From an uncultured Bacteroidota bacterium (GTDB lineage: Bacteria; Bacteroidota; Bacteroidia; B-17B0; Aurantibacillaceae): 64,000 bases of DNA. The stretch covers positions 1 to 64,000 of the forward strand of contig CAILKE010000040.1 of the NCBI GenBank assembly GCA_903834765.1. Direction: 5' to 3'. A model generated the notes under the pieces. The model saw nothing but the letters and a program-made list of their open reading frames with translations, was not told the origin of the DNA and did no database searches. Position numbers and translations under genes: made by a program. Shown here piece after piece: positions 1-64,000 of the stretch (within the stretch, counting starts at the first letter, position 1; each line of letters begins with the position of its first letter).

Positions 1-3000
1 CAACTACTTACTATACACCTACAACAAACAATTCTGTTTTATATGCATATTCAACGAGTTCAAATCCAAGTTTTTGGACTTCCAGTCCATTTCCAAACAC
101 TTCTACAAGTAGACCAAACATTACTTTTGCTGGTCAAGTTGTAACTCAAGGTGCTGGTTCATTAGCTTGGCAATGGAACCCTGGTTCTATTAATACTAAT
201 ACAGCAGTTGTAAACCCTGTTAATTCAGGTACAGCAGCTGTTACGAATGTTTATACGGTATCGGTAACAAATCCAACAACAACATGTTCTAATTCAGCAA
301 CAGTATCAGTAGTAGTAAATCCTTTACCAACTGCACCAGTAGTTGCTAATTCAATTCAATGTGGATTAGCTGTTCCTACAGCATCGGTTTCTGGAGGAAC
401 GTCTTACAATTGGTATGCATCACCAACATCAACAACTGTATTGCAATCAGGAGCAAGTAGTACTTATACAACAGCAATTAATAGTACTACCAATTTCTAC
501 GTATCTTCATACAATGGTACTTGCGAAAGTGTTAGGTCTTTATTAACAGTAACGGTAAATACAGCAGATAATATTACAGCTTCTGCTAGTTCTTCGTTAG
601 CTTGTCCTGGATCACCTATATTATTATCGTCTACTCAAGGTACAGTAAACATATATACGTTTACATGGACTGCTACACCAGCCACTGGTAGTGGCATACC
701 TACTTCGATAGCAGGTAATACAACTAACGTGACGCCAACAATTGCAGGAACTTATGTGTACCAAGTATTTGGCACGGATGGTCTTTGTTCAACAACATCT
801 TCAGTTTCAGTTACATTAAATAATGCGCCAGTAGTTTTAGCTAGTGCAAGTCCTACAGTAGTTTGTTCAACAGGTTCTGTTAATTTGAATGCGGCGTCTG
901 TGGTTACTGGCACAAACACTATAGGTGCAGGATCATTAACTACAACGAGTGAACCAAATCCATATTATACAACCTATTGGGGTAATAAAAACCAATATTT
1001 AATTACGGCATCAGAATTAACTGCTGCAGGTTATTATGCCGGTAACATCACAAGTTTAGGATTTGATTTATTAGGTGTAACAACAACGTTACAACTAACA
1101 AACTTTAATATCTCTATTAAATCTTCAACTTTGACCGCAATGAGTGCATGGGAAACGGGTTTAACATCGGTATATTCAAACCCTTCTTATTCATTAGTTC
1201 CAAACACAATTAATACCCACGTGTTCTCTACTCCATTTGTTTGGGATGGCGTATCAAATATTGTGATTGAAACATGTTTTAATAATGCTGGATGGAATGG
1301 CTCTCAAACTATCAGATATACAACAACAAGTTTTGTTTCATCATTATATTATCGTGCTGATGACCCAGCTGTTTGTTCAGCACCATTAGCTCCAACTACT
1401 AGCTCTAATCGCCCTAATTTTATTATCGGAGGATTATTAGTTGCTCAATCTGCAGGTTCTTTAGCTTGGCAATGGAACCCTGGCGCTATTAATACTAATA
1501 CAGCAGTTGTAAACCCTGTTAATTCAGGTACAGCAGCTGTTACTCAAAACTATACAGTAACAGCAACTGATCCAGTTACAACTTGTTCAAATTCGGCAGT
1601 AGTAGCAGTAGTAGTAAATCCTTTACCAACTGCACCAGTAGTTGCAAATTCTACACAATGTGGAGTGGGAGTTCCTACAGCTTCAGTTTCAGGTGGAACA
1701 ACTTATAATTGGTATAATGCTGCCACAAGTGGAACTTTAGTTCAAACCGGAACTAGTTCTACTTATACATCAGCTGTTAATAGTACTACAACTTATTATG
1801 TATCATCATACGATGGTACATGTGAAGGAACAAGATCGATGATAACAGTCTCTGTTAACATACCTGATGCTGTAACAGCAACTATAGGAACTGCATCTGT
1901 TTGTCCTAACACAACGGTTAGTTTATTAGCTACAAATACAGGTACTACAAATACATATTCATATACTTGGACTGGTGCTCCAGTAATTGGCAGTGGCATA
2001 GCGACATCTGTTGCAGGTACTTCTGTAGTAGTAACTCCATCATTGCCTGGAAATTATATTTATACAGTAACTGCAATAGATGGAATTTGTACAACAATTG
2101 GAACAACAACATTAAATGTATTCCAAGCATTAACTACACCTCCAATTGCATCAGGGTCTCCAAATCCAGTTTGTGTAGGAAGTAGTTCCGTTGAATTATC
2201 TGCTTCTTTTGGTAGCACAGTAATGCCTACTTATACAACTCCGCCTTCGGTAGTTAATCCATTTGCAGACGAAGATTTAGGTAACATTACATTTGGTTCT
2301 TTAAACAACACTTCTGCAATTAACTCATTATCTGGTTCTATAGGAACTGCAGCTGGGACAGCAGGAGATTATTCAGACTTTACCGCATTCGGGCCTTATA
2401 CTTATAACTTAGGTAGTACTTATACATTAAGCTTAAGTTCATTACAAGCAACAAGCGCTTACGGTAATGCCTTTGGTTTATATATTGATTACAATAAGAA
2501 TGGTGTATTTACCGATGCAGGAGAAGCAGTATATGTGTCACCTATTACTACGTTAGGAGCTCATACTGAAACTGCTAGTATTACAATACCTGCAAGTGCG
2601 ACTCCTGGAATCACAAGATTAAGAGTAATTGTAAACGAAGGCTTAGTAACTGGGCCAACTATGTCTGTAGACTACGGTGAATACGAAGAATACTCATTAA
2701 ATCTTATTCCTATCGTTACATACAATTGGACTGATGGTTCTTCTTCAATAGGTACATCAAGTACATTGACAGTATCTCCTGCAGTAAATACAACATATAG
2801 TTATATTGTAACTGACTTGAATAGTTGTTCGCTAAGCTCTGCTCCTGTTACCATAACAGTAAATCCTTTACCTGTTATTAATGCAACAGCTCCAAGTTCT
2901 ACAATATGTGCTAACACTTCGGCTACATTAAGTGCAACTGGTGCCACAACTTATACGTGGGCCCCAGTAGGAGGTAATGCAGCGTCAGCAGTTGTAACGC

Positions 3001-4232
3001 CGACTGCAAATACAACTTATACAGTAACAGGTTCTTTATTAGGTTGTATTTCTACAAATACTATTTCACTAGCAACAATTGCCTCACCAACCTTAAATGT
3101 TGTTTCTTCTTCAACATCAGCAGTATGTGCTGGAACATCAGCTACGATAACAACATCAGGTACAGCAACTAGTTTTACTTGGTCTCCAGCTGTTAGTACA
3201 ACATCAACGGCGGTTGTTTCTCCAACAGCTAATGCTACTTATACTGTAGTCGGTTTCGATGCAGGGTGTTCAACTACTGAAACTATTTCTATAGCAGTAA
3301 CAGCAAATCCAACGATTAATTTAGCTGCTACAAATACTTTAATTTGTATAGGCTCTACAACTAGTTCAACAATTAACGCTACGGGTACCGCAACAAGTTT
3401 TACATGGACTCCAGCTGTTAGTTCAACTTCATCAGCGGTGGTTTCTCCTACGGTAACAGAAACATATACGGTTGTTGGTTTAGCTTCTGGATGTACAACT
3501 ACAACTACAATAACAGTTAATGTGGCTAATACTCCTTCAGTTACTGCAATTGCTCCTAATAATGTGATATGTGCTGGATCAACAGTAACGTTAACATCTA
3601 CAGGTACTGCAACTAATTACACATGGTCTCCAGTTGGAGGTAACGGCACAAGCGCTATTGTTTCTCCAACAAGCGCTACATCTTATACATTATTAGGTGA
3701 AGCAGCTGGATGTACAAACTCTAGTGTTGTTACTTTAACGGTTTCTGCATTACCGATAGTAACTGCTGTATCAAGTAGTTCGGCAATTTGTAAAGGTGAA
3801 AGCGCTGTTTTAACAGCATCAACATCTGCTACATCTTATACTTGGTCAAATTCAGCAAACACAGTATCAACCACTGTTACTCCAACTATTACGTCTAATT
3901 ACACGGTAACAGTTAGTAACGGAACATGTACAGCTAATGCAACTGTATCGGTAACTGTAAATCCTTGTATCGGAATCGAAGAATTATCTTCAAATGGTAT
4001 CAGTATTTATCCAAACCCTACAATTGATAAATTAAACATTGCAATTAATGCTGATTTAGTATCCATCACTTCAGTATCTATTTATGATGCTTTAGGGAAA
4101 TTAGTAATTACTGAAAAATTGAATACCGAATTAACGACAATTAGAACTTCTAATTTAGATGCTGGTGTTTATTTTGTAAAAATTACTACTAACAATAGAG
4201 AAATCAAAATTGGAAAATTAGTTAAACAATAG
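1..4232 (+). CDS. Giant repetitive T9SS-secreted surface protein, 5' end outside the window
   Basis: The frame is open from base 3, so the N-terminus and signal peptide lie upstream; 1409 residues are visible. The first ~710 residues are two tandem copies of a ~433-residue unit rich in Ser, Thr, Ala and Val, containing Ig-like strands and an AWQWNPG motif. Residues ~745-900 resemble a GEVED domain (DYNKNG and GEYEEYSLNL near its end). Residues ~960-1320 hold five Ig-like repeats of ~74 residues, each with a Cys near the start, a central YTW or FTW, and a second Cys. The last ~75 residues are a T9SS sorting domain (IYPNPTIDKLNI, then DAGVYFVKI, ending GKLVKQ). The family is exported across the outer membrane and held at the surface or released. 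I infer an adhesin-like role; no catalytic domain is visible. Confidence 0.85.
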   Translation, partial: TTYYTPTTNNSVLYAYSTSSNPSFWTSSPFPNTSTSRPNITFAGQVVTQGAGSLAWQWNPGSINTNTAVVNPVNSGTAAVTNVYTVSVTNPTTTCSNSATVSVVVNPLPTAPVVANSIQCGLAVPTASVSGGTSYNWYASPTSTTVLQSGASSTYTTAINSTTNFYVSSYNGTCESVRSLLTVTVNTADNITASASSSLACPGSPILLSSTQGTVNIYTFTWTATPATGSGIPTSIAGNTTNVTPTIAGTYVYQVFGTDGLCSTTSSVSVTLNNAPVVLASASPTVVCSTGSVNLNAASVVTGTNTIGAGSLTTTSEPNPYYTTYWGNKNQYLITASELTAAGYYAGNITSLGFDLLGVTTTLQLTNFNISIKSSTLTAMSAWETGLTSVYSNPSYSLVPNTINTHVFSTPFVWDGVSNIVIETCFNNAGWNGSQTIRYTTTSFVSSLYYRADDPAVCSAPLAPTTSSNRPNFIIGGLLVAQSAGSLAWQWNPGAINTNTAVVNPVNSGTAAVTQNYTVTATDPVTTCSNSAVVAVVVNPLPTAPVVANSTQCGVGVPTASVSGGTTYNWYNAATSGTLVQTGTSSTYTSAVNSTTTYYVSSYDGTCEGTRSMITVSVNIPDAVTATIGTASVCPNTTVSLLATNTGTTNTYSYTWTGAPVIGSGIATSVAGTSVVVTPSLPGNYIYTVTAIDGICTTIGTTTLNVFQALTTPPIASGSPNPVCVGSSSVELSASFGSTVMPTYTTPPSVVNPFADEDLGNITFGSLNNTSAINSLSGSIGTAAGTAGDYSDFTAFGPYTYNLGSTYTLSLSSLQATSAYGNAFGLYIDYNKNGVFTDAGEAVYVSPITTLGAHTETASITIPASATPGITRLRVIVNEGLVTGPTMSVDYGEYEEYSLNLIPIVTYNWTDGSSSIGTSSTLTVSPAVNTTYSYIVTDLNSCSLSSAPVTITVNPLPVINATAPSSTICANTSATLSATGATTYTWAPVGGNAASAVVTPTANTTYTVTGSLLGCISTNTISLATIASPTLNVVSSSTSAVCAGTSATITTSGTATSFTWSPAVSTTSTAVVSPTANATYTVVGFDAGCSTTETISIAVTANPTINLAATNTLICIGSTTSSTINATGTATSFTWTPAVSSTSSAVVSPTVTETYTVVGLASGCTTTTTITVNVANTPSVTAIAPNNVICAGSTVTLTSTGTATNYTWSPVGGNGTSAIVSPTSATSYTLLGEAAGCTNSSVVTLTVSALPIVTAVSSSSAICKGESAVLTASTSATSYTWSNSANTVSTTVTPTITSNYTVTVSNGTCTANATVSVTVNPCIGIEELSSNGISIYPNPTIDKLNIAINADLVSITSVSIYDALGKLVITEKLNTELTTIRTSNLDAGVYFVKITTNNREIKIGKLVKQ

Positions 4233-4249
4233 TTTAAATTAATAAAGCC

Positions 4250-4292
4250 AAAAAGGGGGTGTTTCTTTATAGAAATGCCCCCTTTTTATTTT
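4250..4292 (+). terminator. Rho-independent terminator after the giant surface protein
   Basis: AAAAAGGGGG (4250-4259) pairs with CCCCCTTTTT (4278-4287). An inner TTTCT/AGAAA stem and a TTAT loop complete the hairpin, and a T-rich tail follows. It starts 18 bases after the stop codon. Confidence 0.9.
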
Positions 4293-4346
4293 GCAATGAA
4301 CTGATTTTTCTCATTTATATTTCATTAGATTCATCATCAAATAATG

Positions 4347-4354
4347 TATCTTTG
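4347..4354 (+). promoter_or_regulatory. Bacteroidota -7 box (TATCTTTG) before the small CxxC protein
   Basis: TATCTTTG matches the TAnnTTTG consensus. It ends only 4 bases before the ATG at 4359, so the transcript should start at or very near the start codon. No clear TTG -33 element is visible at the usual distance. Confidence 0.6.
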
Positions 4355-4358
4355 AGGC

Positions 4359-4628
4359 ATGAAAAAAAGTTGGATTATTCTGTTTTTTTTAATTCTTATT
4401 CTTGCCATACCTAACCATTCTGAAGCCCAATGTGCTATGTGTAAGGCTGCGGTAGAAAGTAGTCAAGGACAAACGAATTCAGTAGCTGCTGGAATAAATA
4501 AAGGTATTTTATATTTAATGGCAGTTCCGTATCTATTATTGATGTTTATTTTTCGTAAACAAGTGTATGCCTTGTGGAATAAATTGAGAGGTAAGGAAGT
4601 TGTTTCTTCTGAGGAAGAAACTTTTTAA
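4359..4628 (+). CDS. Small membrane protein with signal peptide and CxxC motif
   Basis: The 89-residue product has an N-terminal hydrophobic signal segment (residues 4-23). CAMC follows immediately (C25 and C28) at the predicted mature N-terminus. A second membrane segment spans about residues 49-66, and a charged tail ends in EEETF. If the signal is cleaved, the CxxC would face the periplasm near the membrane, where it could bind metal or heme or act in redox chemistry. Similar short proteins occur in Bacteroidota, but I know no assigned function. The gene is transcribed alone, between the preceding terminator and the convergent lipA. Coding confidence comes from the promoter, the signal peptide and the membrane topology. 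Confidence 0.75.
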   Translation: MKKSWIILFFLILILAIPNHSEAQCAMCKAAVESSQGQTNSVAAGINKGILYLMAVPYLLLMFIFRKQVYALWNKLRGKEVVSSEEETF

Positions 4629-4644
4629 TATTAGTAAACTTAGA

Positions 4645-5517
4645 TTAAAATACGTGTTTCTCAGCGTGATATGATGAGCGAACCAAGGCTCCACTTTCAA
4701 CATATCGAAAACCTTTTGCTAAAGCAATTTCTTTCCATTTATTAAATTCGTCTGGATGAACAAATCGCGCTACTGGCAAATGTTTTGGGGTTGGTTGTAA
4801 ATATTGGCCGATTGTAATTACGTCGCAATTTACAGCAGCTAAATCATTTATAGTTTCAATAACTTCATCTTCTGTTTCCCCTAAACCTACCATAATACCT
4901 GATTTGGTTCTAACTCCTGCTTCATGCAAACGTTTTAATACTTCCATGCTTCGATCGTATTTGGCCTGAATGCGCACTTGAGCCGTTAACCTACGAACAG
5001 TTTCGATATTGTGAGAAACGATATCAGGTTTCACATCAATAATACGTTGTAAGTTTTCCCACTTTCCAGCAAAATCAGGAATAAGGCATTCAAACTTTGT
5101 AGTAGGACTGATTTCTCTTATAGCTTTTATGGTTTCTGCCCAAATAATAGAACCACCATCTTTTAAATCATCTCTATCAACAGAGGTAATCACGCAATGT
5201 TTGACTCCCATTAATTTTACGGAGTTTGCAACACGCTTAGGCTCGTCCCAATCTGCAGGCTTTGGTTTACCTGTTGCTACAGCGCAAAACCCGCATGATC
5301 GTGTGCAAATGTTTCCTAAAATCATAAAGGTGGCAGTGCCTGCGCCCCAGCATTCGCCCATATTTGGACAATTACCGCTTTCGCAAATTGTGTGTAATTT
5401 ATGTTTAGAAACGATGTTACGTACCTTAAGGTATTCTTCTCCGATAGGTAATTTCACTCTTAACCAATCTGGTTTACGAGGTTTATCAGAAACGATAGTA
5501 TTTTGAGCGTCTTGCAT
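4645..5517 (-). CDS. lipA: Lipoyl synthase
   Basis: LipA is a radical SAM enzyme that inserts two sulfur atoms into protein-bound octanoyl groups to make lipoyl cofactor for 2-oxoacid dehydrogenases and the glycine cleavage system. The 290-residue product has both diagnostic cysteine sets: the auxiliary cluster C45-x4-C50-x5-C56 and the radical SAM motif C71-x3-C75-x2-C78. The C-terminal RSSYHAE supplies the conserved cluster-ligating Ser. Length is typical. It starts 3 bases after the stop of the leftward outer-membrane-type gene, so the two are probably cotranscribed, perhaps together with efp. It converges with the small CxxC gene 16 bases away. Confidence 0.97.
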
Positions 5518-5520
5518 GTT

Positions 5521-6276
5521 TTAAAACCATTTTTTTCCGAATACAAAACCAACGTAAACGGTTACTATAAAATTTTCAGCTGGGTTGTGAGCCATTATTG
5601 GTAAGGCTTTTGGGTAGTAATCGAAAATAACACCTGTTTCAATTGCTTTTACTTTATTAGAATATGGTGCATATTCAAAACTTAAATTTGCTTTGGCATA
5701 AAGTCCAGGATAAATTTTTAATTCCCCTAAACCATCTATCATTGGACCTTTTCCAGAGATACTATCAATGGTTAATTTATCAGGATCATATCTTACAGAC
5801 TCTTCGTATTTAGTACCAGCTGCACTTTCTCTATATACCAAAACATAATAAGGTTTTGCAAAAGTAATATTAGCACCTAAAAAATACGATGTTCTAATTT
5901 CAACAGATTTGCGATCAGCTTTTCTGAAAATAGTTGTTTGATAGCCTACCCCTGCTCTTAAAATAAAAATGTTATTGAGTTTGCCATATTTAAAGCGTTT
6001 CGAATTATCTGAATTTGTAGAAACTTTAATTTCCTTTGGATGATACATATTCAGGGCTTCAATTTCGAATAATTTTTTGCGAGTGCCTGTTATATGTTTG
6101 GCTCGCATATAATTAATACCGAATCCCCTGCTATGAGCAAAAATCCCGAAAGCACCTTCATTACGATACAAAACATTTGGATCTTGCCCATTAGCTAATG
6201 CTTGAGTAGTGCTTTGAGAAAATCCTAACGTTGCAACTAAACTTAATATTAGTGTATATAAACTTGCTTTAAACAT
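5521..6276 (-). CDS. Secreted protein, probable outer-membrane beta-barrel, unknown function
   Basis: The 251-residue product begins with a signal peptide (MFKASLYTLILSLVATLGFS, cleavage likely after about residue 20). The mature part has alternating hydrophobic and polar strands rich in Tyr, Phe and Gly (GVGYQTT, SYFLGANITF, YVGFVFGKKWF at the C-terminus). A C-terminal strand ending in an aromatic residue is typical of barrels inserted by BAM. I do not recognise a named family. It lies between efp and lipA on the same strand, 62 bases after efp and 3 bases before lipA, which suggests one transcript; a functional tie to lipoylation is not evident. Confidence 0.7.
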   Translation of the reverse strand: MFKASLYTLILSLVATLGFSQSTTQALANGQDPNVLYRNEGAFGIFAHSRGFGINYMRAKHITGTRKKLFEIEALNMYHPKEIKVSTNSDNSKRFKYGKLNNIFILRAGVGYQTTIFRKADRKSVEIRTSYFLGANITFAKPYYVLVYRESAAGTKYEESVRYDPDKLTIDSISGKGPMIDGLGELKIYPGLYAKANLSFEYAPYSNKVKAIETGVIFDYYPKALPIMAHNPAENFIVTVYVGFVFGKKWF

Positions 6277-6338
6277 GGTGTATTAAATGTAGTTATAAAT
6301 ACGGTTATTATTAAGTTTCAATAAATATTATCTAAAAA

Positions 6339-6905
6339 TTATTTTTTCACGCGTTCAACGTAAGTCGCTGTTCGAGTATCAACCTTAACTAGGTCGCCTT
6401 CATTACAAAACAAAGGAACACTAACAACAGCACCAGTATCTAGCGTAGCGGGTTTTAATGTATTTGTAGCTGTATCGCCCTTTATACCTGGCTCTGCGTA
6501 TGCAATTGTACAAGTTACAAAAGTTGGTGCTTCAGCTAAAATTACATTATCTCCATCTTGAAAAGATACTTTTACTTCCATTTCTTCTTTTAAAAACTGG
6601 AAACTATCTCCAAATAATTTGATAGGAACATATACTTGCTCGAACGTTTCTTTATCCATTACTACGGCAAATTCGCCTTCTGCATAAATATATTGCATTT
6701 GCTTATATTCTACACGCACCAATTCCACAGCTTCTCCGCTTCTAAAGCGATTTTCTATTTGTTTGCCATTAATTAAATTACGCATTTTGCCTTGGTAAAA
6801 TGCACGTAAATTACCAGGTGTACGGTGTTGCCACTCTGTTACCTGCATAATTTCACCATTAAACTTAATAATTGATCCGATGTTAATGTCGCCTGTATCT
6901 GCCAT
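6339..6905 (-). CDS. efp: Translation elongation factor P with Asn at the modified loop position
   Basis: EF-P binds ribosomes stalled on polyproline stretches and promotes peptide bond formation. The 188-residue product spans the N-terminal KOW-like domain and two OB domains, with the conserved YAEPGIKGDTATN and C-terminal KVDTRTATYVERVKK. The domain I loop reads HRTPGNLRAFYQ. Aligned to E. coli PGKGQAF, the residue normally carrying the modification (Lys34 there, Arg32 in Pseudomonas) is Asn32 here. No beta-lysylation or rhamnosylation at that position is therefore possible. I believe other Bacteroidota share this variant, but cannot confirm it from the window. The codon for Asn32 is at 6810-6812. 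Confidence 0.95.
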   Translation of the reverse strand: MADTGDINIGSIIKFNGEIMQVTEWQHRTPGNLRAFYQGKMRNLINGKQIENRFRSGEAVELVRVEYKQMQYIYAEGEFAVVMDKETFEQVYVPIKLFGDSFQFLKEEMEVKVSFQDGDNVILAEAPTFVTCTIAYAEPGIKGDTATNTLKPATLDTGAVVSVPLFCNEGDLVKVDTRTATYVERVKK

Positions 6906-6923
6906 GATTTTTCTTTTATTTTT

Positions 6924-6970
6924 TAACCGCAGAGAACGCAGAGGTTTAGCGCCGAGTTCATAGAGGTTTT
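6924..6970. repeat. CTCTGCG-type intergenic repeat between efp and accA
   Basis: Read on the minus strand, the segment contains CCTCTATGAACTCGGCG followed by CCTCTGCGTTCTCTGCGG, so the CTCTGCG unit recurs at a ~10-base step. It lies in the 106-base gap between accA and efp and encodes nothing. Similar CTCTGCG strings occur as dispersed intergenic repeats in many environmental genomes. Assignment to such a family is from memory and not tested. Confidence 0.5.
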
Positions 6971-7011
6971 TTATTTTTATTTTTTCGTTTTGTACTCTCT
7001 TTAGTATTAAT

Positions 7012-7974
7012 CTATGCTTCTAATTCGTGGGTAACACCCATATTGCTGAACTTTTCAATACGAGCATCAATACGCGCTTCTGGCGTTTGTTTTTTTAGTG
7101 TTGCTAAATGTTTTAATATTTCTGCTTTTACAGTTGCAAACATTTCTTGCGGATTATTATGAACGCCTCCAAGTGGTTCTCTGATAATACCATCAATTAA
7201 CCCATTAGCACTCATATCGTCAGCCGTTAATTTTAAGGCAGCTGCAGCAGTTTCTTTAAAATTCCAACTACGCCATAAAATGGATGAACATGATTCAGGT
7301 GAAATAACCGAATACCAAGTGTTTTCAAGCATCAATACTTTATCGCCAATGCCAATACCTAAGGCACCGCCACTAGCGCCTTCGCCAATTATTATACAAA
7401 TTACAGGCACTTTTAATTGAGCCATTTCTAATAAATTACGTGCAATGGCCTCACCTTGTCCTCGTTCTTCTGCTTCTAATCCAGGATAAGCGCCGGGAGT
7501 ATCAATAAAAGTAACAATAGGTTTATTAAATTTTTCTGCCATTTTCATTAAACGCAATGCCTTACGATACCCTTCTGGATTAGCCATTCCGAAGCGTCTA
7601 ATTTGGCGCATCTTTGTGTTAATTCCTTTTTGTTGGCCGATAAACATAACAGTTTGTCCATCAATATCTCCAAATCCGCCAACCATAGCTTTGTCATCAC
7701 CTACGGTTCTATCACCATGTAATTCAATAAATGAGCTATTTGATACAGCATCGATATAAGCAAGAGTATAAGGCCTTTCAGGATGACGGCTTACTTGAAC
7801 ACGTTGCCAAGGAGTTAATTTAGAAAATATTTCTTCTCGTTTGGATAGTATTTTTGCTTCCAACTCAGCAATAGAACTACTCATATCTACGTTACTTTTT
7901 TCGGCAACGCTTTTAAGTTTTTCTAATTCTTCTGCAAGTTCCTGAATTGGCTTTTCAAAATCAAGATAAATCAT
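7012..7974 (-). CDS. accA: Acetyl-CoA carboxylase carboxyltransferase subunit alpha
   Basis: AccA and AccD form the carboxyltransferase that moves the carboxyl group from biotin to acetyl-CoA, giving malonyl-CoA for fatty acid synthesis. The 320-residue protein has the normal length. It has the helical N-terminal extension ([16 protein letters not shown]) and the crotonase-like carboxyltransferase fold, including the [19 protein letters not shown] and [11 protein letters not shown] segments that shape the acyl-CoA site. No accD lies in the window. The gene has its own upstream -7 box, and efp follows 106 bases downstream on the same strand. Confidence 0.97.
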
Positions 7975-7997
7975 GTGTGTAGTGGTTAGTTAGGGGG

Positions 7998-8005
7998 CAA
8001 ATATA
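7998..8005 (-). promoter_or_regulatory. Bacteroidota -7 box (TATATTTG) for accA
   Basis: On the minus strand TATATTTG lies 23 bases upstream of the accA ATG, followed by CCCCC. The TTG nearest upstream is 15 bases away, shorter than the usual ~19, so the -33 element is uncertain. Confidence 0.6.
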
Positions 8006-8161
8006 GTAAAATAATGCAAACAAAAAGCTGCTTTTTAGCCACTTGAAATAGTGAAAATTATCACCAAAAACGTGATTTAAGTTAAAAATAGTACCTTTAA
8101 TTGTCAAAAGAGTAGAATTTAGTGTTATTCTTAGAGCATATTAAAAGCAAATTCACAGATT

Positions 8162-9142
8162 ATGCAAAGTACCATAAAAAAAATAGGATTAATCACTTCG
8201 GGTGGAGATTCTTCGGGCATGAATGCTTGTATCAGGGCTATTGTTAGAACAGCTTGTGCTGAGCGTATTGAAGTTGTTGGTTTTTATAGAGGTTATGAAG
8301 GAATAATGGATAATGATTTTGTAGCCATGACTACAGAAAAAGTAGCAAACATTATACATCGAGGAGGAACTATTTTAAAAACGGCTCGTAGTAAACGTTT
8401 TATGACGGAAGATGGAATGAAACACGCTGCCAAAACATTTGAAAAGCATCAATTAGACGGGTTTATTGTTATTGGAGGAGATGGAAGTTTTAAAGGTGCA
8501 AATGAATTTAGTAAATACCATTCTGTAAAAACAGTAGGCTGTCCAGGCACGATTGACAATGATTTGATTGGTACTGATTTTACAATTGGTTATGACACGG
8601 CTATTAACACAGTTACAGAGGCTATTGATAAAATTAGAGATACTGCCGAAAGTCACGATCGAATTTTTGTGGTTGAGGTAATGGGCCGAGATGCCGGATT
8701 AATAGCTTTAAGATCCGCGATCGCTTGCGGTGCAGAAGCTATTTTAATTCCTGAACGCAAGAATGATTTGGAAATATTATTGAGTAAAAAGAAATTATGG
8801 CGAAAAACAAAATCCAGCAAAATAGTTATAGTTGCAGAGGGAGATGAAACTGGCGGCGCTTTTGAAGTGTCGAAAATTATAAAAAATGAATGCCCGGAGT
8901 TTGACGTAAGAGTAACTGTTTTAGGACATATACAACGCGGCGGCAATCCAACTTGTATGGAACGCGTAAATGCAAGCTTAATGGGGTATTATGCAGTTAA
9001 GGCTTTGCAACAAAATCATAATAATGAAATGATTGGCATTGTAAATAAACAAGTATGCTATACGCCTTTTACAAATGCGGTGAAGCACATTGATGAGTTG
9101 AACCCTGAGATGCTAACGATATTAGATATTTTATCTGCATAA
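8162..9142 (+). CDS. pfkA: ATP-dependent 6-phosphofructokinase
   Basis: PfkA phosphorylates fructose 6-phosphate to the 1,6-bisphosphate in glycolysis. The 326-residue product has the length of bacterial ATP-PFK. The ATP loop is GGDSSGMNA (residues 14-22), where many homologues have GGDAPGMN. GGDGS near residue 104 has the Gly that marks ATP rather than pyrophosphate use. PGTIDNDL near residue 130 contains the catalytic Asp. MGRDAG and HIQRGGNP complete the sugar-phosphate site. A weak -7-like TACCTTTA lies at 8092-8099. The gene is divergent from accA. Confidence 0.96.
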   Translation: MQSTIKKIGLITSGGDSSGMNACIRAIVRTACAERIEVVGFYRGYEGIMDNDFVAMTTEKVANIIHRGGTILKTARSKRFMTEDGMKHAAKTFEKHQLDGFIVIGGDGSFKGANEFSKYHSVKTVGCPGTIDNDLIGTDFTIGYDTAINTVTEAIDKIRDTAESHDRIFVVEVMGRDAGLIALRSAIACGAEAILIPERKNDLEILLSKKKLWRKTKSSKIVIVAEGDETGGAFEVSKIIKNECPEFDVRVTVLGHIQRGGNPTCMERVNASLMGYYAVKALQQNHNNEMIGIVNKQVCYTPFTNAVKHIDELNPEMLTILDILSA

Positions 9143-9203
9143 TTTTAGTACATTTATTTCGTAATTTTTGAACTATGAATAAAGTATAATTAAGCGAATT
9201 GGA

Positions 9204-10652
9204 ATGAATTTTTTAGACCAAACGTACCAACGCTTTAAAAAAATAAACAATACCTATTTTATATTTGGGGTTTGCTTTTTTGCTATTATCATACGCGCAA
9301 TAGGCGTTGATCCTATTAATTTATCTATTGAAGATGCAGAGTTTTTTTATTACTCACATCCTTCTATGCCCTTCGATCAATTACTTTTAGTTTGCGAAAG
9401 AGGACTACCTATATTTGATTTTATTTTTTATAGAGGTTGGTTTTCTTTGGTGGGATTTAGCATTTTAAAAGGAAAAGCCTTATCCTTTCTTTTCAATATA
9501 GCTCTCATACCAACGGTTTATGCCTTATCAAAAAAAATAAAAAGTAGCGAAGCTGAAGCGAGATTTTCAACATTTTTGATTGTTATTTCATTGTCTTTTA
9601 TATCACTAGCTAATATTCCCAGATTTTATAATGAAGTGCTATTATTTTCCACATTGTCTTTTTATTTTTTTTTAGATTTTTTAAAACCTAAAGCCCCTGT
9701 GATAGGAATTTTTTGTTATGTTTTATTTACCAGCCTCGCTATTTTATGTCATTATTATTTTGTGTTTATTTTTATTAGTCAAGGAATCATCGCATTATTT
9801 TTTTATTTCAAAAAGCATTTATCTAAAATTAATATAGTTTTTGCAATTGTAAGTTTTATTTGCATTACGCTCATCATCGCCCTAGTGTTTAGCACATTTA
9901 TTTATTTGGTAAAGAGTGGCAATGAGTATCTCACTGATAGTAGTTCTCCATTCATTGTTTTTGCTCATTTATATATCTTTTTGGGACAAGACCCTGTTCT
10001 GTTCCTCTGCTGTTTGTTGTTATTGCTTTACAGTATTTATTTTTTGAAAACAAAAAAAACTCAAAATCTAAGCAAAACAACAATCGTATTATGGTTGCTC
10101 CTTACATTAGTATTGCCTCTGTTAGTTGATCTTTTATATAAGCCTATTATTAGAAGGGATTATAATTATATTTTATTTATACCCTTTTTATTATTAGTGT
10201 CTTGGGGTTTTGAGGCTTTGGAAAATAAATGGAAAGTGATTATTGTTTGTTTAATAATGTGCTCGGGCATAGTTAATATTTGCTTTATACAAAACTTTTA
10301 TACAACACCTGAAAATACCTTATACCGAACAGCCTATAATTTTGGAACTTTATCATATAAAATTTCACAAAAAAAAGTGCCCGTTAATACCCTAGTATAT
10401 TCGGAACAATACATGTCGTATAATCTATATTTTATGTATGTTTGGAACACTAATTATAGAGCAACGATTGATAGTTCTGAATTTAATTTTTCATCTGATA
10501 GTGTTATATATGTAATTAAGCATCAAGGTAAAATTATAAATCATGATGATCTTACCAACGAAAAAATTATGAAGTCATATGTTCTAAAAGACACAATTAG
10601 AGAAAGGTTTGATGTGTTTTATGTTTATAAATCTAGAAACAATCCCAACTAA
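9204..10652 (+). CDS. GT39-like integral membrane glycosyltransferase
   Basis: The 482-residue product has about ten to eleven hydrophobic segments and a C-terminal non-membrane tail (~residues 390-482). The first extracytoplasmic loop carries acidic residues (E43, D44, E46 in LSIEDAEF). In PMT/ArnT-type GT-C enzymes, such loop acids bind the metal or act as the base. Those enzymes move sugars from polyprenyl-phosphate carriers to proteins or lipids outside the cytoplasmic membrane. Acceptor and donor cannot be deduced. It follows pfkA by 61 bases and precedes the TPR gene by 78 bases, without a strong terminator in between. Distant alternatives are other GT-C membrane families. Confidence 0.7.
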   Translation: MNFLDQTYQRFKKINNTYFIFGVCFFAIIIRAIGVDPINLSIEDAEFFYYSHPSMPFDQLLLVCERGLPIFDFIFYRGWFSLVGFSILKGKALSFLFNIALIPTVYALSKKIKSSEAEARFSTFLIVISLSFISLANIPRFYNEVLLFSTLSFYFFLDFLKPKAPVIGIFCYVLFTSLAILCHYYFVFIFISQGIIALFFYFKKHLSKINIVFAIVSFICITLIIALVFSTFIYLVKSGNEYLTDSSSPFIVFAHLYIFLGQDPVLFLCCLLLLLYSIYFLKTKKTQNLSKTTIVLWLLLTLVLPLLVDLLYKPIIRRDYNYILFIPFLLLVSWGFEALENKWKVIIVCLIMCSGIVNICFIQNFYTTPENTLYRTAYNFGTLSYKISQKKVPVNTLVYSEQYMSYNLYFMYVWNTNYRATIDSSEFNFSSDSVIYVIKHQGKIINHDDLTNEKIMKSYVLKDTIRERFDVFYVYKSRNNPN

Positions 10653-10730
10653 CAGCCATAATATATAATAGAATGCTTCGATAGATGATATGCATAATTT
10701 TAGTAATTTTAATGCTTAAATTTTCAACAA

Positions 10731-12176
10731 ATGAGTAAGGTAAAAATAGTATTAGCTCTAATTGTTCTTTTTACAAACACTTTGTTTTCGCAAGGTAGGG
10801 ATGATAAAGAAAAAGACAAAACAGATCCTTTATTTGCAAGCGCTTATAAAAAATACGAAGAAAAAAATTTCCAAGGAGCTTATTTGGATTATACGGCATT
10901 TTTAGCAAAATTTCCGTTAGATGTAAATGCAATGTATAATAGGGGTTTGTGCGCATACGAACTATTAGATTATAAAGACGCTGTTGTTCAGCATTCTAAA
11001 AGTATTGCTGCAGGCCGTAAAAAATATGATGGTTATTATAGTCGTGGCTTAGCTAATTATCAATTAAAAAATTATCAAGTTGCTATTTTAGATTTTGATA
11101 CAGCTCTATTTTTAAATGCTAATTACGCAAAAGCCTATACTTATAAAGGCGCTTCATTAAATGAATTAAAAAAATATAATGAGGCACTTATTCAATTAAA
11201 CACTGCCGTTTCTATAGATAAGAATTCCGAAAATGCATTTTACTACAGAGCTATTGTAAAATATAATATGCAAGATTATAATGGGAGTGTAGCCGATTGT
11301 AATTTGTCTTTGGCTTTAACTCCTTATTACGATACGTATTTTTGGAGAGGATTAAATTTCATTAGTCTTAAAAAGTATAAAGAAGCAATTGCCGATTACG
11401 ACACTGTCATTAGTCATAAGCCTAAATATGCAACAGCTTATTATAACCGAGCCATCGCGTATTATGACTTAGGTAATTATGTAAAAGCTATATCAGATAA
11501 TTCCAAAGCTATAGAATACGATCCTAAAAAAGAAGTTGCATATTATAACCGAGCACTTTCAAAGTATGAATTGGAGCGCTATACAGAAGCAGAATCTGAT
11601 TTTAATGCGGCCATCGAGTTAAATTTGACAGATGCTAAACATTACAAATGGAGAGGCATAAATTATTATTACAATAAAAAATATCTATTAGCATTAGGCG
11701 ATTTAAATACCTCTGTAAAAAAAGATGCAAGCGATGAAACTGTTTTATATTATAGAGCTTTAACGAAATATACATTAGAAGATGATAAAGGTGTAATAGA
11801 AGATTGTACATCTGCGCTTGCTATTAATAAATCGTATGATACCTATTACCAAAGAGGAATTAGTAAGTATATGCTAAAAGATTATGTTGGCGCTATTGAT
11901 GATTTTACGGAATCGCTTAAACTAAAACCCGAATATAAATTAGCATTATTGGAGCGTGGTGTTGCCTACTATCAAACCGAAAAAGATGCCTTAGCAATGG
12001 CTGACTTAAATAAGTCAATTGAGTTAAATCCAAAATCTGAGAGAGCATTTTTATTTAGAGGTAAATTAAAAAAATACATGAATGATTTACCAGGCTCTTG
12101 TTCTGATTTAAAGCAAGCGAAAGCGCTTGGTAGTATTGATGCTCAGGAAGAGTTAACAAAGAACGGTTGTAAGTAA
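10731..12176 (+). CDS. Exported tetratricopeptide repeat protein
   Basis: The 481-residue product begins with a signal peptide (residues 1-20, ending LFSQ). The rest is essentially one array of roughly eleven 34-residue TPRs with the pattern YYNRA..Y.L..Y..AI.D...AI. TPR arrays make a curved helical scaffold for protein binding. In Bacteroidota, exported TPR proteins serve in periplasmic or outer-membrane assemblies, but no partner is implied by the neighbours. The final residues (GSCSDLKQAKALG...NGC) form a capping helix with two Cys that could pair. A -7-like TAATTTTA lies in the preceding 40 bases. Confidence 0.85.
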   Translation: MSKVKIVLALIVLFTNTLFSQGRDDKEKDKTDPLFASAYKKYEEKNFQGAYLDYTAFLAKFPLDVNAMYNRGLCAYELLDYKDAVVQHSKSIAAGRKKYDGYYSRGLANYQLKNYQVAILDFDTALFLNANYAKAYTYKGASLNELKKYNEALIQLNTAVSIDKNSENAFYYRAIVKYNMQDYNGSVADCNLSLALTPYYDTYFWRGLNFISLKKYKEAIADYDTVISHKPKYATAYYNRAIAYYDLGNYVKAISDNSKAIEYDPKKEVAYYNRALSKYELERYTEAESDFNAAIELNLTDAKHYKWRGINYYYNKKYLLALGDLNTSVKKDASDETVLYYRALTKYTLEDDKGVIEDCTSALAINKSYDTYYQRGISKYMLKDYVGAIDDFTESLKLKPEYKLALLERGVAYYQTEKDALAMADLNKSIELNPKSERAFLFRGKLKKYMNDLPGSCSDLKQAKALGSIDAQEELTKNGCK

Positions 12177-12186
12177 ACTTTTAACC

Positions 12187-12305
12187 TTCTTTTTGCTTAA
12201 TCAAAAAGAAGCAAAAAATCAAGCCAAAACACCAAATCCGTTTTTCTTCGCGCATTCTACGCTTCAGCTCCGCCAGAAAAAACTAGGATTTCACACCGTT
12301 TTGGC
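12187..12305. repeat. Large imperfect inverted repeat between convergent genes
   Basis: A short hairpin TTCTTTTTG/CAAAAAGAA (12187-12195 and 12202-12210) is followed by a larger one. GCCAAAAC (12223-12230) pairs with GTTTTGGC (12298-12305), AAATCC (12234-12239) with GGATTT (12286-12291), and GTTTTTCT with AGAAAAAAC inside. The enclosed sequence is GC-richer than its surroundings. No protein is encoded. It separates the TPR gene from a convergent gene and may act as a bidirectional terminator, but it looks like a dispersed REP or MITE-type element. Confidence 0.6.
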
Positions 12306-12375
12306 AAAACCTACCGCACTAACGCCTTGGCGTGACCAATGTATGCGGTAATTTAATGCATAGCAATATTTGTTT

Positions 12376-13467
12376 TTATTTCACAGCAACGGCATCAGGG
12401 TTATATAACACTTCGAGTGTGCCGCTTTTCTTTAAGTCAGAAATTAAGGTAGTTGTTTTATGTTTAGTGCCATCGTTAATGCTTATGGCTGCTGTGTTTG
12501 GCGGAATCCTACCTAAGTTGATGGCTTCCATTACTATCAAGTTTGAGCCAGGTTGTAATTGAATGGTAATTTCTTTTTTTATTTTCGATACCATTAAATT
12601 TTCTTCAATTAATTGTCCATTTACATAAATGGAAACAATATCTCCGTCCATTCTGTTTTTGTCCCAAACCATTAATTTCACTGTACCTTCGGCAGTATTC
12701 ACTGTTTCTTGAATCAATAATTTTCGTCCGTTTAATTTCCGACGATTAAATTTTAAAAATGGTTTTTTGATCAAGGTGGTGTCTATAGTTTTTGCAATGG
12801 TAGAATCTTTGCGTTTGATGTTAGTTAAAAGTACTGTGTCTTTTTTAACGTTGTTTACAATAACTGCAATGGTAGGAGTTTCAATGGTTTTAAGAGGAAC
12901 GGTTGTATTATTAAATACAAAATTATCAACTTGAGCCCAATTAGAAATTCCACCACCTGGCATTTGCACCGTAATATATTGTCCGTTTTGTTGCGCTATA
13001 AATGTAAAAGTGCGTTGTGTCCAAACGTTATTTGTGGGAGCAGAAGGCGACGTATAAATGACAGATCCGAAATCAGTATTTGTGTTAGAAAGCCCTATTT
13101 GTATAGCATCTGCAGGGTAGCTGTCCATTTTTCGATCATAAAAAGAAATGCTGTATGTTTTTCCGGCAACTAATGATTTTGATAAACTTAAAGCAATAAT
13201 ATCAGTGCCACCTCCAGTAATAGCCACGTACCAAGATTGATGTTGAGCGCCTGTGCCACCGTAAGTAGAAGAGGTTATAATATCCACATCTCCATAAGAA
13301 CCAAAGGCGGTTACGCCGGGCAACATCGCATTTAAAGCGGCGTTTGTTAAATTAATTTGATCAATGTTATTAGCTGAATTGTTTTCGAAATCACCATTGA
13401 TAAAGGTTTGAGAAAACATGGACTGAATTAAAAAAATGGAAACTAGGGTTGTAAAATAACGCATCAT
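12376..13467 (-). CDS. Secreted protein with a jelly-roll-like N-terminal module, unknown function
   Basis: The 363-residue product has a signal peptide (residues ~1-19, ending MFSQ). Residues 20-190 begin FINGDFENN and end QVDNFVFNN, the start and end pattern of CBM4/9-like and related galactose-binding jelly rolls (nGdFE ... iDdv.f). A linker with TIDTT and KKD follows. The C-terminal ~140 residues contain VWDKNRMDGDIVSIYVNG, a beta-sandwich-like segment seen in other Bacteroidota secreted proteins. There is no T9SS sorting domain. Either Met1 or Met2 could start translation. Substrate and function are unknown. Confidence 0.75.
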   Translation of the reverse strand: MMRYFTTLVSIFLIQSMFSQTFINGDFENNSANNIDQINLTNAALNAMLPGVTAFGSYGDVDIITSSTYGGTGAQHQSWYVAITGGGTDIIALSLSKSLVAGKTYSISFYDRKMDSYPADAIQIGLSNTNTDFGSVIYTSPSAPTNNVWTQRTFTFIAQQNGQYITVQMPGGGISNWAQVDNFVFNNTTVPLKTIETPTIAVIVNNVKKDTVLLTNIKRKDSTIAKTIDTTLIKKPFLKFNRRKLNGRKLLIQETVNTAEGTVKLMVWDKNRMDGDIVSIYVNGQLIEENLMVSKIKKEITIQLQPGSNLIVMEAINLGRIPPNTAAISINDGTKHKTTTLISDLKKSGTLEVLYNPDAVAVK

Positions 13468-13528
13468 CTTGTAAATTTTTAATAGAGATGCGCTTATTTT
13501 TAGTATTCCATAAAATTATTTTTGTTGT

Positions 13529-13936
13529 CTATGTATCTCTTTCTTGGCATAACTCCACCAATATGCCGTTCGTGCTTTTAGGATGAAGAAAACAGATTAA
13601 TTTATTGTCGGCACCGTACTTAGGTTCTTTATTTAAAATTTCAAAACCCTCGGCTTTTAAGCGTTCCATTTCAGAGTTAATATTATCTACCGCATAAGCA
13701 ATATGATGGATGCCTTCGCCTTTTTTATCAATGAATTTAGCAATGGCGCTTTCTTCGTTGGTAGCTTGTAATAATTCAATTTTAGTTTCGCCCAACATAA
13801 AAAAAGAGGTGCTCACGCCTTCGCTTTCTACGGCCTCTACTTTGTAATGGTCTTTCCCAAAGAGCTTTTTAAATAATTCGTTAGAGTGATTTAAGTCTTT
13901 TACAGCGATGCCTATATGTTCTATTTTTTGTATCAT
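13529..13936 (-). CDS. mce: Methylmalonyl-CoA epimerase
   Basis: The 135-residue vicinal-oxygen-chelate protein interconverts (R)- and (S)-methylmalonyl-CoA, linking propionate metabolism and succinyl-CoA. Its two beta-alpha-beta-beta-beta modules supply the metal ligands: His7 in KIEHIGIAV, the His in GIHHIAYAV and a Glu in the final ILVELCQ. Length matches the family. No methylmalonyl-CoA mutase or propionyl-CoA carboxylase gene is in the window. It is divergent from tatA, with a ~126-base shared upstream region. Confidence 0.92.
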   Translation of the reverse strand: MIQKIEHIGIAVKDLNHSNELFKKLFGKDHYKVEAVESEGVSTSFFMLGETKIELLQATNEESAIAKFIDKKGEGIHHIAYAVDNINSEMERLKAEGFEILNKEPKYGADNKLICFLHPKSTNGILVELCQERDT

Positions 13937-14036
13937 TTTATAAGTTTAGAAAGTTGAAATCCCTAGAAATGTTCTGTTTTAAAATGTTTTTTAACGTAAA
14001 AATAGCTGAAAAATCTATCTAAATCATAAAAAGAAC

Positions 14037-14044
14037 TATATTTG
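14037..14044 (+). promoter_or_regulatory. Bacteroidota -7 box (TATATTTG) for tatA
   Basis: TATATTTG lies 18 bases before the tatA ATG. No TTG -33 element is obvious at the expected distance. Confidence 0.6.
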
Positions 14045-14062
14045 TAGTCTAAAAATTACACA

Positions 14063-14260
14063 ATGACACAAGCATTAATCTTAGGAATGTTAGGCGGACT
14101 TGGAGCCCCAGAAATCATCATCATTTTAGTTATCGTTTTATTATTATTTGGAGGTAAAAAAATCCCTGAATTAATGAAAGGTTTAGGTAAAGGAATGAAA
14201 GAATTTAAGGATGCTAAAGACGGGAATTCTTCTGAGTCAACTGACGTAGAAAAAAAATAA
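14063..14260 (+). CDS. tatA: Sec-independent translocase subunit TatA
   Basis: The 65-residue product has the TatA layout: a short N-terminal segment, one membrane helix ([14 protein letters not shown]), the FGGKKIPEL hinge, an amphipathic helix ([14 protein letters not shown]) and a charged tail. TatA oligomers form the pore that moves folded proteins with twin-arginine signals. ActB in this window carries such a signal (SRRDFLK). No tatB or tatC is present here. An own promoter box and a terminator bracket the gene. Confidence 0.95.
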
Positions 14261-14281
14261 TTTAATTAATAAACATTTTTT

Positions 14282-14312
14282 AAAAGCGTCTTTCTATTTG
14301 ATTGACGCTTTT
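14282..14312 (+). terminator. Hairpin terminator after tatA
   Basis: AAAAGCGTC (14282-14290) and GACGCTTTT (14304-14312) form a 9-bp stem with a 13-base loop, followed by a T-rich run. It lies only 20 bases before the chosen gatA start and overlaps any longer upstream start of gatA. Confidence 0.8.
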
Positions 14313-14331
14313 ATTATTTAACATTATAACT

Positions 14332-15744
14332 GTGTACACATTTACAACTATAAAAAATTTACAAACTGATTTGCTTGCAGGAAAAACATCGTGTGCGCAA
14401 TTAGTAGAAGAATCAATCCTTGCCATTGAATCTAAAAAACACTTGAATGCTTTTTTAGAAGTATTTACGCAATCGGCTTTAGAACAAGCTAAATTAGTGG
14501 ATGCTAAAATTGCCTCTAAAACACAAGGCAAATTAGCGGGTGTTGTTATTGGAATTAAAGATAATATTTGTTACAAAGGACATAAAGTATCTTGTTCATC
14601 AAAAATATTAGAAGGCTTTGAATCACTTTATTCATCAACTGTTGTTGAGCGTTTATTAGCTGAAGATGCAATTATTATTGGTCGTTTAAATTGCGATGAA
14701 TTTGCAATGGGAGGCAGTAACGAAAATTCTGCTTATGGAAATGTATTAAATCCTATCAACGAAAAAATGGTTCCAGGCGGTTCTTCTGGAGGGTCAGCAG
14801 CATCTGTTGCCGCTAACTTATGCCACGTAGCTTTAGGATCAGATACAGGAGGAAGTATTCGTCAGCCTGCTGCTTTTACTGGTACCTTTGGATTGAAACC
14901 AACTTACGGAAGGGTTTCTCGTTGGGGCTTGGTAGCGTATGGTTCGTCGTTCGATCAAATCGGACCTATTACTAAATCAGTAGAAGATGCAGCTTTGTTA
15001 TTAGAAATCATGGCAGGTAAAGATGAGTATGATACAACAGCTTCTCAAAAACCAGTTGGTTCTTATGTGACTGATTTGAATGATAAAAAATCATACAAGA
15101 TTGCTTATTTAAAAGAATGCGTTGAGGCTAATGGCTTAGATCCTGAAGTGAAAGCACATACCCTATCAGCCCTAGAAAAAATGAAGTCTAACGGACACCA
15201 AGTAAGCGCCGTTGATTTTCCATATTTAGATTTTTTAGTTCCAACGTACTATGTATTAACCACAGCAGAAGCATCGTCTAACTTATCTCGTTTCGATGGC
15301 GTGCATTTTGGTTTTAGAAGCCCTAATGCAACAGACTTAGAAAGCACGTATAAAAAAACGCGCAGTGAAGGATTTGGCAAGGAAGTGAAGCGTCGTATTA
15401 TGTTAGGTACGTTTGTATTAAGTGCAGGATATTATGATGCGTATTATAGTAAAGCTCAAAAAGTGCGAAATAAAATCAGACAAAAAACACGAGAGATATT
15501 ATCTCAATATGATTTTATAGTAACACCTTCAACTCCGAGTACAGCTTTTGAATTTGGAAAAAATAGTCAAGATCCTATTAAAATGTATTTAGAAGATATT
15601 TTTACCGTTCAAGCTAATATCGTTGGTTGCCCAGCAATATCAGTGCCTAACGGAGTACATAGTAATGGATTGCCAATAGGTTTGCAATTAATGGGACGAG
15701 ATTTTGAAGAAGGAGATTTATTAAACATGGCAAAACAGATATAA
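14332..15744 (+). CDS. gatA: Aspartyl/glutamyl-tRNA amidotransferase subunit A
   Basis: GatA is the amidase of GatCAB, which converts Glu-tRNA(Gln) or Asp-tRNA(Asn) to the amide forms by glutamine hydrolysis. The product has the amidase signature: catalytic Lys in GIKDN, the cis-Ser in GGSSGGSAAS, and the nucleophile region GSDTGGSIRQPA. I chose the GTG at 14332 (470 residues, starting VYTFTTI). The in-frame TTG at 14302 sits inside the preceding terminator stem. The C-terminus ends GDLLNMAKQI, a little shorter than in some homologues. gatB and gatC are not in the window. A palindromic repeat follows. Confidence 0.95.
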   Translation: MYTFTTIKNLQTDLLAGKTSCAQLVEESILAIESKKHLNAFLEVFTQSALEQAKLVDAKIASKTQGKLAGVVIGIKDNICYKGHKVSCSSKILEGFESLYSSTVVERLLAEDAIIIGRLNCDEFAMGGSNENSAYGNVLNPINEKMVPGGSSGGSAASVAANLCHVALGSDTGGSIRQPAAFTGTFGLKPTYGRVSRWGLVAYGSSFDQIGPITKSVEDAALLLEIMAGKDEYDTTASQKPVGSYVTDLNDKKSYKIAYLKECVEANGLDPEVKAHTLSALEKMKSNGHQVSAVDFPYLDFLVPTYYVLTTAEASSNLSRFDGVHFGFRSPNATDLESTYKKTRSEGFGKEVKRRIMLGTFVLSAGYYDAYYSKAQKVRNKIRQKTREILSQYDFIVTPSTPSTAFEFGKNSQDPIKMYLEDIFTVQANIVGCPAISVPNGVHSNGLPIGLQLMGRDFEEGDLLNMAKQI

Positions 15745-15760
15745 GTTAATCAAAAACTCT

Positions 15761-15814
15761 GTCACGTCGAGCGAAGTCGAGACGCTTATAGTTCTCGACT
15801 TCGCTCGAACTGAC
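15761..15814. repeat. Palindromic repeat with TCGAGCGAAGTCGAGA core
   Basis: A near-perfect ~22-bp stem runs from 15761-15782 to 15793-15814 around a 10-base loop. The core TCGAGCGAAGTCGAGA/TCTCGACTTCGCTCGA recurs at 26721-26875. It is non-coding, between gatA and mrp. It could form a hairpin in the transcript but lacks a T-tract. Confidence 0.85.
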
Positions 15815-15840
15815 AAAAAATTAATAAAAACAAAAATCAA

Positions 15841-16935
15841 ATGGAAATAACAATTGATAGCGTTATAGATGCTTTAAAATATGTAGACGATCCAGATCTT
15901 AAAAAAGATTTAGTGACTCTTGGCATGATTAAAGATGTTGTAGTAGATGGAAAGAATGTTGCCTTCACTGTTGTATTAACAACTCCTGCTTGTCCGATGA
16001 AAGACATGATACATAATGCTTGTGTGAACGCCATTAAACATTATGTAGATAAAGACGCTATTGTTAATGTGAACATGACGGCTAATGTAACATCCACACG
16101 AGATAAAGATTTAGGTACGTTATCACAAGTGAGAAATATTATTGCAGTTGCATCGGGTAAAGGTGGAGTAGGGAAGTCTACTGTATCAGCTAACTTAGCA
16201 GTAGCATTGGCAAAACAAGGCGCTAAAGTGGGTTTAGTAGACGCTGATATTTATGGACCATCTCAAACCATTATGTTTGATGTGCAAAACGAAATGCCTG
16301 GAAAAGGCGAATACGAAGGCAAACCAAAGATGGCGCCTGTAGAAAGTTACGGTGTTAAATTAAACTCTGTTGGTTTTTTAGCCGGACCTGATCAGGTAAT
16401 AGCTTTGCGCGGACCAATGGCATCAAAAGCATTAACCCAATTGTTTACAGATACCGCTTGGGGCGAATTGGATTATTTAATTGTTGATTTACCTCCAGGA
16501 ACTGGCGATATACAAATTACGTTATGTAGCTCCATTCCTATTACAGGAGCAGTTATTGTAAGTACGCCACAGGCAGTTGCGTTAGCAGATGCTCGTAAAG
16601 GAATTGCTTTATTTAAATTGCCAGCGCTCAATGTGCCTGTTTTAGGTATTGTTGAGAACATGGCTTATTTTACGCCAGAAGAATTACCAAATAATAAATA
16701 TTATATTTTTGGAAAAGATGGCGCAAAAAATTTAGCAGCCGAAATGAATTTACCTTTATTAGGACAAATACCTTTGGTGCAAAGCATCCGCGAATCGGGA
16801 GATGCAGGCCGTCCGGCTATTTTACAGGAAACTACTCCGCAAGCATTAGCCTTTAGAGAAATGGCTCAAAACATAGCGCAACAAGTTGCTATATTAAATG
16901 CGAATAAGGTTAAGGAGAAAGTGGCTACAGCTTAG
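15841..16935 (+). CDS. mrp: Mrp/ApbC-type P-loop ATPase, iron-sulfur cluster carrier
   Basis: The 364-residue protein has an N-terminal MIP18/DUF59 domain (~1-85, with a TTPACPMKD segment). A MinD/Mrp-type ATPase follows, with the deviant Walker A SGKGGVGKST (~residues 104-113), a switch region DADIYGPSQ, and VDLPPGTGD. Members transfer Fe-S clusters to apoproteins. The C-terminal CxxC that binds the bridging cluster in many homologues is absent: the segment reads ENMAYFTPEELPNNKYYIFG. I think this is common in Bacteroidota, but have not tested it. A hairpin terminator follows. Part of its 3' end is duplicated at 23167-23285. Confidence 0.93.
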   Translation: MEITIDSVIDALKYVDDPDLKKDLVTLGMIKDVVVDGKNVAFTVVLTTPACPMKDMIHNACVNAIKHYVDKDAIVNVNMTANVTSTRDKDLGTLSQVRNIIAVASGKGGVGKSTVSANLAVALAKQGAKVGLVDADIYGPSQTIMFDVQNEMPGKGEYEGKPKMAPVESYGVKLNSVGFLAGPDQVIALRGPMASKALTQLFTDTAWGELDYLIVDLPPGTGDIQITLCSSIPITGAVIVSTPQAVALADARKGIALFKLPALNVPVLGIVENMAYFTPEELPNNKYYIFGKDGAKNLAAEMNLPLLGQIPLVQSIRESGDAGRPAILQETTPQALAFREMAQNIAQQVAILNANKVKEKVATA

Positions 16936-16952
16936 TTTAAATTACAAACATC

Positions 16953-16987
16953 AAAAAGCTCCTTCAAATTTTTGAGGGAGCTTTTTT
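16953..16987 (+). terminator. Terminator after mrp
   Basis: AAAAAGCTCC pairs with GGGAGCTTTTTT around a short A/T loop. The T-run ends 8 bases before the 3' end of the convergent response regulator gene, so it may serve both strands. Confidence 0.9.
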
Positions 16988-16994
16988 GTTGGAT

Positions 16995-17729
16995 TTAAAA
17001 CAAATTCAATTTCTGTAATAAATCTTGGCGACTATTTTCACTTACTGGAATTTCTTTTCCATTTATTAAAACCTCTTTAGGATTTACTTTTTCAATATGT
17101 TTAAGGTTCACTAAAAAGGAACGATGTGTTCTGAAAAAATTAAATAGACTTAATTTTTCTTCAACTACTTTTAAGGTGTAGCTTAAAATGTATTTAGTTT
17201 GCTTTGTATAGATTATACTATAATTGTCGCAGGCTTCGGCATACAATACATCAGCGTAATTTACTTTTACCAAGCTGTGTTTGTCTTTAATAAAAAAGTG
17301 GTCGTTCACTAAAAACGAATCAGAAAAGGATACTTGTGTATTTTCTTTTTGCAAATTAAAACTATGCCAAGCTAAATTTATTTGTGTTTGAATATCGCTT
17401 GCTTTAAAAGGTTTTACTATAAATCCAAATGGGTTTGTCAGTTTAACTCTTTCTAAAGTTTTAGAATCTGTATTTGATGAAATAAAAATAAATGGTTTTT
17501 GTTGATGTTGGTTGATATAATGAGCTAAATCAATTCCATCTGGCCCATCGCCTAAATTTATATCTAATAAAATTAAATCAGGATTTTCTTCTTCTAGCAG
17601 TTCTTTCGCCTCTAAAAAATTATCTGCTATTCCGCTGCATATAAAACCCGCGTCTAAAACGTATTGTTCAATATGATCAGCAATTAAAGGCTCGTCTTCA
17701 ACTATTGCAATTTTTAAATTAGTTGTCAT
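16995..17729 (-). CDS. LytTR-family response regulator
   Basis: The 244-residue protein has an N-terminal receiver domain with the acidic pair E11/D12, phosphoacceptor D56 (LILLDINLG) and a conserved Lys in IVKPF. The C-terminal LytTR DNA-binding domain (~residues 145-244) includes YAEACDNYSIIYT, FFRTHRSFLVNLKHIEKV and IPVSENSRQ. LytTR domains bind direct repeats in promoters with beta-strands. Its start overlaps the end of the sensor kinase gene by 11 bases, so the two are translationally coupled and form one two-component system. Target genes are unknown. Confidence 0.95.
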   Translation of the reverse strand: MTTNLKIAIVEDEPLIADHIEQYVLDAGFICSGIADNFLEAKELLEEENPDLILLDINLGDGPDGIDLAHYINQHQQKPFIFISSNTDSKTLERVKLTNPFGFIVKPFKASDIQTQINLAWHSFNLQKENTQVSFSDSFLVNDHFFIKDKHSLVKVNYADVLYAEACDNYSIIYTKQTKYILSYTLKVVEEKLSLFNFFRTHRSFLVNLKHIEKVNPKEVLINGKEIPVSENSRQDLLQKLNLF

Positions 17730-19494
17730 ATAATTTAAAGTTAGTGATTTTTAATTGAATGCTAGTTCCGTTTGATGAAGAATTTTCTGTTATTTCAGCA
17801 CGTAATTTGCGAGATAAGGATTTAATTAATTTAGTTCCAAATGCAGTGCCTGATGTATTTATAGATTGTTGTTTGCCAACTCCATTATCAGTAACCGCTA
17901 ATATTAAACCTGTAGTTTGTTTTGCTAAACTGATGGTGATTTTAGGTTGTGTAATATTTATAAATGCATACTTGCAGGAATTAGTAATCAATTCTGCTGT
18001 AATTAAACCAATTGGAATAGCAGATTCTAAATCCATATCTAAATCATCAATATTACATTGTAAATCAATAGAACTTGGATTTACTGTCGCCGAAAAGTTC
18101 TTCAAAATATCAAAGGCTAGTTCTTGCAAGTAGGTGTTAATTTTTATACCTCTAATATTATCAGATTGATATAGACGCTTATGTATTAATGAAATAGCAT
18201 TAATACGACTTAAACTATCTTCAATTACTCTAATTGATTTTTCATCAGATAAATCTCTTCCTTGCAAATCTAAAATAGAAGATACCATCTGTAAATTATT
18301 TTTTACACGATGGTGTATTTCGCTCATCATTATTTCTTTTTGTTCTAAATTAGCTTGTATGGCTTCGTTTTTTTGCTCTAATAAATGATTTACTTTTTGT
18401 TTATTTATAAAAAGGAGTAAGGTAAAAACTAAAGTGATTAAAATTACTACAATCACAACTACTAATAATAGGCGTTGTTTGGTGTTAGCCTCATCGTCAA
18501 TTTTTTTCTGCAATTCTATTTCCTTTACCTTTTGTTGATTTTTCTCTACGTCAAATTTGGCCTGCATTTCGGCAATAGCATCGTTTTTATCTGCAGTAAA
18601 TATACTATCCTTAATTGATGAGTAATTTGTAAAACTTTCATAAGCATTTTTATAATCTCCCATTAAGAATAAAATATCTGCCATGGTTTCGTGACAAAAC
18701 ATTTCTCGTTCTAATGCGCCAATTTGCTTACTAATGGCAATGCTTTTTTCTGAGTACATTTTTGCGTCGTCATATTTTTTTAATTCTTTATATACGATTG
18801 CTAACGAATTATAGGTCGAAATTAGATTAAATGAATTGTTTGATTCGATGCTATATTTTTCTGATTGTTTATAATACTCAATGGCTTTTTCGTAATCTTT
18901 TTTCGCAAAATAAATCTTCGCTAGTGAGTTGTAGGTCGGTGATAAACCTGCAATATTTTTTTCTTCTTGATAGATGTTTAGTGCTTCTAAGTAATTTTTT
19001 TCAGCTTCATCATTTTTGTTAATATACGTATATACAATGCCTTGATTGATTAGTACTCCTGCTAATTCTTTTTTGTTTTTTGTTTTTAAATACAAATCAA
19101 TAGCTTTTTGATAGTACATCTGTGCATTATCGTATTGATATTGAAAAAAGTACGATATCCCCATTTGAGAATAGCATTGGGCAATTTTGTTAGTGTCTTT
19201 TAGTTCTTCAAATAGTTTAATAGTTGAAATAAATTGTTTTATGGCTTCAACCGAATTGCCTTTAATGTCTTGGCATACAGCTATATTATTACTTGACTCA
19301 GCAATACCTTTTTTGTAGTTTATATTTTTAGAAAGTTGAATAGCTTTATTAGCTAAAACAATAGCAGAATCTGTTTGCTTTTCACTTAAACTGTCGGCTA
19401 AGTAATTTAATCTATCAATATTTTTTAATTCCTGCTGTGATAGCATAGAATTGGTAAAACATAGTATTAGAATAAGGTTTAGTAAGTAGCGCAT
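17719..19494 (-). CDS. TPR-containing sensor histidine kinase (HisKA_2 type)
   Basis: The 591-residue protein starts with a signal or anchor segment (residues 1-20). About seven TPRs follow (~25-300), then a coiled linker and a transmembrane helix (~340-361, RLLLVVVIVVILITLVFTLLLF). The HisKA_2 dimerisation domain has EIHHRVKNNLQMV with the phosphoacceptor His near residue 393. The HATPase domain has NSCKYAF, DNGVGKQ and GTKLIKSL. The periplasmic TPR region presumably senses a protein or peptide ligand. Kinase and regulator overlap by 11 bases. This architecture is widespread in Bacteroidota. Confidence 0.93.
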   Translation of the reverse strand: MRYLLNLILILCFTNSMLSQQELKNIDRLNYLADSLSEKQTDSAIVLANKAIQLSKNINYKKGIAESSNNIAVCQDIKGNSVEAIKQFISTIKLFEELKDTNKIAQCYSQMGISYFFQYQYDNAQMYYQKAIDLYLKTKNKKELAGVLINQGIVYTYINKNDEAEKNYLEALNIYQEEKNIAGLSPTYNSLAKIYFAKKDYEKAIEYYKQSEKYSIESNNSFNLISTYNSLAIVYKELKKYDDAKMYSEKSIAISKQIGALEREMFCHETMADILFLMGDYKNAYESFTNYSSIKDSIFTADKNDAIAEMQAKFDVEKNQQKVKEIELQKKIDDEANTKQRLLLVVVIVVILITLVFTLLLFINKQKVNHLLEQKNEAIQANLEQKEIMMSEIHHRVKNNLQMVSSILDLQGRDLSDEKSIRVIEDSLSRINAISLIHKRLYQSDNIRGIKINTYLQELAFDILKNFSATVNPSSIDLQCNIDDLDMDLESAIPIGLITAELITNSCKYAFINITQPKITISLAKQTTGLILAVTDNGVGKQQSINTSGTAFGTKLIKSLSRKLRAEITENSSSNGTSIQLKITNFKLYDN

Positions 19495-19604
19495 AATCTG
19501 TGACTATAAATATAACCTCATTTACTCAAAAAGGGAAGGTATTCGCCCTATTTTTTTTATGTTCTTACCCTAATAGTGCAATTTTAGATCATAAAAATAC
19601 TACA

Positions 19605-21770
19605 ATGAAAAAAATCGCATTATCATTTTTCGCTATCGTTCACATGCTAACTTCATCTGCTCAAACTCCAGCTTTGGATTGGGCAAAAGGAATTGGAGGG
19701 ACCGGGCAAGATAACGGAAAAGGGATGGTTTTAGATGCTATAGGCAATGTTTATACTACAGGTTTTTTTACAGACACTGTTGATTTTGATCCAGGAGTTG
19801 GGGTTTATAAATTAGGCGCTGGACCAGTTGGGGCAACCTTTATTTCCAAATTAGACGTCAATGGTAATTTTGTTTGGGCTAAAAGTTTCAATGAAGTAAT
19901 TACAACAGGTGGAGGAAACAGTTATGGTTTTGCCATCGCAATTGATGGTTCTGGTAATATATATACAACAGGCCAATTTTATGGAACCGTGGATTTTGAT
20001 CCAGGAGTTGGAGTTAATGTTTTAAATGGGATTGATGATATTTTTGTTTCTAAATTAGATGCTAATGGAAATTTTATTTGGGCAAAAAATGTCGGTGGCG
20101 CAGGATCAGATTCTGGTTCATCAATAAAAGTTGATGCATTTGGTAATGTTTGTGTTGGTGGCTATTTTACAAATACGGTTGATTTTGATCCTGGTGCATC
20201 CGTAACTAATTTAAGTTCTACATCGAGAGATATTTTTATTTTGAAGCTAGATGCCAACGGTAACTTCATTTGGGTAAAACAAATCGGAGGATCCAGTACA
20301 GATGATTTAAATGCGTTATCGGTTGATGCTGCAGGTAATATCTTTGCTACTGGAACGTTTAATAGCATATGTGATTTTGACCCAAGCGCTACAACATTTA
20401 ATTTAAGTTCAAATGGAGCAAGAGATGTTTTCATTTCGAAACTAGATAATAATGGAAGTTTAGTATGGGCAAAGAGTATAGGAGGTACTGGTCAAGATTA
20501 TGGTTATGGAATAACATTAGATGTTGCGAATAATGTATATGTTGTAGGTGAATATGTTAATACCGTTGATTTTGATCCAAATATTTCTACAACCAATACA
20601 GTAATATCTAATGGCGGGAAGGATGCTTTTATTTTAAAATTAAATTCAACAGGAGATTTTGTAACTGTAACTACTTTTGGAAGTGCATTAGGTAATGATA
20701 ATGCCACTTCTATTTTCGTGGATGTATTAAACAATCAATTTATTACAGGATCTTTTACAAACACAACTGATTTCGATACCAGTCCTAGTACTTATACTTT
20801 AACATCTGTCGTTGCCACTACTTATATTTTAAAGTTAGATGCTCTTAATAATTTTTCATGGGTTCGCAAACTTGGTGGAATTGCAAGTAGCAGCAGTAAG
20901 GGAAATTCAATTTTAGTTGATGCCCTAGGATTCATTTATACAACAGGCTTTTATTCGAATATTTTAGATGTAGACCCTAATTTGCCAGAATTTATTTTGC
21001 CTAATAATGGGGGTAGTGATTGCTATATACATAAAATGGGCGTATGTTCGATGCCAACAATAGCAATTAATACAACAACTTCGTTCGACCAATGTTTAAC
21101 CAATGGACTTACACTTACCGCATCTGGCACAGGAGTAATTTTATGGTATGACATGCCATCCTCAACAACATCCCTGAGCGCAGGAAATACATTTACAACT
21201 ATACCGCCATCTGCAGGTTCCTATACCTTTTATGCGGAAAATAATACTTGCATGGCGAATAGTAATAGAACCCCTATTACTGTTACAGTGCATGATTTAG
21301 CAACTATAAATATTGTATCAAGTAATACACTTGCGTGCCTTGGAGTATCTGCAACCTTAACTGCAACTGGCGCAAATACTTATACGTGGAGTAATTCTTC
21401 TACTGCGAGTTCTATCGTTGTTACTCCAACTACAACTACTTTTTATTCAATAAATGGTAACGATATATTCGGTTGCCCAGGTTATGCTACGTTTACCCAA
21501 TCTGTCTCTTTATGCACAGGTATTAATCAGTTAGTAAATGAATCATCCGTTTCTGTATTCCCTAATCCGTTTACAGATTTAATAACCATTAAAAATTCTT
21601 TTGAGAATTCTAGTATTATGATTGTTGATGTTTTAGGTAAAGTAGTTTTTGAAAAGCAAATAGTATCAAACGAAACAGAACTTGATTTGAGTCATTTAAA
21701 TGTAGGTTTTTATCAATTGTTTGTAAAAGGAGATGACAAATCGTATACTCAAAAAATAGTTAAACAATAA
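19605..21770 (+). CDS. T9SS-secreted SBBP-type beta-propeller protein
   Basis: I start at ATG 19605 because MKKIALSFFAIVHMLTSSAQ is a signal peptide; the frame stays open to 19500 without adding sense. The 721-residue product has seven copies of a ~55-residue repeat. Each holds a D..GN.Y.TG.F..TVDFDPG block, a F.SKLD.NG.F.W core, and often IGG(T/S). Seven repeats suggest a seven-bladed propeller (residues ~22-470). An Ig-like module (~570-640) matches those of the giant protein at 1-4232. The C-terminus is a T9SS sorting domain (VFPNPFTDLITI ... YTQKIVKQ). Secretion to the surface is expected; ligand unknown. The next gene follows after 13 bases. Confidence 0.88.
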   Translation: MKKIALSFFAIVHMLTSSAQTPALDWAKGIGGTGQDNGKGMVLDAIGNVYTTGFFTDTVDFDPGVGVYKLGAGPVGATFISKLDVNGNFVWAKSFNEVITTGGGNSYGFAIAIDGSGNIYTTGQFYGTVDFDPGVGVNVLNGIDDIFVSKLDANGNFIWAKNVGGAGSDSGSSIKVDAFGNVCVGGYFTNTVDFDPGASVTNLSSTSRDIFILKLDANGNFIWVKQIGGSSTDDLNALSVDAAGNIFATGTFNSICDFDPSATTFNLSSNGARDVFISKLDNNGSLVWAKSIGGTGQDYGYGITLDVANNVYVVGEYVNTVDFDPNISTTNTVISNGGKDAFILKLNSTGDFVTVTTFGSALGNDNATSIFVDVLNNQFITGSFTNTTDFDTSPSTYTLTSVVATTYILKLDALNNFSWVRKLGGIASSSSKGNSILVDALGFIYTTGFYSNILDVDPNLPEFILPNNGGSDCYIHKMGVCSMPTIAINTTTSFDQCLTNGLTLTASGTGVILWYDMPSSTTSLSAGNTFTTIPPSAGSYTFYAENNTCMANSNRTPITVTVHDLATINIVSSNTLACLGVSATLTATGANTYTWSNSSTASSIVVTPTTTTFYSINGNDIFGCPGYATFTQSVSLCTGINQLVNESSVSVFPNPFTDLITIKNSFENSSIMIVDVLGKVVFEKQIVSNETELDLSHLNVGFYQLFVKGDDKSYTQKIVKQ

Positions 21771-21783
21771 ATATATAATTACA

Positions 21784-23166
21784 ATGAAAAAAAGAGTATT
21801 CATAATTTCAATTATTATCACTAGTATTATTAGTGAATTGAAATCACAAACAATTCCAGCATATCCTAGTATGGATGATGCCTTAGCTAAAGCTAAAAGT
21901 TCTGATTTTTTAAGAGGGCTATTGAAATTAGACTATAATGCTGATGTTACAAAATGCACTTTCTCTAAGAAATATTTTAGTAATACAGAGGAGAAAGAAG
22001 TTGATGGTTATTTTGGAAAATACACTAGCGACAGATGCGCTCAACTTTTCTCAATTTCAATGCCCTATGATAGATGCATAACCTACATAACCGTAACTAC
22101 TCCAAAAGATGCTAACGGCACTATTTATCAAGTACCAGTTGGAGTTAAATACTCTCGTTTAAAAAATGATGTATTAACAAACCAATGGGAATATTATAAT
22201 GTGGAGTTAGGAAGCCCAAGGGTTATTGGCGGAATTGCTAATGATAGTAAAGCGAAAATTGCATTGTTGGTGGGTGGTATAAAAAAATTCCCACTTAAAA
22301 ATGGCCAACTTTATGGCGGATTAGATGAAACAGGGTTTGAAGGAAGTGTCGAAGCATTAAAACATTTTTCAAGAATAGATTCTATTTATTGTAAAGGAGA
22401 AAAAATTGAGAATGCCAAAGAACAAACTTGGTTTTTTGAAATTAAAGGGCAGGAATATAATTCTAATACGGGAGATATTATTGATGATGCTACATTAACA
22501 GATAATTACATTGTAAATGTTGCTTTACAAGTGAAATTAGAAAATGCTAAATGGAATATTATTGATTTAATGATTAGAGATAATCATGGAAATGATAGAT
22601 CTAATACAAAATATAATGGCCCTTTATTAGCGTGTTTTGGACAAGTAAACTTTGATAAAATTTATAAAAACACAGCATTCTATCAGTTTGCTCCAGATAC
22701 AGATGGCGCATTGAAATTAAAAGCAAAGCAATTGCAACAGGCGATTGAAAACCTTAGCTATAACGAAGAGAAAGACTTAAAATTATTAGTGCAATTTTTT
22801 GATCCCGAAAATAATCCCGAAAAGATGGCTTTAGATTTATTTAAAATTTTGAAAGAAGCTAAAGACAAACAGTGCACAGTACATGAAATTAATGTATATG
22901 AAAGTTATTATGGAAAACCGGGCTCTGGTTCAACTGAAAATTTCATTAAAATTAATGCTGAATTTAAAAGAGAATCGTGCTTAACAAAACCTGAACTGAA
23001 AGAACAATACAAAGCAGCCGGTATGAATGCCAAGCTGATGAAGCAAACTGGAGGTGACATTTCTTCAAGGGCATTGTTTCAAAATAATAGCATTAAATTG
23101 GTAATTAGAGACAATACTTTAATTTTAATTTCTACTCCAACCTTGAGCGAATTAATTTCTTTTTAA
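21784..23166 (+). CDS. Secreted protein of unknown function, 3' end abuts an mrp fragment
   Basis: The 460-residue product has a signal peptide (residues 1-22, ending ELKSQ) and no T9SS sorting domain. The mature part has scattered Cys (TKCTFSKK, SDRCAQLF, YDRCITY) and a mixed alpha/beta appearance. A segment PGSGSTENFIKINAEFKRES lies near the C-terminus. I do not recognise a family. It begins 13 bases after the beta-propeller gene and is probably cotranscribed. Its stop codon (23164-23166) directly precedes a degenerate duplicate of the mrp 3' end. The natural C-terminus may therefore have been cut or replaced at that junction. Confidence 0.75.
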   Translation: MKKRVFIISIIITSIISELKSQTIPAYPSMDDALAKAKSSDFLRGLLKLDYNADVTKCTFSKKYFSNTEEKEVDGYFGKYTSDRCAQLFSISMPYDRCITYITVTTPKDANGTIYQVPVGVKYSRLKNDVLTNQWEYYNVELGSPRVIGGIANDSKAKIALLVGGIKKFPLKNGQLYGGLDETGFEGSVEALKHFSRIDSIYCKGEKIENAKEQTWFFEIKGQEYNSNTGDIIDDATLTDNYIVNVALQVKLENAKWNIIDLMIRDNHGNDRSNTKYNGPLLACFGQVNFDKIYKNTAFYQFAPDTDGALKLKAKQLQQAIENLSYNEEKDLKLLVQFFDPENNPEKMALDLFKILKEAKDKQCTVHEINVYESYYGKPGSGSTENFIKINAEFKRESCLTKPELKEQYKAAGMNAKLMKQTGGDISSRALFQNNSIKLVIRDNTLILISTPTLSELISF

Positions 23167-23285
23167 TTATATTTTTGGAAAAGATGGCGCTAAAAATTTA
23201 TCAGCCGAAATGAATTTTCCTTTATTAGGACAAATACCTTTGGTGCAAAGCTAATAATGTTAAAGAGAAAATAGCTACAGCGTAA
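23167..23285 (+). pseudogene. Internally deleted duplicate of the mrp 3' end
   Basis: Bases 23167-23251 match mrp 16701-16785 at 82 of 85 positions. Bases 23253-23285 match mrp 16903-16935, including the stop region, at 27 of 33. The 117 bases between them in mrp are replaced by one base. The fragment reads YIFGKDGAKNL then a changed tail, and a stop follows QIPLVQS. It has no start codon and is not functional. Nothing else is recognisable up to the TonB receptor gene at 23440. Confidence 0.9.
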
Positions 23286-23439
23286 ATACCTCTTGTATTT
23301 TATTTTTTGAAAATAATTTTCTATTATTTTCAAAAGTAAAAGTTCTTTCGTGATACTATAATTTGGTGCTTCAATTTTTATCCGAGCAGAGTAACTAAAT
23401 ATTTGATTTTACCTTATAATATTTCACTGTTTATAATTT

Positions 23440-25635
23440 TTAGAAAGAGGCTCCTATACTCACAAATACTGTTCTAACGTTTCCTGGCATAATACCAGGC
23501 CCAGGATAACCGCTAGCTCTTCGTGTTGCATATTTTTCATCTAAGATATTATTTACACCTGCTTTTAAGTTATAGTGATTCATAAATCTGTAGGAAAGAG
23601 AAGCGTCCATTACCTCATAGCCAGAGAGTTTTCCAATAGTTCCTGTTGAGTTTGGTGTTTCAGTATTTGTTGCATCAGTAAACACATCTCCAACACTACT
23701 TAATTGAAATGTTGCAGAAAATCCTTTCAGATAATACGTTGCGCCATAGCGGTGAATATATTGAGGTGCATTTTCTACGCGCTTGCCTTCAATGGATTTG
23801 CTTGGATCGCTCGTAATAGCTGGATTATTCCATTTTACATATTTTGCATCAATCAATGAGTTAGATGCAAAAAAGCTGATGTTGCCAAATTTGAAATTGT
23901 CGGTGAAAATTTTAATTGGATTAATTTCGATGTAAGATTCAACACCTTTGCTTACAGAATTACCAATGTTAGTTTTAAATGGTGCTCCGTTTTGAGTTAT
24001 TGTTCCAATGCGGTTGTCGTAATTAAGGTAAAACACACCCACATCAAAACTTAAATAGTTTTTCACACTACCTCTATATCCAAAATCTGCATTGAAGCCA
24101 CTTGCGTCTTTTAAATTTGGATCAATGATTTCAGTAGTAGCAGAAGGTGTTAATTCGGAAAAAGTAACAGGGCGGTATGCTAGTGAATAGTTGGCATAGA
24201 TATTTGTTTTTTCAGTAACCTTCAATTCGCTTCCTATTCCGTAAAGTAGAATTTGTCGTACCTTTTTATTACGATTTATTGTACCTGTTTGACTAGTGTT
24301 AATATATCCCTCACTTTCATTTTCAATATAATCAAAGCGAATGCCTGGCACAACTTTCAAGCGATTACCAATTTGAAAAATATTTTCGGCAAAGGCTGCA
24401 TAGTTTGTTGTTGTAAATTCTAGTGAACGCCCATACTGAGGATTAGTGAGCGTTAAATCAAAATTATAACCTGTTGTTCCGGCACCAAGTTGATTTCTTT
24501 TTGTGTTGCCACTATAAGCTCTTAGGCCTCCTGCAAAAATATTTTCCTTACCAAAAAATTTATATTTAACAGATGCTCGTACTTCGGTTCCGTAATTTTT
24601 ATAATTATCACAGTCTACTTGTCTTGCATTATACTCAAGAGTTGTTGGATTAATGCTATCTTTAAATATTATTGCTTTGGTGAAACCAACACTATTGCGT
24701 TCAGCAATTGTTGTAAATGATTTTATTTGTATACTGATTGATGATGAAATATCATATTTAATAGTAAGCGATGCAACATTGAATGGAGCACTAAACCAAT
24801 TTCTTTCTCTAAATGATTGCCTGTGATTATCGTCAAACTGTGCATCAGTGAGTCCTCCCGGCTGTTGACTTTTGTAACTCATATTAGTATACTCTCCTTC
24901 AAGTTTTATTTTTTTTGTAAGTTGATAGTTTACTGAAAAATATCCCGTGTAAATAGTGTAACGACTATTTTTGCGCCATCCTTCGGCTGCACGTTGATGT
25001 ATGAATCCATAATAGGATAATTTTTTATACGTACCACCAATTGCATTGTAGGAATTAAATAAGCCATAAGAACCTATTGTTTCTTGCGTTTCAAAGGATA
25101 TTGGTTTGTTTGGATTTCCTTTTTTAATTTGGTAATTGAGCACGCCCCCAAATTGCGGACCGTATTGCAAAGATGCTGCTCCACGGATGACTTCAATTTT
25201 CCTCATCGCTTCCATTGGTGGAGTATAATAGGATTCAGGGTACCCAAAAACCTCCGAACTAATATCATACCCATTTTGTCTAACATTAAATTCCCATGAG
25301 CGATTCGGACTTAATCCTCTTGCCGCTACTCCCGCTTGAATTCCTGAACCATCATTTTCCCAAATACTCATACCAGGTACTTTTGCAAAAACCTGACGCG
25401 TGTTGTTAGTGCTTAGGTCTGCATTTATTTTATCCAATTGTATGACTTCTGTTTTTTTACCTGCATAAATAACATTCTCCTTCATGTCAGGCATGCGCTC
25501 TATTTCACTTAAGAGATTGTTTTCCTTTATCACAACTTCCTCTAAGGATAATACTTTTGTTGTATCAATTTGCTGTGAGTAGGATGTTAAAAATGCTATA
25601 ACACCTAAAGACATAAGAAGAAGTGATTTTTTCAT
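23440..25635 (-). CDS. TonB-dependent outer-membrane receptor, FecA-like
   Basis: The 731-residue protein has a signal peptide (1-20) and no N-terminal carboxypeptidase-like domain. Its plug domain (~55-170) contains FAKVPGMSIWEND, VAARGLSPNRS and the typical MRKIEVIRGAASLQYGPQFG. The beta-barrel ends in FVSIGASF with a terminal Phe. The plug most resembles FecA-type receptors for ferric dicitrate and similar siderophores. In Bacteroidota this label covers several ligands, so the substrate is uncertain. No SusD partner and no iron ABC transporter are adjacent. Confidence 0.9.
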   Translation of the reverse strand: MKKSLLLMSLGVIAFLTSYSQQIDTTKVLSLEEVVIKENNLLSEIERMPDMKENVIYAGKKTEVIQLDKINADLSTNNTRQVFAKVPGMSIWENDGSGIQAGVAARGLSPNRSWEFNVRQNGYDISSEVFGYPESYYTPPMEAMRKIEVIRGAASLQYGPQFGGVLNYQIKKGNPNKPISFETQETIGSYGLFNSYNAIGGTYKKLSYYGFIHQRAAEGWRKNSRYTIYTGYFSVNYQLTKKIKLEGEYTNMSYKSQQPGGLTDAQFDDNHRQSFRERNWFSAPFNVASLTIKYDISSSISIQIKSFTTIAERNSVGFTKAIIFKDSINPTTLEYNARQVDCDNYKNYGTEVRASVKYKFFGKENIFAGGLRAYSGNTKRNQLGAGTTGYNFDLTLTNPQYGRSLEFTTTNYAAFAENIFQIGNRLKVVPGIRFDYIENESEGYINTSQTGTINRNKKVRQILLYGIGSELKVTEKTNIYANYSLAYRPVTFSELTPSATTEIIDPNLKDASGFNADFGYRGSVKNYLSFDVGVFYLNYDNRIGTITQNGAPFKTNIGNSVSKGVESYIEINPIKIFTDNFKFGNISFFASNSLIDAKYVKWNNPAITSDPSKSIEGKRVENAPQYIHRYGATYYLKGFSATFQLSSVGDVFTDATNTETPNSTGTIGKLSGYEVMDASLSYRFMNHYNLKAGVNNILDEKYATRRASGYPGPGIMPGNVRTVFVSIGASF

Positions 25636-25821
25636 TGATTACTATATTTAATTAATGTTCTGGTTTTAATTTTCTGAGTGCAAAGAAACTTTACGTTAAT
25701 AAATTCCACAATACCTGAAAAGTGGTATTTAGAATTATTCCAATTAAGGTATTTAGACTTCACTCAAAAACTCAATTTTACTTTTTATTTTCTTTAAGAT
25801 TGATTAATAAATATTTTAAAA

Positions 25822-25946
25822 ATGAAAACTAAAAAAACGAATTAGATGTAGATTTCATTGGAGGTATTGGCGAATTATCGCTTGAAGAAGAGAAAGCATT
25901 AAGCAATTATTTTAAAAAGAAAAAGTTAAACCTAAATGTTCCCTAA
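25822..25946 (+). pseudogene. Small acidic-basic ORF with a probable one-base frameshift
   Basis: ATG AAA ACT AAA AAA is followed, in the +1 frame, by ELDVDFIGGIGELSLEEEKA, then LSNYFKKKK and a stop at 25944-25946. The two parts join if one A is added to the A7 run at 25831-25837. The combined ~41-residue peptide resembles short Bacteroidota proteins with DVDFIGG and EEEKA.S..F blocks, by my recollection. As written, translation stops after MKTKKTN. Either the gene is dead or the base is a homopolymer error. The rest of 25636-26042 shows only A/T-rich sequence and a weak AATACC/GGTATT hairpin at 25710-25729. Confidence 0.55.
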
Positions 25947-26096
25947 GCGCCATTTAACAATATAAGCGCCTGTTTAAAATTATTGGTATAACTAAGAAAT
26001 CTCTTTTAGTGTAATATTTTTTCAGAGTAAAAAATATCCATCCTATTCTTTAAAATCAATCTTTACAAGCACTTCATTTTCCCTGTTAATTAAATC

Positions 26097-26642
26097 CTAA
26101 GGCGCATTGTAACCTAAGTAAACGAATTTATTATTGTGCGTTATGCTATGCTCACTTAATTTTTGTTTGAGTTCGGTTTCTTTATTTAAAATTATTTTTT
26201 CATTGGCATATCCTCCAAACTTAACCACAGCATAATAACCTTCATCCGAATAATGTAACTCAATATTTTTATCATTAGGTTTTGGTAATTCTTCCATGGT
26301 GTATTTGGACGGCATCACAAAACTCATTGAACTACCATCACTATTTTTTTCCATATGAACAGGCGAAGTCATCGAAATTTTATCTGAATGCTGATTACTA
26401 CCAAAAATATAATCTGCAAGTTTTCGAAAATTAGTATTGTTGTTACCTGTGTATGTTTCAGAAGGAGATTTTAAGGTTGCCAAAATAGCTTTTGGGTAAA
26501 AACGAATTTCAATTTCTTGCATTGTTTTTACTAATCTATAATTTTGGCGCTCTGTTTTTTGTTTTAAGGTATAAGACATAACAACTGCTAAAATAGAAAT
26601 TATGATTAAAATTATACCGATTGCTTTTAAAAATTGTATCAT
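26097..26642 (-). CDS. SOUL-family heme-binding protein with a premature amber stop
   Basis: I start at ATG 26642 (MIQFLKAIGIILIIISILA, a membrane anchor). The soluble domain contains IEIRFYPKAILAT, FRKLADYIFG, ISMTSPVHME and VVKFGGYANE, typical of the SOUL/HBP family, which binds heme. The frame ends at TAG (26097-26099) after YLGYNAP. Beyond that stop the same frame continues DLINRENEVLVKIDFKE to a TAG at 26043-26045. This is the family's usual C-terminal ending (YN.P..l.NR.NEV). The stop therefore removes the last ~17 conserved residues. The product may still fold, or the gene may be decaying. Confidence 0.85.
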   Translation of the reverse strand: MIQFLKAIGIILIIISILAVVMSYTLKQKTERQNYRLVKTMQEIEIRFYPKAILATLKSPSETYTGNNNTNFRKLADYIFGSNQHSDKISMTSPVHMEKNSDGSSMSFVMPSKYTMEELPKPNDKNIELHYSDEGYYAVVKFGGYANEKIILNKETELKQKLSEHSITHNNKFVYLGYNAP

Positions 26643-26720
26643 AATAAAAGTATTTAAAATAGGTAAAAAAAAGTTACACTTAACTGGTAAATGCAATAGC
26701 ATTTATAATTCAAACTTATT

Positions 26721-26875
26721 GTCAGTTCGAGCGAAGTCGAGAACAATGTAGCATCTCGACTTCGCTCGATGTGACACACCTCGACTTTGCTGGATGTATG
26801 ACATCTCGACTTCGCTCGATGTGACACACCTCGACTTTGCTGGATGTATGACATCTCGACTTCGCTCGATGTGAC
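26721..26875. repeat. Cluster of palindromic TCTCGACTTCGCTCGA repeats with a 50-bp tandem duplication
   Basis: GTCAGTTCGAGCGAAGTCGAGA-type sequence at 26721-26742 pairs with TCTCGACTTCGCTCGATGTGAC-type sequence at 26754-26775. Two identical 50-bp units (26771-26820 and 26821-26870) then follow, each holding a degenerate CCTCGACTTTGCTGGATG and a canonical TCTCGACTTCGCTCGA. The core is the same as at 15761-15814. Any reading frame here is an accident of the repeat. The element lies between the SOUL gene and the restriction-modification gene. Confidence 0.9.
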
Positions 26876-26898
26876 AAATGAAAAAATTAAATACTACT

Positions 26899-29337
26899 TT
26901 ACTCTTTTAAAAATTCGTACTCGTAAACTTTAGGTTTTATTTTGTTGGCTAAAATAGTTAAATTGTTTCTTAATTCACTTATGAGTTTGGAATAAATGGC
27001 ATCCGTGCTTTTTGAGTTCATACGACCTGCATCGTTGCGGCCTTGAAAATATTCTCTAATATCATATAAACTAGCGTTTACATTAACGCCGTTTTGCGCG
27101 TGGTAATATTTCCATAATTCTCTGCCGGCATCAAAAACTGCTGTGGCTTCTTCCGAAAATAAAAGTGGTGCATTATTACCCACAGCCATTTCTTTTTTAC
27201 TTTCAAATAAGGTGTTTACTGCCGTTGGCTCTTGCTTTATTTTGCCTTTTATAAAATCCGTCATAAAATTACTGGCAAATTTTTCTTGAGCATTTACTTC
27301 ATGCTCTGTAAAAGGAATCCAATTATTTGTACCAAACTTTGCTTGTATGTTGTTTTTTTCGTGAAATAATAAAAAAGTAAAACAATCATTTTGAAATTTA
27401 ATATTAGATTTCCATTTTTCGTTTGGATTTAGAAATTGATCATTATGATTAATCCAATTATGCGCAAATACTTTTCGAACAGTAAAATAAATTGCAACAG
27501 GAATTATATTATCATTGTTAATCCAAATTCCTCTTGGATTTGGTAATTGTTCTTTTGTGTTTATGATATAAACAATGTTGTTGTGCGCAAAATCGTTTCC
27601 ATTAATTCCATCCATAAAACCAACATTGTTTTCGTTAGTTCCTTTGTAAACAGAAATAAACTTGTTTATATATTGACTTTTTTCGTGAGAAAAGAAAAAT
27701 CTTTTTGTTCCGATGAAATCTGCTTCCTCGTCATAAATATCAATTTTAATTTCATCACTATTTGAATTTATATCTGTATTCCAAATTTTAAAACCTATCG
27801 GAAATTCACCTTTTACGTTATCAAAAGTATATGCAGGAACGATAAATCCATTTTGAAATTGTGCTTTGAAATTATATCTGAAACTCTGAAATGCAGAACC
27901 ATTGAAAATTTTTAGTGTTGAAAAATTACCAATTAAACAACCTTTAATTTCTTTGTAAATGCGAATTAAAAATTGAGCAAATAATTCTCTTCCTGCTGTG
28001 CCTAATATAGCATTGTACTTTGTATGAGTTTTAGATAGATTTACACCAACTTTACCTTTTTCCGATTTACTTGAAACTTCTGCGTAAGGAGGATTTATAT
28101 AAATGATAAGCTTCTTACATTTGTTTTCATCATTAATAATGGCTTGTAAACTTTGTGGTAGTTTGGTAAACTCATCATTTAAAAAATCAAACTGAAACAC
28201 ATTATTTTTTAGAAGGTTTGCGCCATGGTCAATACGCTCGTGGATTACGCTAATATCGGCTTGGTCTAAGGTGCTGGCGTAAATATTATACTTGTTGGTT
28301 AAGCCTGCCAAAAGGTTTCCTGTGCCTGCGGCGCAATCCCAAATGTAATAATCCTCTTGCCAGTTTTCGCCTAAATAATCCGTCAAGTATTTTTGCGAAA
28401 GTTCAACCCAAATACGCGGTGTAAAAAAGGCTCCTTTACGTTCTCTAATATCTTGCGGCACTAATAAATCTCTGCGTTCAATAATGTATTCTTGAAACTC
28501 TTTTATGGGCGGGCGTTTGTAGCGGTTCCAAAAAAGTTGATAGGTTTCTTTTACTTTAATGTTGATGGTGGCATCAAACATTTGCTTGATGTTTTCTTTG
28601 GCTATTTTATAACCTTGGTTGTTATACACCACAAATAAATTATCTCTTAAGCTAAGATCATCTTCAATGGTTTGGGTGTCTTTGTCATCCACAAAAAGGT
28701 CGGCTAAATAAAAGTCGTTATCAAATATGTTTGCCTTTTTTAAGTCGTCCCAATTAACATCAATAATTGGTTTAACAATTTCGAGCCAACGCAAATAAAT
28801 AGGAATAAAATTATTTTTATCAATTTTAATTTTAGCGGTTTCGGTGGCTTTTGCAATATTATTTGCAATAAAATGTTTGAGTTCTTTTTCGTCTTTTCCG
28901 TAATCGTAAACCGTAGTGTGTTGAGCAAGCGTGGCTTCAATACGTTGTTTAATGAGTTTAAACTCTTTTGTGTCGTGATTGCTTGGTGTTACATTCCAAT
29001 TAAAATCGTTCAAATAAAAAATATCTTGAATGCTGATGTACGAAATAAAAGCAATTTTTTTAAAGTCGAACGCGCCTAAAAAAGCGGGTGGTAATGTTTT
29101 ATCAAAGGTTCGTGCTTTACCTATAGTGAGCACGAGTTGCACAAACATGGTTGGGATATCAAAATTGCCGGTTTTTGCTTCTGCCCAAAGTAGCGGTGTT
29201 CTTCCAAAAATAGAATCTTGTTTTGGGAAAACGGTAAAATCAATATTTCCTAAAATTTCGGTTGTATCAAATTGTTTAAACCAATCGGTACCAACTTTAT
29301 TTTTTAATTCTTCTTCTCTTATATTTTTGTACTTCAT
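26899..29337 (-). CDS. Restriction-modification fusion enzyme (type IIG-like), N6-adenine methyltransferase
   Basis: The 812-residue protein joins a nuclease-like N-terminus to a methyltransferase. Residues 33-55 give a PD-(D/E)xK pattern (D33 in NIDFTV, then E53-A-K55 in LLWAEAKTG). A helical linker with RDLLVPQDIRERKGAFFTP leads to SAM motif I DCAAGTGNLL (~333-342) and catalytic motif IV NPPY (~414-417). The C-terminal region (~500-812) has no motif I recognise and presumably reads the target sequence. Such single-chain enzymes both methylate and cut at an asymmetric site. No separate specificity subunit or other defence gene is adjacent. The recognition site cannot be predicted. Confidence 0.82.
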   Translation of the reverse strand: MKYKNIREEELKNKVGTDWFKQFDTTEILGNIDFTVFPKQDSIFGRTPLLWAEAKTGNFDIPTMFVQLVLTIGKARTFDKTLPPAFLGAFDFKKIAFISYISIQDIFYLNDFNWNVTPSNHDTKEFKLIKQRIEATLAQHTTVYDYGKDEKELKHFIANNIAKATETAKIKIDKNNFIPIYLRWLEIVKPIIDVNWDDLKKANIFDNDFYLADLFVDDKDTQTIEDDLSLRDNLFVVYNNQGYKIAKENIKQMFDATINIKVKETYQLFWNRYKRPPIKEFQEYIIERRDLLVPQDIRERKGAFFTPRIWVELSQKYLTDYLGENWQEDYYIWDCAAGTGNLLAGLTNKYNIYASTLDQADISVIHERIDHGANLLKNNVFQFDFLNDEFTKLPQSLQAIINDENKCKKLIIYINPPYAEVSSKSEKGKVGVNLSKTHTKYNAILGTAGRELFAQFLIRIYKEIKGCLIGNFSTLKIFNGSAFQSFRYNFKAQFQNGFIVPAYTFDNVKGEFPIGFKIWNTDINSNSDEIKIDIYDEEADFIGTKRFFFSHEKSQYINKFISVYKGTNENNVGFMDGINGNDFAHNNIVYIINTKEQLPNPRGIWINNDNIIPVAIYFTVRKVFAHNWINHNDQFLNPNEKWKSNIKFQNDCFTFLLFHEKNNIQAKFGTNNWIPFTEHEVNAQEKFASNFMTDFIKGKIKQEPTAVNTLFESKKEMAVGNNAPLLFSEEATAVFDAGRELWKYYHAQNGVNVNASLYDIREYFQGRNDAGRMNSKSTDAIYSKLISELRNNLTILANKIKPKVYEYEFLKE

Positions 29338-29379
29338 TAGTTATGTTTGTTCGTGTTTATGGTGTTTTTTTTCGCCGCT

Positions 29380-29439
29380 GTTGGTGTTATTACCAATAGC
29401 TATTTTATACCAGTCTTACTTGTTGGTTATAACACCAAC
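29380..29439. promoter_or_regulatory. Paired hairpins upstream of the restriction-modification gene
   Basis: GTTGGTGTTATTACCAA (29380-29396) and TTGGTTATAACACCAAC (29423-29439) are inverted copies with one mismatch. Each arm is also a small hairpin (TTGGT/ACCAA stems with 6-base loops). They lie 43 bases upstream of the restriction-modification start codon. They could be operators for control of that gene, or a small mobile palindrome. The rest of 29440-29615 shows nothing. Confidence 0.5.
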
Positions 29440-29615
29440 AAGGGCGTGAAATTGTATTGCTTAAATATAAAAAATATTAATTACTTATTTATCTGATTAA
29501 ATGTATCATTTCTAGGTTCATTTTCTTTTTTTAGCGTTTCTCTTTCAAAGTTCTACATCAATCTGTTTTCTTATTAAAATTTTATTCAACACATTATAAT
29601 TGTAAAACACATCCT

Positions 29616-29623
29616 TATCTTTG
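29616..29623 (+). promoter_or_regulatory. Bacteroidota -7 box (TATCTTTG) for aspartate kinase
   Basis: TATCTTTG lies 15 bases before the ATG at 29639. No good -33 TTG is present at the usual spacing. Confidence 0.55.
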
Positions 29624-29638
29624 TTTAAACAATAAATT

Positions 29639-30907
29639 ATGCAAGTATTTAAGTTTGGCGGGGCATCGGTAAAAGACGCTGATGGTGTAAAAAATGTAGC
29701 GGAGGTTCTAAAACAATTTCCTCACGAAAAATTATGTGTGGTTATTTCTGCCATGGGAAAAACTACCAATGCTTTGGAACGATTAACAAAAGCTTTTTTT
29801 TATAAAACAGAAAATGCCGAAGAAATTTTAGAAGAAATAAAACAAGCACACTATACTATTTGTAAAAATTTATTTGCAAATCCTTCTCACGCTATATACA
29901 CTGATTTAGAAAACACCTTTGTAGAACTGCATTGGGCAATAGAAGACGAGCCAACTCATGCGTATGATTTTGAGTATGATCAAATTGTAAGCATAGGCGA
30001 AGTGCTGTCAACTAAAATTGTTTCTGCCTATTTAAATGATATAGGCATTACCAATAAATGGATGGATGCTCGTGGATTAATACAAACCGATAATACATAC
30101 CGCGAGGGTAAAGTAGATTTTGAATTAACAGAGGCGTTAGTTAAAACTCAAATAGAACCTCAGTTAATTATACATAGCATTGTTGTAACGCAAGGTTTTA
30201 TAGGCGGAACGTCCGAAAATTTTACAACAACCTTAGGGCGCGAAGGTTCTGATTACACCGCATCTATTTTAGCTTATTGTTTAAATGCGCATAATGTCAC
30301 TATTTGGAAAGATGTTCCCGGAGTATTAAACGCAGATCCAAAATGGTTTTCGCATACCAAAAAAATTGATGAACTTTCTTATCACGATGCCATTGAATTA
30401 ACGTATTACGGCGCAACCGTTATTCATCCAAAAACCATCAAACCCTTACAGAATAAACAAATTCCGTTATATGTCAAATCTTTTTTAAATCCTAAGGCAA
30501 GCGGCACAGTTATAAAGGATGGAGAAAACCGTTTAAATATTCCTTCTTATATATTTAAAGTAAATCAAGTTTTAATTTCAATTCAACCAAAAGATTTTTC
30601 GTTTATTGCCGAAGATAATTTGAGCGACATCTTTGAATTGTTTTCCAAACATGGCGTCAAAATTAATCTCATGCAATTGTCTGCCATTAGTTTTTCGGTT
30701 TGTTGTGATGATGATACCGAGAAAATTAAATTATTAGTTGCTGAGCTTCAACAAACATTTAAAGTTTTATATAATTCTAATTTAGAATTAATGACCGTGC
30801 GTTATTATACTCCCGAAACAATTGATTTATTAACTAAAAACAAAGTAATTTTATTGGAACAAAAAAGTAGATTTACAGTGCAAATGGTAATGAAAAATGA
30901 AGAATAA
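29639..30907 (+). CDS. lysC: Aspartate kinase
   Basis: Aspartate kinase makes aspartyl phosphate, the first step to Lys, Thr, Met and diaminopimelate. The 422-residue product starts with the kinase signature KFGGASVKD. It has the catalytic-core motifs TTLGREGSDYTAS, WKDVPGVLNADPK and YYGATVIHPKTIKP. Residues ~310-422 form ACT-type regulatory modules (ISIQPKDFSF, FSKHGVKINLMQLSAISF), where end products would bind. It is monofunctional: no homoserine dehydrogenase domain is fused. corA follows after 37 bases. Confidence 0.94.
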   Translation: MQVFKFGGASVKDADGVKNVAEVLKQFPHEKLCVVISAMGKTTNALERLTKAFFYKTENAEEILEEIKQAHYTICKNLFANPSHAIYTDLENTFVELHWAIEDEPTHAYDFEYDQIVSIGEVLSTKIVSAYLNDIGITNKWMDARGLIQTDNTYREGKVDFELTEALVKTQIEPQLIIHSIVVTQGFIGGTSENFTTTLGREGSDYTASILAYCLNAHNVTIWKDVPGVLNADPKWFSHTKKIDELSYHDAIELTYYGATVIHPKTIKPLQNKQIPLYVKSFLNPKASGTVIKDGENRLNIPSYIFKVNQVLISIQPKDFSFIAEDNLSDIFELFSKHGVKINLMQLSAISFSVCCDDDTEKIKLLVAELQQTFKVLYNSNLELMTVRYYTPETIDLLTKNKVILLEQKSRFTVQMVMKNEE

Positions 30908-30944
30908 ATAATTAGTTAATAACTAACTAACATAAAAAAACAAT

Positions 30945-31988
30945 ATGGCAAAACTTCATAACGTTGGCGCACCTCCCGGAACCTTATTTTATAGTGGAGA
31001 AGAGAGAACGGATAAAATAAAAATTACATTAATCGAATACAATGAGGCTGAGTATTTTGAAGATCAGTATTTTGATTTAGATGATTGCTTATCGCATGTA
31101 AAACCTAACATGGTTAAATGGATTAATGTAGAAGGGTTGCATGATACTGAGTTAATTGAAAAATTAGGCAGGTATTATAATATTCATCCGTTAACCTTAG
31201 AAGACATTGTTCATGTAGATCAACGTGCTAAATTCGAAGACTTCGAGCATTATGTAGTGTCTATTATGCGAATGATAAATTATACAACCGAAGTGGAGTC
31301 AGAACAATTAGCAATTGTACTTTCTGAAAACACTGTTATTTCTTTTCAAGAACCTCATGGCGGTGATGCCTTCGATATTATTAGAAATCGTTTAAGAACC
31401 AGTAAGGGTAGAGTTAGAAAGCTTGGTGCAGATTATCTAGCTTATGCTTTAATGGATGCTGTAGTGGATTGTTATTTTACGGCTATCGAAAAAATTGGCG
31501 ACAGAATAGAAGTGATTGAAGAAGATATTATTGGCGACTCCGATAAAAAATCTATTTTAGAATTATATCGCCTTAAGCGTGAAATGATTTATTTGCGCAA
31601 ACAAGTTTGGCCAATGCGCGATTTAATTAATAATATGATTCGCTCCGAAACCAACTTAATTAATGCTTCTAGCGATATTTATTTAAGAGACTTAAGTGAT
31701 CATGTTACGCGAATTATTGATACAGTAGAAACTTATCGCGATCTATTATCAGGCATCATGGATATTTATTTAAGTACCAATGCTAATAAAATGAATGAAG
31801 TGATGAAGGTGTTAACTATTATGTCTTCAATATTTATTCCTGTAACTTTTATGGTAGGTGTTTATGGAATGAACTTCGAACATATGCCCGAACTAAAAAC
31901 ACAAAATGGTTATTATGTATTATGGGCTATCATGCTAACAACAATAATTGGCTTGTTAGTATATTTTAAGCGCAGGAAATGGTTGTAG
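30945..31988 (+). CDS. corA: CorA-family magnesium/cobalt transporter
   Basis: The 347-residue protein has the large N-terminal cytoplasmic funnel domain, a long stalk helix and two C-terminal membrane helices (~290-306 and ~323-341). The conserved pore motif YGMN lies at about residues 306-309, followed by FEHMPE in the loop. CorA channels take up Mg2+ at the cytoplasmic membrane. It follows the aspartate kinase gene closely; no functional link is implied. It converges with the next gene, whose 3' end is 4 bases away. Confidence 0.94.
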   Translation: MAKLHNVGAPPGTLFYSGEERTDKIKITLIEYNEAEYFEDQYFDLDDCLSHVKPNMVKWINVEGLHDTELIEKLGRYYNIHPLTLEDIVHVDQRAKFEDFEHYVVSIMRMINYTTEVESEQLAIVLSENTVISFQEPHGGDAFDIIRNRLRTSKGRVRKLGADYLAYALMDAVVDCYFTAIEKIGDRIEVIEEDIIGDSDKKSILELYRLKREMIYLRKQVWPMRDLINNMIRSETNLINASSDIYLRDLSDHVTRIIDTVETYRDLLSGIMDIYLSTNANKMNEVMKVLTIMSSIFIPVTFMVGVYGMNFEHMPELKTQNGYYVLWAIMLTTIIGLLVYFKRRKWL

Positions 31989-31992
31989 AATT

Positions 31993-32970
31993 TTATAAAT
32001 TATAATAAAACCTTAGTCCAAAGCCATGTTGTAATTTATAACTTGGTTCATCGCCTAAATTTATTTTATCATAGGAAGGGTTATACAATGCTTGTATCGT
32101 ATATTTTGGATTAATGGTTAAGTGTATTCCTGCACCAGCAAAGATTCCTACACCTACGCCTGTTAGTTTAGAACGGAAAGCATTATATTGTGGCGCATTG
32201 TATATTGAGGCCAAATCAATTTCTAATGCAGGCACATTCGGATTAACGCTTTGCATCAACGCTTGATTTTTTAAAAACTTTGACATTACTATATTTAAAC
32301 CACCTTCCACAAAAAAATTGATTTTATCATGAGTCCCTAATACTTTTTGATATCCCAATTGCACCATCAGTCTTTGCTCTCCACCTGTAATAGAGCCTTG
32401 ACGAAGATATGTTTGTGATGCTGACCCAAGAACTGTATTTGTAGTAGCTATCGTAAACTTACCATTAACAGTTAGTTTAGTTCCATTGATATTGAAAATA
32501 ATAGAGCTTGTTTTATTCAAATTATAACTGCCATTAAAACCTACTAAATAAGTCATATTGTATGTTAAGTCATAAGGCATATCAGTTGGGCCAAAGCTCC
32601 AATTGCCAGGATTAACATTTAACGTTTGCGCAACAAGATCAGTACCAGTTGTTGTTCCTGTGTTTACACCGCTGCTAGGATTACTGATTTGTCCGCCATA
32701 ATAGGTCATATACTGATTCATGAAACTAGAAGTGAAACTGTTTTTTATCCCATTCTCATCAAAACCACAACCATCATACATGTTGGCAGTATATTTATTG
32801 GCAAAGTAGGCACCTACAAATACACCAATGTGTAATTTTTTACCTTTTGGGCCATTAACTTGTAAAGATGAATCTTGTTCTGTTTCTGAATCTTGTGCTT
32901 TAAGGCTATTTGTATTAAATATAAAAAAGCTAATTGCAGAATAGAAAATAATTATATTAAAATATTTCAT
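31993..32970 (-). CDS. Outer-membrane beta-barrel-type protein, unknown function
   Basis: I start at ATG 32970 (MKYFNIIIFYSAISFFIF) because a signal peptide ending SLKAQ follows; the open frame extends 15 codons further without clear sense. The ~325-residue product has amphipathic strands (GVFVGAYFANK, YLVGFNGSYNLNK, LMVQLGYQKV, GVGVGIFAGAGIHL) and ends in FGLRFYYNL. This pattern fits an outer-membrane barrel. I recognise no substrate. It lies 50 bases downstream of the ECF sigma gene on the same strand, so it may be under that operon's control. Confidence 0.7.
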   Translation of the reverse strand: MKYFNIIIFYSAISFFIFNTNSLKAQDSETEQDSSLQVNGPKGKKLHIGVFVGAYFANKYTANMYDGCGFDENGIKNSFTSSFMNQYMTYYGGQISNPSSGVNTGTTTGTDLVAQTLNVNPGNWSFGPTDMPYDLTYNMTYLVGFNGSYNLNKTSSIIFNINGTKLTVNGKFTIATTNTVLGSASQTYLRQGSITGGEQRLMVQLGYQKVLGTHDKINFFVEGGLNIVMSKFLKNQALMQSVNPNVPALEIDLASIYNAPQYNAFRSKLTGVGVGIFAGAGIHLTINPKYTIQALYNPSYDKINLGDEPSYKLQHGFGLRFYYNL

Positions 32971-33020
32971 CCACAAATTTAAGGTTTTTCCAATAAAGCA
33001 AATGTTTAATCGCAATTAAA

Positions 33021-33527
33021 TTAATTTATGGAAGTCCCAATCGATTTCATTAAAATTTTTCTTGCTAAAAAAATACGACTTTTAACAGTACCTAAAGGCA
33101 AATGCATTTCCTGAGCAATTTCTTCGTACTTATAACCAGTGTAATAGCGGGTGAAGGGGATTTTATATTGATCTTCTAAATTTTCAATTTTGTTGATAAT
33201 ATCTTTAGTAGCTATTCGTGATTCACTATTATCGTAATAATTATTTTTCCAAGCGCGAGCCATTGCCAAGTCTGCATTTGTTTGCAAAATTTGTTTTGTT
33301 TTTACAGCTCGCCTGTACGAATTGATAAACGTGTTTTTCATGATGGTAAATAACCATGATTTTAAATTCGTATTATCCTGAAATTTTTCACGGTAAGTGA
33401 TCGCTTTCATAAAGGTATCTTGAACCAAATCTGAAGCATCATCACTATTATGCGTCAAGCTAAGGGCAAAATTCTTAAGTGCTTGTCTTTCGCTTAAAAT
33501 ACGGGTATTAAACTCTATTGCTGTCAT
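33021..33527 (-). CDS. ECF-type RNA polymerase sigma factor
   Basis: I start at ATG 33527 (MTAIEFNTRIL); the frame continues upstream into low-complexity sequence. The 168-residue product has sigma region 2 (DASDLVQDTFMKAITYREKF, then LKSWLFTIMKNTFINSYRR) and region 4 (YEEIAQEMHLPLGTVKSRIFLARKIL). No region 1 or 3 is present, as expected for the ECF class. No anti-sigma gene is adjacent; the next gene downstream encodes an outer-membrane-type protein. A cluster of TTAAACAA sites precedes it. Confidence 0.9.
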   Translation of the reverse strand: MTAIEFNTRILSERQALKNFALSLTHNSDDASDLVQDTFMKAITYREKFQDNTNLKSWLFTIMKNTFINSYRRAVKTKQILQTNADLAMARAWKNNYYDNSESRIATKDIINKIENLEDQYKIPFTRYYTGYKYEEIAQEMHLPLGTVKSRIFLARKILMKSIGTSIN

Positions 33528-33540
33528 GATAATATATATT

Positions 33541-33615
33541 TGTTTAATGTTTTGTGTAAAAAAGTTAAACAAAATTAAGTTTTGTTTAATCATTTTGCTA
33601 ATTTATTAAACAAAA
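33541..33615. promoter_or_regulatory. TTAAACAAAA/TTTTGTTTAA operator-like cluster upstream of the ECF sigma gene
   Basis: A perfect 10-bp palindrome TTAAACAAAA (33565-33574), TTAAG, TTTTGTTTAA (33580-33589) lies 38 bases above the sigma gene start. Another TTAAACAAAA is at 33606-33615 and a TGTTTAA at 33541-33547. Repeated symmetric sites upstream of a regulator suggest binding by a dimeric repressor or by the sigma-dependent machinery. The binding protein is unknown. Confidence 0.5.
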
Positions 33616-33802
33616 TAATCACGTTTTAACATTAAATAACTGATTATTAAGTAATTAAACATAATTTTAGGTATCGTATTTAGCAAAAAGATAAAAATCG
33701 AGTATTTGAAAATGTTTATTCATAAAATGTGAATACTTCTTTTGAATAAAACAATTTATACCTAAAGCAATTAGTTAACTTCGGGCAAAATAAAAACGTT
33801 AT

Positions 33803-35347
33803 ATGTTACAGGAGTTAAGTGAACAAGAAGAGTTAAGAAGAACAAAATTAGCTGAATTAAAAAAATTAGGCATTAACCCCTATCCTGCTGAGGAATTTAA
33901 GGTTAATGTATCAGCGCATGATATAAAAGAAAATTACGAACGCGATAAATTAAATTATAAAGACATACGTTTTGCTGGCCGATTGATGAGTGTGCGTGAT
34001 ATGGGTAAGGCTGCATTTGCTGTATTACAAGATAGTACAGACCGTATGCAAATTTATATTCGTAGAGATGATATTTGTCCTAACGAAGATGATAAAGTTT
34101 TATACGATGTTGTTTGGAAAAAATTAGTTGATTTAGGCGATATCATTGGCATTGAAGGCTATGTATTTACTACTAAAACAGGTGAAATTTCTATTCATGC
34201 AACTTCAATAAAAATTTTAACCAAAGCTTTAAAGCCATTACCTGTTGTTAAAACAGATGCTGATGGCAATGCATTTGATGAAGTAACGGACCCTGAATTC
34301 CGATATAGACAACGTTATGTAGATTTAATTATTAACCCAAAAGTTAAAAAAACGTTTGAACAGAGAACGCGTATCATCAATACAATACGTACATTTTTAA
34401 ATGATGGTGGCGCCTTGGAAGTTGATACGCCAGTTTTACAAACGATACCGGGAGGCGCAATTGCTCGTCCATTTTTAACACATCACAACGCTTTAGATAT
34501 TCCATTGTATCTAAGAATTGCTAATGAGTTATACCTTAAGCGCCTCATTGTTGGTGGGTTTGATTGGGTATATGAATTCAGTCGTAATTTCCGCAACGAA
34601 GGAATGGATAGAACACATAATCCTGAATTCACCATTCTTGAATTTTATGTAGCCTATCGCGATTATTATTGGATGATGAATACCACTGAAACATTATTAG
34701 AAAAAATTGCTACTGATTTACATGGTACAACAGATGTTACCGTTGGAGATAAAACAATTTCATTTGCTGCGCCATTTAAACGTATTACCATCTTTGATGC
34801 TATCAAAGAAAATACGGGCATCGATGTTAGTAAAATGAACGAAGAAGAGTTAAGAGTCGTTTGTAAAACATTGCATTTAGAAATAGATGACACAATGGGT
34901 AAAGCAAAACTAATTGATACAATTTTTGGTGAAAAATGCGAAGGTAATTATATACAACCTACGTTTATTACTGATTATCCAGTAGAGATGAGCCCATTAA
35001 CTAAAAAACATCGCACAGAAGAAGGATTGGTTGAGCGTTTTGAATTAATGATTAATGGGAAAGAAATTGCTAATGCCTATTCTGAGTTAAATGACCCAAT
35101 TGATCAACGTGAGCGTTTTGAAGAACAAGCCGCGTTGATGGAAAGAGGCGATGATGAAGCGATGTTTATTGATTACGATTTTTTACGTGCGTTGGAATAC
35201 GGCATGCCTCCTACAGCGGGAATAGGCATTGGCATTGATAGACTATGCATGCTATTGTGCAATCAGCCATCTATTCAAGATGTATTGTTATTCCCTACAA
35301 TGCGCCCAGAAACTAAATTAACGTTAAACGAAGAAACTCATTCATAA
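33803..35347 (+). CDS. lysS: Lysyl-tRNA synthetase, class II
   Basis: The 514-residue enzyme charges tRNA-Lys. It has the N-terminal OB-fold anticodon domain (IRFAGRLMSVRDMGKAAFAVLQD) and the class II core. Motif 2 is FSRNFRNEGMDRTHNPEFT and motif 3 is GIGIGIDRLCMLL. Length matches bacterial LysRS. A -7-like TAACTTCG lies at 33777-33784. A lipoprotein gene begins 4 bases after the stop. Confidence 0.97.
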   Translation: MLQELSEQEELRRTKLAELKKLGINPYPAEEFKVNVSAHDIKENYERDKLNYKDIRFAGRLMSVRDMGKAAFAVLQDSTDRMQIYIRRDDICPNEDDKVLYDVVWKKLVDLGDIIGIEGYVFTTKTGEISIHATSIKILTKALKPLPVVKTDADGNAFDEVTDPEFRYRQRYVDLIINPKVKKTFEQRTRIINTIRTFLNDGGALEVDTPVLQTIPGGAIARPFLTHHNALDIPLYLRIANELYLKRLIVGGFDWVYEFSRNFRNEGMDRTHNPEFTILEFYVAYRDYYWMMNTTETLLEKIATDLHGTTDVTVGDKTISFAAPFKRITIFDAIKENTGIDVSKMNEEELRVVCKTLHLEIDDTMGKAKLIDTIFGEKCEGNYIQPTFITDYPVEMSPLTKKHRTEEGLVERFELMINGKEIANAYSELNDPIDQRERFEEQAALMERGDDEAMFIDYDFLRALEYGMPPTAGIGIGIDRLCMLLCNQPSIQDVLLFPTMRPETKLTLNEETHS

Positions 35348-35351
35348 ATTT

Positions 35352-35888
35352 ATGCGGCTAGCTATATACTATATACTACTTCTTGTTACAATGTTTTTGT
35401 CTTCATGTTATGAACCTACTTCAACTGTAGAAGTAAAAAAAGTGCGTATTTTCCCAGAATATAATGAGGCCTTAGATGAAATTATTCGATCAAAGGAAGG
35501 TGTTATTCGTGGGGTTGATTTAAATAGTAAAGCAGAGTTAATTACAAAAGCAGAAACCAAAGAACCATCTGAAGTAGCTCACGATTATTTGTATTTTGAA
35601 TATACCATTGATAGTGTTATTAATTATTCAGTAGCGTATAATTTGCAAAAAGATAGTTTAGATGAGGTTGAAGTTCAAATAAATTGTAATGACTTAGATT
35701 TAAGCACTAAATTGTTTACAGACCTACAAACATATTACGAAAAAAAATTGCCAAACCCTACAGAAGATAAAGGCTATATAGTATACAATTGCTTTGAAGG
35801 TCAGCGCAAACCTTTTGTGGTATCATTAACAGATAATAGTTCGCCAACTAAAGGCATCATTAATTTGGTTATTTATAGAGATAAGTAA
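35352..35888 (+). CDS. Predicted lipoprotein, unknown function
   Basis: The 178-residue product has a lipoprotein signal peptide ending in the lipobox LSSC (Cys at residue 19). The mature part is acidic with mixed alpha/beta character (YDVKAI-like strands are absent; YLYFEYTIDSV and EVQINCNDLDLS are seen). I recognise no family. It starts 4 bases after lysS and is surely on the same transcript, though a role linked to tRNA charging is unlikely. The next gene, yidC, has its own promoter. Confidence 0.7.
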   Translation: MRLAIYYILLLVTMFLSSCYEPTSTVEVKKVRIFPEYNEALDEIIRSKEGVIRGVDLNSKAELITKAETKEPSEVAHDYLYFEYTIDSVINYSVAYNLQKDSLDEVEVQINCNDLDLSTKLFTDLQTYYEKKLPNPTEDKGYIVYNCFEGQRKPFVVSLTDNSSPTKGIINLVIYRDK

Positions 35889-35994
35889 TCTTAGAAATTC
35901 ATGTATCAATTTTAAAACGATATTTCATGTCAAAAGTTGTTAAGCATGATTCGTATTTAATTGGTAATCATCTATGTTTATAAACAAATCATAG

Positions 35995-36002
35995 TATATT
36001 TG
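35995..36002 (+). promoter_or_regulatory. Bacteroidota -7 box (TATATTTG) for yidC
   Basis: TATATTTG lies 23 bases before the yidC ATG. The -33 element is not clear. Confidence 0.65.
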
Positions 36003-36025
36003 CACCCAAAAAAATTACCAACATT

Positions 36026-37927
36026 ATGGACAAAAAATCGCTTATTGGTTTAGGTTTAATAGCAGTTATTTTAATAGGATGGTTATATATAAGCCAGCCA
36101 ACTAAAGAACAAATTGCACGCAATAAACAAATCAAAGATTCTATTGCGTTAGCAACAAAAAATGCTGAAGACTTAGCCCAAGCAAAACCATTAATTCAAA
36201 ATGCTAATAACGACTCTGTTGTTGCTCAAGCACCTGTGTTATCAGACTCTTTAAAGCAACTTGCATTATCAAGTCAATACAAGGATTTTGCAGTGTCTGC
36301 TAATGGTAAGGAGGAAATTGTTACCATCGAAAATCAAAATATTAAAGCATATATATCTACTAAAGGAGGGAACGTACAAAAAGTAGAATTGAAAAACTAC
36401 CATCGTTATGGTAAAACGGAACCTTTAATTTTATTCGAAAAATCAGATTCGACCTACCAACATTTACAGTTTAATGCTTTCGCTACAAATACTTCAATTG
36501 AAACAGATAGTTTTTATTTTAAAGCATCTGCAACTGCTATTAAAGTAACTAAAGGAAACGCAGAAACGTTAATACTCAAATTAGAAACGTCAAAACCTGG
36601 AAGCTATATCGAATATGCTTATACATTAAAAGACGACGATTATATGTTGGATTATGATGTGAAGTTTGAAGGGATGCAAGATATCATTTCTCCTAAAACA
36701 AAATTGATTACATTACATTGGGCACAAGAATTTCCATCGCAAGAAAAACATATTGTTAAAGAGCGCGAAGCTGCTACAGCCTATTATAAACAAGTAAAAG
36801 AAGGTGTTGATTATACAAATCCTCGTAAGCATGAAGAAAAAATGTTAAACGAGGATAATATCAAATGGTTATCCTTTAAACAACAATTTTTTAACTCCAC
36901 GTTAATTGCAAACACCGAGTTTAGTAAAGAAAACAGCGCTGTTAAAACTTCTGAAGATATCGAAGTTAAAACAATCGTAAAAACAATTGCAGCAAGATTA
37001 AGTATTCCATACAATCACACTGCTTCTGAAAAATTTGGCATGAAATATTATTTCGGTCCAACTCATTATAATACATTAAAGAAATATGATTTGGATTTAG
37101 AAGACATGATTCCAACTGGATTCAGTGTGTTTAGCTACATCAATAAATGGATGGTAATTCCTTTGTTAAATAGCTTTGATGGCTTAAATGCAGGGATTAT
37201 TATTTTAATACTAACTCTTATTTTAAAAACTATTTTATTCCCTATTGCTTATAAGACTTATATGAGCAGTTCAAAAATGCGTGTATTAAAACCTGAGGTG
37301 GATGAGATTAATGCAAAATATGCAGACAATGCTGATCCTATGAAAAAGCAACAAGAGTCTATGTCGCTATACAGAAGGGCAGGAGCAAATCCTTTATCAG
37401 GCTGCTTACCAATGTTATTACAGTTCCCTATCTTAATTGCTTTATTTGCCTTTATTCCTGCGTCTATCGAATTACGTCAAAAAGGATTCTTATGGACAGA
37501 CGATTTATCAACCTATGATTCAATTTATAATTTCGGATTTAATGTATGGGGCTTTGGCGATCATATCAGTTTATTTGCCATGTTAATGTTTGTGTCAACC
37601 ATTATTTACACATGGATGAATCAAGCTTTATTACAGCCACAACAAACGAATCAAATGCCGGGCATGAAATACATGATGTATTTAATGCCAGTTATTTTCT
37701 TAGCAGTAATGAATAGTTATGCAGCAGGTTTAAGTTGGTATTATTTTTTAGCAAACATCATTACGTTTCTTCAAACGTGGATCATGAAAAAAGTAATTGA
37801 TGATGGGAAAATAAGAGATACGTTATTAGCTAACATGAAAAAACCTGAGAAAAAATCTGGATTTCAAGCACGCTTAGAAGAAATGGCGAAACAACGTCAG
37901 GTGCAGGCCCCAGCTAAGAAAAAATAA
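36026..37927 (+). CDS. yidC: Membrane protein insertase YidC
   Basis: YidC inserts and folds inner-membrane proteins, alone or with SecYEG. The 633-residue product has the Gram-negative layout: an N-terminal membrane helix (~4-22), a large periplasmic P1 domain (~60-340), and a conserved five-helix core beginning WMVIPLLNSFDGLNAG. The core includes the cytoplasmic hairpin (MRVLKPEVDEINAKYAD) and PLSGCLPMLLQFPILIALF. It ends with a basic tail (MAKQRQVQAPAKKK) that can contact ribosomes. Confidence 0.97.
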   Translation: MDKKSLIGLGLIAVILIGWLYISQPTKEQIARNKQIKDSIALATKNAEDLAQAKPLIQNANNDSVVAQAPVLSDSLKQLALSSQYKDFAVSANGKEEIVTIENQNIKAYISTKGGNVQKVELKNYHRYGKTEPLILFEKSDSTYQHLQFNAFATNTSIETDSFYFKASATAIKVTKGNAETLILKLETSKPGSYIEYAYTLKDDDYMLDYDVKFEGMQDIISPKTKLITLHWAQEFPSQEKHIVKEREAATAYYKQVKEGVDYTNPRKHEEKMLNEDNIKWLSFKQQFFNSTLIANTEFSKENSAVKTSEDIEVKTIVKTIAARLSIPYNHTASEKFGMKYYFGPTHYNTLKKYDLDLEDMIPTGFSVFSYINKWMVIPLLNSFDGLNAGIIILILTLILKTILFPIAYKTYMSSSKMRVLKPEVDEINAKYADNADPMKKQQESMSLYRRAGANPLSGCLPMLLQFPILIALFAFIPASIELRQKGFLWTDDLSTYDSIYNFGFNVWGFGDHISLFAMLMFVSTIIYTWMNQALLQPQQTNQMPGMKYMMYLMPVIFLAVMNSYAAGLSWYYFLANIITFLQTWIMKKVIDDGKIRDTLLANMKKPEKKSGFQARLEEMAKQRQVQAPAKKK

Positions 37928-37992
37928 TTTTTGTTGTAATTACTTTGATTAAACAGCGTTATTTTTAATACTTAATAAAACACAACGGTAAA

Positions 37993-38754
37993 ATGAAAAT
38001 AATTACTTATAACGTAAATGGCATAAGAGCCGCTATGGGCCACGGCTTGGTTGAGTGGTTAAAATCGGCTAATCCGGATGTGCTTTGTTTACAGGAAATT
38101 AAAGCAACCCCCGAGCAAGTAAACGCAAAAGAATTCGAAGATTTAGGCTATCATTTAAATTGGTATCCAGCTCAAAAAAAAGGATATAGCGGCGTCGCAA
38201 TTTTTAGCAAATTAAAACCTAAAAATGTTGAGTTTGGCTGTGGTATGGAAGCCTATGATTTGGAAGGAAGAATTATTCGCGCTGATTTTGAGCATTGCTC
38301 TGTTATGAGCGTTTATCATCCCAGCGGAAGTAATGAAGACAGGCAAGGATTTAAAATGCAATGGTTGTCAGATTTTCAAAACTACATCAATGATTTGAAA
38401 ACAAAGATTCCGAATTTAATTTTGTGTGGCGATTACAATATTTGTCATAAAGCAATTGATATCCATAATCCAAAAGCAAACGCTAATACATCTGGATTTT
38501 TGCCAGAAGAACGCGAATGGATGGAACAATTTATACAATCCGGATTTACGGATTCTTTCCGACATTTCAATCAAGAACCTCATCAATACAGTTGGTGGAG
38601 TTATCGAGCTGGCTCACGTAGCAAGAATTTAGGTTGGAGAATCGATTATAATTTAACAGCTAATCATTTAGACAAACATTTAAAACGCTCTGTCATTTTA
38701 CCTGATGCCGTTCATAGTGACCACTGTCCTGTTTTATTAGAGTTGCAATTTTAA
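37993..38754 (+). CDS. xth: Exodeoxyribonuclease III
   Basis: The 253-residue enzyme belongs to the exonuclease III/AP endonuclease family, which cleaves at abasic sites and degrades 3' ends in base excision repair. Key motifs are TYNVNGIRAA, the metal-binding Glu in CLQEIKA, GDYNICH, WWSYRAGSR.KN.GWRIDY and the catalytic SDHCPV near the C-terminus. Length is normal. It sits 65 bases downstream of yidC. Confidence 0.95.
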   Translation: MKIITYNVNGIRAAMGHGLVEWLKSANPDVLCLQEIKATPEQVNAKEFEDLGYHLNWYPAQKKGYSGVAIFSKLKPKNVEFGCGMEAYDLEGRIIRADFEHCSVMSVYHPSGSNEDRQGFKMQWLSDFQNYINDLKTKIPNLILCGDYNICHKAIDIHNPKANANTSGFLPEEREWMEQFIQSGFTDSFRHFNQEPHQYSWWSYRAGSRSKNLGWRIDYNLTANHLDKHLKRSVILPDAVHSDHCPVLLELQF

Positions 38755-38794
38755 TAATTTAACCAATTATTATAGGGAATTTAGATTTTACAGT

Positions 38795-38802
38795 TATATT
38801 TG
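38795..38802 (+). promoter_or_regulatory. Bacteroidota -7 box (TATATTTG) for the solute-binding lipoprotein
   Basis: TATATTTG lies 26 bases upstream of the ATG at 38829; no clear -33 TTG is seen. Confidence 0.55.
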
Positions 38803-38828
38803 TATACACTATAATTTATATTTTTAGC

Positions 38829-40598
38829 ATGAGAAAAATATTTATTCCAATAATTGGAATTTCATTAGCACTAGGAGTATCATCTTGCAACTCTTGTTCA
38901 GTCGAAAAAAAGGATAGTCATGATGGTTCTGAAGCCAAAGGCGGTGTTTATACAGGCGGAGTTATGCGCCTTAATGAAGTAGAAGCTTTTAAATCTCTTA
39001 ATCCTATTAGCGTTAATGAAGTTGTAAGTTTTCATATTGGCTCACAATTATTCGAAGGCTTAGTTAAATTTGATCAAAGTGATTTATCTGTAAAGCCAGC
39101 TATTGCTAGCCATTACGAACTTAATGAAAATCAAACAGAGTGGACATTCCATATTCGCCAGGGCGTTATGTTTCAAGCAGATGCATGTTTTGCTGATGGA
39201 AAAGGGCGCGTTTTAAACGCAAACGATGTTAAGTATTGTCTTGATAAATTATGCACATCTGATGCTAATAACGCTCAGTATGATGTAACAATTAAAGACC
39301 GCGTAGTTGGCGCAAATGAAGCATTTGAATCGTCAAAAGCAGGAAAGAATATTGGTGTATCTGGTGTGAAAGTAATAAATGATAGTACGTTAGTTATTAC
39401 ATTAAAACAACCATTTGCAGGTTTTTTAAATATTTTAGCAATGCCAGGTTGTTGGATTTATCCAAAAGAAGCGGTTGATAAATACGGCCAAGATTTTCGT
39501 ATTCATCCAGTTGGTGCAGGACCTTTTCAGTTAGAAACTTTGAAAGAAGGTGAAGTGTTAATAATGAAAAAGAATCCCAACTATTATGGGGTAGACAAAG
39601 ACGGAAATAAATTGCCTTATTTAGATGGTGTAAAGTATACTTTTATTCGTGAGAAAAAAGCGGAAATTTTAGAATTTAAATCTGGCAACTTAGATATGGT
39701 ATATCGCTTACCAGTTGAAATTTTCCATGAAATTATGGGGGATTTAGAAAATGCTAAAGATCGTAAGGTTGATTTTCAAATTTTAAATTCAGCAGCATTT
39801 AATACAAATTATTTAGGCTTCAATTGCAATAGCCCAGTATTCGCTAAAAAAGAAGTCCGTTTAGCTTTTAATTATGCAATTGATAGACATAAGATAGCTG
39901 ATTTTACAATACAAGGAGAAGGTACTTCTGCTGATTATGGTATTGTTCCTTACGTAGAAGCATTCGAAAAGGATGGATATAATTTTAAAGGATTAAAAGG
40001 GTATAAATTTGATGCTGAAAAGGCAAAAAATTATATGAAACAAGCTGGTTATCCTGATGGTAAAGGCTTTCCTAAATTGACTTTGCAAATTAATAGTGGT
40101 GGTGCAGATAGAAATATTTTAATTGCTGAGGTAATTCAAAAAATGTTTAAAGAAAACTTAAATGTTGATATAGATATTAATATAGTTCCTTTGGCCGAAC
40201 ATATTGAGCAATTGCAATTAGGAAAAGCAGATTTTTTCCGTTTGGCTTGGGTGGCTGATTATCCGGATCCTGAAACATTTTTGACCATTTTCTATGGCAA
40301 ACATCTTCCAATTAATCCAAATGAGAAAACGTATATTAATTACTTCCGTTTTAAAAATGCACGTTTCGATTCATTATTTTCAGCCTCTTTTACTGAGACT
40401 GATAAAGCAAAACGTTATGCTTTATTATCTCGCGCAGAGCAAGTTGTATTAGATGAGGCTCCTTTTATGCCAATATTTTATGATGAAAATTATCGTTTAG
40501 AGCAATTAAACGTTCGCAATTTCCCTGAAAACGCTATGAATTATATGGATTTATCAGTGGTATATTTAATACCAAAAGATAAGATGTCCAAAAAGTAA
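38829..40598 (+). CDS. Peptide/nickel-type ABC transporter substrate-binding lipoprotein
   Basis: The 589-residue product has a lipoprotein signal (lipobox VSSC, Cys at about residue 20) and an SBP family 5 (DppA/OppA-like) domain. Landmarks are LNPISVNEVVSFHIGSQLFEGL, WTFHIRQGVMFQ, NANDVKYCLDKL, IHPVGAGPFQLE and RLAFNYAIDRHKIADF. Family members bind oligopeptides, nickel complexes or other solutes for an ABC importer. No permease or ATPase gene is adjacent, so it may work with a transporter elsewhere. A strong bidirectional terminator follows. Confidence 0.9.
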   Translation: MRKIFIPIIGISLALGVSSCNSCSVEKKDSHDGSEAKGGVYTGGVMRLNEVEAFKSLNPISVNEVVSFHIGSQLFEGLVKFDQSDLSVKPAIASHYELNENQTEWTFHIRQGVMFQADACFADGKGRVLNANDVKYCLDKLCTSDANNAQYDVTIKDRVVGANEAFESSKAGKNIGVSGVKVINDSTLVITLKQPFAGFLNILAMPGCWIYPKEAVDKYGQDFRIHPVGAGPFQLETLKEGEVLIMKKNPNYYGVDKDGNKLPYLDGVKYTFIREKKAEILEFKSGNLDMVYRLPVEIFHEIMGDLENAKDRKVDFQILNSAAFNTNYLGFNCNSPVFAKKEVRLAFNYAIDRHKIADFTIQGEGTSADYGIVPYVEAFEKDGYNFKGLKGYKFDAEKAKNYMKQAGYPDGKGFPKLTLQINSGGADRNILIAEVIQKMFKENLNVDIDINIVPLAEHIEQLQLGKADFFRLAWVADYPDPETFLTIFYGKHLPINPNEKTYINYFRFKNARFDSLFSASFTETDKAKRYALLSRAEQVVLDEAPFMPIFYDENYRLEQLNVRNFPENAMNYMDLSVVYLIPKDKMSKK

Positions 40599-40614
40599 TT
40601 CAGGAACACTAATA

Positions 40615-40650
40615 AAAAAGTCCATTTAAGAATTCTTAAATGGACTTTTT
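40615..40650. terminator. Bidirectional terminator between the solute-binding protein gene and gmk
   Basis: AAAAAGTCCATTTAAG and its exact reverse complement flank AATT, giving a perfect 36-base palindrome with an A-run on the left and a T-run on the right. It lies between two convergent genes. Confidence 0.93.
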
Positions 40651-40676
40651 ATATTATACTGTTTGTATTAGCAGCA

Positions 40677-41246
40677 TTATCCAAGAAACTCGGACACTAT
40701 TTTTTCAGCTTTTACAAAGGCTTCTTCAAGTACCTCATTTAAAATAAAAGTATCAAATAAATCAGCTGTTTTTAATTCTTTTTCAGCCTTAGCAACACGT
40801 CTAGCAATGCTTTCAGGACTATCCGTACTTCTAGAGTTTAAGCGTTCTTCTAATATTTTTATACTGGGAGGCATCACAAAAACAGAAAGGGCTTTGTGAC
40901 CAAATATTTTTTTAAGGTTTAACCCACCTTCTACATCAATATCAAAAATAACATGTTTACCTTTTGCCCAAATACGATTTACTTCACTTTTTAAAGTTCC
41001 ATAATGTGTGCCTGCGTACACTTCTTCCCATTCAAGAAACTCTTTATTCTCAATCTTTTGTTTAAACTCATCAACAGATAGGTAGTAGTAGTCTTTACCA
41101 TTTTCTTCTATGCCTCTTTTTGGCCTGCTAGTAGCAGAAATAGAGAATTCTAATTGGTTTGGAAATGTTTTAAGAAGGTGCCTTACAATAGTTGTTTTAC
41201 CTGAACCAGAAGGAGCCGAAAATATAATTAGTTTTCCGTGAGACAT
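40677..41246 (-). CDS. gmk: Guanylate kinase
   Basis: Gmk phosphorylates GMP to GDP with ATP. I start at ATG 41246 ([19 protein letters not shown]), which gives 189 residues, the family length; the frame runs further upstream but through promoter sequence. The P-loop is APSGSGKTT, and the GMP-binding region includes [20 protein letters not shown] and [12 protein letters not shown] promoter with TTG-N18-TATCTTTG ends 3 bases before the ATG, so the transcript should have almost no leader. Confidence 0.95.
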
Positions 41247-41249
41247 AGG

Positions 41250-41278
41250 CAAAGATAAACAAATATTTGCGATGACAA
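41250..41278 (-). promoter_or_regulatory. Bacteroidota promoter for gmk
   Basis: On the minus strand, TTG (41278-41276), an 18-base spacer and TATCTTTG (41257-41250) fit the consensus well. The box ends 3 bases before the gmk ATG. The remaining sequence to 41489 is A/T-rich with nothing I recognise. Confidence 0.75.
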
Positions 41279-41489
41279 TGAAGAGGTTATAAAGTTGAAT
41301 TGATGATCTTTGTTTAATATACTTCAACTAATACCTATATCTTTAATCACACTTCAATAACAAGTGCTAGCTCTTCATAGCGCCTTTTTTAAATGTGGAT
41401 CGTCGAATGTTTGTAAAAAATAGTTATGTAAAAAAATATAAATACAAGTTATAAATTGTGTTTTATTGATTGTATTAATTTTATCATAA

Positions 41490-44400
41490 TTAATTTAAAA
41501 TCAATTTGAGCATGTTTTTTCCAGTATTTGTTGTAACAGTTAAGTAGTAAATCCCTTTACTCATACCACTTAAATCAATAACTAACTGCGATGTATTTTT
41601 TGCAGATTCTGTTTTTACAATTTGCCCGATGGTATTGGTAACAGTGGCTTCTACGACATCAATCGTATTAATAAGTGTAACCACAAATACCCCATTACTT
41701 GGATTAGGGAATACTAATATCTCGCGTGTGTTTACAAAATTATTTATACTTGTACATGCACTAACGGATAATGTAATAACAGTATTTCCAATACAAGTAC
41801 CGTTTGATCCAGTAATAGAGTATGTTGATGTTGTAGTGGGACTAGCGATAACTGTACTTCCTGTGCTATTACTTAGAGAATTTGCTGGGCTCCATGTATA
41901 AACACTTGCTCCTGTTGCAGTAAGATTGGAAGTTCCACCTATGCAAATTAAGCTAGGAGAAGCTGTTGCGTTTATACTTATAGGAGCTGGTTGTGTAATT
42001 GTTACATTGGTAGCTGTTGAACATCCTTTACTATCTGTTACTACAATTGAATAATTTCCTGCGCATAATCCAGTCAATGGTAAAGATGGGCTATATAAAT
42101 AACCGGGAGTACCTCCACTAGCAACAGCATTTAAAGCGCCATTGCAAGCGCCATTGCAAGTCACATTAGTTGCAGTGGGCGTAATAACCATTGCTGTTGG
42201 TTGCGTTAAATTGATTGTTGAGATTGAGGTACAGCCTCCTAAATTAGAAGTTAAGATAGTATATCCTCCTGCACAAAGAGAAGTACAAGGTAATGTAGAG
42301 CATGAACCTGGTGTTATCGAATACGTATATGGACCAGCACCTCCTGTTGTAGAGGCTGAGATAGCGCCATTACATATGCTAAAACAACTTGGATTTGTAC
42401 TCGTTAATACAGTTGTGGGCGACGCAATAACTGTTATCGTTTTAGTAGATGTTGTTGTTCCTGTTCCATTTGCAACTGTTAATGAAATGGTTTTCACACC
42501 ACTTGTTGTATAGCTTACGTTAACACTTGATGTAGATGCGGTTGTTGGAATTCCACCACCTGTATTCCAACTATAGGAAGTTGGGCTTCCTGATGAAGAA
42601 TTGCTTAAAGTAACAGATTGACCAATACATATGGAGTTAGAACTTGCACTAATGGTAGCGGTTGGTGCAATAGCTGTAACAGTTGAGCCCGTAATATTGA
42701 TATTATCAATATAGATAGCATCTCCATAATGCCCTCTGTTAATAAAAGCTATACGAACATTAGCTTGACCAACATAAGGAGTTAAGTCTATGGAGTCTTT
42801 TTTCCATTGAGTAATAGAAGTAGGCGCGAAGGCAGCTGCCGAATTGGTTGTGACCGCTGTCGTAAATTGAGAACCTCCTTTTAAATAGGCCGAAGTTACA
42901 GATGTGCCACAATTAATAGAAATGCCAATTTCCATAGTGTCGATATAAGGTGATGTAAAGGTTTGTGCATAGGCTCGATAAAAAGTCATTTTAGCGGATG
43001 TAAATCCTGCAAGACTTATTGCTGTCCTTAATTCATCTCGTTTATTAGCTGCGCTGTCATTATAATTATCAAATAAAGCACTTTGAGTGCTATTGTACCC
43101 AACAGTGGTTGATAATTTCCATTTCAAATTATCTGAGCCATTGTCAACATTAGCCCAGTTAGCAGGGGCAAACGTAGCTGTTTGAAAATCTTGCGTGAGA
43201 GGCAATGTTACCGGTGAACTTACTGTAATGTAAGCGGTTTGAGTAAACACACTGCTTCCTGTAGTATTTGAAGCCGTTAGCACTGTACTATAGGTACCTG
43301 CTGTATTATAAGTAATAGTAGGGTTTTGCACGGCAGATGTGGAAGGTGTTCCTCCTGCAAAGGTCCAATTCCAAGATGTTGGAGAACCAGAACTTAAATC
43401 AGTATACGCAATAGTTTGTCCTACACATATATTTGTTTTATTGGCGGTAAAATCGGCATTAGGAGCACCTATGGAACAGTTGCTTGATGTTAACGGCGTC
43501 ATTAATACGTTTCCGCAAACACCTCCTGCTTGCGCATTACGAGCCATAACTGCTAATCCGCCATTTAAATCATCTGTATTTAATGTTCGTTTAGATTGTC
43601 CGTTTGCTAAAGCATAATGCATTAAATCAGTTGTTTTAATAACATGCCCCAATTGATGGCCATGTCCTAACTCATGAACAGTAACCGATTCAAAATCATA
43701 TTGTGATCCTGTTGGCGCAGTTGGACCATATTGCCAGGTTAAACCACCAGGCGAATTAGCAAACTGTATATCTAATTCTGCTACAAACCATGACATGTTA
43801 GGGTTGGTCCCACAACCGCTCCAATAGCTTCCGCATTGCCCTAAAACACCTGCCGCAAGCGTGCTGTTGAATGTGACAATATTAATCCCATCATTTACTG
43901 AAGAGGTAATAGATGATGTAGTTGTAGCTAAAGTCCATTTAATAAAAGTAGCGCAGCGCCATGATTGTAATGATCTTTCAAATGCGGCTTTTGCAGCAGC
44001 GTTTGTAATAAACCCAGAGTTATAGGTCCATACATAACCACCACCAGAATTAGCATAATGCTTGGTGTTATATATATTGCCTGTATTATTTACGTTTAAG
44101 TGGCTATATGGAATAGTAAGAGCCGCTGCACTGTTTGCACCATTTACTCCAATAACGCCTGTTCCGGCTGCACTTGGTACTTTAACCTGAATTTGTGTCG
44201 CGCTCCAAGATACAATTTGAGCTGCAACGGGAGAGATGGTAGTTGCACCTCCGTCATTTGCATTTTTAAAAGTGATTAAAGAAGGAGTTGATGTAGCGCC
44301 AAATCCAGAACCATTAATTGTTAATACTGAAAAAGTACCTGCAGTTATTGTTGTTGGAGAAAAACTTGTAATGGCAGCTACGCTAGCAATGGTATTAACA

Positions 44401-44948
44401 GATGGCGCAGATTGAAATGGATTAACAGGTTTTACTTGTACGAAGTTCACATTAGTTATTTGAGCTAATAAAGGGTATAAACTAGCTGAAGCATTGAGAT
44501 AAGTATTAAAGGGCTCTGTTGCTTTATCATTATTGATATCATATTTAATAAATCCTTGAGCGCTGGCATAAGCTTCAAAAACAGGTTTTCCAAACTGTGT
44601 AGCTTCTGTATTCGGGTTTAATGTGAAAATTCCCAGATCGCCTATTTCTAAATCAAGGGTTGGCTCAAACACATGTTTATCTGTTCCTACAATTCCTCCC
44701 TCAGTAATAACTTCAATGTATGGAGATGCCGTGTTTTTAAATGTTTTGTATACTTCTACTAAATTGGAAGTGAAAATTTTGTTATGAGCTACATTCCAAA
44801 ATGATTGTTGATTAATCACTTTTCCTTCAATAATTAAATTAGATTGTGGGGCACGTTGACTCAAAAGCACTGGATGCATTAGGCATTGTGCAGATGATTG
44901 ATAAACAGCAGCTGTTGTGATTAAAACAAAAAGTAAAATTTTTTTCAT
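41490..44948 (-). CDS. T9SS-secreted metzincin-like metalloprotease with PKD and SprB modules
   Basis: I start at ATG 44948 (MKKILLFVLITTAAVYQSSA, a signal peptide); a TTG two codons upstream is unlikely. The 1152-residue protein has a TIG/IPT-like domain (~190-280). A protease domain has HELGHGHQLGH near 424-434 and a Met-turn candidate DLMHY ten residues on. PKD domains, a jelly-roll-like segment (DFQTATFAPANW.N.DNGSDNLKW to IYIDNINITG), two SprB-type repeats (CNGACNGAL, LCAGNYSIVVTDSKGCS), an Ig-like module and a T9SS sorting domain (VFPNPSNGVFVV) follow. The zinc site keeps three His and the Glu, but Gln replaces the usual Gly at position 8. Extracellular proteolysis is likely. Confidence 0.85.
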   Translation of the reverse strand: MKKILLFVLITTAAVYQSSAQCLMHPVLLSQRAPQSNLIIEGKVINQQSFWNVAHNKIFTSNLVEVYKTFKNTASPYIEVITEGGIVGTDKHVFEPTLDLEIGDLGIFTLNPNTEATQFGKPVFEAYASAQGFIKYDINNDKATEPFNTYLNASASLYPLLAQITNVNFVQVKPVNPFQSAPSVNTIASVAAITSFSPTTITAGTFSVLTINGSGFGATSTPSLITFKNANDGGATTISPVAAQIVSWSATQIQVKVPSAAGTGVIGVNGANSAAALTIPYSHLNVNNTGNIYNTKHYANSGGGYVWTYNSGFITNAAAKAAFERSLQSWRCATFIKWTLATTTSSITSSVNDGINIVTFNSTLAAGVLGQCGSYWSGCGTNPNMSWFVAELDIQFANSPGGLTWQYGPTAPTGSQYDFESVTVHELGHGHQLGHVIKTTDLMHYALANGQSKRTLNTDDLNGGLAVMARNAQAGGVCGNVLMTPLTSSNCSIGAPNADFTANKTNICVGQTIAYTDLSSGSPTSWNWTFAGGTPSTSAVQNPTITYNTAGTYSTVLTASNTTGSSVFTQTAYITVSSPVTLPLTQDFQTATFAPANWANVDNGSDNLKWKLSTTVGYNSTQSALFDNYNDSAANKRDELRTAISLAGFTSAKMTFYRAYAQTFTSPYIDTMEIGISINCGTSVTSAYLKGGSQFTTAVTTNSAAAFAPTSITQWKKDSIDLTPYVGQANVRIAFINRGHYGDAIYIDNINITGSTVTAIAPTATISASSNSICIGQSVTLSNSSSGSPTSYSWNTGGGIPTTASTSSVNVSYTTSGVKTISLTVANGTGTTTSTKTITVIASPTTVLTSTNPSCFSICNGAISASTTGGAGPYTYSITPGSCSTLPCTSLCAGGYTILTSNLGGCTSISTINLTQPTAMVITPTATNVTCNGACNGALNAVASGGTPGYLYSPSLPLTGLCAGNYSIVVTDSKGCSTATNVTITQPAPISINATASPSLICIGGTSNLTATGASVYTWSPANSLSNSTGSTVIASPTTTSTYSITGSNGTCIGNTVITLSVSACTSINNFVNTREILVFPNPSNGVFVVTLINTIDVVEATVTNTIGQIVKTESAKNTSQLVIDLSGMSKGIYYLTVTTNTGKNMLKLILN

Positions 44949-45294
44949 CGTCAATAATGTTTAGTTACAGTAAATATACATGGCATCCATGAAAAAGCAA
45001 AGTTTTATATGTCGCTATTCCAAGTTAATGTAAAAATAAGATACTTTCTAAAAGAGAAGTTTCTCTTCACTCGTTCATAAATCCACTTCACTCATTTATA
45101 ATAATAAACTTAATTTTTTTTATAAATTTACTTAACCTATAACAATTACTTTACTAATGATTAAACAATTACTTAGTTTCATCTTATTATTTTTATTGAT
45201 TTATTCAAAGTGCCGCCAGCATTAGTGTTGGTAAAATACAGAAACAATAGATCAAGCCATTTTTAAAAATATTTTAAATTAAATAAATATTTTT
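44949..45294. other. Intergenic region before tRNA-Val
   Basis: Mostly A/T-rich. A -7-like TATATTTA on the minus strand at 44971-44978 may serve the protease gene. A 22-codon open frame at 45157-45225 (MIKQLLSFILLFLLIYSKCR, then QH and a stop) looks like a signal peptide without a mature protein, perhaps a gene remnant. Nothing else is recognisable. Confidence 0.4.
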
Positions 45295-45324
45295 TTGGTG
45301 ATTTCAAAAAACACGTTATATTTG
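45295..45324 (+). promoter_or_regulatory. Consensus Bacteroidota promoter for tRNA-Val
   Basis: TTG (45295-45297), a 19-base spacer and TATATTTG (45317-45324) match the -33/-7 consensus exactly. The tRNA begins 12 bases later. Confidence 0.85.
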
Positions 45325-45336
45325 CACTCCCAAATT

Positions 45337-45411
45337 GGGAGATTAGCTCAGCTGGTTCAGAGCACCTGCCTTACAAGCAGGGGGTCACAGGTTCGAACCC
45401 TGTATCTCCCA
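45337..45411 (+). tRNA. tRNA-Val (anticodon TAC)
   Basis: A complete cloverleaf is visible. The acceptor stem is GGGAGAT/ATCTCCC, the D arm GCTC...GAGC, the anticodon stem CCTGC/GCAGG with loop CTTACAA, and the T arm ACAGG-TTCGAAC-CCTGT. Anticodon TAC reads GUA and other Val codons. The discriminator is A and the 3' CCA is not encoded. Confidence 0.97.
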
Positions 45412-45424
45412 CAACAACAAAGAC

Positions 45425-45454
45425 AAGCCTTTCAGGAAACTGAGAGGCTTTTTT
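45425..45454 (+). terminator. Terminator after tRNA-Val
   Basis: AAGCCT-T-TCAG pairs with CTGA-G-AGGCTT around GAAA, followed by TTTT. It lies 13 bases after the tRNA. Confidence 0.92.
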
Positions 45455-46033
45455 GTTTTAGGTTGGTTTAAACATAGTTTAAACAAATATTAAATTTAAA
45501 TTCATCCACAATACAATTTCTTGAGCACTTGCATTCGGATATCATTTCTAGGTGAATGGAACTGCTATTCATTTGTTTGGGGTCAAGTCAAAATGCGAGG
45601 TGTAATAATCGTTTTTAAGCATAGAATTTAGTCAATAGCTAAAATTGCTCAGTAAGATTATTAGCGCGCCTGTATTGCGCTCTAAATTTGTTTATCGCGA
45701 TATTTTAAATATTCTAATGAATCGTCGCGCTTGTTTTATAAAAATTATTTGCAATAAGGTTGTATTTTAATTCTATTTTTCTAGATGTTGGGTTGTAGCT
45801 GTTTGATTTTTTTGAATCTAAAATATATTTAACACTCTCAAGTCTTTTTATTTTATAAAGTGCTCGGTTAAAAGTTAACTTTCAATGATCTCTAATATTT
45901 TAATTGTCGAAGTGTGAACAAACGATTTGTATAATGTTATACAAAAGTGCAACTTATTAAATGCTGTAAATGCAAAAAATTTGCAGTTTTGAAATGACAG
46001 GGAATAGTAAAAATATTTTTTTTTAATAGCGTT
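45455..46033. other. Long non-coding stretch downstream of tRNA-Val
   Basis: No supported gene in either strand. Two adjacent GTTTAAAC palindromes (45466-45473 and 45477-45484) lie just after the terminator. The rest is A/T-rich with frequent stops. No integrase or duplicated tRNA end is visible. Confidence 0.5.
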
Positions 46034-46114
46034 GTTAAACGCTTCTAAGCGATGAAAAGCGATGAGCAGCGTTTAACATCGTTGAGAATCAATTGGCAGC
46101 GCTGAGAATCAATT
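46034..46114. repeat. Short inverted and direct repeats preceding an OmpA remnant
   Basis: GTTAAACGCT (46034-46043) and AGCGTTTAAC (46068-46077) form an inverted repeat. TGAGAATCAATT occurs at 46083-46094 and 46103-46114, a 20-base period. GCGATGA also repeats inside. The cluster directly abuts the OmpA-like remnant. Confidence 0.6.
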
Positions 46115-46116
46115 AA

Positions 46117-46248
46117 TCAGGCAAAGGATTTGGAGAATCGAAATTAAAAAACGGTTGTGCTTGTGAGGGAGCAGTAAAATCAACTTGTACCGAAGAGGAA
46201 CATCAACAAAATAGAAGAACTGAGTTTATCATCTTAAAAACTCAATAA
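46117..46248 (+). pseudogene. 3' remnant of an OmpA-family gene
   Basis: The frame from 46117 reads SGKGFGESKLKNGCACEGA, then CTEEEHQQNRRTEFIILK and a stop at 46246-46248. This is the usual C-terminal end of Bacteroidota OmpA-like peptidoglycan-binding domains (G.GES.l.N.C....C.EEeHq.NRRTEF). A TAA in frame precedes it and no start codon is available, so only about 43 residues of an original domain survive. Confidence 0.8.
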
Positions 46249-46333
46249 ACTGCCATTTCAAAAGACAATTGGCTAATGCATAATTAAGATTAGAGGATGT
46301 TTTGAGTATTTCTTTTAAGCAGACTGATGTTTT

Positions 46334-46356
46334 AAGCAAATAAAAAGGATTTGCTT
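46334..46356. terminator. Possible hairpin between the OmpA remnant and phoD
   Basis: AAGCAAAT (46334-46341) pairs with ATTTGCTT (46349-46356) around a 7-base loop. It lies 40 bases beyond the 3' end of the leftward phoD gene, but no strong T-run follows on either strand. Confidence 0.3.
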
Positions 46357-46396
46357 ATGTGGCAGCAAAGGATAGTGGTATGCATTCAAACTTATT

Positions 46397-47932
46397 TTAT
46401 TTTTTCGTTCCTTCCACTATAACTGCTGAACCTGATTTTATATGATACACTTTTTCGGTTATTTTTATGGCTTCTGGTTTTTTAACGGTACTGGCATAAT
46501 TAAATTCTGCAATCAATTCATCTTTACTCACCTTTAATACGAGGTAACCATGATCTTTATTATTGCAATATTTCATGTGAGGATTATTTTTTAAATATAG
46601 TTCTTTTGCCTCTGCTACTTCTTTATCAGTAACATATTCATCATCGTTAGCCGATGTAATACTCGTTACCACAAATTCAATAGCAACATTTTCACTTGTG
46701 TCTTTAGTGCCTAGCAAATTTGTTTCCATGGCAAATGAACAATGGTAATCACCCGTTACAATCACTAAGTTTTTTAATTGACGTTTCTTTAAGTAGTTTA
46801 CAAATTTTTCACGCTCATAGGGATAGCCATCCCATCCATCCATGTATAAAGCACCCTTTATTTTGTCAGGTTGAAACATAGGACCAAAAGGTACTTGGTT
46901 ACCCATTATGTTCCAGCAATACGATTTATCTAATGAATGTGTTAACCAGTTATATTGCTCTCTTCCTAATATGCTGCGAGTTGTATCAAAATAATTTGGC
47001 GCACTCATGCTATCTACCTGCAAGGTTCTGCCTTCAATTCGTGTATCCAATAATAACAAATTAATGAGTTTACCAATGGCAAACGAACGGTATAAATGAC
47101 TTTCTGGCTTTTTATTTACGGGGAGCCATTCATAATAAGCTTTAGTGGCAGCTGCTTTGCGGGTATACCAATCGCCCTCATTTTTTTGATGATTTTGTGC
47201 CCCATCCATATAGGCATTATTGGCAATTTCGTGGTCATCCCAAGTTGTCATAAAGGGCTTTAACTGATGTAATTTCATCAAGTCTTTATCCAAGCGGTAA
47301 AGCGAATATCTGGTACGATAATCATCTAATGAAATAATTTCTTTATTAGGCACGTTTATTCTGCCAATGGCAGTGTCACCATATTTGCCAACGGCATATT
47401 CATAAATATAATCTCCTAAATGTACTACCACGTCAATAGCTTTGTCTTCAGCCATAAAACGGTAATTATTAAAGTAACCCCATTCATAATTACTGCAGGA
47501 CGCAAAGGCAATGGTAGAGGTGTTTAAGTTATCACTCAAGGTTTTGGTTTGCCCGACAATGGAACTGCTATTGTTATAAGAAAAACGGTAATAGTAAATC
47601 GTGTAAGGTTTTAATTTGGTAACTTTTATTTTTGTTGTAAAATCAAATTCGGCATTGGTAGTCACAATGCCCGTTTGACGACTTTGTTTAAATGTAGTAT
47701 CTGTTGCTATTTCCCAACTAAGAAGGGCCTCCTTTATATTTTTATCTAAAGTTAACTTTGTCCAAATAACTACTGAGTTTTGAGTGGGATCGCCACTAGC
47801 TACACCATGATAAAAAGGTGCTAAGGATTTGTTTAAATGAGGAAGTAGTTCGGTGTCAATATTTAAATTATTTTGACAAAGCAAGGAATTTGCAAACAAA
47901 AACATGATCAAGGCAATGATAGTATATCTCAT
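46397..47932 (-). CDS. phoD: PhoD-family alkaline phosphatase/phosphodiesterase
   Basis: The 511-residue product has a signal peptide (1-19, ending LLCQ) and an N-terminal fibronectin-like PhoD_N region (FYHGVASGDPTQNSVVIWTKL to YYYRFSY). The metallophosphatase domain has FASCSNYEWGYFNNYR, HLGDYIYEY, TWDDHEIANNAY, and GDYHCSFAMETN. PhoD enzymes use Ca2+ and Fe3+ to release phosphate from mono- and diesters outside the cytoplasm. There is no T9SS sorting domain, so it is periplasmic or exported by another route. It is isolated between non-coding stretches; no Pho-box is recognisable. Confidence 0.9.
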   Translation of the reverse strand: MRYTIIALIMFLFANSLLCQNNLNIDTELLPHLNKSLAPFYHGVASGDPTQNSVVIWTKLTLDKNIKEALLSWEIATDTTFKQSRQTGIVTTNAEFDFTTKIKVTKLKPYTIYYYRFSYNNSSSIVGQTKTLSDNLNTSTIAFASCSNYEWGYFNNYRFMAEDKAIDVVVHLGDYIYEYAVGKYGDTAIGRINVPNKEIISLDDYRTRYSLYRLDKDLMKLHQLKPFMTTWDDHEIANNAYMDGAQNHQKNEGDWYTRKAAATKAYYEWLPVNKKPESHLYRSFAIGKLINLLLLDTRIEGRTLQVDSMSAPNYFDTTRSILGREQYNWLTHSLDKSYCWNIMGNQVPFGPMFQPDKIKGALYMDGWDGYPYEREKFVNYLKKRQLKNLVIVTGDYHCSFAMETNLLGTKDTSENVAIEFVVTSITSANDDEYVTDKEVAEAKELYLKNNPHMKYCNNKDHGYLVLKVSKDELIAEFNYASTVKKPEAIKITEKVYHIKSGSAVIVEGTKK

Positions 47933-48259
47933 TTTTTTCTAGTAAATCTAGGAACAATTATAAAATGGTGTATTACCGTATTGTTAATATTCATATGGAA
48001 ACTTGAAGAATATATTCTTTTTCTTAGTACAATTTATGAAAATCATATTTCTTGCGAAGATTTGCCTGAAAATATAAATAATCAGTTAACAAACGAATCA
48101 TTTAAATTGGCTCATATAAAGTGTAAAATGTTTGAAGCTGAAAATCGATGATGATTGATCGTCATAGATGCTAATTGTAAAAAATCAGTTATCATTATTA
48201 AACATCGATAATCATTGATTAATATTTTATTCTAAAAAGTAGCATTTTTATATTTATTA
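47933..48259. other. Intergenic region upstream of phoD
   Basis: A/T-rich sequence. Two similar ATCGATrATsATTGAT segments lie near 48145-48165 and 48203-48220. An open frame on the plus strand overlaps the phoD start antisense and continues to 48151, but has no start in this region and no recognisable product. Confidence 0.35.
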
Positions 48260-48427
48260 ATGCTAATCCCTTTTGCCAAATCCAAAATAGCGGAGCGTAA
48301 GAAAACAAAAATAGAAATCTATAAAAAATATGATTTCAAATTAATTGAACATAACAACAGTGATATTTCAAATCACGACGACCACTTGCCGAAAAAGCTA
48401 TTGAAATTTGGTATAAAGGTATATTAA
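48260..48427 (+). pseudogene. Short ORF resembling the C-terminal tail of a longer protein
   Basis: The 55-residue frame reads MLIPFAKSKIAERKKTKIEI, then YKKYDFKLIEHNNSDISNHD and DHLPKKLLKFGIKVY. The ending (l..DD.LPRkLLkFGI..Y) looks like the tail of longer Bacteroidota proteins, possibly of nuclease type, but I cannot name the family. No upstream extension is open. It may be a remnant or a small gene with no function I know. Confidence 0.35.
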
Positions 48428-48500
48428 ATAAAAGGCAGCCACTAACAGCAAGAACAATATTACTTTCGAAAAAGGAAAGGGCATATATACACGTTATAGC

Positions 48501-48932
48501 TTATAATGGTTTTTTAGAAGTTGTTTTTTCAAAATTTATATTAAATTCAGCGAGTCGGTTTAAAGCATGTTCTTCTTCACTGCACATTTCTGCCTTGTAA
48601 CAGTTATTTACAAAATTAGTTGCCCCCATCGATTCTGTGGATATCCTCGAACCATTAATACCTTTACTAACTAAATAGTCTTTAACAGATTTTGAACGAG
48701 CAATGGATAGCCTCATATTTGTTTGCTCAGTTCCTCTGCAATCTGCATAAGCTTTTACTGCTAATGATGAAACGGGATTGTTTTTCATCACTTCAGCTAA
48801 TTTATCCAATTGAAGTTTTGAAACAGCGGTAATAGTTGCTTTCCCGAAGTCATAATAAATGGCCTTGACATCATAATCTGACTTATCTAGAGACAAGTTA
48901 TAATCTATATTTAAGTCAATTTTCTCAGGCAA
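48501..48932 (-). CDS. OmpA-like peptidoglycan-binding domain, 5'-truncated or interrupted
   Basis: The frame gives 143 residues from a TTG (no ATG is available in the open part). The OmpA-like domain is complete: IYYDFGKATITAVSKLQLDKLAEVMK, AYADCRGTEQTNMRLSIARSKSVKDYL and CYKAEMCSEEEHALNRLAEF. There is no signal peptide. Upstream the same frame reads ATG (48957-48959) MLKKI, TGA (48942-48944), SSKLPEK, so an in-frame stop separates a start from the domain. Full-length relatives carry an N-terminal signal and other domains. The gene looks damaged; a functional product from the TTG would lack export. Confidence 0.6.
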   Translation of the reverse strand: MPEKIDLNIDYNLSLDKSDYDVKAIYYDFGKATITAVSKLQLDKLAEVMKNNPVSSLAVKAYADCRGTEQTNMRLSIARSKSVKDYLVSKGINGSRISTESMGATNFVNNCYKAEMCSEEEHALNRLAEFNINFEKTTSKKPL

Positions 48933-49112
48933 TTTACTGCTTCAAATCTTTTTCAACATAAACGAAAAATAATTGTTTAAGTTAAAGTGTGTTTAATTAG
49001 GGTCTTAATTTTTAAAAAGGTGTAAATATGAAATAGCCATGTTTGCCGAAACACAAACACCAATTATTAAACTGGCTATACCATATGACAAAAAAAACAA
49101 TAATTTAAACAT

Positions 49113-50018
49113 ATGAAAAAACTCATTATAGCAGGAGGTACAGGTTTTTTAGGAAAAGCACTTATCAATCAATTCGAAAATGAATATGACAAGATTATTG
49201 TGTTATCTCGTTCGGAAAATAGACAAACGAATAATATTAGTTATGTACACTGGGATGCTAAATCTTTTGGCACATGGAATGATGAGTTAGAGGGAGCCGA
49301 AGCAATTATTAATTTAACGGGGAGAAATATAAATTGTAGGTACACCAAAAAAAATAAAGCTGCGATTTTAGCTTCCAGATTAGAATCTACAGCAATTATT
49401 GGAGAGGCTATTTTAAAATGCACGCATCCTCCAAAAGTGTGGATTAACGCCAGTGCTACAGGCATTTATCAATTTCAAGAAAATAAATTTTCTACAGAAG
49501 TAAATTCAGAAATTGGAACAGGCTTTATGGCAGAGGTTTGTGTTGCTTGGGAAAAAGCAGTCGCTAATTTCAACCTTCCACAAACACGTCAATTAATTAT
49601 ACGCATATCAATGGTGTTAGGTCACGGCGGCGGTGCTTTTCCTGTCATGTCAAAGTTAGCGTCTTTAGGTTTAGGCGGTACTTTAGGAAAAGGAACACAA
49701 CAAGTCAGTTGGATACACATCGCTGATTATTGCGCATTGATAAAATGGATGATTGATACGAATACAGCCGTCGGCGTGTATAACGGTGTAGCGCCAACTC
49801 CCATCATGAACAAAGATATGATGCGTTTATTTCGCCAAAAAGCCCACATGAAAATTGGTTTACCAGCATATACATGGATGCTTGAAATTGGTGCATTTTT
49901 TATAGGAACTGAACCAGAAATTATTTTGGGTAGTACCTATGCCTACCCTGAAAAAGCAATAAACGAAGGGTTTGCATTTAAATATAAAACAATGGAAGCT
50001 TGTTTAGATAATTTATAA
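49113..50018 (+). CDS. TIGR01777-family NAD(P)-binding epimerase-like protein
   Basis: The 301-residue extended short-chain dehydrogenase has the nucleotide loop AGGTGFLGKAL (residues 7-17) and AIINLTGRNINCRYTKKNK, typical of the TIGR01777/YfcH group. Next come NASATGIYQ (usual active-site Tyr segment) and the C-terminal DUF1731-like region (MKIGLPAYTWMLEIGAFFIGTEPEIILGSTYAYPEK). Substrates of this group are mostly unknown. It is 80 bases upstream of the DUF420 gene on the same strand. Confidence 0.9.
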   Translation: MKKLIIAGGTGFLGKALINQFENEYDKIIVLSRSENRQTNNISYVHWDAKSFGTWNDELEGAEAIINLTGRNINCRYTKKNKAAILASRLESTAIIGEAILKCTHPPKVWINASATGIYQFQENKFSTEVNSEIGTGFMAEVCVAWEKAVANFNLPQTRQLIIRISMVLGHGGGAFPVMSKLASLGLGGTLGKGTQQVSWIHIADYCALIKWMIDTNTAVGVYNGVAPTPIMNKDMMRLFRQKAHMKIGLPAYTWMLEIGAFFIGTEPEIILGSTYAYPEKAINEGFAFKYKTMEACLDNL

Positions 50019-50098
50019 ATGAGCGCTTAAATAAAAAAATTATGCGTTCTTTTGTAAATAATAAATGAAATCATTTTTTAAAAGAATAAATATATTGG

Positions 50099-50698
50099 AT
50101 GGAAACAAAAGAATTATTAAACAAACAAAACGATAAAACTGTATTTAAAATAGTACTTGCGGTAAGTATATTAATATGCATTGTCGTTATTATACTAAAC
50201 CAAAAATTAATTCCAGTACCCGATACATTTCCAAGTTTTATTTATAAGTTACCTCTGGTTAATGCTATTCTAAACGGTAGTTGTAGCTTACTATTAATGG
50301 CATCCTTATGGGCAATTAAAAATAAAAATATTCAATTACATAAAAAACTAAATTTAACCGCATTTTTATTTTCATCACTGTTTTTACTTTCTTATGTAAC
50401 GGCTCATTATTTTATTCCAGATACCATTTATGGCGATGTGAATCATAATCATATGCTTGATGCGGATGAATTAGCAAGTGTTTCAGGTCTACGTCCTATT
50501 TATTTGGGAATATTATTAAGTCATATTTTTTTAGCTGTAATTGTATTACCTCTTATTTTATTATCGTTTTATTACGGTTTAAAAGATGATCGCGTAAAAC
50601 ATAAAAAAATAACGCGCTTAAGTTACCCTATTTGGTTATATGTAACTGTTACAGGCGTGGTAGTATACGCCTTCATAGCTCCTTATTATAATTATTAA
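50099..50698 (+). CDS. DUF420 membrane protein, possible cytochrome oxidase maturation factor
   Basis: The 199-residue product has about five membrane helices, with DUF420 landmarks LPLVNAILNGSCSLLLMASLW, HKKLNLTAFLFSSLFLLSYV, an HYF segment, and LRPIYLGILLSHIFLAVIVLPL. The DUF420 protein CtaM in Gram-positive bacteria is needed for functional cytochrome aa3 oxidase, so a role with the coxBA oxidase 11 kb downstream is plausible. A loop at residues 113-124 (DVNHNHMLDADE) has acidic or polar residues at positions 1, 3, 5, 9 and 12 of an EF-hand-like Ca2+ site. rpoN follows 82 bases later with its own promoter. Confidence 0.85.
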   Translation: METKELLNKQNDKTVFKIVLAVSILICIVVIILNQKLIPVPDTFPSFIYKLPLVNAILNGSCSLLLMASLWAIKNKNIQLHKKLNLTAFLFSSLFLLSYVTAHYFIPDTIYGDVNHNHMLDADELASVSGLRPIYLGILLSHIFLAVIVLPLILLSFYYGLKDDRVKHKKITRLSYPIWLYVTVTGVVVYAFIAPYYNY

Positions 50699-50763
50699 TT
50701 GGAGATAAAATTCGGTGAGCATATCAATAATTAAGCCACACTATTTTTTTTCATACAGTTTTG

Positions 50764-50771
50764 TATATTTG
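50764..50771 (+). promoter_or_regulatory. Bacteroidota -7 box (TATATTTG) for rpoN
   Basis: TATATTTG ends 9 bases before the rpoN ATG. The spacer region upstream is T-rich without a clear TTG. The transcript leader must be only a few bases long. Confidence 0.6.
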
Positions 50772-50780
50772 CCCTAGATT

Positions 50781-52265
50781 ATGGCACTTAAGCAAACACA
50801 GCAATTTAAGTTATTACAAAAACTTTCTCCTCAACAAATTCAGTTAATGAAATTGTTGCAGTTGCCTACTGTTGCCTTAGAACAGCGAATCAAAGAAGAG
50901 CTCGAGCTAAATCCTGCATTAGAAGAAGACGTTAATACCCAAGATGAAATAGAAAGTGAATATGACGAGGTTGATTCATCAGAAGAAACCGAAGTGAATG
51001 ATTACGAAGAGAAAGAAATTGAAAAAATTGATGACGGATATGAGTTGGAAGATTATATGGATCAAGGTGATTTAGATTCCTATAAATATGAAATTTCTAA
51101 TAGTAGTGCTGATGATGAGGTTTTTCAGGCAGTTGCGGTTGAAGCCCCTGATTTTCACACCCAATTAGAAGAGCAATTAGGGTTAAGGGAATTATCAGAT
51201 AACCATTATGCCATAGGCATATACTTAATAGGTTGCATTGATGAAGATGGCTACATCAGAAGAGAATTGTCTTTAATTTCCGATGATTTAGCATTTTCCC
51301 AAAACATACAGGTATCCGAACAAGAATTAGAAAATGTTTTAAAAACCATACAACAATTAGATCCTGCTGGCGTTGGCGCTCGAAGCCTACAAGAGTGTTT
51401 ATTGATTCAATTGGAAAGAAAGCCCATTAAAGCTAAAGAAACACATTTAGCCATTGAAGTTGTGAAAACAATGATGGATGAATTTTCTAAAAAACATTAC
51501 GAAAAAATCATTCGTAAATTAAATATAGAAGAAGATGAATTAAAAGACGTTATCTCTGAAATTATACAATTAAACCCTCGCCCAGGAAATTCAGAAAGTG
51601 ACAACAAAGGTCAAATGGCTGAAGTTGTGCCTGACTTCAACATCTCAGTAAATGATGGTGAAGCAGAGCTTAGTATTAATCAACGTAATTTACCTGAATT
51701 AAAAATTAGTGATGATTATATTGAAATGCTGAAGGAGTATTCTCGCGCCAAAGAAAAATCAGCGAAAGAAGCAACGTCTTTTGTAAAAGGAAAAATAGAA
51801 TCTGCTAAATGGTTTATTGACGCGCTTCAACAGCGCCATCAAACTATGTTGGTGGCAATGCATGCCATTTTAAATTATCAAAAAGAATATTTTTCTACTG
51901 GCGACGAATCGAAATTACGCCCAATGATATTGAAAGACATTGCAGATAAAGTTGGTTTGGATATATCTACGGTTTCCCGTGTTGCTAACAGTAAATATGT
52001 GCAAACTCCTTATGGTACGTTTTTATTAAAAACATTTTTTTCCGAGTCATTAAGTAATGATGCAGGAGAAGAAGTGAGTTCACGCGAAATAAAAAAGATA
52101 TTGCAAGATTGTATTTCAACTGAAGAAAAACGCAAGCCTCATACTGATGATGAATTGTGTGAATTGCTTAAAGAAAAAGGCTATCACATCGCAAGACGCA
52201 CGGTTGCTAAGTACCGAGAACAATTAGATATTCCAGTTGCTCGACTTCGAAAAGAAATAAAATAA
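50781..52265 (+). CDS. rpoN: RNA polymerase sigma-54 factor
   Basis: The 494-residue protein has the Gln/Leu-rich activator-interaction region (LKQTQQFKLLQKLSPQQIQLMKLLQLPTVALEQRI-type, residues 2-37), an acidic region II (~45-105), the core-binding domain and a DNA-binding domain. The RpoN box ARRTVAKYRE lies near residues 470-480. Sigma-54 directs transcription from -24/-12 promoters and needs AAA+ activators; none is encoded in the window. Length is typical for the phylum. Confidence 0.97.
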   Translation: MALKQTQQFKLLQKLSPQQIQLMKLLQLPTVALEQRIKEELELNPALEEDVNTQDEIESEYDEVDSSEETEVNDYEEKEIEKIDDGYELEDYMDQGDLDSYKYEISNSSADDEVFQAVAVEAPDFHTQLEEQLGLRELSDNHYAIGIYLIGCIDEDGYIRRELSLISDDLAFSQNIQVSEQELENVLKTIQQLDPAGVGARSLQECLLIQLERKPIKAKETHLAIEVVKTMMDEFSKKHYEKIIRKLNIEEDELKDVISEIIQLNPRPGNSESDNKGQMAEVVPDFNISVNDGEAELSINQRNLPELKISDDYIEMLKEYSRAKEKSAKEATSFVKGKIESAKWFIDALQQRHQTMLVAMHAILNYQKEYFSTGDESKLRPMILKDIADKVGLDISTVSRVANSKYVQTPYGTFLLKTFFSESLSNDAGEEVSSREIKKILQDCISTEEKRKPHTDDELCELLKEKGYHIARRTVAKYREQLDIPVARLRKEIK

Positions 52266-52635
52266 TTTTTTGTTTATTTTTCAATTTTCATTTTTTTTTG
52301 AAGATAAATAATGTAATAATTTCTAAAGAGTTTGATGATAAAAACATTGCTCATTAATTTGCATAAAAAAGTTTTATCCGTCTGTTTATCCGAATTTTTA
52401 GTTCACTTATCTATTAAAAATGCCATTCAATCCAAAATCTAATACCATCAATTACTTTTAGTAATAAAAATGGGTAAGTTTTTCTTATTTAGAATTGTTA
52501 TAAATTAAGGATTGTGTTAATAAAATCTAAAATTTCCTACCGTAGTATATAACATTCTGCTATTTTTGTGCGGAAATTTTTGTCATAATAATGTCATTAA
52601 ATTGCCAAAACATACCAAAAATAAGATATAATTCT
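52266..52635. other. Leader region of the act-cox operon
   Basis: A/T-rich non-coding region. TATTTTTG at 52561-52568 matches the -7 box and is the best promoter candidate for actA and the following genes; no TTG is seen 19 bases upstream. The frame of actA stays open upstream to 52591, but that part lacks a signal peptide character. Confidence 0.5.
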
Positions 52636-53922
52636 ATGCATAATCATATGTCTCATTTCTCTCTAAAATCCTTATTTGGCGCAGTTTTCCTGTTTTTTGC
52701 TTTCTCCTTTGGATTAAAAGCTCAAGACGGTGCCAAAATATTTAAGCAAAACTGTGCTGTTTGTCATTTACTAACAGATCAAAAATTAACTGGTCCAGGA
52801 TTAGCAGGCGTTGCTGGTCGTGTACCACCTCCTGCTGATGAATGGTTAGCTAAGTGGATCAAAAACAATAATAAAGTTATTGCTTCTGGTGATGCTTATG
52901 CTAAAACTTTAGTTTCAAATAATGGTGGTGTAGATGCCATGACAGAGTTTGAGTTTTTATCAGATGATGATATTAAAGCATTAATCGCTTATGTGAAAAA
53001 TCCACCTCCACCTCCTACAGCGGTTGCAGGAGCTCCTGCAGCAGATGGTGAACAACAAGCTGAAGTTAAAGGGGGTATTGATCCTTTATATTTAATATTA
53101 GGAGCGGTAGTTATATTAGCTATTATCATTGGAGCTTTAAGAAGCGTTCGTCATTCTTTAAATAATTCATATAACCGTTCAGTTGGTAAAGATGAAATAC
53201 CTGAAATGACTTTTGGTCAAGAGGTAAAACAATGGATGGCTGGTCACCGTCGTTTAGTTGGTGTATTTATAATCATTATTGCATTTATGGGAATGAAATC
53301 TTGTTGGAACGCTTGTTATGATTTAGGTGTTTATTACGATTGGACAACTCAAAAAGGATATAAACCAGAACAACCAATTAAATTCTCCCACAAAATACAC
53401 GCAGGAGACAATGAAATAGCTTGTCAATATTGCCATAATTCAGTAGAGAAATCTCGTCACGCTGGTATTCCAACAGTTAATATTTGTATGAACTGTCACA
53501 AGTCAATACAAAAAACAGCAAATGCCGGATCTGAAGTAGAAATCGGTAAAATATATGCAGCTGCTGGTTTCAATACAAAAACTGGAAATTACGATTTACC
53601 TCAAAATCCTTTAAAATGGATAAAAGTTCACACGTTACCTGATCATGTTTATTTCAATCACTCTCAACACGTTGTAGTTGGTAAACAAGAATGTGCTACT
53701 TGCCACGGTGATTTAAAGAAAATGACTGTAGCAGAACAAAAAACTCCTTTAACTATGAAATGGTGTATTGAATGTCACCGTAAAACAGAAGTTGCAATGG
53801 AAGGTAATGCATATTACGATAAAATGCACAAAGCATTAAAAGAAAAATATAAAGGGCAGTACGATGTTAAGTTTACGGTTGATAAAATCGGCGGACTTGA
53901 ATGCGGTAAGTGTCACTATTAA
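52636..53922 (+). CDS. actA: Alternative complex III multiheme cytochrome c subunit ActA
   Basis: ActA is the multiheme subunit of alternative complex III, the quinol:cytochrome c oxidoreductase that replaces the bc1 complex in Bacteroidota. From ATG 52636 the product has 428 residues; ATG 52648 is an equal alternative. After a signal peptide ending LKAQ, a monoheme domain carries CAVCH (C40). A membrane helix (DPLYLILGAVVILAIIIGAL) and a second one (LVGVFIIIIAFMGM) follow. The C-terminal pentaheme part has CQYCH (263), CMNCH (284), CATCH (353), CIECH (377) and CGKCH (423). That makes six heme c sites. It opens an eight-gene run on one strand. Confidence 0.93.
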   Translation: MHNHMSHFSLKSLFGAVFLFFAFSFGLKAQDGAKIFKQNCAVCHLLTDQKLTGPGLAGVAGRVPPPADEWLAKWIKNNNKVIASGDAYAKTLVSNNGGVDAMTEFEFLSDDDIKALIAYVKNPPPPPTAVAGAPAADGEQQAEVKGGIDPLYLILGAVVILAIIIGALRSVRHSLNNSYNRSVGKDEIPEMTFGQEVKQWMAGHRRLVGVFIIIIAFMGMKSCWNACYDLGVYYDWTTQKGYKPEQPIKFSHKIHAGDNEIACQYCHNSVEKSRHAGIPTVNICMNCHKSIQKTANAGSEVEIGKIYAAAGFNTKTGNYDLPQNPLKWIKVHTLPDHVYFNHSQHVVVGKQECATCHGDLKKMTVAEQKTPLTMKWCIECHRKTEVAMEGNAYYDKMHKALKEKYKGQYDVKFTVDKIGGLECGKCHY

Positions 53923-53957
53923 TTGTTAGAAACCGGTAATTACAAGCTATATCACAG

Positions 53958-56900
53958 ATGACTATGTCGAAAAAATACTGGAAAGGTTTGCCTGAATTAA
54001 ATAGCAGCGAAGACTTTTTACAAAATAAAAACAATGAGTTTGCAGAAACTTTGCCAATGGAACAATTTCTATCTGGCGATGATGCTAATTCTAAAGGCAC
54101 AAGCCGTAGAGATTTCTTAAAAGTAATGGGCTTTTCCACAGCTGCAGTTGCATTAGCTGCTTGTGAAACACCCGTTAACCGCTCTATTCCATATGTAGTA
54201 AAACCAGAAGAGGTTACACCTGGTGTAGCTAATTTCTATGCTTCTACATTTTATGATGGACACGATTATGCCTCTGTGTTAGTTAAAACGCGCGAAGGTC
54301 GTCCAATTAAAATTGAAGGAAATGATTTATCAAAAGTAAGTCATGGTGCTACAAGCGCTCGTGTTCAATCTTCTGTATTAAGTTTATATGATGGAGCTCG
54401 TTTAAACGGTCCATTAGCTAAAGGGAATGCAACAACTTGGAAAAATGTAGATGATGCGGTTTCAAATTCATTATCAGTTGGAACAAATGTCATCTTATCT
54501 TCAACAATCATTAGTCCTTCTACAAAGGCTGTTATTGCTGAGTTTATAGGCAAACATCCAAATTCTAAACACGTTACCTATGATGCTATTTCTTATTCCG
54601 CTTTAATTAAAGCAAATAAAAATGTATTCGGAAAAAGTGTAGTTTCTTCATACGATTTTTCAAAAGCAAAAACGATAGTAGGTGTTGCTTGTGATTTCTT
54701 AGGTACATGGATTAATCCAATTGAATTTGCAAATCAATATAGTAAAACTCGTAAAGTAACTCGCGAAAATTTAGAAATGAGTAAGCATTACCATTTCGAA
54801 GCTAACTTATCGTTAACGGGCGCTAATGCTGATGAACGTTATATGGTTAAACCTTCCGAATTTGGAAAAGTTATAGCTTCTCTTTATAACGACGTAGCTT
54901 CTGCTACTGGTAATGCAAAAGTATCTGATGCAAAAGTTTCGAATTCTGATGCAGCTAAAGCCATTGCTAAAGCAGCGAAAGAATTAGTTGAAAATAAAGG
55001 AAAATCGATTGTTGTTTGTGGTTTTAATGATGAAGGTTGCCAAACATTGGTAAACGGAATCAATAAAATGTTAGATAACTATGGAAAAACAGTTGATGTT
55101 GAAATGCATTACAACTTGAAGCAAGGTGATGATAAAGATTTTATCAATTTAGTTGCTGATTTAAATGCTGGTAAAGTTGGGGTGTTGATGACATACAATT
55201 GTAATCCAGTTTATACAGCTCCAGCGGCTTTAAAATTTGAAGCAGCATATAAAAAAGCAGCCGTTAAAGTTTCTTTCTCTCAAGCGCTAGACGAAACTTC
55301 TAAATTAGCTGATTTTGTTTGTCCAGATAATAACTTCTTAGAATCATGGGGTGATGCAAATCCAAAACGTGGGCATTACTCTTTACAACAACCTACTATT
55401 AATCCAATATTTGCAGCTCCTCGTTATGAAGGAACTCGTCAAGTGCAAGACACCTTATTAAAATGGTCGGGAATTAAAACTGATTATTTAACATACTTAC
55501 AAGGATATTGGAATAATCATGTTTTTACTCAACAAGGAAAATATTTAGATTTCGCTTCTTTTTGGGCGCATACCTTACACGATGGTGTTTTAAAAGTATC
55601 TATCGTTAAAGAAGTTCCATTTGTGCCAGCGCAAATAGATTCTACAGGAAAAGTAATTGCTAACGGCATTGCAGCTATTGTTAATGAATTAGCAGACTCT
55701 GCTATTGTTACACCAAACGTAGCCGCAGCGCACGCTCCTATAGTTCAAGCAGAAGTTATTTCAGTTCCAACAGCAGATTATAACAAAGCGGCATCTATGG
55801 CTACTTCAGCTAGAGGTGGCGAATGGGAATTAGTAGTTTACGAAAAAGTTGGTGTGGGTAATGGCACTCAAAGTAATAATCCATGGTTAATGGAATTACC
55901 TGATCCAATATCTAAAGTAACTTGGGATAACTATATTACCATGAATCCTGCAGACGTTGCTTCTTTGAAGTTAAACGAAATGAAGCGTCAAGATAAGATT
56001 GCTTCTATTGCAGAATTAACAGTGAATGGCGTTACAGTTAAATTACCTGTTTATCCTCAACCGGGACAAACTGCTGGAACTATTGGTTTAGCGGTTGGTT
56101 ATGGTCGTACTGCAGAATCTATGAAAGTAGCTTTTGGAGTTGGTCAAAACGCATATCAATTCATTACAGTTGCAAATGATACATTAACTAATGTAAGTTT
56201 AGCCGCATCTGTAAAAGCTACTTCAGAAGAATATGAATTAGCTGCGACTCAAATTCACCACACCATTATGGGACGTGAGGAGCAAATTTTACGAGAAGTT
56301 TCATTAAATGAATATAAAAAATTAGAAAAAGAAGAGTTTAATCCATCAGCGATGCTACCAATGCATGGTGGAGGTAAACAAGCTATTGCGGAAGTTGATT
56401 TATGGGATAGTTTCCCACGCATGAATCACAAATGGGGCTTAACAATTGACATGACTTCTTGTATTGGTTGTGCCGCTTGCGTTGTAGCTTGTACTGTGGA
56501 AAATAACGTTCATGTTGTAGGAAAAGAAGAAGTTGGAAAAACGCGTGAAATGCATTGGTTACGTATCGATCGTTACTATACGTCTGATATGACTAAAGTA
56601 AAAGCACATGAAGCTGGTGTAGGAACAAAACAAATGTATTTAGATATGGAGAACCCATCTTTAAATCCAAAAGTTACTTTCCAACCAATGATGTGTCAAC
56701 ATTGTAATCACGCACCTTGCGAAACAGTTTGTCCAGTATTAGCAACTTCTCATAGCACGGAAGGTTTAAATATGATGACTTATAATCGTTGTATTGGAAC
56801 TCGTTACTGTGCTAATAATTGTCCATTCAAAGTTCGTCGTTTCAACTGGTTTAACTATATTGATAACTCCATGTTTACTGACATCAATCCTGCACAACAA

Positions 56901-57296
56901 GATTTAGGTCGTATGGTATTAAACCCAGATGTAGTTGTTCGTAGCCGTGGTGTTATGGAAAAATGCTCTATGTGTCAACAACGTTTACAAGCAGGTAAAT
57001 TAGTTGCTAAAAAAGCAGGAACTCCAATCGTAGATGGTTCAATAAAAACAGCTTGTCAATCTGCTTGTCCTACAAACGCTATTATGTTTGGAGATGCAAA
57101 TGATGAAAATGCTGAAATCTCTAAATGGAGAAATGATGATAAGAACTATGTATTGTTAGAAGAAGTAGGTATTAAACCAACAGTTTCTTATTTATTAAAA
57201 GTAAGAAATCAGGATGAGCCTATGCTTCATGAAGAACACGCAGCAGCTAAACACGAAGAAAAAGGAGCTGAACATAAAGAAGAACATCATTCATAA
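53958..57296 (+). CDS. actB: Alternative complex III molybdopterin-fold and iron-sulfur subunit ActB
   Basis: The 1112-residue protein starts with MSKKYWKGLPEL (Met3 is an alternative start) and carries an internal Tat signal SRRDFLKVMGFSTAAVALAACE near residues 50-70. Residues ~75-800 have the molybdopterin-oxidoreductase fold, which in ACIII lacks the cofactor. The C-terminal part (~820-1090) is a ferredoxin-type subunit with CIGCAACVVAC, CQHCNHAPCETVC, CIGTRYCANNC and CSMCQQ...CQSACP, ligands for three [4Fe-4S] and one [3Fe-4S] clusters. The long fusion is the usual Bacteroidota form. It ends in a His/Glu-rich tail. TatA in this window could take part in export. Confidence 0.95.
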   Translation: MTMSKKYWKGLPELNSSEDFLQNKNNEFAETLPMEQFLSGDDANSKGTSRRDFLKVMGFSTAAVALAACETPVNRSIPYVVKPEEVTPGVANFYASTFYDGHDYASVLVKTREGRPIKIEGNDLSKVSHGATSARVQSSVLSLYDGARLNGPLAKGNATTWKNVDDAVSNSLSVGTNVILSSTIISPSTKAVIAEFIGKHPNSKHVTYDAISYSALIKANKNVFGKSVVSSYDFSKAKTIVGVACDFLGTWINPIEFANQYSKTRKVTRENLEMSKHYHFEANLSLTGANADERYMVKPSEFGKVIASLYNDVASATGNAKVSDAKVSNSDAAKAIAKAAKELVENKGKSIVVCGFNDEGCQTLVNGINKMLDNYGKTVDVEMHYNLKQGDDKDFINLVADLNAGKVGVLMTYNCNPVYTAPAALKFEAAYKKAAVKVSFSQALDETSKLADFVCPDNNFLESWGDANPKRGHYSLQQPTINPIFAAPRYEGTRQVQDTLLKWSGIKTDYLTYLQGYWNNHVFTQQGKYLDFASFWAHTLHDGVLKVSIVKEVPFVPAQIDSTGKVIANGIAAIVNELADSAIVTPNVAAAHAPIVQAEVISVPTADYNKAASMATSARGGEWELVVYEKVGVGNGTQSNNPWLMELPDPISKVTWDNYITMNPADVASLKLNEMKRQDKIASIAELTVNGVTVKLPVYPQPGQTAGTIGLAVGYGRTAESMKVAFGVGQNAYQFITVANDTLTNVSLAASVKATSEEYELAATQIHHTIMGREEQILREVSLNEYKKLEKEEFNPSAMLPMHGGGKQAIAEVDLWDSFPRMNHKWGLTIDMTSCIGCAACVVACTVENNVHVVGKEEVGKTREMHWLRIDRYYTSDMTKVKAHEAGVGTKQMYLDMENPSLNPKVTFQPMMCQHCNHAPCETVCPVLATSHSTEGLNMMTYNRCIGTRYCANNCPFKVRRFNWFNYIDNSMFTDINPAQQDLGRMVLNPDVVVRSRGVMEKCSMCQQRLQAGKLVAKKAGTPIVDGSIKTACQSACPTNAIMFGDANDENAEISKWRNDDKNYVLLEEVGIKPTVSYLLKVRNQDEPMLHEEHAAAKHEEKGAEHKEEHHS

Positions 57297-57341
57297 TAAG
57301 ATAACTAAAAAATTAATTTATAAATTCTGAATTAAAATAAT

Positions 57342-58727
57342 ATGCACGCAGAATCGAATATAAGAGAACCATTGATATTAGGGCACAAAACGTACCGAAA
57401 TATCTCCGATGATATTATTGCGCCCATTGAAGGTAAAGCAAATAGAACTTGGTATATTTTATTTACCATTTCTGCGTTAGCTTTTATGTGGGGTATAGGC
57501 TGCTTATCTTACACTATTGGTGTGGGTATTGGAGCTTGGGGATCTAACAATGGTGTTGATTGGGCTTGGGATATCACTAACTTCGTTTGGTGGATTGGTA
57601 TTGGTCACGCTGGTACATTAATTTCGGCTGTATTGTTATTGTTCCGTCAAAAATGGCGTATGGCAATTAACAGGTCAGCTGAAGCGATGACTATTTTTGC
57701 TGTATTATGTGCGGCTATTTTTGTAACGTTACACACTGGCCGTCCTTGGTTAGATTATATGTTATTTCCATTACCAAATCAATTTGGTTCTTTATGGCCT
57801 AACTTTAACTCTCCATTATTGTGGGACGTATTTGCGGTATCTACTTATGCTACTGTATCTATTGTTTTCTGGTATATAGGATTAATTCCTGATTTCGCAA
57901 TGATTCGTGATAGGGTGATTAAACCAAAAATGAAAAAAGCATACTCATTATTATCTTTTGGATGGGGCGGAAGTGTCCGTCACTGGTCTCGTTTTGAAGA
58001 AGTATCTTTAGTATTAGCAGGTTTATCTACTCCTTTAGTATTCTCAGTTCACTCGATTGTATCTTTTGACTTTGCTACGTCTGTAGTACCAGGTTGGCAT
58101 ACAACCATTTTCCCTCCATACTTTGTATCAGGTGCGGTATTCTCAGGATTCGCGATGGTATTAACGTTAATGTTAATTGTTCGTAAAGTGTATAAGCTAG
58201 AAGCTTATTTAACCGTGAAACATGTTGAATACATGAACATTGTAATTATTGTTACTGGTTCTATTGTTGGTGTAGCATATTTAACAGAGTTATTTATGGC
58301 TTGGTATTCTGGAGTTGAATGGGAACAATACGCATTTTTAAATAGAGCTACTGGTCCTATGGCTTGGGCATATTGGATCATGATGTCTTGTAACGTATTA
58401 TCACCACAATTCTTTTGGTTTAAGAAATTACGTACAAGTTTAGCCTTTACCTTTGTATTATCTATTGTAATTAATATTGGTATGTGGTTCGAGCGTTTTG
58501 TAATTATTGTGCCGACTTTGTGCCGTACTTATTTACCATCTACTTGGAATACTTACTCACCTAGCTTTATTGATGTTGGTATTTTTGTTGGAACAATTGG
58601 AATGTTCTTTACATTATTTTTATTGTATTCTCGTACATTCCCTGTAATTGCTCAAGCTGAATTAAAATCAATTTTAAAAGCTTCAGGAGAAGAACATAAA
58701 AAGGCAGCTGAACAAGCCCACCACTAG
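57342..58727 (+). CDS. actC: Alternative complex III membrane subunit ActC (NrfD-like)
   Basis: The 461-residue integral membrane protein has about ten helices and belongs to the NrfD/PsrC family. In ACIII, ActC is one of the two quinol-binding membrane subunits next to ActB. Features include NFVWWIGIGHAGTLISAVLLL with a membrane His, and VHSIVSFDFATSVVPGWHTTIFPPYFVSGA, conserved in the family. It lies 45 bases after actB. Confidence 0.95.
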   Translation: MHAESNIREPLILGHKTYRNISDDIIAPIEGKANRTWYILFTISALAFMWGIGCLSYTIGVGIGAWGSNNGVDWAWDITNFVWWIGIGHAGTLISAVLLLFRQKWRMAINRSAEAMTIFAVLCAAIFVTLHTGRPWLDYMLFPLPNQFGSLWPNFNSPLLWDVFAVSTYATVSIVFWYIGLIPDFAMIRDRVIKPKMKKAYSLLSFGWGGSVRHWSRFEEVSLVLAGLSTPLVFSVHSIVSFDFATSVVPGWHTTIFPPYFVSGAVFSGFAMVLTLMLIVRKVYKLEAYLTVKHVEYMNIVIIVTGSIVGVAYLTELFMAWYSGVEWEQYAFLNRATGPMAWAYWIMMSCNVLSPQFFWFKKLRTSLAFTFVLSIVINIGMWFERFVIIVPTLCRTYLPSTWNTYSPSFIDVGIFVGTIGMFFTLFLLYSRTFPVIAQAELKSILKASGEEHKKAAEQAHH

Positions 58728-58771
58728 TAAATAAGTAGATTATAAAATTAGATATTAGAATAAAAAATAAT

Positions 58772-59320
58772 ATGGCAACTAAACAAATTATACACGGCAT
58801 TTTTGGAGATGAGGTTCCTTTATCGGAAGCTTGTAAAAAATTGCGCGCATCAGGTATTCGCATTGCTGATGTATTTACACCATTCCCTGTTCATGGTATT
58901 GATCCTATAGTAGGTTTACCACGCACTCGTATTGCAATTTGTGCATTCATTTATGGTATTACAGGATTAGCGTTAGCTACATTGATGATGTGGTATATGA
59001 TGATTCATGATTGGCCAAATGATATTGGTGGTAAACCAAACTGGTCGTATTACTTTAATATTCCAGCCTTTATTCCAATTTCGTTTGAAGCAACTGTTTT
59101 TTGTGCGGCTCATGGCATGTCGTTAACGTATTTATTGCGTTGTATGTTAGTACCAGGAGCTCATCCTAAAAACCCAGATCCTCGCACAACTGACGATAAG
59201 TTCATGATTTATTTAGAATTAAATGATGAGCAATCTAAAAAAGCAGATGAAATTTTACGTTCTACTGGAGCAGAAGAAGTAAATTACAAAGGCACCATTA
59301 CAATTGAACCAAAATATTAA
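58772..59320 (+). CDS. actD: Alternative complex III subunit ActD (DUF3341)
   Basis: The 182-residue product has a soluble N-terminal region (IFGDEVPLSEACKKLRASGIRIADVFTPFPVHGID) and two membrane helices (~55-75 and ~100-125) typical of DUF3341. ActD packs against ActC and ActF in the complex. It starts 44 bases after actC and is followed by actE after 20 bases. Confidence 0.94.
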   Translation: MATKQIIHGIFGDEVPLSEACKKLRASGIRIADVFTPFPVHGIDPIVGLPRTRIAICAFIYGITGLALATLMMWYMMIHDWPNDIGGKPNWSYYFNIPAFIPISFEATVFCAAHGMSLTYLLRCMLVPGAHPKNPDPRTTDDKFMIYLELNDEQSKKADEILRSTGAEEVNYKGTITIEPKY

Positions 59321-59340
59321 TTAGACAAACACCATTCGAT

Positions 59341-59988
59341 ATGATATTTACATTTAAAAATCTTAAACTAGTAGCTTGCGGTTCCTTTGCGGCACTATTA
59401 GTTGCAGGTTTTACTTCATGCGGCAAAAAAGACGTTAATAGCCCTGGCTTTGAATTTATGCCAGACATGTATCGTTCACCTTCTGTAGAATACTACGGAA
59501 CTCATGTTATCAATGGCGACACTTTATATAACGCTATGTTACCTGTTAAAGGAACTATTGCAAGAGGTTATATGCCTTATGTTTATCCTAACACGGTTGA
59601 TGGTTATGAGCAAGCTGGTTTATATTTAAAAAATCCAATTGTATACTCTGAAGGAGTATTAAAAGAAGGAGAAGTTTTATTTGGTAAATTCTGTGTTCAC
59701 TGTCATGGCGCAACTGGAGCAGGTGATGGAAAAGTTGGTTTAAAATTACCTGGGCCACCGCCAGCATACAACGGACCTTTGAAAAATTTACCCGAAGGCA
59801 AGATCTTTCATACGATTACTTATGGTAAAAATTCAATGGGTTCTCACGCTAGTCAATTAACTCAAGAAGAGCGTTGGAAATTAGTGTATTATGTACAAAA
59901 ATTACAAGGACCAAAAACAGTTGCGACAGATAGTACTGCAAAAATTGCAGCAACAACCATGACCGTAGCGACTGTAAAAAATAAATAA
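59341..59988 (+). CDS. actE: Alternative complex III monoheme cytochrome c lipoprotein ActE
   Basis: The 215-residue product has a lipoprotein signal ending TSC (Cys27) and one heme c motif CVHCH at residues 118-122. Its axial Met lies in the NSMGSHA region. ActE is the periplasmic monoheme subunit that hands electrons onward to the oxidase or a soluble carrier. It lies within the act run. Confidence 0.93.
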   Translation: MIFTFKNLKLVACGSFAALLVAGFTSCGKKDVNSPGFEFMPDMYRSPSVEYYGTHVINGDTLYNAMLPVKGTIARGYMPYVYPNTVDGYEQAGLYLKNPIVYSEGVLKEGEVLFGKFCVHCHGATGAGDGKVGLKLPGPPPAYNGPLKNLPEGKIFHTITYGKNSMGSHASQLTQEERWKLVYYVQKLQGPKTVATDSTAKIAATTMTVATVKNK

Positions 59989-60026
59989 CTAAAAACGAAT
60001 TTTTTAATACGACTGATTTTTTTAAT

Positions 60027-61262
60027 ATGAACACTGATAAATTAAATTTCGTAGTACCCGCAAAAGCTAAAATGACATCATTTGTTTTGATGGGACTTGG
60101 CTTAATATCGATTATTTGTATGTTTATCTTTGATGTTGCTCCCGAAGGAGATCATCATTATCAACATACAAGAGCATGGGCAAATATTTTTGCTGGTTCT
60201 TTCTTTTTTATGGCTATCGCGTTAGGAGCTGCTTTCTTTTTAGGTTTGCAGTATGCTGCTGAATCAGGCTGGTCAACATCTGTTAAACGTATTATTGAAG
60301 CGGTTACTTGGTATTTACCTTGGGGCTTATCGTTTTTGATGTTAATATTTATTTTAGGTCAGTTACACATGCATAGTATTTATCCTTGGATGACTGAAGG
60401 CATAGCTGATACTGCTTCTCCAAACTATGATGCTGTTATTGCTGGTAAAATAGGATATTTTGGAGCATTTTGGTGGATTCGTACTATTTTATATATGGTT
60501 GCTTGGGTTTTCTTTACTTGGAAATTACGTAAAAACTCGTTAGATGCAGATTCTTTAGGACATGAAGAAGCAAAAGGATTTCACTGGAAGAATGTAAAAT
60601 TATCAGCTTGGTTTATGGTAGTTTTTGCGGTATCTTCTTCTACTTCTGCATGGGATTGGTTAATGAGTATTGATACTCACTGGTTCTCAACAATGATGGG
60701 CTGGTATGTATTCTCGGGTATGTGGGTTAGTGCATTGATTACAATTACTATACTAGTTGTTTGGTTAAAAAAATTAGGTTATTTAGAATTTGTTACTGAA
60801 AGTACAGTTCATGATTTAGGTAAATGGATGTTTGCTATTTCTTTCCTTTGGACATACTTATACTTCTCTCAATTCATGTTAATTTGGTATGCTGATATTC
60901 CAGAAGAGGTAACGTATTTCCATACACGTTGGGAATCATATAAAGCATTAATGTGGACAGTATTATTTGTAAACTTCGCTTTTCCAATGATTATGTTAAT
61001 GAGTCGTGATTCAAAACGTAACTTCTTCTTTTTAATATTTGTTGGTACAATTATTTTTGTGGGACATTATTTAGATATGATTATGATTGTAATGCCTGGA
61101 ACTGTTGGTCACAACTGGACAGGTTTAAGCTGGATGGAATTAGGAAATTTCTTATTCTTTTTAGGATTATTTATTTATGTGGTTTTACATAACTTATCAA
61201 AACGTCCATTAAGGGTTAAAAATCACCCTTTCATTGACGAAAGTATCCACCACTCTTACTAA
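60027..61262 (+). CDS. actF: Alternative complex III membrane subunit ActF
   Basis: The 411-residue integral membrane protein is an ActC-like subunit with about ten helices. Conserved segments are WYLPWGLSFLMLIFILGQLHMHSIYPWM, SSSTSAWDWLMSIDTHWFSTMMGWY, and WYADIPEEVTYFHTRW. In ACIII structures ActF lacks the quinol site but forms part of a proposed proton path. It is followed by coxB after 43 bases. Confidence 0.94.
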   Translation: MNTDKLNFVVPAKAKMTSFVLMGLGLISIICMFIFDVAPEGDHHYQHTRAWANIFAGSFFFMAIALGAAFFLGLQYAAESGWSTSVKRIIEAVTWYLPWGLSFLMLIFILGQLHMHSIYPWMTEGIADTASPNYDAVIAGKIGYFGAFWWIRTILYMVAWVFFTWKLRKNSLDADSLGHEEAKGFHWKNVKLSAWFMVVFAVSSSTSAWDWLMSIDTHWFSTMMGWYVFSGMWVSALITITILVVWLKKLGYLEFVTESTVHDLGKWMFAISFLWTYLYFSQFMLIWYADIPEEVTYFHTRWESYKALMWTVLFVNFAFPMIMLMSRDSKRNFFFLIFVGTIIFVGHYLDMIMIVMPGTVGHNWTGLSWMELGNFLFFLGLFIYVVLHNLSKRPLRVKNHPFIDESIHHSY

Positions 61263-61305
61263 TATAATTAAAAAGAAAAACATTAACTTAATAGAACTAT
61301 AGAAT

Positions 61306-62337
61306 ATGAAATTATTAATTTTCTTCGGACTTGTACTTTTGATCATTGCTGTGCATCAATTGATGCGTGTTATTGAGCTGTCAAGAGAGTTTAAAAAAAC
61401 TAAAGAGTGGCAAGTGTCTGATAGCGACAACGCATTTAACGGAAAGTTAATGCTTATTATCGGAGTTTTGTTTTTCGGACTTTTATTATGGCAAATTGAT
61501 CGTTGGCAAGATAATTCTTTGCCATCAGCGGCATCAGTGCATGGTTTAAAAATAGATTCCTTATGGAACATCAATATGTGGATAATTACAATCGCATCGA
61601 TACTTACAAATGGTGCGCTTTTTTATTTTGCTTATAAATACTCTGGTAAAAAAGGAAATAAAGCAAGTTTTTTGGCACATGATAATCGTTTAGAAATGGT
61701 TTGGACAATAGTTCCTGCAGTAGTTTTAGCAGGTATTATTATTTATGGATTAAAATATTGGAATGAAATTACAGATAGGTCATCAGATCCTAATAAAATT
61801 ACCATTGAGTTATATGCAAAACAATTTGATTGGACAGCTCGCTATGCTGGAAAAGATAAAGTATTAGGACAAACAGATTACCGCCAAATTAGTGGTTCAA
61901 ATGATGTAGGTTTGGATACATTAGATGCAGCAGGTAATGATGACGTTGTTATCAAGAATGAATTTCATATACCTGTAAATAGAGAGATTGAATTTAAAAT
62001 GCGTTCTCGTGATGTGATTCACTCGGCATATATGCCTCATTTTAGAGCGCAAATGAATTGTGTGCCAGGTATGGTTACAGAATTTAGATTTACGCCAAAT
62101 AAAACTACGGCTGAGATGCGCAAAGATCCATACGTTATTCAATTAATGGCTGGAATTAACCAAGCTCGTCAATTAGAAAATAAAGAACCTGTAGAGTTTG
62201 ATTACACATTGCTATGTAATAAAATTTGTGGCTCCTCTCATTTTAACATGCAAATGACAATTATTGTTGATACAGAAAAAGATTATAACGATTGGATCGC
62301 AAAACAAAAAGTTGTTAAAACATTAGCAGCTAATTAA
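61306..62337 (+). CDS. coxB: Cytochrome c oxidase subunit II
   Basis: The 343-residue protein has two N-terminal membrane helices and a periplasmic cupredoxin domain with the CuA ligands H (VIHSAYMPHF region) and CNKICGSSHFNM (C304, C308, H312, M315). A CuA site means electrons come from cytochrome c or ActE. No cytochrome c domain is fused at the C-terminus. It sits between actF and coxA. Confidence 0.95.
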   Translation: MKLLIFFGLVLLIIAVHQLMRVIELSREFKKTKEWQVSDSDNAFNGKLMLIIGVLFFGLLLWQIDRWQDNSLPSAASVHGLKIDSLWNINMWIITIASILTNGALFYFAYKYSGKKGNKASFLAHDNRLEMVWTIVPAVVLAGIIIYGLKYWNEITDRSSDPNKITIELYAKQFDWTARYAGKDKVLGQTDYRQISGSNDVGLDTLDAAGNDDVVIKNEFHIPVNREIEFKMRSRDVIHSAYMPHFRAQMNCVPGMVTEFRFTPNKTTAEMRKDPYVIQLMAGINQARQLENKEPVEFDYTLLCNKICGSSHFNMQMTIIVDTEKDYNDWIAKQKVVKTLAAN

Positions 62338-62388
62338 TAATAAGATTTTATAAAAAACATTGTTGGACTTAAATTAAAGCAATAAAAA

Positions 62389-64000
62389 ATGGCAAACGCA
62401 CATTCAGAAAATATTACAGAACATGCAGGACATCACGATCACGTTCATGATCATGAAGAGCATCACGAAAGTTTAGTGAGTAAATACGTATTTAGTCAGG
62501 ATCACAAAATGATTTCTCGTCAGTTTTTAATAACTGCTGTTATTATGGCTGTTATTGCAATGACGATGTCTATCATCTTCCGTATGCAATTGGCTTGGCC
62601 AGGAGAAAAATTTGGATTTATTAATGCGATGTTAGGTGATAAATGGGGTAAGGATGGTATTCTTGATCCAAACATGTATTTAGGCTTAGTGACGATACAT
62701 GGTACCATCATGGTATTCTTTGTGTTGACTGGTGGTTTAAGTGGAACGTTTGCTAACTTATTAATCCCTTACCAAGTTGGAGCGCGTGATATGGCTTCTG
62801 GTTTTTTAAATATGTTATCATATTGGTTCTTCTTTTTATCAAGTGTAATTATGTTGTCATCTTTATTTATTGATGATGGTCCTGCATCTGGTGGTTGGAC
62901 AATCTACCCTCCTTTATCTGCTTTACCTGAAGCAATGTCTGGATCTAAATTGGGTATGACATTATGGTTAATTTCTATGACGTTATTCGTTGTGTCTTCA
63001 TTATTAGGTGGTATTAATTACATCGTTACTATTTTAAATTTACGTACTAAAGGCATGAAAATGACTCGTATGCCACTTACTATGTGGGCGATATTAATTA
63101 CTGCTATTTTAGGTGTATTATCTTTTCCAGTTTTAGTTTCTTGTGTTGTATTATTAATTTGCGATAGAAGCTTAGGAACAAGTTTCTACTTATCTGATAT
63201 ATACATTGGAGGTCGTCCTTTAGATAACGTTGGTGGTAGTCCAGTTTTATTTGAACACTTATTCTGGTTCTTAGGTCACCCTGAGGTTTACATTGTATTA
63301 TTACCTGCATTAGGTATTTCTTCCGAAGTAATTTCTACTAACTCACGTAAACCAATTTTTGGATACCGTGCAATGATCGGCTCTATGTTAGCTATTGGTT
63401 TCTTATCTTTTATCGTGTGGGGTCACCACATGTTCTTAACAGGTATGAATCCATTCTTAGGATCTGTGTTCGTATTTACAACCTTATTAATTGCAATACC
63501 ATCTGCAGTAAAAGCATTTAACTACATTACTACTTTATGGAAAGGAAATATCCAATATACACCAGCTATGTTGTTCTCTATTGGTTTAGTTTCTTCTTTC
63601 GTAACAGGTGGTGTAACAGGCATTATCTTAGCTGATTCTACGTTAGATATTAACGTGCATGATACGTATTTTGTGGTAGCTCACTTCCATATTGTAATGG
63701 GATTATCTGCTATCTTTGGCATGTTTGCTGGTGTTTATCACTGGTTCCCCAAATTATTCTTGCGTATGATGAGCAAGAAATTAGGATACTTACATTTTTG
63801 GTTAACCTTTGTTTGTGCTTATGGCGTATTCTTCCCAATGCACTTCTTAGGATTAGCAGGAGTACCTCGTCGTTATTATACAAATTCAAACTTCCCGATG
63901 TTTGATAATTTAGTAGACATCAACGAAATTGTAACGGTGTTTGCTATATTAGGAGCTTTAGCTCAGGTGATATTCTTATTTAACTTCTTCTACAGTATTT
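62389..64000 (+). CDS. coxA: Cytochrome c oxidase subunit I, 3' end outside the window
   Basis: The frame opens at ATG 62389 and runs past the window end, with 537 residues visible. An N-terminal His-rich tail (residues ~4-30) precedes the heme-copper oxidase core. Ligands and landmarks are the low-spin heme His in TIHGTIMVFF (~103), CuB/Tyr motif GHPEVYIVLLP (~296), the HH pair in WGHHMF (~345), and HFHIVMG (~431). The HPEVY tyrosine marks an A-type oxidase. With coxB and the act genes it makes the terminal part of the aerobic respiratory chain. Confidence 0.97.
   Translation, partial: MANAHSENITEHAGHHDHVHDHEEHHESLVSKYVFSQDHKMISRQFLITAVIMAVIAMTMSIIFRMQLAWPGEKFGFINAMLGDKWGKDGILDPNMYLGLVTIHGTIMVFFVLTGGLSGTFANLLIPYQVGARDMASGFLNMLSYWFFFLSSVIMLSSLFIDDGPASGGWTIYPPLSALPEAMSGSKLGMTLWLISMTLFVVSSLLGGINYIVTILNLRTKGMKMTRMPLTMWAILITAILGVLSFPVLVSCVVLLICDRSLGTSFYLSDIYIGGRPLDNVGGSPVLFEHLFWFLGHPEVYIVLLPALGISSEVISTNSRKPIFGYRAMIGSMLAIGFLSFIVWGHHMFLTGMNPFLGSVFVFTTLLIAIPSAVKAFNYITTLWKGNIQYTPAMLFSIGLVSSFVTGGVTGIILADSTLDINVHDTYFVVAHFHIVMGLSAIFGMFAGVYHWFPKLFLRMMSKKLGYLHFWLTFVCAYGVFFPMHFLGLAGVPRRYYTNSNFPMFDNLVDINEIVTVFAILGALAQVIFLFNFFYSI

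Follow-up and report, generated by a model that had tools for sequence, protein, structure and literature searches.

The efp locus and its loop

The window, a stretch of 64,000 nucleotides from an uncultured Bacteroidota bacterium, carries at positions 6339–6905 of the reverse strand an efp gene of 188 codons with an ATG start, encoding elongation factor P (EF-P) of an Asn-tip type, as named from Pfam, NCBIfam, and phmmer matches. The translation reads ...EWQHRTPGNLRAFYQ..., matches all three EF-P domains of Pfam (KOW and two OB), and scores 221.2 bits against the NCBIfam model TIGR00038 (efp; cut-off 185.8); judged by its sequence, the protein belongs to the EF-P family. An accA-like gene, named by sequence reading, lies just upstream on the same strand (7012–7974), and such an ORF adjoins the Asn-type efp in 17 of 17 whole-genome loci of the window genus and family (L001, L003–L013, L031–L035).

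Two further features of the window were recorded. The segment CTCTGCGTTCTCTGCGGTTAAAA at 6921–6943 of the reverse strand, just upstream of efp, occurs once in the window and in none of 100 shuffles; among 276 loci it is seen only in two, which occupy the same place as the window locus. We take it to resemble a dispersed intergenic repeat of other genomes. At 441–4232 of the forward strand there is a repetitive, Thr/Ser-rich ORF of 1263 amino acids, whose C-terminal segment is presumably similar to a putative type IX secretion sorting domain.

The loop TPGNLRA of EF-P spans residues 29–35 (6801–6821, reverse strand). Its tip is Asn32 (codon AAT, 6810–6812, same strand), corresponding to Lys34 in E. 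coli numbering, followed at tip +2 by a conserved basic residue, Arg34 (6804–6806, same strand). The translation and the AAT codon bear out the preliminary description, which had read the loop as TPGNLRAF with Asn32 at 6810–6812. When the protein is aligned by phmmer to the solved EF-P 1yby, Asn32 falls on the Lys of PGKG; in an AlphaFold2 model built from an alignment of 35 sequences (mean pLDDT 87.8, pTM 0.63), residues 29–35 are placed between beta strands 18–28 and 36–43. Here, the window protein shows Asn32 at the position of the tip Lys of lysine-type, EpmA-modified EF-Ps, reads PGN where Arg-type EF-Ps have a tip Arg and no Pro at −2, and scores 104 bits against the EfpL model NF003392, whose cut-off is 216. 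The domain III motif GDT is present as Gly143-Asp144-Thr145 (6471–6479, reverse strand), with Gly143 and Asp144 invariant in alignment A1. In an excerpt of PMC11611912, the GDT loop of E. coli EF-P touches the E-site codon, with Asp145 and Thr146 making the base contacts.

Comparison of distinct proteins reveals the loop as a module of three residues. Its recurrence in 131 distinct proteins also places the Asn loop well beyond coincidence. Among 131 Asn-type proteins, the triplet starting at the tip is NLR in 124, NKR in six, and NKH in one, so that position +2 is always basic and Gly is never found at +1; each of the 73 distinct Lys loops (from 15 GDT-less paralogs, 12 proteins with KGG, and 46 canonical ones) has Gly at +1, both sets being non-random, with many rows from the window genus and family. 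The Lys loops were sorted by PGKG, and the remainder consisted of three fragments, with no PGK followed by another letter among them. Hence, a basic residue stands either at the tip (Lys loops) or two places on (Asn loops). The motif of domain III is GDT in 120 of the 131 Asn-type proteins and GNT in ten, one being cut short; all full-length EF-Ps read carry GDT, GNT, GDS, or GNS, except the second-copy paralog described below. According to an excerpt of PMC6544042, the K34N variant of E. coli EF-P is inactive, and thus the remainder of the loop must matter.

Spread of the Asn loop and the Lys-tip paralog

An EF-P match was found in 187 of the 198 genomes of the class sample and in none of the other eleven searched (G017, at 97% completeness, and ten more). 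The Asn loop is present in 97 of the 198: 91 match the DNA pattern PGNxxAF[YF]Q, each with a match inside its EF-P (G126 and G157 have one additional match each elsewhere in the genome), and six were read in family f16, where an NKR loop has a different tail. The Asn copy is the only EF-P match found in 87 of these 97 genomes, an upper count, since some genomes are incomplete. At least two EF-P matches are seen in ten genomes, all of them Asn genomes (Fisher p = 0.0016, uncorrected for kinship). Outside the class, 64 of 149 genomes of the phylum sample match PGNLRAFYQ, PGNLRAFVQ, or PGNLHAFFQ, by DNA pattern only and with most matches supplied by family f73; seven other matches with different letters, such as PGNAGAFFQ, were left out of the count. 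Among named relatives, the nearest are MAGs of uncultured Bacteroidota.

Asn tips have been printed before, as 2.2% of the EF-Ps of organisms that lack yjeA/yjeK (Bailly and de Crecy-Lagard, 2010, PMC2821294) and again, with Pro at −2 in 100%, in 2019 (Volkwein, PMC6544042), both as given in excerpts. These proteins have Asn at position 34, as the window type does, and the 2019 ones have Pro at 32; most likely, they are the same group as the window type. The excerpts of the two accounts hold no phylum, conserved Arg, Lys return, or GDT-less paralog. In the open-licence literature searched, we found no description of the Asn-X-Arg module as a trait shared within a group of Bacteroidota, of a repeated return of Lys in an Asn clade, or of an EF-P without GDT. 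The preliminary description, which had singled out the Asn tip as a departure from the modified Lys or Arg, was right about the missing tip residues and in doubting the known enzymes, as neither EpmA nor EarP was found (see below); however, the loop is ordinary, occurring in about half of the class genomes sampled, and Asn tips are already in print. It is a group feature, partly known, and no oddity of the source genome.

The source assembly (3.63 Mb, 79 contigs, 99.99% complete, 2.1% contamination) holds a second efp on contig C3 (11263–11808), 46% identical to the window EF-P, with the loop DHITPGKGNAIY, TPGKGNAI. It passes the TIGR00038 cut-off (194.9 bits vs 185.8) and, like the window EF-P, scores well under the cut-off for EfpL. 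This Lys paralog is found in 12 of 12 other genomes of the genus searched, in one of them with an in-frame stop (a TAA in L029 of the draft genome G012, due to either decay or an assembly error). Both copies co-occur in 12 of 13 different genus genomes, and the second copy is therefore not put down to contamination; the remaining genome, G001 (92% complete), has the Lys copy only. In a sample of 395 class genomes, with the source genome as the only member of its genus, the loop pattern of the Lys paralog is seen in six: the source genome, two of family f31 (G042, G118), and three of the 11 of sister genus g10. The segment DHITPGKGNAIYS is identical in all 15 copies compared, and the GDT motif is absent from 17 of 17 intact copies read (14, and three from g10; the broken copy was not scored).

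The preliminary description had allowed for a paralog with the standard loop being the functional EF-P of this genome. A second efp with TPGKGNAI does exist, but it lacks GDT, and in 87 of the 97 Asn genomes no second copy was found; for these two reasons, it leaves the question unsettled. Probably, the second EF-P, present in the window genus and a few relatives, is an accessory or specialized factor and no replacement.

Within the genus, the Asn copy has a median dN/dS of 0.052 (40 of 55 pairs usable) and the Lys copy one of 0.086 (36 of 55), with 15 and 19 pairs, respectively, being unusable; these medians are rough because many dS values exceed 1 or are saturated. Both copies are under purifying selection.

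Trees, modification enzymes, and polyproline demand

The trees, for which the loop columns were left out, gather all Asn proteins into a single well supported group. Nested in it are Lys proteins, namely the GDT-less paralog, those of families f53 and f10/f46, and an f41 paralog that in G092 and G187 is a tandem neighbor of the Asn copy. A careful tree (81 rows; L003, L055, and L020 dropped; only eight rows with other loops kept) needs five tip changes. For the Asn label, 200 bootstrap trees likewise give five at both the 5th and the 95th percentile, and three changes are forced when only well supported branches are considered. These trees are read most simply as a single gain of Asn with four returns to Lys, and this recurrence of Lys could be a sign that the Asn form works weakly.

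Asn as one derived clade alone is rejected on the careful tree (AU test, p = 2.7e-7). On this tree, the test likewise rejects the idea that all Lys copies of the Asn clade arose once (AU p = 0.0022), while on a quick tree of 120 rows a single Lys clade is not rejected (p = 0.233); nor is one origin for the in-place Lys groups of f53 and f10/f46 (p = 0.137). Family f53 has both an Asn EF-P (L137) and in-place Lys EF-Ps reading TMPGKGGAFYQ (L144, L145), each being the sole EF-P match; since the two kinds lie apart on the trees, replacement by transfer is possible.

The preliminary description had held that an Asn tip excludes the known Lys and Arg modifications, which stands, the tip being neither, and had proposed a search for the modifying enzymes. 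No genome of the 198, including the source genome, has an EpmA match above the TIGR00462 cut-off (two of 14 controls do); sub-threshold matches occur in 196, and we take the long ORFs at about 240 bits to be lysyl-tRNA synthetase. EarP was found in none of the 198 class genomes, and the 14 controls of the same search also gave none; as a positive control, the same model found EarP at E = 5.2e-78 in G561 (an acidobacterial genome, that of L245), which encodes an Arg-type EF-P. YmfI is a member of a large reductase family.

Arg-tip EF-Ps (QTGRGASN-like) were seen in eight Bacteroidia genomes, five of family f29 (L150–L152, L154, L158) and three of f2 (L079, L109, L021). None of the eight has EarP above the cut-off, G040 giving one weak match of 14.9 bits. 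Three f29 genomes have an Arg copy and an Asn copy together; on the tree, the Arg copies of f29 fall in the canonical group.

A gene similar to deoxyhypusine synthase (DHS) lies on contig C31 of the source genome (L249, 6836–7819, forward strand), adjoining GSCFA and LemA genes on a contig other than that of efp. It scores 139.9 bits against PF01916 and at most 114.6 bits against the NCBIfam DHS and homospermidine models, whose cut-offs are at least 304. The protein has a WGK segment, presumably the catalytic motif. DHS-like matches occur in 143 of the 198 class genomes: in 93/97 Asn genomes, 8/8 with an in-place Lys, 34/82 with other EF-Ps (loops read in part only), and 8/11 without EF-P, uncorrected for kinship. 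The Asn genomes without a match are G188, G025, and G209 (97–100% completeness) and G134 (65%). Asn has no amine of the kind that DHS modifies. That a DHS-like gene accompanies the Asn clade could hint at a linked chemistry, and PMC6544042 mentions DHS-like genes among prokaryotes whose EF-P tip is Lys or Asn. As a tip modifier, DHS is only weakened as a candidate, by the scores far under the cut-offs and by the three near-complete Asn genomes without a match.

The motif PPPNVTG, which we take to be that of ValS, was counted as an exact DNA match irrespective of frame and gene. It is found in 187 of the 198 genomes (reversed-pattern control: two of 198), in 93 of the 97 Asn genomes, and in 84 of the 87 with a sole Asn EF-P; four of the 11 genomes without it are Asn genomes (G050, G062, G106, G118). 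Judged by this one Pro-Pro-Pro motif, the demand for polyproline synthesis appears to be retained.

Explanations and their meaning

We consider it probable, from the sequence evidence, that the efp of the window encodes a genuine, functional EF-P belonging to a large group within the Bacteroidota, that its tip is unmodified by known enzymes, and that it makes use of Arg34. The view of a working EF-P is based on the family membership, wide and mostly single-copy occurrence, purifying selection, retained GDT, lack of EpmA and EarP matches, and polyproline demand. The modified tip Lys would have been replaced long ago by the loop Pro-Gly-Asn-Leu/Lys-Arg/His, whose tip the known enzymes would leave unmodified; the Asn EF-P would rescue polyproline-stalled ribosomes without tip modification, and Arg34, the always-basic residue at +2, may contact the P-site tRNA end, as the modified Lys34 does in E. 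coli. With a basic residue at +2 in 131/131 distinct Asn loops, the most convincing account is still that the protein works without modification or by way of Arg34.

In the genus itself, the task may be divided, although we suggest this only tentatively: an Asn-tip EF-P with GDT would read the E-site codon and need no modified Lys, while its complement, a Lys-tip EF-P without the codon-reading motif, may act on stalled ribosomes regardless of the codon. The Asn-X-Arg loop would then be self-sufficient, would serve many members of the phylum as their sole EF-P loop, and could revert to Lys-Gly-X.

It is unlikely that the Lys paralog is the main EF-P of the genus, with the Asn copy in another or lesser role. 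The paralog is present in the source genome and all 12 others searched, it has an invariant segment and is under purifying selection, and G001 shows this copy only; however, every intact copy read lacks GDT, the Asn copy occurs in 12/13 genus genomes and has the lower median dN/dS, and in most Asn genomes no other EF-P was found. We give a similarly low probability to a novel modification of Arg34 or Asn32 by some enzyme widespread in the clade, perhaps one linked to the DHS-like gene. The basic residue kept in all loops read, the DHS-like gene of the source genome and its counterparts in most Asn genomes, and the published co-occurrence with Lys or Asn tips are consistent with it, but the DHS-like protein scores far under the cut-offs, its gene neighbors are GSCFA and LemA on a contig apart from efp, three Asn genomes at 97–100% completeness have no match, and EarP and EpmA were not found. 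Very improbable is a decayed Asn EF-P that contributes little while ABC-F or YebC-type factors stand in for it: the inactivity of E. coli K34N, the Lys copies that arose several times in the Asn clade on the trees, and the Arg copy beside the Asn copy in three f29 genomes could be read in this way, but the Asn EF-P is under purifying selection, its loop is near-invariant across families, and in 87 sampled genomes no other EF-P was found.

The window EF-P, working in our preferred explanation without tip modification by known enzymes, shares with the lysine-type, EpmA-modified EF-P of E. coli the three-domain match, the seven-residue loop, Pro-Gly before the tip, and GDT in domain III; it differs in having Asn followed by Leu-Arg, where the E. 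coli type has Gly-X, and in a source genome without an EpmA match. With the Arg-type, EarP-dependent EF-P it shares an arginine in the loop, but at tip +2, with Pro kept at −2 and EarP not found. EfpL (YeiP), as given in an excerpt of PMC11611912, is a further EF-P relative unmodified at the tip and occurs in genomes with two EF-P-like proteins; unlike in both EF-Ps of the source genome, its tip is Arg and its loop is longer, and both score far below its cut-off.

According to PMC6544042, known enzymes for EF-P modification are missing from more than half of bacteria. A natural EF-P that lies outside the known tip modifications, is often the sole copy found, and has a three-residue module that switches when the tip is Lys offers a clean way to learn the loop's own role. 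With the GDT-less paralog, tip function could be told apart from codon reading.

Follow-up and report, generated by a model that had tools for sequence, protein, structure and literature searches.

In the icd gene of E. coli, phage 21 and the element e14 supply a replacement 3' end and displace the old one. In the T6SS clusters of Vibrio cholerae, effector 3' ends and immunity genes have been displaced, and for this displacement, as for the orphan 3' ends of Rhs loci, homology-facilitated illegitimate recombination is given as the underlying process (PMC5361080; Kirchberger-type work). This type of recombination has been measured in Acinetobacter, Streptococcus, Pseudomonas, and E. coli (PMC3240628; references in PMC5361080); it is known from several transformable species and, at low frequency, from conjugation in E. 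coli (PMC3240628).

Here, we describe a locus in an uncultured Bacteroidota bacterium at which the 3' end of the housekeeping gene mrp recurs behind a block of four other genes. The window (that is, the whole 64,000-nucleotide stretch of DNA that was analyzed) belongs to the genome designated G000; the other G-numbers denote the genomes with which it was compared, most of which are MAGs in which missing context is common. Coordinates of the fragment are given against the intact mrp of the window, and the features of the locus are collected in Table 1. In our reading, homologous recombination within the mrp of a recipient probably delivered a new gene end together with the block, displacing the old end downstream.

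Table 1. Features of the mrp locus in the window (positions and strand in the 64,000-nucleotide stretch).
Feature	Position	Strand	Remarks
mrp, ApbC/NUBPL-type P-loop iron-sulfur carrier, intact, 364 aa	15841..16935	+	Pfam ParA/NUBPL and FeS_assembly_P
mrp 3' segment duplicated downstream	16700..16935	+	16700 is the breakpoint common to the three carriers with the fragment
rho-independent terminator of mrp	16953..16986	+	present in the G005 downstream copy; native version in G011; not in the window's copy
block gene 1: LytTR response regulator, 244 aa	16995..17729	-	Pfam
block gene 2: TPR histidine kinase, 591 aa	17719..19494	-	Pfam
block gene 3: SBBP beta-propeller protein, T9SS sorting tail	19605..21770	+	Pfam scan from 19614
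block gene 4: secreted-looking protein without assigned function, 460 aa, not truncated	21784..23166	+	
displaced mrp fragment, first part (mrp 16700-16785)	23166..23251	+	83/86 identical
displaced mrp fragment, last part (mrp 16902-16935)	23252..23285	+	27/34 identical, beyond a 116-bp deletion at a shared GC

The sequence-only reading described the fragment as a partial, internally deleted, and decayed copy of the mrp 3' end, a description borne out by a repeat search and by longer copies in G005 and G011, with small corrections to its boundaries. The first segment, given as 85 bases from 23167, is an 86-nt direct repeat at 97% identity (by repeat search and base count) that starts one base earlier, at the last A of the TAA stop codon (23164–23166) of the 460-aa gene; the second segment, given as 33 bases, is 34 bp long by base count. 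The internal deletion, described as 117 bases reduced to one, is real and comprises exactly 116 bp (mrp 16786–16901), joined at a GC present at both 16784–16785 and 16900–16901 with no residual base. The T at 23252 is the base found at that site in G005, G011, and several other relatives (GCTAATAA), and thus no odd leftover base is required at the joint. An 86-nt match at 97% is far above chance expectation, and the fragment is the sole other match to the mrp 3' end in the G000 genome; the mrp 3' end is the source of the fragment and, in our reading, the recombination target.

Two relatives, G005 and G011, share with G000 a common order consisting of the gatA region, mrp, the LytTR regulator, the TPR kinase, the T9SS propeller gene, the 460-aa gene, and an mrp 3' copy that begins in all three at the same mrp base (16700). 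Neither relative has the internal gap: the downstream copy of G011 is nearly full, extending to 16913 or beyond, and that of G005 runs through the terminator to 16987. The mrp fragment, which had been proposed as a feature to be sought at the same site in relatives, thus lies behind the 460-aa gene in both, and the claim of a duplication reaching across the intervening genes is upheld by the same junction with longer copies. Among the 79 family genomes with mrp, partial copies of the gene were found only in G000, G005 (two), and G011. An assembly artefact was judged unlikely, since the junction is common to three separate MAG assemblies. As read from these alignments, the 119 bp of the window is a decayed version of a structure common to the carriers.

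The fragment is non-coding, and one of its changes (TTA to TTT) also occurs in the right copy of G011. Its retention for a function, either as a terminator or as an antisense regulator of mrp or the 460-aa gene, would accord with the terminator that ends the copy in G005 and G011; given that the copy in the window lacks both this terminator and the 116 bp, that two of the three differences in its first part change conserved-motif residues, and that G019 has the block with no fragment at all, we regard such a function as highly improbable.

It had further been suggested that the duplication may have cut the 460-aa gene, in which case its product might have a longer C-terminus elsewhere. This does not hold, since the protein of G019 stops at the same residue, with unrelated sequence and no mrp behind it, and a distant homologue in G008 (26% identical, 474 aa) ends at about the same point; truncation of the gene is ruled out by these two proteins. 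The 460-aa protein was found at 91–92% identity in three other genomes of the genus (G005, G011, and G019, whose public titles identify them as MAGs of freshwater Bacteroidota) and on the partial contig L054, and a search of 395 genomes of the class yielded one further partial homologue outside the genus (G066). No viral carriers of the 460-aa gene were found, and the 460-aa protein, a 175-aa protein considered below, and an 812-aa protein gave no matches to defence or curated family models. Orthologues of the LytTR response regulator were restricted, among 87 family genomes, to the four block carriers and G017. In G008, the homologue of the 460-aa protein lies away from mrp and has a TPR histidine kinase, a LytTR regulator, and a T9SS-type protein as neighbors (L050:954–4969), and on the basis of this neighborhood the four block genes may constitute a functional module. 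On L054 (879–3044), the propeller gene beside the 460-aa gene resembles the version in the window and the kinase resembles that of G011, indicating that the block is itself a mosaic.

The history of the block departs from that of its hosts. By rpoB, G000 is closest among the genomes compared to G001 (94.5%), which lacks the block, and the carriers G000, G005, and G011 are 87.6–88.1% identical to one another. The blocks of G005 and G011, on the other hand, differ at only 24 of 3600 bases (99.3% identity over 3.6 kb), as against 82.4% identity upstream of mrp and in the first part of mrp; the remaining block is a patchwork of 74–99%. The inserted genes are thus off the species tree, with 99.3% identity between G005 and G011 versus 82–88% elsewhere. 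The block has passed between species, and the comparison is most plainly read as a recent exchange. The duplication proposed from the sequence alone was an incomplete account: what entered was a block of four genes accompanied by a replacement end of mrp, and this block travels between species.

The surroundings of mrp in other genomes bear on the same question. In G016 and G007, mrp is followed directly by lysC with nothing between, and in five non-carriers (G001, G004, G006, G009, and G013) a gldM-like gene stands between the two, so that relatives with an unoccupied site exist; G019 has the block plus a gldM-like gene in the mrp–lysC interval with no mrp fragment, and in G017 the regulator and kinase come immediately after mrp, the 460-aa gene being absent. 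An old tandem duplication of the mrp 3' end and the block in an ancestor, followed by disappearance of the second block copy and, later, of the whole arrangement from the non-carriers through repeat recombination, would be permitted by the direct repeats, would fit the shared junction as a single ancestral event, and would agree with the presence of mrp, regulator, and kinase in G017. We nevertheless consider this history unlikely, as it leaves unexplained the 99.3% block identity of G005 and G011 beside 82% in adjacent sequence, the jump in identity inside mrp, and the non-carrier-like right end of G011 (both described next), and as several non-carriers keep the gldM-like gene directly behind mrp.

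Within mrp, ancestry changes along the gene. Between the left copies of G005 and G011 there are 48 differences in the 280 sites of 16500–16779 and 5 in the 142 sites of 16780–16921 (p 3e-5), and the mrp of G000 resembles that of G001 up to about 16850, after which it has the bases shared by the carriers; the switch sites thus lie at about 16780 in G005 and G011 and at about 16850 in G000. Carrier-shared bases that are rare in non-carriers number six in 16786–16921 and two in the preceding 945 bp (p 8e-5), and the shared-base signal of the carrier trio is the highest of 165 trios. In a tree of the 5' part of mrp, G000 pairs with G001 (94/91), and in a tree of the distal 3' part the copies of the carriers fall together (83/81, a moderate value from a short region), with the right copy of G011 among the non-carriers. 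Placement of the left and right copies of G011 in one clade was rejected (p 0.008); a grouping of G000 with G001 in the 150-bp 3' part was not rejected (p 0.19). The intact 3' part of mrp therefore has an ancestry common to the other carriers and off the species tree, with moderate tree support and strong site counts: the gene end has moved with the block, and in the window the part of mrp beyond about 16850 looks to have been delivered together with it. The right copies of G000 and G005 resemble the left copies, and the tail behind the block of G011 is non-carrier-like; it is in G011 alone that the fragment is seen to be the native end of the recipient.

The two halves of the fragment differ in divergence from the intact mrp of the window, with 3 of 86 differences in the first part versus 7 of 34 in the last (Fisher p 0.005), from which conversion of the first half had been suggested. 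The difference is real; conversion, however, is not needed to account for it, as these two parts diverge unevenly in the same way when intact mrp genes of different species are compared (4/86 and 16/34 differences between G000 and G001, 7/86 and 11/34 between G000 and G003), and the tail of mrp is thus simply fast-changing. The last part of the fragment is unlike the sister genome G001, matching it at 20 of 34 positions. The first 86 bp match the genome's own mrp at 83 positions, the fragment of G005 at 77, and that of G011 at 75, so that a later copy exchange in G000, or a separate origin, must be allowed; on these counts, a later exchange between the two mrp copies in G000 is possible.

A second insertion is found in G005 (L035:3354–4115), between mrp and the response regulator, and comprises a 175-aa gene, a 54-aa ORF with a GG motif, and an mrp 3' fragment beginning at 16842. 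The intact mrp at this insertion ends in KANSV instead of KVATA, and the terminator has been lost. Proteins of the 175-aa family, which match no family model, have five representatives in G005 and single ones in G000, G001, G004, G006, and G018. In the window, a remnant of the end of the 175-aa gene and a small ORF, 85% identical to G005, lies at 25794–25930 between a TonB receptor gene and a SOUL gene. The second insertion in G005 is an independent event of the same layout with another breakpoint (16842 versus 16700, 142 bp apart), which favors homologous recombination anchored in mrp and argues against a fixed attachment site.

This breakpoint bears directly on the possibility that the block is what remains of an element that integrated site-specifically at an att site in the mrp 3' end and carried the replacement end with it. 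Such elements leave, on their upstream side, an intact gene whose 3' end has been replaced and, on their downstream side, the original end, and the first breakpoint is identical in three species. Set against this are the second event in G005 at a distance of 142 bp, the absence of a tRNA nearby, and the scatter of the ancestry switches between about 16780 and about 16850, which is typical of homologous crossovers and unlike a fixed att core. Moreover, no tyrosine or serine recombinase was found among the block and neighboring genes scanned with Pfam. Site-specific integration is thus quite unlikely.

Under homologous recombination within mrp, the donor would have been a relative carrying the response regulator, the kinase, the propeller gene, and the 460-aa gene behind its mrp; the arrangement of mrp, regulator, and kinase in G017 may resemble that of this donor. 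Once donor DNA had entered the recipient, by whichever route, a crossover in the 3' end of the recipient's mrp would have brought in the last part of the donor gene, its terminator, and the following genes. At its other end, the donor DNA would then have joined the recipient's mrp at 16700, presumably by an illegitimate join in this first event, stranding the old 3' end behind the 460-aa gene. With mrp 3' sequence now flanking the block on both sides, an ordinary crossover in each of the two mrp copies could carry it from one species to another, and such double crossovers would keep the recipient's own end at the right, as in G011. In G000, the stranded copy, being functionless, would later have lost 116 bp between short repeats. 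Weighing against displacement are the moderate support of the 3' tree, the closeness of the G000 fragment to its own mrp, and the presence of the block without a fragment in G019.

The interval from mrp to lysC (16995–29639 in the window) varies from genome to genome almost throughout the genus, being empty or occupied by a gldM-like gene, the block, a TonB receptor region, or other sequences. Within it, at 26752–26876, a 25-bp repeat of the CTCGACTTCGCTCGA type stands in a five-fold tandem array, and a related inverted pair lies at 15760–15822 behind gatA. Somewhat speculatively, the mrp end might be a standing, integrase-free landing site in the genus, with mrp-flanked DNA acting as a portable cassette that is moved between species by RecA recombination alone and can be cleanly lost again; we put this forward as a tentative idea, which, if true, would account for the variability of the interval.

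Compared with the described systems, the mrp case is a homology-assisted insertion with displacement, a known type of event and not a new kind of element, and it alters no general picture. Its value is as a readable fossil of gene entry without a mobile element, in which the junction, the replacement end, the displaced native end (in G011), a second breakpoint (in G005), and subsequent decay can all be followed, and displaced gene ends of this sort could serve to find similar events in other genomes. As with phage 21 and e14 in icd, a housekeeping gene has received a replacement 3' end and its old end has been displaced, although here no integrase was found among the genes scanned, there is more than one breakpoint, and the crossovers are scattered across shared sequence. 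As in homology-facilitated illegitimate recombination, one homologous and one non-homologous join would be combined in a way that can partly duplicate the anchor; unlike the measured cases, the mrp case is deduced from genome comparison, and its right-hand joint is now homologous and reusable. The resemblance to the V. cholerae T6SS clusters lies in a homology anchor in a conserved gene, new downstream genes with the old 3' end shifted behind them, and repeated events that stack up (two in G005); the differences are that the anchor, mrp, is a housekeeping gene whose product is nearly unchanged, and that the passengers are a two-component system and secreted proteins instead of effector-immunity pairs.
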